DNA from: Anaerolineales bacterium
Lineage (GTDB): Bacteria > Chloroflexota > Anaerolineae > Anaerolineales > RBG-16-64-43
NCBI GenBank assembly: GCA_016928575.1
Contig: JAFGKK010000122.1
Location: 1-35,292, forward strand
Reading direction: 5' to 3'
Length of the DNA stretch: 35,292 nt
The stretch's first letter is position 1. Each line of letters begins with the position of its first letter. The notes under the pieces are model-generated. The model saw nothing but the letters and a program-made list of their open reading frames with translations, ran no database searches and had not been told where the DNA came from. The translations under genes were made by a program, and so were the position numbers. Below are positions 1 to 35,292 of the stretch, piece after piece.

Positions 1-177
1 ATCCAGGCGTGTGCGCCTCAATATTACACCGTGGCTTCGCAAATGATCGTCATGCCCGAGTGAATTAATCGGGCATCCAGGAACATGCGGAGATAATTCC
101 GCAAGGCGGTTTGGGATAATCTTTTTTGTTATACTTGACATGCATCTTCAATTTAGGGGGAGAAGCAACCGTCTGTT
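1..177. other. Non-coding leader with a palindromic repeat and a candidate promoter
   Basis: No gene is seen here. The stretch holds palindromic element A1 (48-80) and, ahead of the GIY-YIG gene, an extended -10 (TG at 127-128, TATACT at 130-135). A TTGACA at 135-140 has no -10 at the proper distance. A purine-rich AGGGGGAGAAG lies at about 155-165, which is rather far from the ATG at 178 for a ribosome binding site. Confidence 0.5.
48..80 (+). repeat. Palindromic element A, copy A1
   Basis: The copy reads CGTCATGCCCGAGTG, then AATTA, then ATCGGGCATCCAG. An 8-bp perfect stem pairs 52-59 (ATGCCCGA) with 69-76 (TCGGGCAT) around a 9-nt loop. The outer context GTCAT...ATCCAG recurs in inverted orientation at 490-521 and in the same orientation at 3861-3897. 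It lies 98 bp upstream of the intact GIY-YIG gene. Confidence 0.75.
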
Positions 178-468
178 ATGAGAAAGCAACCTGCAGTATA
201 CATATTGGCAAGCGCCAGAAACGGGACCCTATATATTGGCGTAACAAGCAACCTTGTGAAAAGGATCTGGTTGCATAGGGGGGATTTCTTGGGCGGATTT
301 TCCAAGAAATACCAAACCCATCTTCTAGTTTATTATGAAATGCATGAATCCATGCGGATGGCAATTCAGAGGGAGAAACAGCTTAAGAAATGGAACCGTT
401 CATGGAAATTGAAATTGATAGAGAACCACAATCCGACCTGGCGGGATTTATTTGATGAAATTGTATGA
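178..468 (+). CDS. Single-domain GIY-YIG endonuclease-like protein
   Basis: This is a 96-aa protein of the small stand-alone GIY-YIG group (YhbQ/UPF0213-like). The first motif is at residues 7-10 (VYIL, in place of GIY) and the second is YIG at 19-21, followed by the helix with Arg29 and a Glu-containing segment (YYEMHES, about 52-58). The C-terminal LIENHNPTWRDLF is typical of intact family members, so the gene looks complete. The family fold is a DNA nuclease, but the biological role of these mini proteins is largely unknown. The gene sits between inverted copies of palindromic element A (48-80 and 490-521), which suggests a small mobile unit. A second, broken copy is at 3919-4479. The ATG at 178 gives the usual N-terminus. 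Confidence 0.85.
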   Translation: MRKQPAVYILASARNGTLYIGVTSNLVKRIWLHRGDFLGGFSKKYQTHLLVYYEMHESMRMAIQREKQLKKWNRSWKLKLIENHNPTWRDLFDEIV

Positions 469-489
469 GGATCCAATTCGTGCGATCCT

Positions 490-521
490 GGATCCCCGAT
501 AAACCCGCTCGGGGATGACGA
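490..521 (-). repeat. Palindromic element A, copy A2 (inverted)
   Basis: This copy is inverted relative to A1. Stem ATCCCCGA (492-499) pairs with TCGGGGAT (509-516) around AAACCCGC. It begins 22 bp after the stop codon of the GIY-YIG gene, so A1 and A2 frame that gene as inverted repeats. Confidence 0.75.
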
Positions 522-531
522 ACGGTTTCCG

Positions 532-618
532 CCCCCGCTTCCCCCGCTTCCCCCGCTTCGCGAGGGCAGGCGCGAGGGCAGGCGCGAGGGCAGGCACGAG
601 GGCAGGCGCGAGGACAGG
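532..618. repeat. Compound tandem repeat: 9-mer x3 then 12-mer x5
   Basis: Three copies of CCCCCGCTT (532-558) are followed directly by five copies of CGCGAGGGCAGG (559-618). The fourth and fifth 12-mers each carry one substitution. A shorter relative with the same order and the same unit lengths is at 32191-32253, and a single 12-mer is at 4742-4753. The short reading frames across it encode only ACPR- or SRLP-type repeats and are not taken as genes. Confidence 0.9.
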
Positions 619-682
619 CTCGCCATGACACCGATGAAGGACTTTTTCTACACCCTCGTAGAATTCCTTCGCGGACTTACTT

Positions 683-1312
683 TTACGCCCACAACGCGTA
701 TCGCAGACCCGCCGTGTAGACTTCCTCGCTCGCTTCCCCCGGATCCGGAGCGATGCGGGTCGTCGTTTCGTCGAAGGCGTTCACCTCCACCAGCCAGCGG
801 CCGGCTTGCCAGGCCCAAACCCGGTGTTCCTTCCGCCCGCCGGGAAACGAGTAATCGTCCTCCTCCAGAATCACGAGCAGGAAGCCGTGAAAATCCGAGG
901 TTTGGTTTTGGCCGCGCCGGACATCGAATGAATCGACCGCTTCTTCCTCCTTCTCAAACCAGCGCAGTTTGATTTCCAGGCTGTGACCGGCCGCGGCTTG
1001 GCAATCTGCCGAGGATTCGGTCAGGGTCGATTGAACGGACCAGTTGCGCTCGTCGCTTTGCTCCGGGCTGGCCGTCGGCTGGGGACTCGCGGTCTTGGCG
1101 GGGTTGATCGTCGGCGTGGGGATTTTCGTCGGCGTGGGGCCCTGCCAGGGGGGGCAGACGGCTTCCATCGCCTGCCGCAGAACGGTCTCGGCGTTTTTCA
1201 CCGGCATGGCGGCGAGTGTGGATTCAGCCGTCGCCGCTGCGTTTTCTCCGGCGGCTTGGCAACCGGCGAGGAAAAAGACGGCCAACAAGGCCGGAAAGGC
1301 GGTTGGTTTCAT
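683..1312 (-). CDS. Hypothetical secreted lipoprotein
   Basis: This 209-aa protein has a type II signal peptide: Lys2, a hydrophobic core at about 5-15, and a lipobox FLAGC with Cys18 as the lipidation site. A Thr/Pro-rich linker (about 60-85, PTPTKIPTPT and similar) precedes a C-terminal region with no family that I recognise. It should be anchored outside the cytoplasmic membrane. The ATG at 1312 is preceded on its strand by GGAGGGA at a good distance, and a TACAAT hexamer (1339-1344, minus strand) could be its -10. The gene is transcribed divergently from the macrodomain gene at 1414. Function is unknown. Confidence 0.7.
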   Translation of the reverse strand: MKPTAFPALLAVFFLAGCQAAGENAAATAESTLAAMPVKNAETVLRQAMEAVCPPWQGPTPTKIPTPTINPAKTASPQPTASPEQSDERNWSVQSTLTESSADCQAAAGHSLEIKLRWFEKEEEAVDSFDVRRGQNQTSDFHGFLLVILEEDDYSFPGGRKEHRVWAWQAGRWLVEVNAFDETTTRIAPDPGEASEEVYTAGLRYALWA

Positions 1313-1397
1313 ATGGGCAATCCCTCCAAAGTGACGGAATTGTAACGGATTGCGGCGGATTCGGCCATTGTCCGCCGGCAGACGGGAAATGGGATCA

Positions 1398-1406
1398 TGC
1401 TATACT
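1398..1406 (+). promoter_or_regulatory. Extended -10 promoter, probably giving a leaderless transcript
   Basis: TGCTATACT matches the extended -10 pattern (TG, one base, TATACT). No good -35 is present at 17 bp. The hexamer ends exactly 7 nt before the ATG at 1414, so transcription should begin at or next to the start codon, and no ribosome binding site is present. Confidence 0.6.
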
Positions 1407-1413
1407 GCGGCGG

Positions 1414-1977
1414 ATGAACCGCATCGTCGCCAAGCATGAGCTTTCCCCCGACCGGAACTGCCTGCTCGTCCAGGGCAATCTCACCGCCGAGGCGGTGGAC
1501 GCGATCGTCAACGCCGCCAACGGCGGGTTGCAGCACGGGGGCGGCGTGGCCGCCGCGATCGTCCGCGCCGGCGGAACCCCGATCCAGGAAGAAAGCGACG
1601 CCTGGGTGCGGGCACACGGCGAGGCGACCCACGAACGTCCGGCGGTGACCGGCGCGGGCCGCCTGCCTTGCCAGGCGGTGATCCACGCCGTCGGCCCGGT
1701 GTGGGGCTCCGGCGACGAGGATTCCAAGCTGCGCGCCGCCGTCACCGGCGCGCTCGAGGCGGCCCACGAACGCGGATTCGCCTCGATCGCGCTTCCGGCC
1801 GTCAGCACCGGAATCTTCGGCTTTCCCAAGCAGCGTGGCGCGCAGGTTATCTTCCAAGCGATCGAGAATTGGGCCGCCGCGCATTCCCAATCCCCGCTAT
1901 GCGAGATCCGCGTGACAATCCTCGACCAGCCGACGCTCGATATCTTCCAACGGGAGTTCAACCGCCGGTGGAAATAA
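1414..1977 (+). CDS. Macrodomain protein (ADP-ribose / O-acetyl-ADP-ribose binding or hydrolase)
   Basis: This 187-aa protein consists of one macrodomain. Its key motifs are the adenosine/ribose-binding segment NAANGGLQHGGGV (about residues 31-43), a conserved AGxxxxxExD-like stretch after it, and the phosphate-loop motif PAVSTGIFGFP (about 129-139). Members of the MacroD/YmdB type hydrolyse O-acetyl-ADP-ribose or remove ADP-ribose from acidic residues. The second motif fits that type, but the substrate is not provable here. Frame continues upstream to 1216, but the ATG at 1414 is chosen because the extended -10 ends 7 nt before it and the family starts there. The 3' end overlaps the following RNA methyltransferase gene by 10 nt, implying a two-gene operon. 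Confidence 0.88.
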   Translation: MNRIVAKHELSPDRNCLLVQGNLTAEAVDAIVNAANGGLQHGGGVAAAIVRAGGTPIQEESDAWVRAHGEATHERPAVTGAGRLPCQAVIHAVGPVWGSGDEDSKLRAAVTGALEAAHERGFASIALPAVSTGIFGFPKQRGAQVIFQAIENWAAAHSQSPLCEIRVTILDQPTLDIFQREFNRRWK

Positions 1978-2759
1978 TCACAAGCAAGGCGAACGAAAAG
2001 GTCCGCCTGATCCGCCGGCTTCAGGATCAGCGCAAGATCCGCGAGCGGGAAAAGCTGTTCGTGGCGGAAGGAACGCGCCTGGTGGAGGAAGCCGCCGCGG
2101 CGGGCGCCCGGGCGCGGATGATCCTCCACGACGGGCACCTCGGCCCGCGCGAGCGCTCGGCGCTCAACCGGCTGGCTTCGGCCGGCGGCGAGGCGTTCGA
2201 AACCACGCCTGAGGTCCTGCGCGCCTGCTCCGACACCGCCGCGCCGTCCGGATTGCTGGCTGTGCTCGAATGGCCCGAACCGCCGTTGCCGGACGTCCTG
2301 GAATGGGTGCTCGTCGCCGACGGGATCTCCAATCCCGGAAACCTCGGCAGCCTGTTGCGCGCCGCGGACGCCTTCGGCGTGCAGGCGGCGCTCCTCGCCC
2401 CGGGCAGTGTCGACGCCTTCAATCCCAAAGTGGTCCGCGGCGGGATGGGCGCGCACCTGCGCCTGCCGATCCGCATGCTGGATTGGGACGCAATCGCCGC
2501 GTTGCTGAAAGGATTCCGAATCTGGCTGGCGGAGGCGCGCGAGGGCCTGCCGCCCGAGCAGGCCGACTGGAGCGGCCGCACGGCGCTGGTCCTCGGCGGC
2601 GAGGCGGCCGGCCCGGGGGAGAAGGCGCGCGCGCTGGCCACGGGTTCGGTCCGCATCCCCATGCGCGGCAAGGCGGAATCCCTCAACGCCGCGGTGGCGG
2701 GCGGGATTCTAATGTACGAGATTTCGCGGCAAATGAACCTGCTCCGCGAAGGACGCTGA
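1968..2759 (+). CDS. SpoU/TrmH-family RNA 2'-O-methyltransferase
   Basis: This 263-aa SPOUT enzyme should transfer methyl from SAM to a 2'-hydroxyl of rRNA or tRNA. The N-terminal substrate-binding region (ITSKANEKV, LFVAEGTRLV) is that of the RlmB/TsnR-like branch. The knot motifs are all present: motif 1 with DGISNPGNLGSLLRAAD (about 120-136), motif 2 LVLGGEAAGPG (about 207-217) and motif 3 IPMRGKAESLNAAVA (about 231-245). The GTG at 1968 is the start because it gives the normal family N-terminus (VEIITSKANEK). It lies inside the end of the macrodomain gene, so translation is probably coupled. Which RNA is modified cannot be told from the sequence. Confidence 0.9.
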   Translation: MEIITSKANEKVRLIRRLQDQRKIREREKLFVAEGTRLVEEAAAAGARARMILHDGHLGPRERSALNRLASAGGEAFETTPEVLRACSDTAAPSGLLAVLEWPEPPLPDVLEWVLVADGISNPGNLGSLLRAADAFGVQAALLAPGSVDAFNPKVVRGGMGAHLRLPIRMLDWDAIAALLKGFRIWLAEAREGLPPEQADWSGRTALVLGGEAAGPGEKARALATGSVRIPMRGKAESLNAAVAGGILMYEISRQMNLLREGR

Positions 2760-3234
2760 GCATTCCGGAAGCGGAAGGTATTTCCGCTGTGGCCGCTCAC
2801 CCCTCCCCGATGTAAAAAATAAGTGAACAGTAAAAAACCTTTTCATTTCCCCCTCATCCCATTCTCCCAGCCCGTTTCTCAAGGTTTATGAATTCGAATA
2901 ATTACTTTCTTTTTCCCGCTGTTGTGGGGCTGGGAAGCCGGTCCCGGCGCAATTCCGGGAAAGGTGCCCGAAACCTGCCCTCGAGTCTACTTCTCGGGGG
3001 GCCGGATGAGGGGGGAGGAGGAGATACTATCCGGCATGCGGTCTTACGGGCTTGGTTCGCGTCCTTCCCGGCAGGCCGCAATTCCCCTGCGTTTCGACCC
3101 CGCGCCTTCCCGGAACAAGCCGATTCTCTCCCTTTTCCTCCCATGATTCCTCCACAATCTTTTGGATAATGAAAGCCGGTAATCCAATCCGCCGCTTTTC
3201 TGACGGCGGATTCACCGGCGATGAGGAGGAAACC
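2760..3234. other. Intergenic region made of repeat B1 and a methyltransferase leader
   Basis: After the RNA methyltransferase stop there is no intrinsic terminator that I can recognise. Most of the interval is element B1. From 3028 to 3234 nothing is recognised except the strong ribosome binding site GAGGAGGA at 3223-3230. Frames open across it on both strands do not continue a recognisable protein. Confidence 0.5.
2831..3027 (-). repeat. MITE-like element B, copy B1
   Basis: The boundaries are approximate. The copy contains a CCCCTCATCCCATTCTCCCAG arm (from about 2850), an AT-richer middle, a 43-bp block (2927-2969) that is an exact reverse complement of 4038-4080, and an end GGATGAGGGGGGAGGAG followed by GATAC (3023-3027). 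The GATAC end matches the terminus of copy B2. No gene is supported across it. Confidence 0.6.
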
Positions 3235-3765
3235 ATGACGCAAACAGCATCGGATTTGACGTTCACCCTGATGGCGGACATCGGTATGCCGATCCGCAAC
3301 CTTTTCTTGAATCCGAAAAGGATGATGGAGGAGATCGCGGTGCTTCCCGGCGAGAAGGTGCTGGATTTCGGCTGCGGCCCCGGGGTGTACACCTTCATGC
3401 TGGCCGATCAGGTCGGCGAAAAGGGCGTCGTCTACGCGCTCGATGTCCATCCCCAGGCCTTGCGCAGGATCGAGGCGGGGAAGCGGGGCGGGAAGTACGT
3501 CCAGGTCCGGACGATTCTTTCGGACGGCGCGACCTCCCTTCCGGACGGAACCCTGGACCGCGTTGTGTGCTTTGACGTGTTCCATTTGCTCGAGGATCCG
3601 CAACGGATTCTGCGGGAGTTCCACCGCGTGTTGAAGCCGCAGGGAACCCTGTATGTGAACGACCATCACCTGAAGGATGAGGACATCCTCGCCGGCGTTT
3701 CCGGCTCGGGATTCTTTGCCGTCCGGAAATGGTACGGGAAGACATTTCACTTCGAGCGGGCTTAG
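3235..3765 (+). CDS. Class I SAM-dependent methyltransferase
   Basis: This 176-aa protein has a Rossmann-like methyltransferase domain. Motif I is VLDFGCGPGVYTFMLAD (about 43-59), followed by YALDVHPQAL with the acidic residue that binds the SAM ribose, and the post-motif region DRVVCFDVFHLLEDP (about 113-127) and LKPQGTLYVNDHH (about 140-152). This is the Methyltransf_11/UbiE-like style, with the substrate unknown. Start 3235 is chosen because GAGGAGGA ends 4 nt before it; the frame stays open upstream to 3052. The gene is isolated, between inverted 43-bp blocks of element B (2927-2969 and 4038-4080). Confidence 0.85.
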   Translation: MTQTASDLTFTLMADIGMPIRNLFLNPKRMMEEIAVLPGEKVLDFGCGPGVYTFMLADQVGEKGVVYALDVHPQALRRIEAGKRGGKYVQVRTILSDGATSLPDGTLDRVVCFDVFHLLEDPQRILREFHRVLKPQGTLYVNDHHLKDEDILAGVSGSGFFAVRKWYGKTFHFERA

Positions 3766-3780
3766 CGGCGCGACCCGATG

Positions 3781-3808
3781 GTCGTCCCGAGCAGAAAACG
3801 GGGATGAC
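3781..3808 (+). repeat. Degenerate A-type hairpin just after the methyltransferase gene
   Basis: GTCGTCCC (3781-3788) pairs with GGGATGAC (3801-3808) through an 8-bp stem with one G-T pair. It starts 16 nt after the stop codon. The right half resembles the GGGGATGACGA end of element A. It could end or protect the transcript, but it has no T-run. Confidence 0.4.
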
Positions 3809-3860
3809 GAACGTGCCCGAAAAGGGAGTCCGTTCCAAAAAAACGCGGTCATGCGGCAGC

Positions 3861-3897
3861 GATCGTCATCCCCGAGTGTTCTTATCGGGGATCCGGA
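3861..3897 (+). repeat. Palindromic element A, copy A4
   Basis: GATCGTCATCCCCGAGTG is followed by TTCTT and ATCGGGGATCCGGA. Stem ATCCCCGA (3868-3875) pairs with TCGGGGAT (3885-3892). It lies 22 bp beyond the stop codon of the broken GIY-YIG gene, exactly the spacing between the intact gene and copy A2. Confidence 0.75.
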
Positions 3898-4004
3898 GAC
3901 TTTGCTTTCCTGCGAAGATCATAACCCGTCGAATGGGTTGCGCCAGAAGGGATTCATTTTCTCTATCAATTGCTTCTTCCAACGCCGGCCTTGCTTCTTA
4001 ATAT

Positions 4005-4269
4005 GTATCCACTCAGCCTCCCCCTCATCCGCCCTTCGGGCACCTTTCCCGGAATTGCGCCGGGACCGGCTTCCCAGCCCTACATCTACGATTAATGATA
4101 TGAATTTGTTCCAAACCCTCCAGCGGAAACGATGGGCTGGGAGTATGTATTCCGGAACGCATGTTCCGCGCAGAGCGCGGGACAGTGACGGGGGGATGGA
4201 ATGAGGGAGAAAATAATTGGGTGGTTTATCGAAGGTTTTTTCAATCCTTGCATCAGGCTAAGCAGATAC
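4005..4269 (+). mobile_element. MITE-like element B, copy B2, with imperfect terminal inverted repeats
   Basis: This 265-bp element lies inside the GIY-YIG pseudogene. Its ends are GTATCCACTCAGCCT (4005-4019) and AGGCTAAGCAGATAC (4255-4269), which match as inverted repeats at 12 of 15 positions. Internally it has a CCCCTCATCC...TTCCCAGCCC arm (4021-4080) and a roughly complementary GGGCTGGGAG...GGGGGATGGAATGAGGG arm (about 4134-4207). Two small hairpins lie within the latter (GGAACGCATGTTCC and CCGCGCAGAGCGCGG). It has no coding capacity, so it would need a transposase in trans. No clear target duplication is visible. Confidence 0.6.
4038..4080 (-). repeat. 43-bp block, exact inverted copy of 2927-2969
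   Basis: The block begins GGGCACCTTTCCCGGAATTG and ends CCGGCTTCCCAGCCC. It is the perfect reverse complement of 2927-2969. A diverged third copy in the same orientation is at 32283-32325. The pair encloses the methyltransferase gene. Confidence 0.9.
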
Positions 4270-4479
4270 CCCTTTTTTTTCTCCTAGGATGGCGGCCTTC
4301 AAGTTGGAGTGTATTTCGTAATGCGCCAATCCATGCGTTTCATATTTTCTGGAGAACCCCTCGATCATGTTCCGCTTATGCTGACAAATCCTCTCGCGCA
4401 ATTGGCGGGTGACACCCGGGTCCAGGGTTCCATTCCTGCTGCTTGCCGCTATGTATGCCGCCGGTTGTCTTCCTCTCAT

Positions 4480-4794
4480 GGCTGAAGCAATCTTTCCCGA
4501 GTGGCGATGGAATATCAATTGCATCATTTTCGAGAGAGAATTTTCCTGCAGAAGAAGCCGTTGCGTACCTCTCCGGCACGCACAGGTTGCTTACCGTGAT
4601 CGAAAAAGCTGCCGGGTTCCTGCCCCGCGATGGGAACGCCCGGGGGCATACGCCGGCAAGATAGATTCACTGGATCTCCGCTTGAATCATCCCCGCTTCA
4701 TGACGGTACGAGTGTCCGGACCCATCGGGCCCCGATTATTCCGCGAGGGCGGGCGCGGGGGTGATAATCGGTAAGCCGCGCCGGTGTGGTATTT
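4480..4794. other. Non-coding remainder of the repeat zone
   Basis: It contains the decayed A7 copy, one 12-mer CGCGAGGGCGGG (4742-4753), and an inverted repeat CCGATTAT (4732-4739) / ATAATCGG (4764-4771). The last lies just beyond the stop of the isocitrate dehydrogenase gene but lacks a T-run, so a terminator is doubtful. No gene is supported. Confidence 0.5.
4670..4705 (-). repeat. Decayed palindromic element A, copy A7
   Basis: CTGGATCTCCGCTTGAATCA followed by TCCCCGCTTCATGACG resembles the inverted form of element A (CTGGATCCCCG...GGGGATGACG), but the stem is largely lost. It lies on the upstream side of the broken GIY-YIG gene, where A1 sits relative to the intact gene. Confidence 0.4.
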
Positions 4795-6210
4795 TTATTC
4801 CGGTTGTTGCCGATTCGGCTTTCCCTTAACCGGTTTTTTCGCGGCGGCCGGCTTGCCCGCCGCCGCTTCCCGCGCCGGCTTCTTCGCGGAAGCTGCCGCA
4901 TTCCGCGGGCGGTCCATCCAGGAAATCACCGCGTCGCCGAACTCGGAGCACTTCACTTCTTTGGCGCCCTGCATCAGGCGTGCGAAATCGTAGGTCACGG
5001 TCCTCGCGGCGATCGCCCCTTCCATCCCGCGCAGGATCAAATCCGCCGCCTCGTCCCAGCCGAGGTGGCGCAGCATCATCTCGCCGGAAAGGATCACCGA
5101 GCCGGGGTTGACCTTATCCAGGTCGGCGTACTTGGGCGCGGTGCCGTGGGTCGCTTCGAAGACCGCGTGGCCGGTGGCGAAGTTGATGTTTCCGCCGGGG
5201 GCGATCCCGATTCCCCCCACCTGCGCGGCGAGCGCGTCGGAGAGGAAATCCCCGTTCAGGTTGGGGCAGGCGATCACGTCGAATTCGTCGGCGCGGGTGA
5301 TCGTCTGCTGGAAGGTGATGTCGGCAATCGCGTCCTTTACCAGCATCCGCCCGGCGGCCAGCGCCGATTGTTGTTCGGCCGCCGCCGCCGATTCGCCGTG
5401 CGCGGATTTGGTCCGCTCCCACTGCGACCAGGTGTACACCCGCTCGCCGAATTCGCGCTCCGCCACCGAGTAGCCCCAGTTGCGGAAGGCCCCCTCGGTG
5501 AACTTCATGATGTTGCCCTTGTGCACGATCGTCACCGAGCGGCGGCGGTGGTCGAGCGCATATTGGATCGCCGCCCGCACCAGCCGCTCCGTGCCCTCGC
5601 GGGAGATCGGCTTGATCCCCACGCCGGCCGAGGCGGGAAAGCGGATCTTGGCGAACTCGGCCGGAAACTGTTCGCGCAGCAGGTCCAGGAAGCGGCGCGC
5701 GTCGGGAGTTCCGTCCTCGAACTCGATCCCGGTGTAGATGTCTTCCGTGTTTTCGCGGAAAATCACCATATCCACCTTTTCCGGATGCAGGACGGGGGAG
5801 GGAACGCCGGGAAAATAGCGCACCGGGCGCAGGCAGACGTACAGGTCGAGCAATTTCCGCAGCGCGACGTTCAACGAGCGGATTCCGCCGCCCACGGGCG
5901 TGGTCAGCGGGCCTTTGATCCCCACCAGGTATGTGCGGAAAGCCTGCACTGTGGAATCGGGGAGCCAGGTTCCGTATTCGCGAAAGGCTTTCTCTCCGGC
6001 ATACACTTCCATCCAGGCGATCCGGCGGACTCCGCCGTAGGCTTTCCGCACGGCGGCGTCGAGCACGCGCGCCGCGGCGCGCCAGATGTCCCTTCCGGTC
6101 CCGTCGCCTTCGATGAACGGAAGGATCGGGCGGTCCGGCACGTTCAGCCGGCCGTCCTGCCAGACGACGGGCTGCCCTTCCGCCGGCGGGGTGATCATCG
6201 GTTCGGCCAT
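4795..6210 (-). CDS. icd: NADP-dependent isocitrate dehydrogenase
   Basis: This 471-aa enzyme converts isocitrate and NADP+ to 2-oxoglutarate, CO2 and NADPH in the TCA cycle. Recognisable parts are [10 protein letters not shown] (about 32-41), the substrate loop [20 protein letters not shown] with Ser112 (equivalent to the E. coli phosphorylatable Ser113), [13 protein letters not shown] (151-163), the metal-binding aspartate region around NLNGDFLSD, and the cofactor segment [17 protein letters not shown]. The Lys-Tyr pair in that segment marks NADP rather than NAD specificity. After the catalytic domain there is an extra ~38-residue Ala/Lys/Pro tail (from about 434) absent from typical enzymes. 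The ATG at 6210 has AAGGAG 5 nt ahead. It is a single gene with no evident partner. Confidence 0.95.
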
Positions 6211-6332
6211 GGAGCTCCTTCCGGATCAGTAATCCGTGAAATGGATAGCGCGCAGATTATAGCACGGGGTGAATCCCCTTCCGACGTTCCCGGCGCCGGA
6301 AGGCTGCGGGCATGTGCAAATCCCGCGGGACG

Positions 6333-6365
6333 AAAAAAGGACCGGAGGGGATCCGGTCCTTTTTT
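6333..6365 (-). terminator. Strong intrinsic terminator, possibly bidirectional
   Basis: A 14-bp perfect stem pairs AAAAAAGGACCGGA (6333-6346) with TCCGGTCCTTTTTT (6352-6365) around GGGGA. On the minus strand it follows the LppM-like gene stop (6380) by 14 nt and is followed by a T-run. It is also T-terminated on the plus strand. Confidence 0.9.
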
Positions 6366-6379
6366 CTGATCCGCAGGAA

Positions 6380-7177
6380 TTACAGTTTTATTGTATCCGC
6401 GGGAAGGGAGGGTGGAGCGGGGGCGGCGGCTTCGGCGTCCTCCGGAGCTTCCGATGCCCGCTTGCGCCTGCTCCAGATGAGATAGGCGGCCACCCCGCCG
6501 ATGATCAGCAGGAGAACCGTGCAGCAACCGCAGGTCAGAACGGCCGCCAGGACGATCCACAAGGTCGTATCGGATCCGCCGGCCGCGCTTTCCGCCTGGA
6601 ACTTGCGGGGCGTATCCGAATCCATCAGGTCCCATGTCAGCCGGTCCTCCTCCACGCGGGTGGCGTTGTTCTCTCCCACTTTTCCGGGCGCCTCGACGGT
6701 CCACTCGCAGGTGAAATCGGAGGGATCGGAGCTCGTGCATGGAAATCTACTCCAAGAGAGGTCGAGGAAAAACGTGTGGTTCTCGATCTCCAGCCGCCGG
6801 ACGGACAGGTTGCCGAAATCATCCTCCAGCATATCCACAAGATCCGGAAGGGTGTCGAACTCCTGCATGTTCGTACACCAGATTTCCTCGCCGTGGTTTT
6901 CCTGGGTGAAGGTGAAATCGGGGTCTTCGATTTCGGCGAAGGTTTCCTCGCAGATGTCGTCCAAGGGAACTTTGCCGGCCTCTTTGATATCCTCAAGCAG
7001 CGCCTTGCCGTACTTGAAGATGTAGTGGAACTCGGCCGTACCATCCGCGTTCACGACGGTCAGGAATTGCATAATGATCCGGGCATTGGGATCCGGACGC
7101 GGAGCCGGCGGGGAGCCGAAGGCGGATAGCAGCAACCCCGCTAATCCGAGTCCGAGGACCGCTCGCTTGTATCTCAT
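6380..7177 (-). CDS. LppM-like (DUF3153-type) membrane-anchored protein, paralogue 1
   Basis: This 265-aa protein has a signal peptide (about 1-22), an extracytoplasmic domain, one transmembrane helix near the C-terminus (about 206-235, starting TTLWIVLAAVLTCGCC) and a short basic then acidic cytoplasmic tail. The domain starts with a strand rich in VVNADGTAEFHY and ends with PGKVGENN...LTWDL. This is the pattern I associate with the LppM/DUF3153 family, and the assignment is by recollection. It is a tandem paralogue of the gene at 7256-8014, 78 bp upstream, and both have a Cys cluster inside the membrane helix (CGCC here). Two extra cysteines (FPC, FTC) are absent from the paralogue. It is followed by a strong terminator. 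Cellular role unknown. Confidence 0.65.
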   Translation of the reverse strand: MRYKRAVLGLGLAGLLLSAFGSPPAPRPDPNARIIMQFLTVVNADGTAEFHYIFKYGKALLEDIKEAGKVPLDDICEETFAEIEDPDFTFTQENHGEEIWCTNMQEFDTLPDLVDMLEDDFGNLSVRRLEIENHTFFLDLSWSRFPCTSSDPSDFTCEWTVEAPGKVGENNATRVEEDRLTWDLMDSDTPRKFQAESAAGGSDTTLWIVLAAVLTCGCCTVLLLIIGGVAAYLIWSRRKRASEAPEDAEAAAPAPPSLPADTIKL

Positions 7178-7255
7178 AAATCCTCCCTTGGGATAGAGGT
7201 GTGCATACGGAAAAGGAATTCCGGATTCCGGCGGCGCCGGGCGGGAAGAACAAGC

Positions 7256-8014
7256 TCACGCCTCCGGGGCGGATGATTTTTTCCGCCGCAGGAAGAAGAA
7301 TGCCGCGACGCCGATGACGATCAGCACCAGGCAGCAGCAGCCCGTCAGGCCGAGCCCGCCGAGGATCATCAGGGTCGGGTCCGATCCGAGCAATCCGCCC
7401 CCGCCGATTTTGACCTCGGCGGTGATGTTGTCGGATTTGGAAAGCTTCAACAGATTCCACCGCAAGGTGTTCCCGCTTGTAGAATCGGCGTTGGTTTCCA
7501 CGACTTCCCCGGGCACCTTCAGGACCCAGAACGCCGACACCTCGAACGGCAGATCCACGTCGTCTCCGGAGACGAACTCATCGCCGCTGACACCCGGATC
7601 CAGGTCGTAATACAACACCCCGCCCTCGATCTCCAGACGGTCGAATTCCGCGTCGCCGAAATTGGATTCGACCACGTCCTCCAACTCTCCCAGGTCCTCG
7701 AATTCGGTCTTGGCCGTGCATTCGAGCCCGCTTTCCATGTCCCGTTGGCCAGACTCCCAATCGTCGTAACCGGATTCAAAAAAGCTTTCGCACATCTCCT
7801 CCGGGTCATATTCGCCGTATAACTTGACCGTGTCGATGAATTCCTTCGAAAGGGTCAGCTGGTATTCCATGGTCCCTGATCCATCGGCGGTGATGTCCGT
7901 GATAAGTTCCAACTTCATCGACGGTTCTGCCATGGCCGGGAGCGGGGGCGCGGCAAAGGCGCAAAGCAGGAACGACAGCGCCGCAAGCAGGGGGAACGGA
8001 AGATGTTTTTTCAT
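7256..8014 (-). CDS. LppM-like (DUF3153-type) membrane-anchored protein, paralogue 2
   Basis: This 252-aa protein has a signal peptide (Lys2-Lys3, hydrophobic 7-21, AMA cleavage near 29), an acidic extracytoplasmic domain and a C-terminal transmembrane helix (about 213-240, with GCCC) ending RRKKSSAPEA. The domain opens MKLELITDITADGSGTMEY and closes VPGEVVETNADSTSGNTLRW, the LppM-like signature. The middle is unusually rich in Asp and Glu. Together with the next gene (6380-7177) it forms a two-gene unit that ends at the 6333-6365 terminator. AAGAGGAG lies before the ATG at 8014. Known LppM relatives are envelope proteins, but nothing here fixes a partner or ligand. Confidence 0.65.
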   Translation of the reverse strand: MKKHLPFPLLAALSFLLCAFAAPPLPAMAEPSMKLELITDITADGSGTMEYQLTLSKEFIDTVKLYGEYDPEEMCESFFESGYDDWESGQRDMESGLECTAKTEFEDLGELEDVVESNFGDAEFDRLEIEGGVLYYDLDPGVSGDEFVSGDDVDLPFEVSAFWVLKVPGEVVETNADSTSGNTLRWNLLKLSKSDNITAEVKIGGGGLLGSDPTLMILGGLGLTGCCCLVLIVIGVAAFFFLRRKKSSAPEA

Positions 8015-8294
8015 GGACGACTCCTCTTGGCCTAGCGAATGCCCTCCGGGCTGGAGGGGGGATGATCCCGCCTTCAGAGGAAGCGCGGCGCCCGGCCGCG
8101 AGACTCCTCCCTGAAGATGATGCTTTCCTATTACTGATTACTGACTTTGCAATAGTCCGTTCAATGCGTTTCTGCGAGGCGGATGGTCCTACCGCCCTGT
8201 ATGCCAAACCACCCTGGGATGATTGGGCAGGCGGAGATTTGAAGTATACCGGAATTGCCGGATTCGGGCACGAGCAAACCGTTCGGCGGAGAGG
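8015..8294. other. Intergenic region between the kinase gene and the LppM-like pair
   Basis: About 280 bp separate the kinase stop from the LppM-like pair on the same strand. It includes a less GC-rich patch near 8120-8160 with repeated ATTACTGA, a possible promoter area for the pair, but no convincing hexamers. No terminator hairpin with a T-run is seen after the kinase gene. Confidence 0.4.
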
Positions 8295-10382
8295 TTATGC
8301 GGATGATCCGCCGGCCGGCTGCCAGGCCGGATACAGATCGTCCGCCGGATCGTCGGTCAGGCGGGTTTCCCCGCTGCCGGAGATCATGATCCGGTAGATG
8401 TCGCCTTTTCCGTTGCGCCTGGACGTGAACGCGATCCATCCCCCGTCGGGAGACCAGTCCGGATCGGAATTCCATCGGCGGTCGGTGAGCGGTTCCGTGC
8501 ACGGCATGCGTTTGGTCAGGTCGGTCACCCCGATGCAGATATCGCTCCCCCCGTCGTTGTGACGGCGGGTGTAGGCCACGTACTCGCCGCTCGGGGAAAC
8601 GGCCGGCTCGCCTTCCCAATAATCGCCGGCCGTCACCGTGACGATTACCGGCATTCTGGTCGGGTCGAGCGTGTTCCAGCGGTAGACCCGCCGCCATCCG
8701 GTGATGTTGACCGTGAAATACAGCAGCATGCCGTCCGGTGACCAGGCGGGATCCCATTCTTCCGGCTGGTGGAACTCCGCGGTGTCGTGCTTGGCGCTGA
8801 CGTTGATCGCGCCGGCGCCGTCGGCCGCCATCCAATAGATCTGTTCGTATCCGTTGCGTTTGGAGACGAAGGCGATCCGGTCGCCGTTGGGCGACGGCGC
8901 GGGATACAGGTCGTTTAACTCGTAATCGGTCAGGTTTTGCGGCTCGGATCCGTCGGCGTTTATCCTGAAGATGTCCGTCGTGCCGCCGGGCACTTTGGCT
9001 TCGTAATAAAGGTATTTTCCGTCTGGCGACCAGGCCAGGCGGCCCTTGTCGACGGGGTCGCTGGTCACCTGCGCGATCTCCCCGGTCGCCAGGTTGTAGG
9101 TGAAGATCTGGTAGGTCCCGCCGGCCCGGTTGCTGACGAAGGCGAGCAGGCGGCTACCGCCGACCGGTGTGGGCTCGGGGGTCGGGGTACGGGTGACCGT
9201 CGGCGAAGGCGCAAGGCTGGGAGTGGGGGTGGCGGTATCTTCAAACGGGAGGACGACCGCCTGCGTCGAGCCGGACTCCAGGGATACCGCAACCGCCGTC
9301 CGGCGGACTGCCGGGGTGCTGGGAGATTTTGAGGCGGGGGGCCAGCCGCCGCTCAACGCGTATCCGCCCACGGCCAGGCCCGTTGCCGCCAGGCACAGAA
9401 TCGCGCCGATCCCGGCCCACAGGACCGCCGGAGGCTTACGGCCTTGCGCGGGCGTTTCTTCCGGGGAAGGGCCTGCGGGGGGCGATTTCTCCTTGGTGGT
9501 TTTTTCCGGTGTGCGGCGGATGACCGTCAACGCCTCCCTCGAGGCCGATTTGGTCATATCCTGGGGAAGAATGGAAAGCTCGGTGTCCCCCGAAAGCGCC
9601 TCGAAGAAATTCTTCACCGAAAGGAAGCGCTCCGAAGGGCTGAGCGACATCGCCTTCCAAATCGAAGCGTCGACCGCCGGGCTGATTTTCGGATTCCACT
9701 CGCGGATCGGCTTGAGTTCGGTCTGTTCCAGCGCCCGCTCCAGGCTGTCGGGCGGGATGTGGCCGGTGAGCAGGTTGTAGAGCGTGGCCGCCAGCGAGTA
9801 TTGGTCCGAACGCGAATCGGTCGGGCTGCTGCCGTACTGTTCGGGAGGGGCGAACCCCGGGGTGAGGCTGCGCGCGCCGGTGGTGGTTGCGCCGCCGACT
9901 TCCGTCGCCTTGGCGATCCCGAAATCCACCAGCACCGGCTTGCCGTCGGGCATGATCTTGATGTTGGCCGGCTTGATGTCGCGGTGGGTGACAGGCGGGT
10001 GCTGGGTGTGGAGGTAGGTCAGCGCGTCGCAGATCTCGCGGCACCAGCCGACCACCTGGGATTCGCTTACGGCGCCCTGCCGTTCGAGGATCGTTTTCAG
10101 GTCATCCCCGGGGATGTAATCCATGATCAGGTATTGCAGGTCGCCTTCGATAAAGTGGTCGGTGACGCGGGGCAGGTTGGGGTGCCGCAGCGAAGCCAAC
10201 AGCACCGCTTCGCGCTTGAACTGCTTAACCGCCTGCGGCAGGGGATTCAGGTTCTCTTTGATCGCGACGGTGGTCTGGAGGGCTGAATCCTCACCGCGGT
10301 AGACGGCGCCCATTCCGCCCTTGCCGATGATGCCGGTGATGCGGTACCGGTTGCGGAGAAGATCGCCCGGATTGAGGCTCAT
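8295..10382 (-). CDS. Membrane Ser/Thr protein kinase with extracytoplasmic TolB-like beta-propeller
   Basis: This 695-aa protein starts with a Hanks-type kinase domain (about 10-265): glycine loop IGKGGMGAVYRG (19-30), catalytic Lys42 in VAIK, HRDIKPAN with Asp135, and metal-binding DFG at 153-155. A linker and one transmembrane helix (about 318-342) follow. Next is a Thr/Pro-rich stretch, then a C-terminal set of PD40/TolB-type repeats marked by recurrent WSPDG or SPNGD and FVSKRNG-like blades. The topology implies a cytoplasmic kinase with an outside propeller, presumably a sensor. Start 10382 is chosen because it overlaps the stop of the NifU-like gene (ATGA) and gives the usual kinase N-terminus. 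The frame is open further upstream but inside that gene. Confidence 0.9.
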   Translation of the reverse strand: MSLNPGDLLRNRYRITGIIGKGGMGAVYRGEDSALQTTVAIKENLNPLPQAVKQFKREAVLLASLRHPNLPRVTDHFIEGDLQYLIMDYIPGDDLKTILERQGAVSESQVVGWCREICDALTYLHTQHPPVTHRDIKPANIKIMPDGKPVLVDFGIAKATEVGGATTTGARSLTPGFAPPEQYGSSPTDSRSDQYSLAATLYNLLTGHIPPDSLERALEQTELKPIREWNPKISPAVDASIWKAMSLSPSERFLSVKNFFEALSGDTELSILPQDMTKSASREALTVIRRTPEKTTKEKSPPAGPSPEETPAQGRKPPAVLWAGIGAILCLAATGLAVGGYALSGGWPPASKSPSTPAVRRTAVAVSLESGSTQAVVLPFEDTATPTPSLAPSPTVTRTPTPEPTPVGGSRLLAFVSNRAGGTYQIFTYNLATGEIAQVTSDPVDKGRLAWSPDGKYLYYEAKVPGGTTDIFRINADGSEPQNLTDYELNDLYPAPSPNGDRIAFVSKRNGYEQIYWMAADGAGAINVSAKHDTAEFHQPEEWDPAWSPDGMLLYFTVNITGWRRVYRWNTLDPTRMPVIVTVTAGDYWEGEPAVSPSGEYVAYTRRHNDGGSDICIGVTDLTKRMPCTEPLTDRRWNSDPDWSPDGGWIAFTSRRNGKGDIYRIMISGSGETRLTDDPADDLYPAWQPAGGSSA

Positions 10383-10648
10383 GCCGTCCGCTCTTCCATC
10401 GCCTCGACGCGTTCGATTTCCGGGAAGAATTGCTTGACCGTGCCCTCCACCCAGCCGTGCAGGGTGCTGGGCGAAAGCGGGCATCCGCTGCATGCCCCTT
10501 CCAGCTTCACCTTGAGGATTTTCCCTTCCACGCCGAGGTAGCGGACCGCGCCCCCGTGATACTGCTCGATGTAGGCGCTGAGGGATTCGATCAGCCCTTG
10601 GAGGGAATCGTGCGGCAGGGATTCGCCCAGAATGGAATCGGCGTTCAT
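10379..10648 (-). CDS. NifU-like C-terminal domain protein (Fe-S cluster scaffold/carrier)
   Basis: This 89-aa protein is a stand-alone NifU C-terminal domain. It has helix LQGLIESLSAYIEQYHGGAV, strands around VEGKILKVKLEGACSGCP, and the cluster-binding CSGC (Cys53, Cys56) followed by LSPSTL. Such proteins carry or assemble [4Fe-4S] clusters. Its stop codon overlaps the start of the kinase/propeller gene by 4 nt, so the two are cotranscribed and probably translationally coupled, an odd pairing. GGAG at 10656-10659 precedes the ATG, and a TACAAT hexamer (10666-10671, minus strand) is a candidate -10. Confidence 0.88.
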   Translation of the reverse strand: MNADSILGESLPHDSLQGLIESLSAYIEQYHGGAVRYLGVEGKILKVKLEGACSGCPLSPSTLHGWVEGTVKQFFPEIERVEAMEERTA

Positions 10649-10750
10649 CGATTGCTCCGGATTAAATTGTACCCCAAGTCCGTTTCCGGCTCGGTCCGCG
10701 CCGGACGGGAGAAGATTGACAAGCGCATGGAAGGGGGTAAAGTTCCGGCG

Positions 10751-11965
10751 ATGGATTCTCTTCTGCTGCGCCGGTTGACCGAAGCCGAAGGCCGGGAGGC
10801 GCTGTGCCTGGCGCGGGGCCTAAACCCGCGGGAGGAGGGCTTTCTCGCGGATTGGGCGGCCCTGCAGCGGGAAGGGGTGGAGCGCGAGTTGGCGCGGGCC
10901 GCGCTGGAAACGGCGATCCTCCGCCGGCGGGCGGAGAAAAAATTCTCCCGCGCGGGGGAGATGTTCTTCACCCGTGAAGCGCTGGAACAGGCCTCGGCCG
11001 AGGGGATCGCGCGCCACCGCGCCCTGCGCTTCCGCGGCCTGGCGGGGATCGCGGACTTGGGGTGCGGGGTCGGCGGGGATACGATCGCGCTCGCGGCATG
11101 CGCGCCGACCTGGGCGGCGGACCGGGACGCGCTGCGCCTGCGGATGGCGGCGGAAAACGTCCGGGCCTACGCTCCCGCCCATCCGGTGCGCTGGCTGCTC
11201 ACCGACCTTCTCCGTCCGGGGGCGTTCTTCGCCGGGAAGGGCGCGGCCGCCGCGCCGCGCGATCGGTTCGGCATCTTCTGCGACCCTTCACGGCGGGAGG
11301 ATCAGCGGCGGATCCACTCGGTGCGGCGCTACTCGCCGCCGCTGGAGGGGATTGTCCGCTGGCGGGACGCCCTCGGCTCCCAAGCGCTGGGCGTAAAGAT
11401 TTCGCCCGGCGTGCGCTGGGAAGAGATCGAACGGGAGCCGTGCGAGGTGGAGTTCCTATCGTGGAACGGCGAACTGCGCGAGGCGGTGCTTTGGTACGGC
11501 GCGCTGCAAAGCGCCGCGCGGCGCGCGACGCTGCTTCCCGCGGGCGAAACGATGACCGACGGCGAGCCGTCCGACGACGCGCTTTCCCGGGTGCGGGAAT
11601 TCCTGTATGAACCGGATCCTTCCATTCTGCGGGCGGGCTTGGTGCGGCAGTTAGCGGCCCGTCTGGGCGCGGCGCGCATCGATCCGTCCCTGGCGTACCT
11701 GACGGCGGATGTGTGCGCGCCCACCTGCTGGGCGCAGGCCTACCGGGTCGAGGAGGTCATCCCCTTCGGATTGAAGCGTTTGCGGGAGTGGCTGCGGGCG
11801 CGGTCGGTCGGCCGGGTGGTGATTAAGAAGCGCGGTTCGCCGCTTGAGCCCGAAGGCCTGGAAAAGCAATTGCGGCTTAAGGGGGAGAACAGCCGGATTC
11901 TTTTTTTAACCAGGGTGGCCGGCAGGCACAGCGTGATCGTCGCGGCCATGCCGACTCGGGCTTAA
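10751..11965 (+). CDS. Class I SAM-dependent methyltransferase with THUMP-like C-terminal domain
   Basis: This roughly 404-aa protein has an N-terminal helical region, a Rossmann methyltransferase core with motif I IADLGCGVGGDTIALA (about 100-115), and IFCDPSRRE (about 176-184) at the motif IV position. The C-terminal part (from about 330) has RVEEVIPFGLKRLREWLR and VGRVVIKKRGSP, as in the THUMP-like domain of PG1098-type proteins. An RNA substrate is likely but unproven. The start is uncertain: an in-frame ATG at 10727 would add eight residues, and the ATG at 10751 is used here. It is divergent from the NifU-like gene. Its stop codon lies inside the loop of a perfect hairpin (11951-11976). 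Confidence 0.8.
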   Translation: MDSLLLRRLTEAEGREALCLARGLNPREEGFLADWAALQREGVERELARAALETAILRRRAEKKFSRAGEMFFTREALEQASAEGIARHRALRFRGLAGIADLGCGVGGDTIALAACAPTWAADRDALRLRMAAENVRAYAPAHPVRWLLTDLLRPGAFFAGKGAAAAPRDRFGIFCDPSRREDQRRIHSVRRYSPPLEGIVRWRDALGSQALGVKISPGVRWEEIEREPCEVEFLSWNGELREAVLWYGALQSAARRATLLPAGETMTDGEPSDDALSRVREFLYEPDPSILRAGLVRQLAARLGAARIDPSLAYLTADVCAPTCWAQAYRVEEVIPFGLKRLREWLRARSVGRVVIKKRGSPLEPEGLEKQLRLKGENSRILFLTRVAGRHSVIVAAMPTRA

Positions 11966-11976
11966 GGCCGAGTCGG
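11951..11976. repeat. Hairpin at the left edge of the RAYT unit
   Basis: CCGACTCGG (11951-11959) pairs perfectly with CCGAGTCGG (11968-11976) around GCTTAAGG. Bases 11964-11980 (AAGGCCGAGTCGGTCTA) recur with one change at 12587-12603 on the other side of the RAYT gene. It also overlaps the stop codon of the preceding methyltransferase gene. Confidence 0.8.
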
Positions 11977-11991
11977 TCTAAGCGCCTGCGC

Positions 11992-12573
11992 CTAATCCAT
12001 ATCGTTGCCGATAAAATCCGATAATCCTTCACAAGGTCGAGGTCTTCGATGGTATTCAAGAAATCCGGTTCTTCCCCCGAAACGGGAGAGGGTGGACGCC
12101 CGCTGAATCCGGGTCGGCTTTTGGGATAGGAGGATGTGATAGGACGAATACGGCCAGTCCCTGAAATCAGGTACCAACCCGTGAGTTTGCGGATTTCTGT
12201 GGATATAGTGGACCAAGGCGGCGAAATACCGGCTGGATCCGACGGGAATGCGGTGAAAATGGTGCTGGAATAGCGATCCCGTGCGGGAGTAGGCCTTGTT
12301 GATCGCCAGGGCGTAGGATGCAAACAGCCTATTGAATGCTTTCGAGATCAGCGCCGAAACCGGCTCCTCGCCGGGTTTGACCTTGATCAGGAAATGGAAA
12401 TGGTTGGGCAGCAGACAAAAGGCGTAGGTATCCGACAGCGGCGGTAAAAACCGCTCATGCAACGCGAGGAAATAGGCGTAGTTCCTTTCCTCAAAGAAGA
12501 TGCGGCTCCGGTTAATTCCCCGGTTAAAAATATGGAAGAAGACGCCTGGTTTGAGTGGAATCATCGTTTGCAT
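11992..12573 (-). CDS. REP-associated tyrosine transposase (RAYT, Y1/HUH family)
   Basis: This 193-aa single-strand DNA transposase is related to IS200/IS605 TnpA. The HUH motif is in LLPNHFHFLIKV (His58 and His60). The catalytic tyrosine is most likely Tyr123 in ALVHYIHRNP. The N-terminal FHIFNRGINR and the later FRDWPYSSYHI are typical of the group. Length and motifs suggest an intact gene. It is bounded by a 17-bp direct repeat (11964-11980 and 12587-12603, one mismatch), each copy containing or forming a palindrome. In other bacteria such proteins mobilise or maintain REP palindromes. No passenger gene is present. Confidence 0.9.
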   Translation of the reverse strand: MQTMIPLKPGVFFHIFNRGINRSRIFFEERNYAYFLALHERFLPPLSDTYAFCLLPNHFHFLIKVKPGEEPVSALISKAFNRLFASYALAINKAYSRTGSLFQHHFHRIPVGSSRYFAALVHYIHRNPQTHGLVPDFRDWPYSSYHILLSQKPTRIQRASTLSRFGGRTGFLEYHRRPRPCEGLSDFIGNDMD

Positions 12574-12586
12574 GGTATCCCCCTGG

Positions 12587-12603
12587 AAGGCCGAGTCGGC
12601 CTA
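12587..12603. repeat. Palindrome at the right edge of the RAYT unit
   Basis: AAGGCCGAGTCGGCCTA contains the near-perfect palindrome AGGCCGA-G-TCGGCCT (12588-12602). It repeats the left-edge sequence 11964-11980 in the same orientation with a single substitution, which here improves the palindrome. It lies 14 bp upstream of the RAYT start codon. Confidence 0.8.
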
Positions 12604-12713
12604 TAGTATACCCCCGCTTGCATTACGGGCGCCGTGACATTATCATCGGAGTGAATGCTCCGGCGCGGAAGGCGGCGGAAGATCCCTCCGATCCGCGGCG
12701 GCGCATAAGACTC

Positions 12714-13223
12714 ATGGCGGAACGACACGAACTACTCACCTGGAACGACGTGGATACGCTGATCGATGTGCTGGTTCCGCAGTTCCGCGGCCGATTCGAC
12801 GCGATGGTGATCATCACCCGCGGCGGGATCGTCCCCGGCGGACTGCTCAGCGAAGTCCTCGACATCAAAACCTTGTTCACCGCGTCGGTGGATTTTCCCG
12901 ACCAGGCCGCCAAAGCCGCGCTCCTCGCCTGGCCCAATTTCCTCCAATTCCCCGATGACGGCTTGCTGAAAAACAAACGCATCTTGGTCGTCGACGACGT
13001 GTGGGGGTCTGGACGGACCATCACCGCCGTGAAGAACCGCATCCTCGGCGCCGGGGGCTTCCCGGAATTGTGCGTCCTGCACTACAATCCGCACCGCAGC
13101 CTGTTCGGGACGGCCAAGCCGGAATATTACGGCGCGGTCACCGACGCCCGCATCATCTACCCTTGGGAGGGCGGACGCGGCCTGGACCATATTCTGGTCG
13201 AACCGAGGGAGCCTGAGCCATAG
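12714..13223 (+). CDS. Purine-type phosphoribosyltransferase
   Basis: This 169-aa protein has a type I phosphoribosyltransferase fold. The PRPP-binding loop is ILVVDDVWGSGRTITAV (about 90-106), preceded by VIITRGGIVPGGLLSE (about 32-47). Members move a phosphoribosyl group from PRPP to a purine base, and the sequence is closest in style to the Gpt/COG2236 group of small xanthine/hypoxanthine enzymes. The base is not determined by what I can see. The ATG at 12714 is used. An in-frame GTG at 12651 would add 21 residues without family similarity. No close partner gene: a RAYT lies upstream and a lipoprotein gene starts 32 bp downstream. Confidence 0.85.
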   Translation: MAERHELLTWNDVDTLIDVLVPQFRGRFDAMVIITRGGIVPGGLLSEVLDIKTLFTASVDFPDQAAKAALLAWPNFLQFPDDGLLKNKRILVVDDVWGSGRTITAVKNRILGAGGFPELCVLHYNPHRSLFGTAKPEYYGAVTDARIIYPWEGGRGLDHILVEPREPEP

Positions 13224-13255
13224 CCGGGGGAGGGACATCCGCACTGGAGGTTGGC

Positions 13256-13762
13256 ATGCGCACATCCATCCGTTCCACAGCCATCATTTCGATTCTCATC
13301 GCCGCGGCGCTTTCGGGATGTGGAGTGATCGGCGGAGCCTTCACCCTGCCGGAGGATGAGACGGCCACCGCAGCCGCCCTTCCGGCGGGCCTCGGCGGGA
13401 GCGGAGCCGCCCCCGCCGGCACGGTTGCCACGCCGTTGCCCCTGCAAACCGTCACCCTGCTGCCGACGGGCGTTCCCTATCTGCCGGAAGGCTGTCTGGA
13501 CGCCCTTTCGGTCACCCTGGACGACTACGGAAAACGGCTATGCGTCGGCGGAATCGTTACGCGAGTCACATTGGAGGGGGGGACATACCGGGTTTTCTTC
13601 GGCCCGCGCGGCACACTGTATATGCTCGGGTACGATTGGGAGGACCGGATCGGCCTGCGGACGGGCGAATGCGCCTACGCTGAGGGCAAGCTGTCGCGGG
13701 ACGGGGTCGCGCCGGTGATGCCGATCACGCCCTACAGCCTGAAGCGTTGTCCCGCCGCCTGA
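13256..13762 (+). CDS. Hypothetical lipoprotein with one Cys-rich OB-like repeat domain
   Basis: This 168-aa protein has a lipoprotein signal (basic N-terminus, hydrophobic core, ALSGC with Cys22). After a low-complexity linker it has one ~90-residue domain running from LPEGCLDALSVTLDDYG to PYSLKRCPAA, with cysteines at both ends and conserved CVGG, YRVFFGPRG, YMLGYDW and GECAYAEG blocks. The next gene carries the same domain twice. I do not recognise a named family. The strand pattern (entry Cys, V-G-G-x-V, G-E-C, P-V-M-P-I-T) recalls secreted OB-folds, but that is inference. GGAGG lies before the ATG at 13256. Expected location is the outer face of the cytoplasmic membrane. Confidence 0.7.
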   Translation: MRTSIRSTAIISILIAAALSGCGVIGGAFTLPEDETATAAALPAGLGGSGAAPAGTVATPLPLQTVTLLPTGVPYLPEGCLDALSVTLDDYGKRLCVGGIVTRVTLEGGTYRVFFGPRGTLYMLGYDWEDRIGLRTGECAYAEGKLSRDGVAPVMPITPYSLKRCPAA

Positions 13763-13881
13763 TGGCCTTGCGCTTCGCCCGTCGATCTGTTTCCCGTCGC
13801 GGCATTGCGCCGCAAGCGCCCGCCGGCGGCATCGCGGTTTCGCCGGGCGCCGGGATGGGATCCGGCGCGGGAACGACGGAA

Positions 13882-14739
13882 ATGCCCCTTCGCCAAGCCT
13901 GGGTGCCGCACCCCTTCCGCCCGGCCGCCTGGGTCTGCTGTTTCACTGCGTTGTCCCTCGCGGGCTGCGGAAGCGGCGCCGCCGCGCCAAGCCCGACCCG
14001 GACTTCGACGGATGGGTTGACCGCGACGCAGGATTCCGCTGTGGCCGCTCCAACCGCCGGTTCCACTCCGATGGCATTCACCCCCTTGCCACTGCAGACC
14101 GACACCCCGCTGCCGACCGGCGTCCCGCGTTTGCCGGAAGGCTGCGTCGACGCCCTGGATGTCACCCTCGACGATTACGGCAGGTATCTGTGCGTCGGCG
14201 GAACCATCACGCAGATCACCATGCAGGGCGGCGAGTACCGCGTCTACTTCGGCCCGCGGGGAAAGCTGTATATGCTGGGGTACGACTGGGTCGACCGGAT
14301 CGGATTGCAGGCGGGCGAATGCGCCTACGCCGAAGGCGTGCTCTCGCGCAATGTGGAGGCCGCCGCGCCGGTGATGCCGATCACGCCCTACAGCCTGCGG
14401 CGCTGCCCCGTCGTGCCGCCGGCTTCCGCGCCGCCCCGGCCCGCCAATCTGCCCGCCCAATGCGCCTACGCGCTGGAGATCACCCGCGACGACGCCGGCC
14501 GCAAACTCTGCGTCGGGGGCGCCGTGGTGTTCTCCGAATGGGAGGGCTCCGTCTACCGGATCTACTTCTTCACCGATAAGAACTTCGGACTGCATTTTGT
14601 CAGCCGCCAATGGACCGGCCGCGGGGTGAACGCCGGAGATTGCATCTACGTCACCGAGCAGACTATCGCCTTGGATCCGTCCACCGGCACGCCGATCCTC
14701 AACGTGGTTCCCGGGAACGTGACCTTCTGCCCCGCCTGA
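13882..14739 (+). CDS. Hypothetical lipoprotein with two Cys-rich OB-like repeat domains
   Basis: This 285-aa paralogue of the preceding gene has a signal peptide ending SLAGC (Cys29), a Ser/Thr/Ala linker, and two copies of the ~90-residue domain. The first copy (LPEGCVDALDVTLDDYG to LRRCPV) is nearly the same as that of the upstream gene. The second (LPAQCAYALEITRDDAG to VTFCPA) is more diverged but keeps CVGG, the YRIYF strand and GDCIYVTE. The frame is open to 13747, but the 45 extra residues would bury the signal peptide, so the ATG at 13882 is chosen. The layout implies gene duplication plus internal domain duplication. Function unknown. Confidence 0.65.
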   Translation: MPLRQAWVPHPFRPAAWVCCFTALSLAGCGSGAAAPSPTRTSTDGLTATQDSAVAAPTAGSTPMAFTPLPLQTDTPLPTGVPRLPEGCVDALDVTLDDYGRYLCVGGTITQITMQGGEYRVYFGPRGKLYMLGYDWVDRIGLQAGECAYAEGVLSRNVEAAAPVMPITPYSLRRCPVVPPASAPPRPANLPAQCAYALEITRDDAGRKLCVGGAVVFSEWEGSVYRIYFFTDKNFGLHFVSRQWTGRGVNAGDCIYVTEQTIALDPSTGTPILNVVPGNVTFCPA

Positions 14740-14782
14740 AAGCGGCGCCCGCGCTTCTTCTCAACCTTTGGATTCTGAAAAA

Positions 14783-15430
14783 ATGCAGATCTCCCTAATC
14801 CTTGCCCATCCGAATCCGGGAAGCTTCAACTATGCGATCGCCCGGGCGGCCGGGCAGGAGCTTGGCCGCCTCGGTCATTCGGTCGATTTCCACGATCTGT
14901 ACGCCGAGCACTTCGACCCGCTCCTCCCGGCCGGGGAAATCCAAAAATCCGCTCCCCTTCCGCCGGAGATTGAAACCCATTGCCGGGAAATTTCGCAAGC
15001 CGACGGCATCGTGATCGTGCATCCCGATTGGTGGGGCCAGCCGCCGGCCGTCCTCAAAGGGTGGATCGACCGGGTCCTGCGGCCCGGGGCGGCGTATGAG
15101 TTCCTCGAAGGCGACCAGGGCGAGGGGATACCCGCCGGATTGCTCAAGGCCGAAGCGGCCGCCGTGTTCAACACCTCAAACACCCCCGCGCGGCGGGAGG
15201 CGGATGTGTTCGGGGATCCGCTCGAGAGGATATGGCGGTCGTGCATTTTCGATTTTTGCGGGGTGAAGCAATTCCGCCGGAGGATGTTTGGGGTGGTCGT
15301 CACCAGTACTCCACAGCAGAGGGAGGCCTGGCTGGACGAGGTTCGGGCGATGGCCGCCGAGACCTTCCCTGCGGACCGGCTGCTTTCCCGGCCCCTCGAC
15401 CGTTCCTCAGCGATAATCCCCTCGGATTAA
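14783..15430 (+). CDS. Flavodoxin-fold NAD(P)H (quinone) oxidoreductase
   Basis: This 215-aa protein is of the NQO1/KefF-like (Flavodoxin_2) family. It has an N-terminal strand and phosphate loop ISLILAHPNPGSFNYAIA (3-20), IVIVHPDWWGQPPAVLKGWIDRV (about 77-99) with the motif that packs on FMN/FAD, and RPGAAYEF. These enzymes reduce quinones or xenobiotics by two electrons with NAD(P)H. The ATG at 14783 starts directly at the first strand. A TTG at 14768 in frame is possible, but neither has a strong ribosome binding site. It is downstream of the lipoprotein pair by 43 bp, possibly cotranscribed, with no evident functional link. Confidence 0.85.
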   Translation: MQISLILAHPNPGSFNYAIARAAGQELGRLGHSVDFHDLYAEHFDPLLPAGEIQKSAPLPPEIETHCREISQADGIVIVHPDWWGQPPAVLKGWIDRVLRPGAAYEFLEGDQGEGIPAGLLKAEAAAVFNTSNTPARREADVFGDPLERIWRSCIFDFCGVKQFRRRMFGVVVTSTPQQREAWLDEVRAMAAETFPADRLLSRPLDRSSAIIPSD

Positions 15431-15772
15431 TGATGGAGTCGGAAGGTTGCGCGATGAGTGGGGGGAGGGGCAATTCCCTTCGTACTACGCACCGTATTTT
15501 CCCCCTAACAGCTTGTCTCGTGAATTCGCTGAATATCCGAAAAGGCTTAGGGGGGTGCCGTGCCCGCTAGATACACGCGGGCATCCACGCCTCCCAATCC
15601 ATGGATTCCCGCTAAAAACACGCGGGAATGACGACACAACCGGAAGGCGATGTTCCAAACGAAAAATCGTCCTTCGGCCTCGCTCCGCGAAGCGGGGCGG
15701 GGCTCGACCGGCTTGTACAGCACCCTGCCAAGTGTTCTCTTTGAGGCCTTGGCGTCTGCGCGGTAATCGGGT
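15431..15772. other. Non-coding interval with two tandem A-related palindromes
   Basis: No gene is supported. It contains the palindrome pair at 15560-15634 and a GC-rich imperfect hairpin around 15685-15705. A frame open from 15447 to 15806 on the plus strand runs through the palindromes and has no recognisable protein features. No T-run terminator is evident after the epimerase gene, which ends at 15773 on the minus strand. Confidence 0.5.
15560..15634. repeat. Two tandem palindromes related to element A (A5a, A5b)
   Basis: A5a (15560-15586) has TGCCCGC...GCGGGCA followed by TCCA. A5b (15603-15634) has GGATTCCCGC, then TAAAAACAC, then GCGGGAATGACGA. Both keep the GGATNCCCG...CGGGNATGAC logic of element A, with compensatory stem changes (TGCCCGC or ATTCCCGC in place of ATCCCCGA). 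The same-stem, different-sequence pattern indicates selection for the hairpin or repeated mobility. Confidence 0.7.
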
Positions 15773-16198
15773 TTACGGTTTCTCCGCGAATTCCCCGCCC
15801 TCATAAAGCTCGACCAACACTCCCCCCGCGCTTTCCGGGTGCACGAAGATCATTCTCCGGCCGTCGGCCCCCGTCATCGGCGCTTCGCTGGTTAGGCGGA
15901 TCCCCTTGGCCTTCAGCCGCCCGACCGCGCCGTCGAAGTCGCGGACTTCCAAGCAGAGGTGGTGCATCCCGGGCCCGCGCTTCGAAAGGTATTTCCCGAT
16001 TCCGGAATCCGGATCGGCGGGCTGGACGAGCTCGATCTCCGCGCTTCCGAGCGGCAGAAAGGCGATCTTCGATTTCTGCTCCGGCAGGAATTTCACGCCG
16101 GAGGGCTCCAGCCCGAGCGCGTCGCGCCAGAACGCCAGCGCCGAGTCGATGTCCGCCGTCACCACCGCCACGTGATGCAATTTCGTTCCGTCCGCCAT
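15773..16198 (-). CDS. mce: Methylmalonyl-CoA epimerase
   Basis: This 141-aa vicinal-oxygen-chelate protein interconverts (2S)- and (2R)-methylmalonyl-CoA between carboxylase and mutase. Two beta-alpha-beta-beta-beta modules carry the metal ligands in LHHVAVVTAD (His8 or His9), the IELVQP strand, PGMHHLCLEV and the C-terminal VLVELYE glutamate. The length is standard. The ATG directly abuts the mutase stop codon, with GGAGGG just before it inside the mutase gene, so the two are cotranscribed. Its position beside the mutase makes the assignment firm against other VOC enzymes. Confidence 0.92.
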   Translation of the reverse strand: MADGTKLHHVAVVTADIDSALAFWRDALGLEPSGVKFLPEQKSKIAFLPLGSAEIELVQPADPDSGIGKYLSKRGPGMHHLCLEVRDFDGAVGRLKAKGIRLTSEAPMTGADGRRMIFVHPESAGGVLVELYEGGEFAEKP

Positions 16199-17845
16199 TC
16201 AGCCCTCCGGATGATATTCACCCCACGCCGCGCGCAGCGCGCCGCAGATCTCGCCCAGCGTCAGGTCGTGTTCCACGCACTCCAGGATCAGCGGCATCAG
16301 GTTGCCGTCTTCCTTGGCGGCCGACTCCAGCCTCCCAGCCAGCTCCGCCGCCCGGGAGGAATCGCGCCGCCGGCGCAGCGCCTGCAGGCGGTGGATCTGC
16401 TTCTCCTCGACCGCCGGAGAGACCCGCAGGGTCTCCAGCTTCGGCGCCTCGCCCTCGTCGAATTCGTTCACGCCGACCACGACCTGCTCGCCACGCTCCA
16501 CCGCCCGCTGGGCGCGGTAGGCGGCTTCATGGATCTCCGCCTGCGGGAAACCGCGCTCGATGGCGGCGATCGCCCCGCCGAGCTGGTCGATCCGGCGGAG
16601 GTATTCCTCGGCCCGGCGTTCGATCTCGTCGGTCAGCGCTTCCACCGCGTAGGATCCGCACAGCGGATCGACCGTGTCGGCCGCGCCGGATTCATGCGCC
16701 AGGATCTGCTGGGTCCGCAGAGCCACCCGGACGGCTTTCTCGGTCGGCAAGCCGAGCGCCTCGTCCATGCTGTTGGTGTGCAGGGATTGGGTCCCGCCGA
16801 GCACCGCAGCCAGGGCTTGAACGGTCACCCTGGCGACGTTGTTTTCCGGCTGCTGGGCGGTGAGCGTGGAGCCGCAGGTCTGGGTGTGGAAGCGCAGCAT
16901 CTGCGAGCGCGGGTCCGCGGCCCCGAATCGCTCGCGCATGATCCGCGCCCACAGGCGGCGCGCCGCGCGGAACTTGGCCACTTCCTCGAGGAAATGGTTG
17001 TGGGCGCTGAAGAAGAAAGCCAGCTGGGGAGCGAAGGTATCCACCGCTAGGCCCGCCCGCCGCGCCGCCTCCACGTAGGCCACGGCGTTGGCGAGCGTGA
17101 AGGCCACTTCCTGAACCGCGGTGCTCCCGGCCTCGCGGATGTGGTACCCGGAGATTGAGATGGTGTTCCAGGCCGGAAGGGAATCGCGGCACCAGGCAAA
17201 GATGTCGGTCACCAGCCGCATCGAGGGCTGGGGCGGGAAGATGTAGGTCCCGCGGGCGATGTATTCCTTGAGGATGTCGTTCTGGATCGTGCCGCGCAGC
17301 GTCTTCGGATCCGCCCCCTGGCGCTTGGCCGCGGCGACGTACATCGCCAGCAGAACCGCGGCCGGGGCGTTGATCGTCATGCTGGTCGAGACCTTTTCCA
17401 GCGGGATCCCGGCGAACAGGCGCTCCATCTCCTCCAGGCTGAACACCGACACCCCCACTTTGCCCGCCTCGCCCGCCGCCAGGGGATGGTCTGGGTCGTA
17501 TCCGATCTGGGTCGGCAGGTCGAAGGCCACCGAAAGCCCGGTCTGCCCCTGCGAAAGCAGAAAACGGTAGCGGGCGTTGGATTCCTCAGCGGTGGCGTAT
17601 CCGGCGTATTGGCGCATCGTCCACAGCCGCCCGCGGTACATCGTCGGCTGGACTCCGCGGGTGAAGGGATAGCGGCCCGGAAACTCGATCCGCCCGCCGT
17701 CGTCCTGCGGGGGCAGGTACACGCGCTCGAGCGGAATTCCGGAGGGAGTTTCGAATTCCGGCTTGCGTTCCGGCAATTTCTTCAGCGCCGGTTGGAGGAT
17801 TTTCTCCTCCCACTCGCGGCGCTCGTCAGGCGTTCTGTCGCTCAT
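16199..17845 (-). CDS. Methylmalonyl-CoA mutase, large (substrate-binding) subunit
   Basis: This 548-aa TIM-barrel subunit of a B12-dependent acyl-CoA mutase lacks the C-terminal cobalamin domain, which must come from a separate small subunit not found in this window. Diagnostic segments are [30 protein letters not shown] (residues 59 on), [15 protein letters not shown] and QPSMRL. Tyr80 (in RQY) and the Arg in PSMR correspond by my recollection to the residues that favour methylmalonyl-CoA over isobutyryl-CoA, where Phe and Gln are found. It catalyses (R)-methylmalonyl-CoA to succinyl-CoA. Its start overlaps the end of the CYTH gene by 20 nt and has GAGGA ahead of it. Confidence 0.9.
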
Positions 17846-18494
17846 ATGGGTCCTCGTGCGGCATGGAGTCCAGGGCTTCCTCTGTTCTGCGGGGGTCCCA
17901 TCCCTCCAAGGCGGCGAAGGTCGCTTCCAGGGTTGCCAGGCGGTATTTTTTCTTCAACATGAGGAAGATCCCCATGTAGGAGGTCCGGAGCGCCCGCTTC
18001 CAAACCAGGCCGAGAACTTCGGCGGTCTGGCGCAGTTCCGCCAGGTCTGGCCCTTCGAGTTCGAGGAAATCGCCGAACGGCAGCTGATCGAACATCAACA
18101 GGACCGATTCCCAACGGAAGACTTCGCGGTATTTCTCATACCGCACGATCGGGTGGAAGCCGAGAGCTTCCAGCACGTGAACGGTCTTCTCGAGGCTGTC
18201 GACGGCGATCTCGGTTTCCAGGCTGCGGCGGGCGGCCGCGGAGGCTTCCGCGGGAAGGGCGGCTTCCGGCTCCTTGTAGGTGAGGATCGCCGCCCCGGCT
18301 TTGCGCAGGCGCAGCACCTTGCGCGCCCGGGTGAGGATTCCGTCGGCCGTGTCGAAGCGGATGTTGGTTTCGTGCATCCGCGGCTGGTACGCCCGCGCGC
18401 CGAGCTCCGCCAGCCGCCGACGCATGTCCGCCGTATCTTTCAGAAGGAATTTGACTTCCTGCTCGAGGGCGGCGGGTTTGGCTTGACGGTTCAT
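17826..18494 (-). CDS. CYTH-domain protein (class IV adenylate cyclase / triphosphatase type)
   Basis: This 222-aa protein has the CYTH signature ExExK at Glu11-Glu13-Lys15 (LEQEVKF), then [37 protein letters not shown] and GDFLELEG, that is, the charged strands that line the tunnel for triphosphate substrates with a divalent metal. The family includes CyaB cyclases, thiamine triphosphatases and inorganic tripolyphosphatases; motifs alone do not decide. It sits inside the propionyl-CoA operon, 33 bp after the biotin-carrier gene and overlapping the mutase gene by 20 nt, with GAGGTGA before its ATG. Its role there is unexplained. Confidence 0.85.
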
Positions 18495-18527
18495 GCGTCA
18501 CCTCGCACGGGGGGAGGGGGCCGGTGC

Positions 18528-19025
18528 CTATCCGAGGAGGAGGAGCACCTGGTTCTGCTCGACGGCCTGCCCCGGCTGAACCCGGATTTCCAGGACGGTT
18601 CCGTCCTTGGGCGAGCGGAGTTCGTTCTGCATTTTCATCGATTCCAGAATGACCAGGGCTTCGCCCTTGGCGATGGGTTGGCCTTCGGCCGCCGGGATGC
18701 CCACCACCAAGCCCGGCATCGGGGCGCGCAGGGCGAACTCGCCGCCGGATTCGGCGGCCGGGCGCGTCAGCGCCCGCATCCGGATCGCCTGTTCGTCTTC
18801 GACCCGCGCCTCGAACATTTTTCCATGCAGCAGAATCTGCCATCCGTCGCCGCGCGGAACGGCGTGCGCTTCCAATGACCGGCCGTTGATCAGCAGCGAA
18901 TACACCGGCTGGTTGCCGATGGCGGTGAAATCCACCTCGTACGGTTTCCCGTCCAGCAGGATGCGATGGTCGTCAAGGACCTCCACCCGGTAGGTCCGTT
19001 CCCCGATCGTCGTCGCGTATTTCAC
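18528..19025 (-). CDS. Biotin carboxyl carrier subunit of acyl-CoA carboxylase
   Basis: This 165-aa protein has a C-terminal biotinyl domain. The biotin-accepting lysine is Lys131 in ILESMKMQNEL, preceded by LRAPMPGLVVGI and followed by VQPGQAVEQNQVLL. The first ~95 residues are beta-rich (KYATTIGERTYRVEVL and similar) and probably hold it to the partner subunits, as in the C-terminal part of propionyl-CoA carboxylase alpha chains. Start GTG 19025 overlaps the TGA of the biotin carboxylase gene (GTGA), so the two halves of a usual alpha chain are encoded as coupled genes. An ATG at 19061 is possible but lies inside the upstream gene. Confidence 0.9.
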   Translation of the reverse strand: MKYATTIGERTYRVEVLDDHRILLDGKPYEVDFTAIGNQPVYSLLINGRSLEAHAVPRGDGWQILLHGKMFEARVEDEQAIRMRALTRPAAESGGEFALRAPMPGLVVGIPAAEGQPIAKGEALVILESMKMQNELRSPKDGTVLEIRVQPGQAVEQNQVLLLLG

Positions 19026-20542
19026 CGGCGGATCCTCCCTCCGCGTTCGGCCCATTTCCAATTCGGGCAGGATTGCGGATGGGCGGATTCCATGATCTGC
19101 GCCGCCCGCTGCGAGTTCCGGTGCTCCACCAGCGTGGCGAAGATCGCCGCCATCTCGGGGTGGTGGTTGGATTCCTCCGGGGAGCCGTTGAGGGCGAAGC
19201 GCTCCTCGACGAAGCGGGTGTCGAATACGCCCGCCAGGAAGCGCGGAGAATCGAGCAGCGCTTGGTGGAAGGGGATGTTGGTTTTAACCCCGATGATGCG
19301 GTATTCCTCGAGCGCCCGCCGCATGCGCAGGATCGCCTCGGCGCGGGTTTCGCCCCAGACCACCAGCTTGGAAATGAGCGAGTCGTAGAAGGGCGTCACC
19401 TCGAAGCCGGAATAGACGCCCGTGTCGACCCGCACCCCGGGGCCGGTGGGCGCGAACACCGCGTGGATTTTCCCGGTGGAAGGGGTGAATTTGTTGTACG
19501 GATCCTCGGCGTTGATCCGGCACTCGAGCGACCAGCCGTTGACCCGGACTTCCTCCTGGCGGTAGCGCAGCGGGCGGCCGCGGGCGATGCGGATCTGCTC
19601 CTTGACGATGTCGATTCCGGTGATCATTTCGGTCGCCGGATGCTCGACCTGCAGGCGGGTGTTCATCTCCAAAAAATAAAAGTGGCGGTCCTTGTCGACC
19701 AGGAACTCGATCGTCCCGGCGTTGATGTAGCCGACGCTGGCGCTCGTGCGGCAGGCGACCTCGCCCATCTTCCGGCGCAAAGCCTCGTCGCTGCCGAGGA
19801 ACGGCGAGGGCGCTTCCTCGAACAGCTTCTGGTGGCGGCGCTGGAGCGAGCACTCGCGCTCTCCGAGGTGGATGACGTTGCCCTGCTTGTCGGCCAGAAT
19901 CTGGAATTCCACGTGGCGCGCGGTGAGGATCAGCTTTTCCAGGTAGACGTTGCCGTCGCCGAAGGCGGCCTCGGCTTCGCGCCGGGCGGCTGTCAGCAGT
20001 TGCGGCAGTTCCCCGGGCGTCATCACCTCGCGCATCCCCTTGCCGCCCCCCCCGGCTGTGGCTTTGATCAACAGCGGAAACCCGATCGACGGAGCGATGC
20101 GGATCAGCTCCTCGTCGGTGAGATTGCCTTCGCCCTCCGTCCCGGGCACCACCGGAATCCCGGCCTTGGCGACGGTGTTGCGCGCCGTGGTTTTATCGCC
20201 CATCGCCGCGATCGACGAGGGCTTGGGCCCGATGTAGGCGATCTTGGCTTCCTCGCAGGCGACCGCGAAATCCTCGCGTTCGGCCAGGAAGCCGTATCCG
20301 GGGTGGACCGCGTCCGCTCCGCAGCGGCGGACGACGTCGAGGATCCGGTCGATCCGCAGGTAGGATTCGCGCGCCGGCGCCGCCCCGAGCCGGTAGGCTT
20401 CGTCGGCGTAGCGCACATGGAGGGCCTGCCGGTCGGCATCCGAATACACGGCCACGGTGGGGATGCCGAGCTCCCGGCAGGCGCGCAGGATGCGGACCGC
20501 GATTTCGCCGCGGTTGGCGATCAGAACCTTGTTGAAGAGCAA
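19022..20542 (-). CDS. Biotin carboxylase subunit of acetyl/propionyl-CoA carboxylase
   Basis: This 506-aa ATP-grasp enzyme carboxylates biotin with ATP and bicarbonate. Parts seen: VLIANRGEIAVRILRA (6-21), HPGYGFLAE, the ATP lid ATAGGGGKGMR, GTIEFLVD, FLEMNTRLQVEHPATEM, and RINAEDPYNKFTPSTG. The C-terminus (from about 450) is longer than in plain AccC, as in the N-terminal half of propionyl-CoA carboxylase alpha, but the biotin domain is on the next gene. The start is a TTG, because the only nearby ATG upstream (20555) runs into a stop after two codons. GGAG lies 8 nt before the TTG. A repeat-filled gap of 218 bp separates it from the carboxyltransferase gene. Confidence 0.93.
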   Translation of the reverse strand: MLFNKVLIANRGEIAVRILRACRELGIPTVAVYSDADRQALHVRYADEAYRLGAAPARESYLRIDRILDVVRRCGADAVHPGYGFLAEREDFAVACEEAKIAYIGPKPSSIAAMGDKTTARNTVAKAGIPVVPGTEGEGNLTDEELIRIAPSIGFPLLIKATAGGGGKGMREVMTPGELPQLLTAARREAEAAFGDGNVYLEKLILTARHVEFQILADKQGNVIHLGERECSLQRRHQKLFEEAPSPFLGSDEALRRKMGEVACRTSASVGYINAGTIEFLVDKDRHFYFLEMNTRLQVEHPATEMITGIDIVKEQIRIARGRPLRYRQEEVRVNGWSLECRINAEDPYNKFTPSTGKIHAVFAPTGPGVRVDTGVYSGFEVTPFYDSLISKLVVWGETRAEAILRMRRALEEYRIIGVKTNIPFHQALLDSPRFLAGVFDTRFVEERFALNGSPEESNHHPEMAAIFATLVEHRNSQRAAQIMESAHPQSCPNWKWAERGGRIRR

Positions 20543-20760
20543 ACTAGATCTCCATGACGATCCAAACGCAGTCCGAGAAGGATGTGCTGTGTTATTGCGC
20601 GCCTTCGAAGAGGGCGAAGCAATCTCCTTCGCTTGTCAGAAGGCGGGGTTTCTGTCGTCGCCTTTCGACGCTTTTCGACTTGCGGGTGAGATTGCTTCGT
20701 CGGCCCCGCTTCCCCTCGCTCTGCTCGGGGAAGGCGCGGGGCCTCCTCGCAATGACAACC
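20543..20760. repeat. Repeat-filled gap: inverted GAAGCAATCTC elements
   Basis: GAAGCAATCTC (20616-20626) and its exact reverse complement GAGATTGCTTC (20688-20698) are the core of an inverted pair. The left copy runs ATTGCG...GCGAAGCAATCTCC (20594-20627). The right copy runs GAGATTGCTTCGTCGG...CTCCTCGCAATGAC (20688-20756) and includes a strong hairpin-forming GCCCCGC...GCGGGGC core. This resembles a dispersed repeat I recall from many bacterial genomes (ATTGCGAGGAGCGAAG...GAAGCAATCTC). It is the only large gap in the nine-gene run. Confidence 0.75.
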
Positions 20761-22311
20761 TTACAGCGGGATGTTCCCGTGCTTTTTGCTCGGCAGGGAA
20801 TCCCGCTTGTTGGCCAACATCGCCAGGGCGTTGATCAGCCGCGGCCGTGTTTCGTGCGGTTCGATGACGTCGTCGAGGTAGCCGCGCGAGGCGGCCACGT
20901 AGGGATTGGCGAATTTCTCCGCGTATTCGGCCGCCAGCTCCCGGCGCCGCGCGTCCTTGTCCTTGGCCGCTTCGAGCTCCTTGCGGAAGACGATGTTGAT
21001 CGCCCCTTCCGGCCCCATCACCGCGATCTCGGCGCTCGGCCAGGCGAGGTTGATATCCCCGCGCATGGGCTTCGAGCTCATCACGATGTACGCCCCGCCG
21101 TAGGCCTTGCGGGTGATCACCGTGACCTTCGGCACCGTCGCTTCGCAGTAGGCGTACAGCAGTTTCGCGCCTGCGCGGATGATGCCGCCGTGCTCCTGCG
21201 CGGTGCCGGGGATGAATCCGGGAACGTCGACCAGCGTGACCAGCGGCAGGTTGAACGAATCGCAGAAGCGGACGAAGCGGGCGGCCTTGGCCGAGGCGTT
21301 GATGTCAAGCGAGCCGGCCAACACCGCCGGCTGGTTGGCGACGATCCCCACCGAATGCCCCGCCAGCCGCGCGAATCCGACGACGATGTTCTGGGCATAC
21401 TCCTCTTGGATCTCGTAAAAAACCCCCTTGTCGGCGACCAGGCGGATCACCTCGCGAATCTCGTAGGGTTTGAGGGGATCCTCCGGGATGATCCGGTCCA
21501 GCGCCTCTTCCGTGCGCAACGGATCGTCGTTGGTGGGACGGCAGGGCGGATCCTCGAGGTTGTTTTGCGGCAGGTAGAGCAGCAGATTGCGGATCCGCTC
21601 CATGCATTCGGCGTCGTTCATCGCCGTCACGTGGGCCACGCCAGAGATGCTGCCGTGCACCCCTGCTCCCCCCAGTTCCTCCGCGGTCACGTCCTCGTGG
21701 GTGACGGCGCGGACCACGTCCGGGCCGGTCAGGTACATCTGGGCCGTGCCCTGAACCATGAAGGTGAAATCGGTCAGGGCCGGGGAATAGACCGCCGCTC
21801 CGGCGCACGGCCCGAGGATGGCGCTGATTTGGGGGATCACGCCCGAGGCCAGCGTGTTGCGCAGGAAGATCTCCGCGCATCCGGCCAGCGAGGAGACCCC
21901 CTCCTGGATCCGGGCGCCGCCGGAATCGTTCAAGCACACCACCGGAACGCCGTTCTTCAGCGCCAGATCATACAGCTTGCAGATCTTCGCGGCGTGCGCT
22001 TCGCCGATGCTGCCGCCCATGACGGTGAAATCCTGCGAGGAGACGTAGGCCAGCCGCCCTTCGACCGTTCCCCAGCCGCACACCACGCCGTCCCCCGGAT
22101 AGTGCTTGCGGTCCATGCCGAAATGATCGCAGCGGTGCTGGACGAACGGATCCAGTTCGCGGAAGGATCCCTTGTCGAGCAGCAGGTCGATCCGCTCGCG
22201 GGCGGTGAGTCTCCCGCGCTCGTGCTGGGCGTCGATCTTCTCTTTGCCGCCGCCCTGCCGCGCCTGCTCCCGCGCCAGATGGAGTTTTTTTACCTGCTGG
22301 TCATTCGACAT
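20761..22311 (-). CDS. pccB: Acyl-CoA carboxylase carboxyltransferase (beta) subunit, propionyl-CoA type
   Basis: This 516-aa crotonase-fold carboxyltransferase moves CO2 from carboxybiotin to propionyl-CoA (possibly also acetyl-CoA). Typical segments are [14 protein letters not shown] (33-46), [26 protein letters not shown] (128-140), [39 protein letters not shown] (361-383), [14 protein letters not shown] (401-414) and [11 protein letters not shown]. In GGAYIVM, residue 409 is Ile where dedicated propionyl-CoA enzymes carry Asp. The ATG at 22311 overlaps the end of the upstream membrane-protein gene by 11 nt. It is the first of the propionyl-CoA genes in the run. Confidence 0.93.
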
Positions 22312-22765
22312 GGGTTTGTCCGCTTTCCCGTGGCGGTTCCGACTCGGCTTCCGCCTTTCCGGCCCAATCCCACCGGCCGGAAAGCAGCAGAACCGATGCG
22401 CCGAACCCCGCGGCGGCCAGCCGCAGGGCCAAATCGAACCCGAAGGATTGTATCGCGATCTCCGACCGGCTGAACAGCCGCCAATCCGCCAGCCAAAACA
22501 ACAGGTGCAAGGGAATGGCGATCAGCGCCGCCCGCCGCGCCCATTCCCGCCGGCGCGCCAAGCCGATCCCCAGCGCGAGCCACAGCCCTCCCCACAAGGC
22601 GCCGGTCAGCGGCAGGTACCACGCGGGAACTGAGAGCGTATATCCTTCGTGCCGCCCGTAGCGCAGAAACGCCTGGCCGGATTGTAGGAAGCAGCCCCCC
22701 GCCAGAAGAAACACGCCATCCAGGACGAGAGTTACGAAGAAGGGGCGGCGACGCCGTTTTTCCAT
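22301..22765 (-). CDS. Hypothetical four-helix membrane protein
   Basis: This 154-aa protein has a very basic N-terminus (MEKRRRR) and about four transmembrane segments (roughly 9-27, 48-66, 76-95 and 105-126). The tail is polar. No catalytic motif is recognised. It overlaps the GT39-like gene upstream by 34 nt and the carboxylase gene downstream by 11 nt, so it is embedded in the operon and real expression is likely. The basic start predicts the N-terminus on the cytoplasmic side. It may serve the glycosyltransferase upstream, but that is only a guess from position. Confidence 0.65.
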
Positions 22766-25575
22766 CCCTCGCCCTCCAGCCGCACTTCATACACATGGAC
22801 GTGCGTCGGCTCCCCTTCGCCCACCGTCTCGATCTCCAAGCGGATGCGGGAACTCTCCACCGGCGCGGGCAAAAGGATTTCCACGTCGCGGTAATCGGAC
22901 GCGCGTTCCACCGTATTGGAATACGACAACGGATCGCCTCCCGCGGCCGGATGGAGCGTGACGACCAGCCGGGTCGGAGCGCCGCCCACCCGGACGCTCA
23001 CCCGCGTGAAGGCGTGGGCCGCCGGGAAATACATCTCGAGCACCATCGGATTGGCGGACTGAGTCCGCATCAGCGAGAACAGGTCCCCGTCAAACCCCGC
23101 GGCGAGGGTTCCCATATCGAACCGCGAGTGCACCACCCGCACGGATTCGCCGCCCAGGAGAATCGTCTCGTCGACCGGTTTCGCCAGCTCCGCCTTTTCG
23201 GCCGCGATGATCTCCTCGATCCCGGCGGCGTAGGTCAGGCGGGCAAAGTAGAAACCGGGCTGGCCGTTGGGGTATTCCAGGGTTTGGAGGATCCGGACGT
23301 CGGAGAATCTCCCGCTGTCGAGCGCCACGTGATACTCCTCGGAGGTCATCACGAAGACGTCCTGCGGCCCGATCGGGATGTATTCCTGAATGTATTCGAG
23401 GACGGTTCCGGTGCGGTAGGCGAAGCCGGGGGGCAGGAAGAAGTCGAAGATCTCGTTCGATCCGTTGGCCCAGGAGGAGGACACGATCAAGTTAGCTTCC
23501 GGATGCTCCAGGCGGTACTGCTCCAGCGCGGCGCACAACTGTTCCCCGCCGTACTGCATGCCGTACAGCTCGTAATTCTGGTACCAGGTTGGGCCGTGGG
23601 TCAGCGCGTCCCAAAGCATGTAGACGTTCGCTGATCCGAGCAGCAGGAACAAGGCGAGCGCCAGAGCCGTGCGCGGAAACCGGGCCAATCCCGGCGACGC
23701 GGCGGCGATCTGCGCCGTCCGTTCGCGCCACTCGCGCAGGAGCGCGCCCAGGCCGAGCCCGGGAATCCGTGCGGCCAGCGAATCGCGCAAGGCGGGCAGC
23801 GCCCCCGCCAGGCGCGCGATCAGCGCCTTCCAACCTTCCAGAAATTCCGGCAAGGGCGGATCCTCCGGCCGCTCCAGGAGCGCCAGCAGCCAGCTCACGC
23901 CCAGCGCCGTGAGCAGAGTCGCCGGGATGGTCATCACCAGGGTGCGCGAGATGGTGATCTGCGCCACCGCCCCGCCGGTGGGGGCCGCCAGCAGCGCGGC
24001 GAGCACCAGGCGGAACGGCGGCTTGCCGATGTTGACCAGGCAGAGCAGAAGGCCCGCCGCCGCGAAGGGCAGACTCCAAAGCGCGATGTGTCCGTAGCCC
24101 TTCATCAGGTGCCGGACGATGTCGTGATGGACGCCTTCCGGCGGATCGGCGAGGTACCAATAGCGCGGATCCAGCCCGCGCAGGTATTGGTCGAAGAACA
24201 TCCCCAGCTTCCGGCCGAGCGGGACTTCGTCCACCCAATAGGAGCTGACGATCACCAGCTGGTCCCGGTTGGCATCGGGATGGACGTGCAGGAACCACAA
24301 ATAAGGAATCGCCAGGATCATCAGGACGGCCAATCCGGCCAGGGCGGTGCGCCAATGCCGCAGATGATAGGGGAAATCGGAAAGCAGGAGCAGCGCCCCG
24401 GTGACCGCCATGGCGACCTGCATCGGGCTGTAGGTGTAGGCCGCCATCGCGCCGAGGACCAGGGCCGGGATCAGCATCCACGGCCGGCCGTCGCGGTAGC
24501 GGGAGTAGAAGAAGAGGAACATCGCGTAGAAGGCGATCGCCTCGCCGGGCTCGAAGGCCGTGCGCGAATGCAGGAACCACATCGGGACGATCGAAAGCAA
24601 AAGGACCCCGCTCCACCACAGCGGCAGGCGGAAGGCGTACTTGAGGATCCACGCCACGCCGGCGGCCGCCAGCAGGGTGATCAGCGCCGAAACCGCGCGG
24701 GTGACGAAGGCCGATTTTCCGAACAGCAGGTAGGGGATCAGCTGAACGTACACGCTGAGGTTCATTTCGTATTGGCCGGCGTTCTCGAAGAAGACGGGAA
24801 TCGCTTCCTCCTCCGACCAGACAAATCCCCGGTTCACCAGTTCGGCGGCGAAATTGGTCTGCACGGCTTCGTCGGTGAAGAAGTAGATCGGCCAGCGGGT
24901 CAGGCCGATCAGGCGGGTCAGCAGGTAGAGGACCAGCGCCAGCGTGAACAGCCAGCCGGCGGAGGGCCGCAGGCCGCGCAAAAACGAAGCGACCCAGGAT
25001 CCGACGGCCGGGAAGGAAAACCCCGTCCGCGCCGCCTGCGCCGCCCCGGATGGAAGCCGCGCGGCGGCCTCCTGCGCCTCGGGGACAAAGCGCGTTCCGC
25101 CCGCCGAGGATTCCAGAGTCACCCGGATGCTTTCGCCCTCGGGCAGGTCCATGGTGATGTTGACGTGCGTCGTGCGGCCGGTTTTGGCGGACGGAGCGGC
25201 GAGGGACTCCTTTTGGGAAACGGTTTTGGCGCCGCGTTTGCTTTTGGAGGATCGCATGTCTCGTGTCAAAGGGAAAGCCTCCCGTGCAGGAGAGTCGTCG
25301 GACGCGGCCTGGCTTCCCGGGACCGCGGGCTTGCGGGGCGGCGTTGAAGCGGGCGGGATCGGCCCGCAGCGAACCGCGGTCTTATTCGGCGGCTCGCCGG
25401 CATTCCCGCCGGATCGCTGCGCCGGCGATCCGGCCCGGCGTTTGCCGTCTCCGTCGGAGCGGGGATGCCGGCGCCGCCGTTTCCAGGCGCGGATCAGCCA
25501 CAGGTCGAACGCGGCCGCGATCGCCAACAATACCAGAAGGAATACCGCGAATTCCAGAGTGAGTTGCTCCGTCAT
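22732..25575 (-). CDS. GT39/PMT-like membrane glycosyltransferase with C-terminal beta-domain
   Basis: This 947-aa protein has an N-terminal membrane helix (7-29), a ~170-residue basic, low-complexity cytoplasmic-type stretch, then a polytopic membrane core (from about 207). The core starts with IYFFTDEAVQTNF, whose Asp235-Glu236 pair matches the catalytic acidic pair in the first loop of PMT/ArnT-like enzymes using lipid-phosphate sugars. Later segments (FLHSRTAFEPGEAIAFYAMF, AYTYSPMQVA) fit the family. After the last helix there are an extracytoplasmic region containing LEYPNGQPGFYF and a final ~130-residue beta-rich domain (FDGDLFSLMRTQSANP to [12 protein letters not shown]) resembling a discoidin-type jelly roll. 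Acceptor and sugar are unknown. It follows the next GT39-like gene by 24 bp. Confidence 0.8.
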   Translation of the reverse strand: MTEQLTLEFAVFLLVLLAIAAAFDLWLIRAWKRRRRHPRSDGDGKRRAGSPAQRSGGNAGEPPNKTAVRCGPIPPASTPPRKPAVPGSQAASDDSPAREAFPLTRDMRSSKSKRGAKTVSQKESLAAPSAKTGRTTHVNITMDLPEGESIRVTLESSAGGTRFVPEAQEAAARLPSGAAQAARTGFSFPAVGSWVASFLRGLRPSAGWLFTLALVLYLLTRLIGLTRWPIYFFTDEAVQTNFAAELVNRGFVWSEEEAIPVFFENAGQYEMNLSVYVQLIPYLLFGKSAFVTRAVSALITLLAAAGVAWILKYAFRLPLWWSGVLLLSIVPMWFLHSRTAFEPGEAIAFYAMFLFFYSRYRDGRPWMLIPALVLGAMAAYTYSPMQVAMAVTGALLLLSDFPYHLRHWRTALAGLAVLMILAIPYLWFLHVHPDANRDQLVIVSSYWVDEVPLGRKLGMFFDQYLRGLDPRYWYLADPPEGVHHDIVRHLMKGYGHIALWSLPFAAAGLLLCLVNIGKPPFRLVLAALLAAPTGGAVAQITISRTLVMTIPATLLTALGVSWLLALLERPEDPPLPEFLEGWKALIARLAGALPALRDSLAARIPGLGLGALLREWRERTAQIAAASPGLARFPRTALALALFLLLGSANVYMLWDALTHGPTWYQNYELYGMQYGGEQLCAALEQYRLEHPEANLIVSSSWANGSNEIFDFFLPPGFAYRTGTVLEYIQEYIPIGPQDVFVMTSEEYHVALDSGRFSDVRILQTLEYPNGQPGFYFARLTYAAGIEEIIAAEKAELAKPVDETILLGGESVRVVHSRFDMGTLAAGFDGDLFSLMRTQSANPMVLEMYFPAAHAFTRVSVRVGGAPTRLVVTLHPAAGGDPLSYSNTVERASDYRDVEILLPAPVESSRIRLEIETVGEGEPTHVHVYEVRLEGEGWKNGVAAPSS

Positions 25576-25599
25576 CGCCGGCCGTTTCGCGTTTTGCCG

Positions 25600-27849
25600 C
25601 TAAAGCGGACTCCGGCGGACATAATAGGTGAACAGCAGGCTTCCATCCGGCGCATAAACCTCGCCCAGGCTTCCCCCGGGAAAATCCGCCTGCACCAGGG
25701 GAATGTTGGATTCCCGGCCGGGCATGAAGACGAAATACAGGTTGCCCTCCGGAACTTCCGGATTTTCGGGCGAGCCCCAGTCGTTTTCGAGGTCCATTCC
25801 CTCGGCGTTGGGCAGCAGGTAGCGCAGCGCGGGATTGGAGTAGAACCCCATCAGCCCGTTGTTAAAGAAGACGACTTCCCATTCGCCTTCTTCGTCCTCG
25901 AGCTGTTCGACGATCTTGCGGGCCACTTCCCCGCCGGCCCCGACGAAGTCGTATTTCCCCAGGAAGGTGCTGTTCGGCGTGAAATCGAAGAAGTAGAAGC
26001 GGAGATCGTCGACCGCCAGGATACCCACCAGCAGGACCGCCGCGACGCCGAGCAGGCGCTGGCGCGCGGGGAAAAGGTTGGCGAGGATCGATACGAATTC
26101 CACCGCGCCGAAGCCGACCACCAGGGCGCAGGCGGCGCCCACGCCGGGCAGGCGTTGGGCGGCGGGCGCACTCTCGCTGAGCGAAACGACCATTCCGTAG
26201 GCCGCCAGCCACAACAGCGGGACCCAGGTGCGCGTGTCGCGTAGGCGCAGGCAGAGGATCGCCAGCCCGAAGATGAAGAACACCGCCGGCAGGGTGCGCA
26301 GGATCGGCTGATCGGGCCGGTACCAGAACGATAGGTTGACGCTGAAGAATCCGCCGAATCCCAACTCCAGTTGGTCGAGTAGAATCCGCCAGACCGGAAG
26401 CCCGCTTTCCCGCGTGGCGATCTCCATCCATTCGCCGAGGATCGAATTGGTCCTCACGTCGGCCATGTAATGGTCGAAATGGGTGCCGATCCACCAAGCC
26501 AGGGGCAGGAGGACGGCGGTCAGCGCGGCCAGCATCGGAATCAGGTTGCGGAGGTTGAGGCGCAACTTGGCGCGGTCGAACACCGCGGCGGCGCCCAGCA
26601 AGAGGGGCGCCGCTACGAACAGGGTCCGGGAGGTGGCGTAGAAATACTGCCCGATGCCCATTGCCAGCCCGGCCGAAATCCAATAAGCCCGCTTGCCGCT
26701 GGTCCAGCCGTACCACAGCCCGCCCAGGGTGATCAGGTACCACAGGCCGTCCCAGGTGTTCATCACGCCCAGCCGGCTGAAATGCATGTGCAGGTGCAGG
26801 GCGGAAAGGAACAACGCGGACGCGAGGGCGTGCCGGTGGCTGTACATCGCCCGCACCAAAAGGTACAGGCCGCCGACGGTCAGCGCTCCGGCCAGCGCCG
26901 AGGGGTAGCGCAGCGCGGCGGCGGTTCGGCCGAAGACCGCAATCCCCAGCGACTCGATGAAGGAATACAACGAAGGGAAGGGATGCCAGCCGAAGATCCC
27001 GAAAGGATTGTCGACGCCGCCGGTCCGGAATTGCAGGGCGTCCATCCCGGTCGAGCCCTCATCGCCGCTGAGCATGACCGGAATCTGCCCCACCAGGACG
27101 GCCCGCAGCAGGAACGCGGCCACAGTCAGGCCCGCCGCCCACAACAGTGCGTCCTTCGAAAGGGTTGCTTTCCCGGCGCGGGGGGCGAAATCCCAGCCGC
27201 CCAGGATCACCAGCGCGATCCCGCTGAGCCAGGCGAGTATCGCGGTCAGCGGGCTGATCATCAGCGAAGCGGTTCCGGCGGCGACCGTCGCCAAGCCGGC
27301 CAGCAGGACGCCCCCGCCCAGGCAGACCACCTGCGACGGGCGCGTGCCGAGCCGGGCGGCGGCCCATTCCAGCGGCGGATCCAGAACGGTCCGGCGGTCC
27401 AGACGCGAGGCGATGTGCATCCCGCCCATAAACAGGAGCAATCCGATCCCGAGAAAGGGGAGATAGGCGTTGGGGTTGTCGGCGGGGAGATCCGCCCGGA
27501 GCATGAGGGAAAGGAAACCGAACCAGAAACCCACAAACACCAGCGCTGTGCCCAACCGACGCCGTTCGATGTCGACCGGCGGAGGGGCTTCGGCCGGTGC
27601 GGCGCCGGTGGGCGGCGGAGCGGATTCCGGTGCGGGAGCCGCTGGCCGGGCCGCCTTTCGGGCTCGTTTGGCCGCCGCTTTCGGCGCGGCGAAGGCCGCG
27701 CAGGGTCCCGGCGCGGAGGCGAGAGGCTCAGGAAATCCGAGCAAGCCCGGAAGGCAACGCCGTTGGATGAAGAGGAGGCACGCCAGTCCGGCCGCCGCGG
27801 CAAGGCCCGGCAGGATTTGAAGTGCGGTTGTCAGCCCGGGATTGTCCAT
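25600..27849 (-). CDS. GT39/PMT-like membrane glycosyltransferase
   Basis: This 749-aa protein has an N-terminal helix (about 10-28), an Ala/Pro-rich linker with basic residues (55-92), a four-helix membrane region, and then the catalytic-type core beginning VMLSGDEGSTGMDALQF (Asp263-Glu264). Further family-like stretches are FGWHPFPSLYSFIESL, HMHFSRLGVMNTWDGLWY and GQYFYATSRTLF. The extracytoplasmic C-terminus ends with ADFPGGSLGEVYAPDGSLLF, a motif shared with the protein at 29166-31346. It is the first gene of the nine-gene run: GGGA precedes the ATG, and a TATAAT is present at 27879-27884 on its strand. It probably glycosylates an envelope lipid or protein; the substrate is not deducible. 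Confidence 0.82.
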   Translation of the reverse strand: MDNPGLTTALQILPGLAAAAGLACLLFIQRRCLPGLLGFPEPLASAPGPCAAFAAPKAAAKRARKAARPAAPAPESAPPPTGAAPAEAPPPVDIERRRLGTALVFVGFWFGFLSLMLRADLPADNPNAYLPFLGIGLLLFMGGMHIASRLDRRTVLDPPLEWAAARLGTRPSQVVCLGGGVLLAGLATVAAGTASLMISPLTAILAWLSGIALVILGGWDFAPRAGKATLSKDALLWAAGLTVAAFLLRAVLVGQIPVMLSGDEGSTGMDALQFRTGGVDNPFGIFGWHPFPSLYSFIESLGIAVFGRTAAALRYPSALAGALTVGGLYLLVRAMYSHRHALASALFLSALHLHMHFSRLGVMNTWDGLWYLITLGGLWYGWTSGKRAYWISAGLAMGIGQYFYATSRTLFVAAPLLLGAAAVFDRAKLRLNLRNLIPMLAALTAVLLPLAWWIGTHFDHYMADVRTNSILGEWMEIATRESGLPVWRILLDQLELGFGGFFSVNLSFWYRPDQPILRTLPAVFFIFGLAILCLRLRDTRTWVPLLWLAAYGMVVSLSESAPAAQRLPGVGAACALVVGFGAVEFVSILANLFPARQRLLGVAAVLLVGILAVDDLRFYFFDFTPNSTFLGKYDFVGAGGEVARKIVEQLEDEEGEWEVVFFNNGLMGFYSNPALRYLLPNAEGMDLENDWGSPENPEVPEGNLYFVFMPGRESNIPLVQADFPGGSLGEVYAPDGSLLFTYYVRRSPL

Positions 27850-27878
27850 ATTCCCTTTCTTCGCGGGTTTCGAAACGG

Positions 27879-27884
27879 ATTATA
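27879..27884 (-). promoter_or_regulatory. Candidate -10 of the nine-gene minus-strand run
   Basis: A perfect TATAAT on the minus strand lies about 30 nt before the ATG at 27849. A poor TTGGGC lies 19 nt upstream as -35. No other good promoter is seen within the run except possibly in the 20543-20760 gap. Confidence 0.45.
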
Positions 27885-27991
27885 GCGCAGGCAGGCCTCG
27901 TCCGCCCAAAGGCGTACCTAGGCCGGACGGCCGCGGATTTGGCCGGCGATGCGGCGCGGGATCGGCCGGGGAAGGCCGGCCGGGGTGAAGA

Positions 27992-27997
27992 TATAAT
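27992..27997 (+). promoter_or_regulatory. Candidate -10 of the CDF transporter gene
   Basis: A perfect TATAAT ends 26 nt before the ATG at 28024, without a convincing -35. AAGGA at 28012-28016 is the ribosome binding site. It is divergent from the promoter at 27879-27884. Confidence 0.4.
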
Positions 27998-28023
27998 CCG
28001 GCTGCAAGCCGAAGGATAATGGG

Positions 28024-29004
28024 ATGGCCGGACACGTACATCTACAGGAAGGGGGGCGATCGCTTTCGCGGCGGCTGGGGATCGCCGCCGGATTGACCGT
28101 GGCGTTGGTCGCGGCGGAGGCCGCCGCGGGCCTGTTCGGCAACAGCCTGGCCTTGCTGACCGATGCGGCCCACAACGTCACCGACGTGATCGCCCTGGGC
28201 CTGAGCTGGTATGCGATGCGTCTGGCGCTTCGTCCGGCGGATGCGGGCAAGACGTACGGATACCACCGCGCGGGGATCCTCGCCGCGCTGGTCAATTCCA
28301 CCGGGCTGGTGCTGGTCGCGTTGGGGATTTTTTCCGAAGCCTACCGCCGGCTGCTGCAGCCGCCGGAGGTGGAGCCCGGAATCCTGGCCGGCGTGGGGGC
28401 TTTGGCCTTCGCGATCAACCTGGCCACCGCCCTGCTCATCCGGCGCGGCAGCGAGGGCGACCTGAACGTCCGCAGTGCGTTCGTCCATCTGATGGGCGAC
28501 GTCTTTTCCACGCTGGGGGCGGTCGCCGCCGGCGCCGCGATCGCGCTGACCGGATGGAACGGCTGGGACGCGCTGGCCGGCGCGCTGACCGGGGTCCTCA
28601 TCCTGTGGAACGCCTGGGGCATCCTGCGCGAGACGGTCCAGATCCTGCTCGAGGGCGCGCCGGGCGATGTCGACCTCGAGCGCCTGGTGGCGGATCTGCT
28701 GAAGGTCAAGGGCGTCCGGGGAGTGCACGACCTGCATGTCTGGTCGATCACCCGCCGCCTGCGCATGCTCTCAGCCCACGTTCGGGTGGACGATATCACC
28801 GTCCGTGAAAGCGCGGCGGTCCAAGCGGCGATCGCCCGGCTGTTGTGCGACCGCTACGGAATCCGGCACGCCACCCTGCAGATGGAATGCGAGAATTGCC
28901 AGCCGGATACGCTGTATTGCGACGTGTCGGCCGAGTCGCCCGAGTCCGCCGGGACTGCGAAGCGGCCGCCCGCCAAGCCCGCCCGCCGACGGGCTTCGCG
29001 ATGA
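28024..29004 (+). CDS. Cation diffusion facilitator (CDF) zinc/heavy-metal exporter
   Basis: This 326-aa antiporter has six membrane helices and a cytoplasmic C-terminal domain. The transport-site residues appear as His50/Asp54 in LLTDAAHNVTD (helix 2) and His155/Asp159 in FVHLMGDVFST (helix 5). This His-Asp plus His-Asp arrangement is typical of Zn2+/Cd2+ exporters of the CzcD/ZitB branch. The loop has KTYGYHRAGILAALVN as in that branch. The cytoplasmic domain has GVHDLHVWSIT. The tail is Cys-rich (CENC, then C) before a basic end. The gene stands alone, divergent from the glycosyltransferase operon. Confidence 0.92.
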   Translation: MAGHVHLQEGGRSLSRRLGIAAGLTVALVAAEAAAGLFGNSLALLTDAAHNVTDVIALGLSWYAMRLALRPADAGKTYGYHRAGILAALVNSTGLVLVALGIFSEAYRRLLQPPEVEPGILAGVGALAFAINLATALLIRRGSEGDLNVRSAFVHLMGDVFSTLGAVAAGAAIALTGWNGWDALAGALTGVLILWNAWGILRETVQILLEGAPGDVDLERLVADLLKVKGVRGVHDLHVWSITRRLRMLSAHVRVDDITVRESAAVQAAIARLLCDRYGIRHATLQMECENCQPDTLYCDVSAESPESAGTAKRPPAKPARRRASR

Positions 29005-29165
29005 CCGGAGAAGACCCGCAGGGGCGTTGTCTCCGGGCCCGCAGAGCGGCAGGTTCTCCGCGATAATCCGCTCGTCGGTTCATGCCCGCGGCCTGTTGGG
29101 AGGCGTGTTTGGGGTAGTTGGCGGATTACGTGCGCAGGAAAAAAATCCCCGATCCGCGATAATGC

Positions 29166-31346
29166 GTGCACAGATACCTGCACGGTCAGGTGCTCGGCGA
29201 TGATTGGATCGACGGCATGATGCCTTCCCGGAGAACGACAAACCCGGAACGGGGGCAGGTACGCGCCCCGCGGAGAACTCCCATCGCGCGGGAAAAAGGT
29301 TTGGAACCTCTACTGCACGCCGAACCGTCCCGCGCCTCAGCGGCCCGGCGGGTTTTTTCGATTCTCCGATTGCCGTCCGTGCCCCTGCTTTGGATTCTGA
29401 TCGGCGCGGCCCTCTGTGCCGCGAGTGGGGTTTTCCTCCAATCGTTGTCCAGACTCGGGGGGCCGCCCGTTCCCGGCTTGTATCCCTCGGCCGGTTGGAT
29501 CAGTCTCGGGTTCGGCGTCGCGGCGGTCCTGATCGGTGCCGCGGGGTTTGTCGCCACCCGGATTTCGTCCGCGCCGGATCGTTTTTGGTCGGCCCTTGCC
29601 GCGCGCCTGGGCGTCTCCCCGGCGCAGATTCCCCTCATCGCCGGCGGGGCGGCGTTCGCGCTGCTGGGCGCGGCCGCCGCCGGCGACCGGCCGCGGATGC
29701 TGAATCACGCCGTTGCGCTCCTCTCCTGGGGCGCCGGCATCGTCCTGACCGCTGCCGGGTTCGCGTCCCGGGGAACGGGCGGATCGAACGCGTGGAAGGC
29801 CGCAGCCTGGGCGCTTCTGTTCGGCCTATGTGCCTTTTTCCTGCGGATCACCTGGATCGGCCTTCCGCCGTTTTCGGCCGACGAGGGACTCACCGGCACG
29901 GATGCCTTGCTCTTCCTGAACGGATTCGCAGATTCCTTCTTCCGCTCCGTCGGATTTCATTCCTACCCCGGGCTGTATTTTTTCCTTGAAGCCGTTTCCG
30001 TGAGTCTGCTCGGCCGGACCGTCCTTGCGCTGCGGATCACATCCGCGGCGGCCGGGGCGCTGACGGTCGGCTTGCTCTACCTCGCCGGCCGCGCGTTCTT
30101 CGGACATCGGATTGGCGCGGTGGCGGCCGTCCTGCTGGCCGTCTCCCCTTTCCACATCGTCTTCAGCCGGATCGGGATGAACAATATCTGGGATGGCCTC
30201 GGATATACGGCGTTCATCGGAGCGCTTTGGCAGGCCTGGAAAAGCGGGCGGCGGAATGCGTTTCTGCTCGCCGGACTGGCGCTCGGGCTGGGGCAGTTCT
30301 TCTACGCGCCCTCCCGTTTGATGTGGATCCTCGCGCTCGGGGCTACGGCGGCGGCGTTCTGCGGCGACCGGGCGCGCTTCCGGCGCGACGCCGGCGGATG
30401 GGCCGGCCTATGGGCGGCGGCGTCGGCCGCCGCGCTGCCGATCCTCTTCTTCACCCTGGCCCGTCCGCAGGAGGCCGGCGCCCATTCCCTGATCAGTTCG
30501 GTTTTCCGGCCGGGATGGTTTTCTTTGGCGGTGAAATCGGCCGGCGATAGCGCCGGGGAGGTGATCCTCGGCCAGCTGGAACGCGGATTCGGCGCCTTCA
30601 CGTTTATTCCGTCCGCGGCTTGGTACCGCCCCGGGACTCCGTTGCTGCGTCCGGTGGAGGCCGCCCTGTTTCTGCTGGGAGCGGCGCTGCTGCTTGCGCG
30701 GGCGCGGGATCCGCGGAGTTGGCTGCTGCTCGGCTGGATCGGGCTCTTCGGTCTGATCGGCGCGCTCACCGAAAGTTCTCCTTCCGCGCAACGGTATGTC
30801 GGATCCGCGCCGGGATGCGCGCTGATCGCCGCGTTCGCGGTTGTGGAGGTCGCGGCCCGCGTCAAGAAGATGGTCCCCGCCGCCGGCCGGGCGGCGGCCG
30901 TGCTCGCCGCGGCGGCGGTGCTGTTCGCCGCCGCCGACAACCTGCACTTCGCCTTCGCCGAGTATTTGCCGGGCAGCCGCTTCCGCGGGAAATACGATTT
31001 CGCGGGCGCGGGCGTGGCGGTGGCGGACGGCATTGTCGCCCTGCTCTCGGAACGCGGCGGCTCCTACCAGGTGGTGTGCCTGACCGGTGGGTATGTCGTT
31101 TCCCACACCGTCACTTCGGAAACCTACCTGGTCCCGGGATATCAGGCGGTGTATCTCATGGAACCCTACGGATCGCCAGAGAATCCGGAAATCACCGGCG
31201 CCCGCCTCTTGTTCGTCATCGCGGTCGAGCGGGAGGAAGAGCTGGCCCGGGTGATGGCGGATTTCCCGGGGGGAAGCGCGGGCGCCCGGTACAATTGGGA
31301 CGGCACGGTGGTCTTCCTGTATTACGACGTGAGCGTGCCGGGATGA
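29166..31346 (+). CDS. GT39/PMT-like membrane glycosyltransferase, third copy
   Basis: This protein of up to 726 aa is a paralogue of the one at 25600-27849. The first ~70 residues are polar and not family-like, so the true start is uncertain (GTG 29166, ATG 29217 or ATG 29220). Membrane helices begin at about 73. The catalytic-type acidic pair is in PPFSADEGLTGTDALLF (Asp239-Glu240), followed by FHSYPGLYFFLEAV, HIVFSRIGMNNIWDGLGY and GQFFYAPSRLMW. The C-terminus has ADFPGGSAGARYNWDG, matching the paralogue. A region before the core (ARLGVSPAQIP) also matches the paralogue (ARLGTRPSQVV). Separated from that gene only by the CDF gene and oriented away from it. Confidence 0.8.
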   Translation: MHRYLHGQVLGDDWIDGMMPSRRTTNPERGQVRAPRRTPIAREKGLEPLLHAEPSRASAARRVFSILRLPSVPLLWILIGAALCAASGVFLQSLSRLGGPPVPGLYPSAGWISLGFGVAAVLIGAAGFVATRISSAPDRFWSALAARLGVSPAQIPLIAGGAAFALLGAAAAGDRPRMLNHAVALLSWGAGIVLTAAGFASRGTGGSNAWKAAAWALLFGLCAFFLRITWIGLPPFSADEGLTGTDALLFLNGFADSFFRSVGFHSYPGLYFFLEAVSVSLLGRTVLALRITSAAAGALTVGLLYLAGRAFFGHRIGAVAAVLLAVSPFHIVFSRIGMNNIWDGLGYTAFIGALWQAWKSGRRNAFLLAGLALGLGQFFYAPSRLMWILALGATAAAFCGDRARFRRDAGGWAGLWAAASAAALPILFFTLARPQEAGAHSLISSVFRPGWFSLAVKSAGDSAGEVILGQLERGFGAFTFIPSAAWYRPGTPLLRPVEAALFLLGAALLLARARDPRSWLLLGWIGLFGLIGALTESSPSAQRYVGSAPGCALIAAFAVVEVAARVKKMVPAAGRAAAVLAAAAVLFAAADNLHFAFAEYLPGSRFRGKYDFAGAGVAVADGIVALLSERGGSYQVVCLTGGYVVSHTVTSETYLVPGYQAVYLMEPYGSPENPEITGARLLFVIAVEREEELARVMADFPGGSAGARYNWDGTVVFLYYDVSVPG

Positions 31347-31359
31347 CGGCGGAACCAGT

Positions 31360-32046
31360 ATGAACGATCCTTTGATCCTTACCGTGATCGGGACGGCGCT
31401 AGCGGTGCTGGCGTTCTTCCTTTATTTGCGCTGGCGCCGGTCCCCCGGCGGATCCTCCTCGGCCGCGTTGGTTTCGGGGGCGTTCCGGATTCTTGCCGGA
31501 CGGAGAACGGCGCCGGGCGGGACGGCGGGCCGGCCGGAAGCCTTCGAGGGGTACGGATTTTTGACCGGGAAAGCCCGCCGGCCGATGGAGGAAATCAGGG
31601 TCGCCTACGCGGAGTGGATCCTGCTCGGCGCGGCGTTAGCCGTTCTCAGCCTGGTTTTCCGGACCGCCATTACGGAGAAAAGCGCGCGGTGGATCGCCTT
31701 CCCCTTCCTCGCCCTCGGCATTGCGGCTGCGGTCTACGCCGCGCACTGCTCGGAACGCCTGGAGCGCGCCGGGCTTTTGGAAAGGATCGCCGCGTTCCTG
31801 GCGCATCGGATGCGGGTGGATATTGTCCGCCTCACCTGCCTGATCGGAAGCGCGGTCTATTCTCTCCTGGGGGCGGCGGCCTGGCTGGTGTGCGGCTGGG
31901 ATGCCGCCTGGACGGTGATCGTCCTTTCCGCGGTCCTGGCGGCCGGCCTGGCAGTCGGTTTTTTCCGGGTTCAAAACTTCGGGCCGCCGGGGAGTCAAAC
32001 GGAAGGCGATATCTCTTCGCCGGATGACCGGGAGGCAGACGAGTAG
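31360..32046 (+). CDS. Hypothetical membrane protein
   Basis: This 228-aa protein has an N-terminal helix (about 5-24), a basic polar stretch, two helices (about 85-100 and 111-130), a short charged segment and two more (about 154-174 and 179-197), and an acidic tail ending DDREADE. No known motif is seen. It follows the third GT39-like gene by 13 nt and is probably cotranscribed. The pairing of a GT39-like gene with a small membrane protein also occurs at 22301-25575, although the two small proteins are not obviously related in sequence. Confidence 0.6.
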   Translation: MNDPLILTVIGTALAVLAFFLYLRWRRSPGGSSSAALVSGAFRILAGRRTAPGGTAGRPEAFEGYGFLTGKARRPMEEIRVAYAEWILLGAALAVLSLVFRTAITEKSARWIAFPFLALGIAAAVYAAHCSERLERAGLLERIAAFLAHRMRVDIVRLTCLIGSAVYSLLGAAAWLVCGWDAAWTVIVLSAVLAAGLAVGFFRVQNFGPPGSQTEGDISSPDDREADE

Positions 32047-32090
32047 TCGAAGAATTCCATTGGTAAACCGGTTTGTTACTTCTCAGCTGG

Positions 32091-32152
32091 CGATCGTCAT
32101 GCCGGCGCCTGCCCTCGGCGTGTGCTTTGCCGGGGATGATGTGAGCCGGCAT
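32091..32152 (+). repeat. Palindromic element A, long-loop variant A6
   Basis: It opens GCGATCGTCATGCCGGC and closes GCCGGCATCCAG. Stem ATGCCGGC (32099-32106) pairs perfectly with GCCGGCAT (32145-32152). The 38-nt loop contains CCTGCCCTCGGCG, a relative of the 12-mer tandem unit, and a further GGGGATGATG. Confidence 0.65.
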
Positions 32153-32190
32153 CCAGTAAATCTTCAATAATCACTGGACCCCGGCTTCGA

Positions 32191-32253
32191 ACCCCGCTTC
32201 CCTCGCTTCCCTCGCTTCGCGAGGGCGGGCGCGAGGGCAGGCGCGAGGGCGGG
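32191..32253. repeat. Compound tandem repeat: 9-mer x3 then 12-mer x3
   Basis: Three 9-mers (ACCCCGCTT, CCCTCGCTT, CCCTCGCTT; 32191-32217) are followed by three 12-mers of the form CGCGAGGGCRGG (32218-32253). The order, unit lengths and junction CTTCGCGAGG are the same as at 532-618, 31.6 kb away. Confidence 0.88.
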
Positions 32254-32255
32254 CG

Positions 32256-32352
32256 CTCGGGATAGCTTCTCGGGACGGGTTCGGGTACCTTTCCAGGAGT
32301 TGCCCCGGGACCGGATTCCCAGCCCCGCGACTGTGAACAAAGAGATGAGGGG
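32256..32352 (+). repeat. MITE-like element B, partial copy B3
   Basis: It contains TTCTCGGGACGGGTTCGGGT, then ACCTTTCCAGGAGTTGCCCC, GGGACCGGATTCCCAGCCCC and GATGAGGGGGAGGCTGAGG. It is a diverged copy of the 4038-4080 block and resembles the inverted B1 block, joined directly to the tandem repeat. The ends are unclear. Confidence 0.55.
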
Positions 32353-32477
32353 GAGGCTGAGGAGAAAGGAAAACCGATGAGGGAAAGAAAAAGCAATCCG
32401 CTTGCGACTTTCAAATCGCGAAGGGAATCTGCCCGGGAATGATTTGGCGGTATTTGTCCGCTGGAAAATGTGCGGAT

Positions 32478-34472
32478 TCAGAATCCCTGCGGCAGAGGAA
32501 TGTTGAATTCCCGCACCAGCAGTTCTGCCGTTTCCGCGCGGGTCGGTGAGCGTTCGGGGCAGAACATCAGCGGATCCGTCGAGCAGGCGGCCGCGCTGAC
32601 CTCCCGATAGAGCTGGTCGATCCACTCCTCCATCCATTCCTTGCCTTCCACCGGAACGTCGGTGAAGAAGTGACTGGCGTCCGGGGGTTCGTACTTCGCG
32701 CCGTACTTCGTCCGCAGGATGAACACCGCGAACGCCGCCCGGGTCACCTCTTGATTTGGGCAGAAAATCAGGGGGTTGACGCCGCAGCCGGTCGTAATTC
32801 CTTCCGCATACATCTGCTCGATGTAGGGGGCGGCCCAATGGTCCTTCGGCACGTCGGCGAAGACCTTGCCGGTCGCCGGAGGCGGAGCGTAATCCGCGCC
32901 GTATTTCATCCGCAGCATGAAGATCGCCATCTGGGCCCGGGTGACCGGATCCTCGGGGCAGAATTTCACCGGATTGGTGCTGCATCCTCCGGTGTACTTC
33001 GCGGCGTAAAGGGCTTCGATGTATTCCCACCGCGGATGGTCGATCGGCACGTCGGCGAAGGTTTGGATCCGCGCGGTGAAACTCCACCACGCTCCGCCGT
33101 CGGCGTAGACGAAACGGTTGTCGGCCTGAATCCGCACTTGCCAGTAATAGGTGCCGTTGTTGGCCAGACCTTTCAGCAGGGCGGTGGAGGCAGATTCCGG
33201 AGAAACCCACGGCCCGTCGCAAAGGTCGTTGTCGGTCTGGTCCACGCAGTATTCGTAGTTGATCGCGCCGCTTTCGGTGTTCCAGGCGAGAATCGGGCCG
33301 GTGTTGACAAAGGCGCCGTCGGCCGGCGCGGTTTTTTTCAGCGGGATGACGGCGGTCGGGGAGGGCGCGTGGGTCGCCGTCGGTGTGGGCGTGGCGGTCG
33401 GCGGCGGGGGAATGATCTGCGGAATCAGGAACACTCCGCCGGCGAGGACGCCGATGAGGATTACCCCTCCGGCGATCAAGCCGCCGGTTTTGGCCGGGGA
33501 CCGCTTCCCGGACGGCCCTTTCGGCGCGATCGACCGCGCGGCTTGCTTCTGCAACAGCGCGCCGTATCGTTCCTTCTTGTCGGCTTCCAAGTCCACGCGG
33601 GTGATCGATGTCTCCTGGAGAATCCTGTCGGTCTGGGAGTACGCCGCGCCGGCGGGGTTCCGGTAGGCGGCGACGGCGGCCAGCACGCTGCTCATCTCCG
33701 AGGCGTTCTGGAATCGGAATTCGGGTTCCTTCGCCAGCGCCCGGATCAGGATGCTGTTGACGCTTTCCGGAAGGTCGTCCCGGGCTTCGGTCAGGCGCGG
33801 AGTCGGATCGGCCAGGTGCATCATCATCACCTGGTCCGGGGTGTCGGCCTCGTAGGGGGTTTTGCCGGTAAGCATCTCGAACAGCACGACGCCCAGGGCG
33901 TAGATGTCGGCCCGGCCGTCCACCGCGGATTCGCCGCGGATCTGCTCGGGACTCATGTAGGAGGGCGTTCCCAGGACGGCCGATCCGGCAAGCGAATTGG
34001 TGGTTTCCGAAATCAGGGCGATCCCGAAATCCGTCAGGTACGCCTCTCCGGATTGGTCGAACAGGATGTTGGAGGGCTTAAGGTCGCGGTGGACGATTCC
34101 CTTGGCGTGGGCTGCGTCCAGCGCGCCGCCGATCCGCTGAAGGATCCTGGAGGCTTCGGCGATGGGGAAGGGGCCGCGGCGGATGCGCTCGGTCAGCGAC
34201 CCGCCGCTGAGGTAGCGCATCACCAGGAACGGCCGCCCGCCGTCCTCGCCGAAATCGTAGACCGGGACGATCGCCGGATGCTCGAGCGAGGCGATGGCCC
34301 GGGCTTCCCGCAGGAAGCATTCGAAGAGCGAGGGATTCTTTTGGGGGTCGCGGTGCAGGACTTTGATCGCCACTTCGCGCTGGAAGTTCGGATCGTAGGC
34401 AAGGTAGACGGTGGAGGTCCCGCCGCGGCCGATTTCGCGGCGGATTTCGTAGCGCGCGATTTTTTCGCTCAT
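32478..34472 (-). CDS. Membrane Ser/Thr protein kinase with Fn3-like and three SLH domains
   Basis: This 664-aa protein has a Hanks-type kinase domain at 8-270: IGRGGTSTVYLA, catalytic Lys37 in VAIK, HRDLKPSN (Asp130) and DFG at 148-150, with GTPSYMSPEQ. One membrane helix (about 330-352) is followed by a Thr/Pro-rich linker, a possible Fn3-like module (about 378-468, GTYYWQVRIQADN) and three SLH repeats (about 472-525, 538-590 and 602-655). Each SLH repeat begins with F(A/T)DVP and carries a C-x7-C pair before the TRA helix. SLH domains bind cell-wall polymers, so the outside part should be fixed to the envelope while the kinase is cytoplasmic. The ATG at 34472 lies 42 nt after the HIT gene, and AGGAG precedes it. 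Confidence 0.92.
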   Translation of the reverse strand: MSEKIARYEIRREIGRGGTSTVYLAYDPNFQREVAIKVLHRDPQKNPSLFECFLREARAIASLEHPAIVPVYDFGEDGGRPFLVMRYLSGGSLTERIRRGPFPIAEASRILQRIGGALDAAHAKGIVHRDLKPSNILFDQSGEAYLTDFGIALISETTNSLAGSAVLGTPSYMSPEQIRGESAVDGRADIYALGVVLFEMLTGKTPYEADTPDQVMMMHLADPTPRLTEARDDLPESVNSILIRALAKEPEFRFQNASEMSSVLAAVAAYRNPAGAAYSQTDRILQETSITRVDLEADKKERYGALLQKQAARSIAPKGPSGKRSPAKTGGLIAGGVILIGVLAGGVFLIPQIIPPPPTATPTPTATHAPSPTAVIPLKKTAPADGAFVNTGPILAWNTESGAINYEYCVDQTDNDLCDGPWVSPESASTALLKGLANNGTYYWQVRIQADNRFVYADGGAWWSFTARIQTFADVPIDHPRWEYIEALYAAKYTGGCSTNPVKFCPEDPVTRAQMAIFMLRMKYGADYAPPPATGKVFADVPKDHWAAPYIEQMYAEGITTGCGVNPLIFCPNQEVTRAAFAVFILRTKYGAKYEPPDASHFFTDVPVEGKEWMEEWIDQLYREVSAAACSTDPLMFCPERSPTRAETAELLVREFNIPLPQGF

Positions 34473-34505
34473 AAGGAGTCTCCTGCCTCGCGGCGTCCCG
34501 ACCCT

Positions 34506-34526
34506 TGGGAACCCTTAGGGTTCCCA
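34506..34526 (-). promoter_or_regulatory. Perfect hairpin with the HIT stop codon in its loop
   Basis: A 9-bp stem pairs 34506-34514 (TGGGAACCC) with 34518-34526 (GGGTTCCCA) around a 3-nt loop TTA, which on the minus strand is the TAA stop of the HIT gene. There is no T-run, so it is more likely an RNA-stability or attenuation structure between the HIT and kinase genes than a full terminator. Confidence 0.6.
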
Positions 34527-34994
34527 CCCCGCCCGCAGTTTGGTCCAGGTATCCTCCAAGCTTTCCGGCAGGACGCGCACTTCGCCCAGCACCGAGAGAA
34601 AGTTGGTGTCCCCCGGCCAGCGCGGAACGACGTGCAGGTGGACGTGGCCGGCCACCCCGGCGCCGGCGCACTCGCCGAGGTTCACTCCTAGGTTGAAGGA
34701 CGGGGCGCGGTAGACTTTGCGCAGCGCGGCCAGCGCCCGTTTGGTGAGGGCGAACATCTCCAGCCAGGTTTCCTCCGGCAGTTTGTCGATCGCATCTTCA
34801 TGCGCGACCGGGACGACCATCAGGTGCCCGCCGGTGTACGGGTAGCGGTTGAGGATGGCGAAGGCTCGCGGCAGGCGGGCGAGAATCAGCGCCTGCTCGT
34901 CGGTTTGCCGGAGGGCTTCGCAGAAGATGCAGGCCTGCACCGTCCCGTGACCCTCGATGTATTTTCTCCGCCAGGGGGACCACAGATGCTTCAT
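34515..34994 (-). CDS. HIT-family hydrolase/phosphorylase (Ap4A-type)
   Basis: This 159-aa protein has the histidine triad at H117-V-H119-L-H121 followed by VVPRW, the nucleotide-binding LNRYPYTGGHLMVVPVAH (about 48-65) and an N-terminal CIFC (Cys22, Cys25) that may bind zinc. The start MKHLWSPWRRKYIEG is characteristic of the Ap4A phosphorylase-like branch, which cleaves dinucleoside polyphosphates. An extended -10 (TGATACAAT, 35002-35010 on the minus strand) ends 7 nt before the ATG, implying a leaderless transcript. The SLH kinase gene follows 42 nt downstream and may be cotranscribed. Confidence 0.9.
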   Translation of the reverse strand: MKHLWSPWRRKYIEGHGTVQACIFCEALRQTDEQALILARLPRAFAILNRYPYTGGHLMVVPVAHEDAIDKLPEETWLEMFALTKRALAALRKVYRAPSFNLGVNLGECAGAGVAGHVHLHVVPRWPGDTNFLSVLGEVRVLPESLEDTWTKLRAGWEP

Positions 34995-35001
34995 AGGCAG
35001 G

Positions 35002-35010
35002 ATTGTATCA
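35002..35010 (-). promoter_or_regulatory. Extended -10 promoter of the HIT gene, probably leaderless
   Basis: TGATACAAT on the minus strand matches the extended -10 form, with a poor -35. It ends 7 nt before the start codon, the same distance as at the macrodomain gene. Confidence 0.55.
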
Positions 35011-35144
35011 AAGCGGTCCGATTTTGGCTTTCCCCCGACTCGGCTTTTGGGGGACGGGCGAGCTGGCCTTCCGCCTCGGGTCGGCGTCCGCGTTTTCAGG
35101 CTGTTTTTTCGGGGTTTTCCCAGCCCGGAATGGATTGCGAAACC

Positions 35145-35173
35145 TTGCCAGGGCCTTTCCTGTCTGATATAAT
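35145..35173 (+). promoter_or_regulatory. Near-consensus promoter of tRNA-Thr
   Basis: TTGCCA (35145-35150), a 17-bp spacer, and a perfect TATAAT (35168-35173) preceded by TG in the extended -10 position. The expected start is near 35180, about 25 nt upstream of the tRNA. Confidence 0.85.
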
Positions 35174-35205
35174 CGGCTAGCCCGATCCGGGGCGTTTTTA
35201 ACTAC

Positions 35206-35278
35206 GCCGACGTAGCTCAATCGGCAGAGCAACCGCCTTGTAAGTGGTAGGTTACGGGTTCGATTCCCGTCGTCGGCT
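35206..35278 (+). tRNA. tRNA-Thr (anticodon TGT)
   Basis: The cloverleaf is complete. Acceptor GCCGACG pairs with CGTCGGC, D-stem GCTC pairs with GAGC, anticodon stem ACCGC pairs with GTGGT around loop CTTGTAA (anticodon TGT, reading ACA), and T-stem ACGGG pairs with CCCGT around TTCGATT. The discriminator base is T and CCA is not encoded. It lies alone behind a strong promoter. Confidence 0.96.
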
Positions 35279-35292
35279 TGCGTTAACAACCG

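Follow-up and report, generated by a model that had tools for sequence, protein, structure and literature searches.

A probable second GIY-YIG nuclease module flanked by REPs, dead and split by a 265-bp MITE

The window analysed here, the whole 35,292-nucleotide contig C122 of a 3.84-Mb genome in 137 contigs (G000) whose gene content suggests an anaerobic member of the Chloroflexota, carries one intact GIY-YIG gene (unit 1) and, on the minus strand, two shorter stretches that resemble parts of the same protein on either side of a repeat element (B2). This raises the question of whether the two stretches are the remains of a single gene (unit 2) and, if so, what split it and what kind of unit it belonged to. 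We consider, with a probability of about 0.85, that the locus represents a second, now dead, GIY-YIG nuclease module with flanking REPs, into which a 265-bp MITE inserted between codons 68 and 69.

A tblastn search of the window with the intact protein (178-465, plus strand) gave minus-strand matches at 4470-4273, covering query residues 3-68 at 52% identity, and at 4002-3928, covering residues 69-93 at 56% identity, which were collinear, in one common frame and had zero gaps. A profile of close homologues, run against all 704 open segments from the six-frame translation of the window, gave only three real matches, namely the intact gene (E value of 1.9e-51), the N-terminal part (profile positions 3-68) and the C-terminal part (positions 68-93), while the next-best match had an E value of 1.4. 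Both types of matches (Table 1) indicate that the split gene is real, well beyond chance. We thus confirmed that 4479-4273 and 4002-3919 of the minus strand are the two halves of one GIY-YIG gene, with its start codon at 4479-4477, its stop codon at 3921-3919 and codons 68 and 69 separated by 270 nt, corresponding to the 265-bp element plus 5 nt. The first-pass annotation had proposed a second GIY-YIG gene split by an insertion; its reading of the protein, KKQGRRWKKQLIE against KKWNRSWKLKLIE, was correct, and aligning the minus-strand halves to the intact copy, as it had suggested, gave no gaps, the same frame and a significant match for the 3919-4002 part.

Table 1 Features of the two GIY-YIG units, the B elements and the CGTC-type palindromes in the window
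Feature	Position	Strand	Basis or remark
CGTC-REP palindrome upstream of intact unit 1	48..81	+	hairpin scan
Intact GIY-YIG gene, unit 1	178..468	+	96 aa; Pfam GIY-YIG PF01541, E 3.1e-14
CGTC-REP palindrome downstream of unit 1, inverted	487..520	-	hairpin scan
Element B1, diverged B-family copy	2815..3035 (ends approximate)	-	98% identity to B2 over 50 bp, inverted
CGTC-REP-type palindrome, downstream end of unit 2	3864..3897	+	CGTCATCCCCGA..loop..TCGGGGATCC; perfect 8-bp stem
C-terminal part, split GIY-YIG gene	3919..4002	-	residues 69 to end and stop codon; tblastn E 6e-6, family profile E 9.6e-5
Element B2, 265-bp MITE	4005..4269		15-bp TIRs at 4005-4019 and 4255-4269; 58 matching places in own genome
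N-terminal part, split GIY-YIG gene	4273..4479	-	residues 1-68; tblastn E 4e-19, family profile E 2.8e-21; YIG changed to DPG
Possible degenerate upstream palindrome, unit 2	4670..4705	-	GTCAT...ATCCAG framing, stem broken; read by eye
Fourth CGTC-type palindrome	15605-15632	-	no GIY-YIG gene beside it
Third B-like element, partial	32280..32361		89% identity over 46 bp and an 18-bp match at the other end

The inserted element is bounded by terminal inverted repeats (TIRs) of the form GTATCTnCTCAGCC, its two ends together showing three mismatches to the family consensus. It had been placed inside the gene, which held, with ends at about 4006-4277, which the 15-bp TIRs corrected to the bounds in Table 1. 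The places in its own genome that are similar to B2 reach at best 83% identity. B TIRs with at most two mismatches were found at 57 + 56 = 113 ends in this genome and at 12 + 7 in the sole other genome of the genus (G001), and they were at background level (0, 4 and 0) in three family members of other genera. Target site duplication was assessed on 29 two-ended B elements from both genomes of the genus by comparing their flanks, with shuffled partners as a control. The flank match peaked at exactly 8 bp (fraction of 0.79 vs. 0.37 when shuffled), and 12 of the 29 elements had perfect 8-bp duplications, with zero perfect ones at the other lengths tested. B is therefore a MITE family by its TIRs, its 8-bp target duplications and its many internal sequences, and the TIR copy number in the genus, the background level outside it and the family-wide duplication bear out the earlier suggestion that B has been mobile in this lineage. 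It shares with MITEs, as non-autonomous TIR elements, the short length, the lack of an own gene, the TIRs, the 8-bp duplication, copies in the tens and diverse interiors, but differs in that the parent insertion sequence was not found and in that the flanks of B2 match at just 3 of 8 positions, its own target duplication having been eroded or lost. A DDE-type transposase acting in trans would have moved B2, although none with these TIRs was found: a DDE_Tnp_1 search of the own genome gave no B transposase, and a Transposase_mut search of it gave three decayed or partial fragments on two contigs, without a B TIR. In G001, two B-TIR elements (locus L113, 1501 onward; locus L117, 1501-1787) hold an internal CGTC-type palindrome (GTCACCCCGGCG...), so the two kinds of repeat nest in each other.

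Since B2 lies inside the GIY-YIG gene, the gene was present first and B2 arrived later, which is the order that the first-pass annotation had deduced. An uninterrupted allele was not found at the corresponding site in G001 or in a member of the same family (G003). The unit 2 region is bordered in its own genome by isocitrate dehydrogenase and TrmH-type genes; the isocitrate dehydrogenase gene of G001 has other neighbours, while in G003 ~300 bp separate it from the TrmH-type gene, an interval that contains neither a unit nor a methyltransferase gene.

Conservation was evaluated over the 46 columns with a conservation of 90% or more among 80 close homologues. The Tyr of the YIG motif (Tyr19), a Tyr in 80/80 homologues, is Asp in the split copy, which consequently lacks this catalytic motif residue of the GIY-YIG superfamily, and the N-terminal half falls below the Pfam PF01541 cut-off (18.7 vs. 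22.6 bits). Judged by its residues, the split GIY-YIG copy is dead, with or without B2. An alternative explanation of the split is that substitutions such as Tyr19 to Asp had already killed the gene, so that B2 landed in neutral junk and inactivated nothing. We give this reading slightly less than an even chance. It would account for the loss of invariant residues from both halves (Y19D, W72Q, D90N), for a mean identity to the 80 homologues of 48%, compared to 67% for the intact copy, and for the longest end branch in the protein tree (1.97). However, both halves are free of stop codons over ~94 codons, the split copy retains 34 of these 46 conserved columns, and the same decay would be expected if B2 had come first.

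A hairpin scan detected four CGTCA-stem-loop-stem-CC(A/G) palindromes in the window, and three of these flank the two GIY-YIG genes. The palindrome downstream of the split gene is inverted relative to it, an arrangement common in the homologues, and the stretch at 4670-4705 is likely, from its framing motifs, a degenerate remnant of the upstream palindrome. The term "unit" holds in a stronger sense than the first-pass annotation could show, covering a palindrome, a gene and an inverted palindrome. The GIY-YIG protein had no match among solved structures, in NCBIfam or in phages. Short GAGGGCAGGCGC-type tandem repeats at 523-620, 4742-4761 and 32182-32261 adjoin unit 1, unit 2 and the third B-like element, respectively.

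The split gene belongs to a subfamily of ~96-aa single-domain GIY-YIG proteins whose genes lie among CGTC-REP/dRS3-like palindromes. In the set of 80 close homologues (59-74% identity, about nine phyla), a CGTC-REP/dRS3-type palindrome was found within 300 bp of the gene in 77 cases and was missing in three. An inverted palindrome pair at 40 of 86 loci delimits a unit of ~460 bp, and C precedes GTCA in 173 of 214 palindromes, with a CCA tail in 204 of them. Palindromes also form arrays (G000 C53:30920-31271 and C109:8-291; G001 C16:57-701) that are partly tandem, with regular spacings of ~46 and 42 bp and alternating orientation in G001.

Comparison of related loci suggests that the unit may move as a whole. 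A Lysobacterales locus (L164) and a gammaproteobacterial one (L180) are 94% identical over 419 bp, from outer palindrome edge to outer palindrome edge, with unrelated flanks, and two Planctomycetota loci (L182 and L183) are 88% identical across 607 bp, with palindrome pairs marking the limits. Azospirillum lipoferum 4B carries a unit between sufB and sufC, genes that are adjacent in A. ramasamyi, A. oryzae and Azospirillum sp. B510, where the site is empty. The site in Sinorhizobium sp. K101 that matches the unit of S. meliloti Ak57 has palindromes and no gene, so the unit may also insert among palindromes that are already in place. Phyla are intermingled in the protein tree, although its 96 columns resolve few forks.

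It could be argued that the palindromes near GIY-YIG genes merely reflect a general intergenic palindrome load to which the nuclease is unrelated. Palindromes are indeed more frequent in distal intervals of the same genomes than in shuffled sequence (18% vs. 5%), and they far outnumber the genes (108 vs. 2 in the own genome). Yet a palindrome was present in 114 of 131 gene-adjoining 600-bp intervals (87%) compared to 24 of 131 intervals 700-1300 bp away (18%; Fisher p value of 9e-31), and within the own order this palindrome type stood beside 6/6 homologues of at least 50% identity and beside 0/21 more distant ones (p value of 3e-6). The six genomes of the order with a close homologue hold 108 (own genome), 214 (G001), 11, 16, 6 and 4 palindromes, two without one hold 8 and 4 (the latter with distant homologues only), and the remaining 33 hold 0-2. 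The sharp unit edges also speak against a general load, as does the tendency of the stem type to follow protein kinship, a CCGG-type locus being the nearest neighbour of 5 of the 10 CCGG-type loci (p value of 0.01), where host kinship is a confounder. Taken together, we regard an unrelated palindrome load as unlikely. An assembly or binning artefact that joined two different genes around a repeat is very improbable: many contigs of the own genome begin or end near MITE ends, but the halves complement each other as parts of a single gene, share a frame and enclose a complete B2 with both TIRs, all within a 35-kb contig.

The palindromes of this module resemble repeats described elsewhere. CGTC-tagged REPs were reported as lacking a dedicated transposase and as not being associated with transposase genes (Di Nocera et al. 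2013; PMC3733652), in a paper that lists them for five phyla, Chloroflexota not among them, and in which the term GIY-YIG does not occur. The CGTC tag, the palindromic stem, the CCA tail, the inverted pairs and the high copy number (108 in the own genome) are shared, whereas the palindromes here flank a GIY-YIG gene and their loops in the window are ~9 nt long, compared to the 4-5 bp that are usual, with exceptions allowed, in that work (PMC3733652); we therefore call them CGTC-REP-type and do not assign them to its four families. The neisserial dRS3 repeat, ATTCCC(N8)GGGAAT, with almost 700 copies in N. meningitidis (PMC3898611), is of the same kind as the palindromes here. The N. gonorrhoeae homologue (62% identity) sits in an array of dRS3 palindromes. 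Two records of ~2.17 Mb listed as N. gonorrhoeae plasmids (NZ_CP119140.1 and NZ_CP119142.1; locus L217) look like chromosomes.

We tentatively take this N. gonorrhoeae homologue to be Ssn, a family reportedly described in Nature Communications in 2025 as site-specific GIY-YIG nucleases for single-stranded DNA that act at the NTS repeat of Neisseria. The palindrome-GIY-YIG module is then probably the known Ssn/NTS system. Both have a single-domain GIY-YIG protein of equal size and repeats around the gene; the module here differs in its Chloroflexota-like host and in its broken second copy. If the Ssn identity holds, the nuclease-repeat pairing is already known, and what is new is its connection with CGTC REPs, along with the sharply delimited units and the existence of empty sites. 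The module is also comparable to REPtrons (RAYT genes flanked by GTAG REPs), in which one small nuclease or transposase gene is flanked by inverted palindromes with many dispersed copies, but it has a GIY-YIG fold in place of a Y1/HUH transposase and a CGTC tag in place of GTAG.

By analogy with the Ssn family, the intact nuclease may recognise the palindromes in single-stranded or hairpin DNA and nick them. Repair of these nicks, or recombination at them, could then copy palindromes and, rarely, the whole palindrome-gene-palindrome unit to new places. We consider this the most likely mechanism for the intact module, at even odds. The split copy would no longer be able to nick palindromes or to spread the unit. 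More tentatively, and with confidence that stops a little short of one half, we propose that CGTC-type REPs have their long-missing dedicated enzyme in the GIY-YIG nuclease and that the unit is a discrete mobile GIY-YIG REPtron, spread across many phyla and seeding palindromes. Taken alone, the split copy is an ordinary nested insertion, useful for dating events and as an example of a MITE family in action. More interesting is the module of which the broken gene was part, as the pairing of subfamily and palindrome bears on what spreads CGTC REPs: these were described in 2013 without a dedicated enzyme, and with the GIY-YIG pairing the question of their enzyme is now testable. Should the nuclease move or maintain CGTC REPs, a second, RAYT-independent kind of REP system would exist, which can be tested directly.

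Elsewhere in the window, an IS200-like Y1 transposase (PF01797, E value of 4e-6) of RAYT/TIRYT-like size is encoded at 11992-12573 on the minus strand, and a 270-bp duplicated segment (13429-13698 and 14079-14348, 77% identical) occurs in two neighbouring reading frames. Outside this contig, many G000 contigs (e.g. C17, C37, C58 and C114) begin or end ~31-110 bp from a B TIR, often close to the middle of a palindromic MITE subfamily of ~164 bp, suggesting that near-identical copies of this subfamily broke the assembly.
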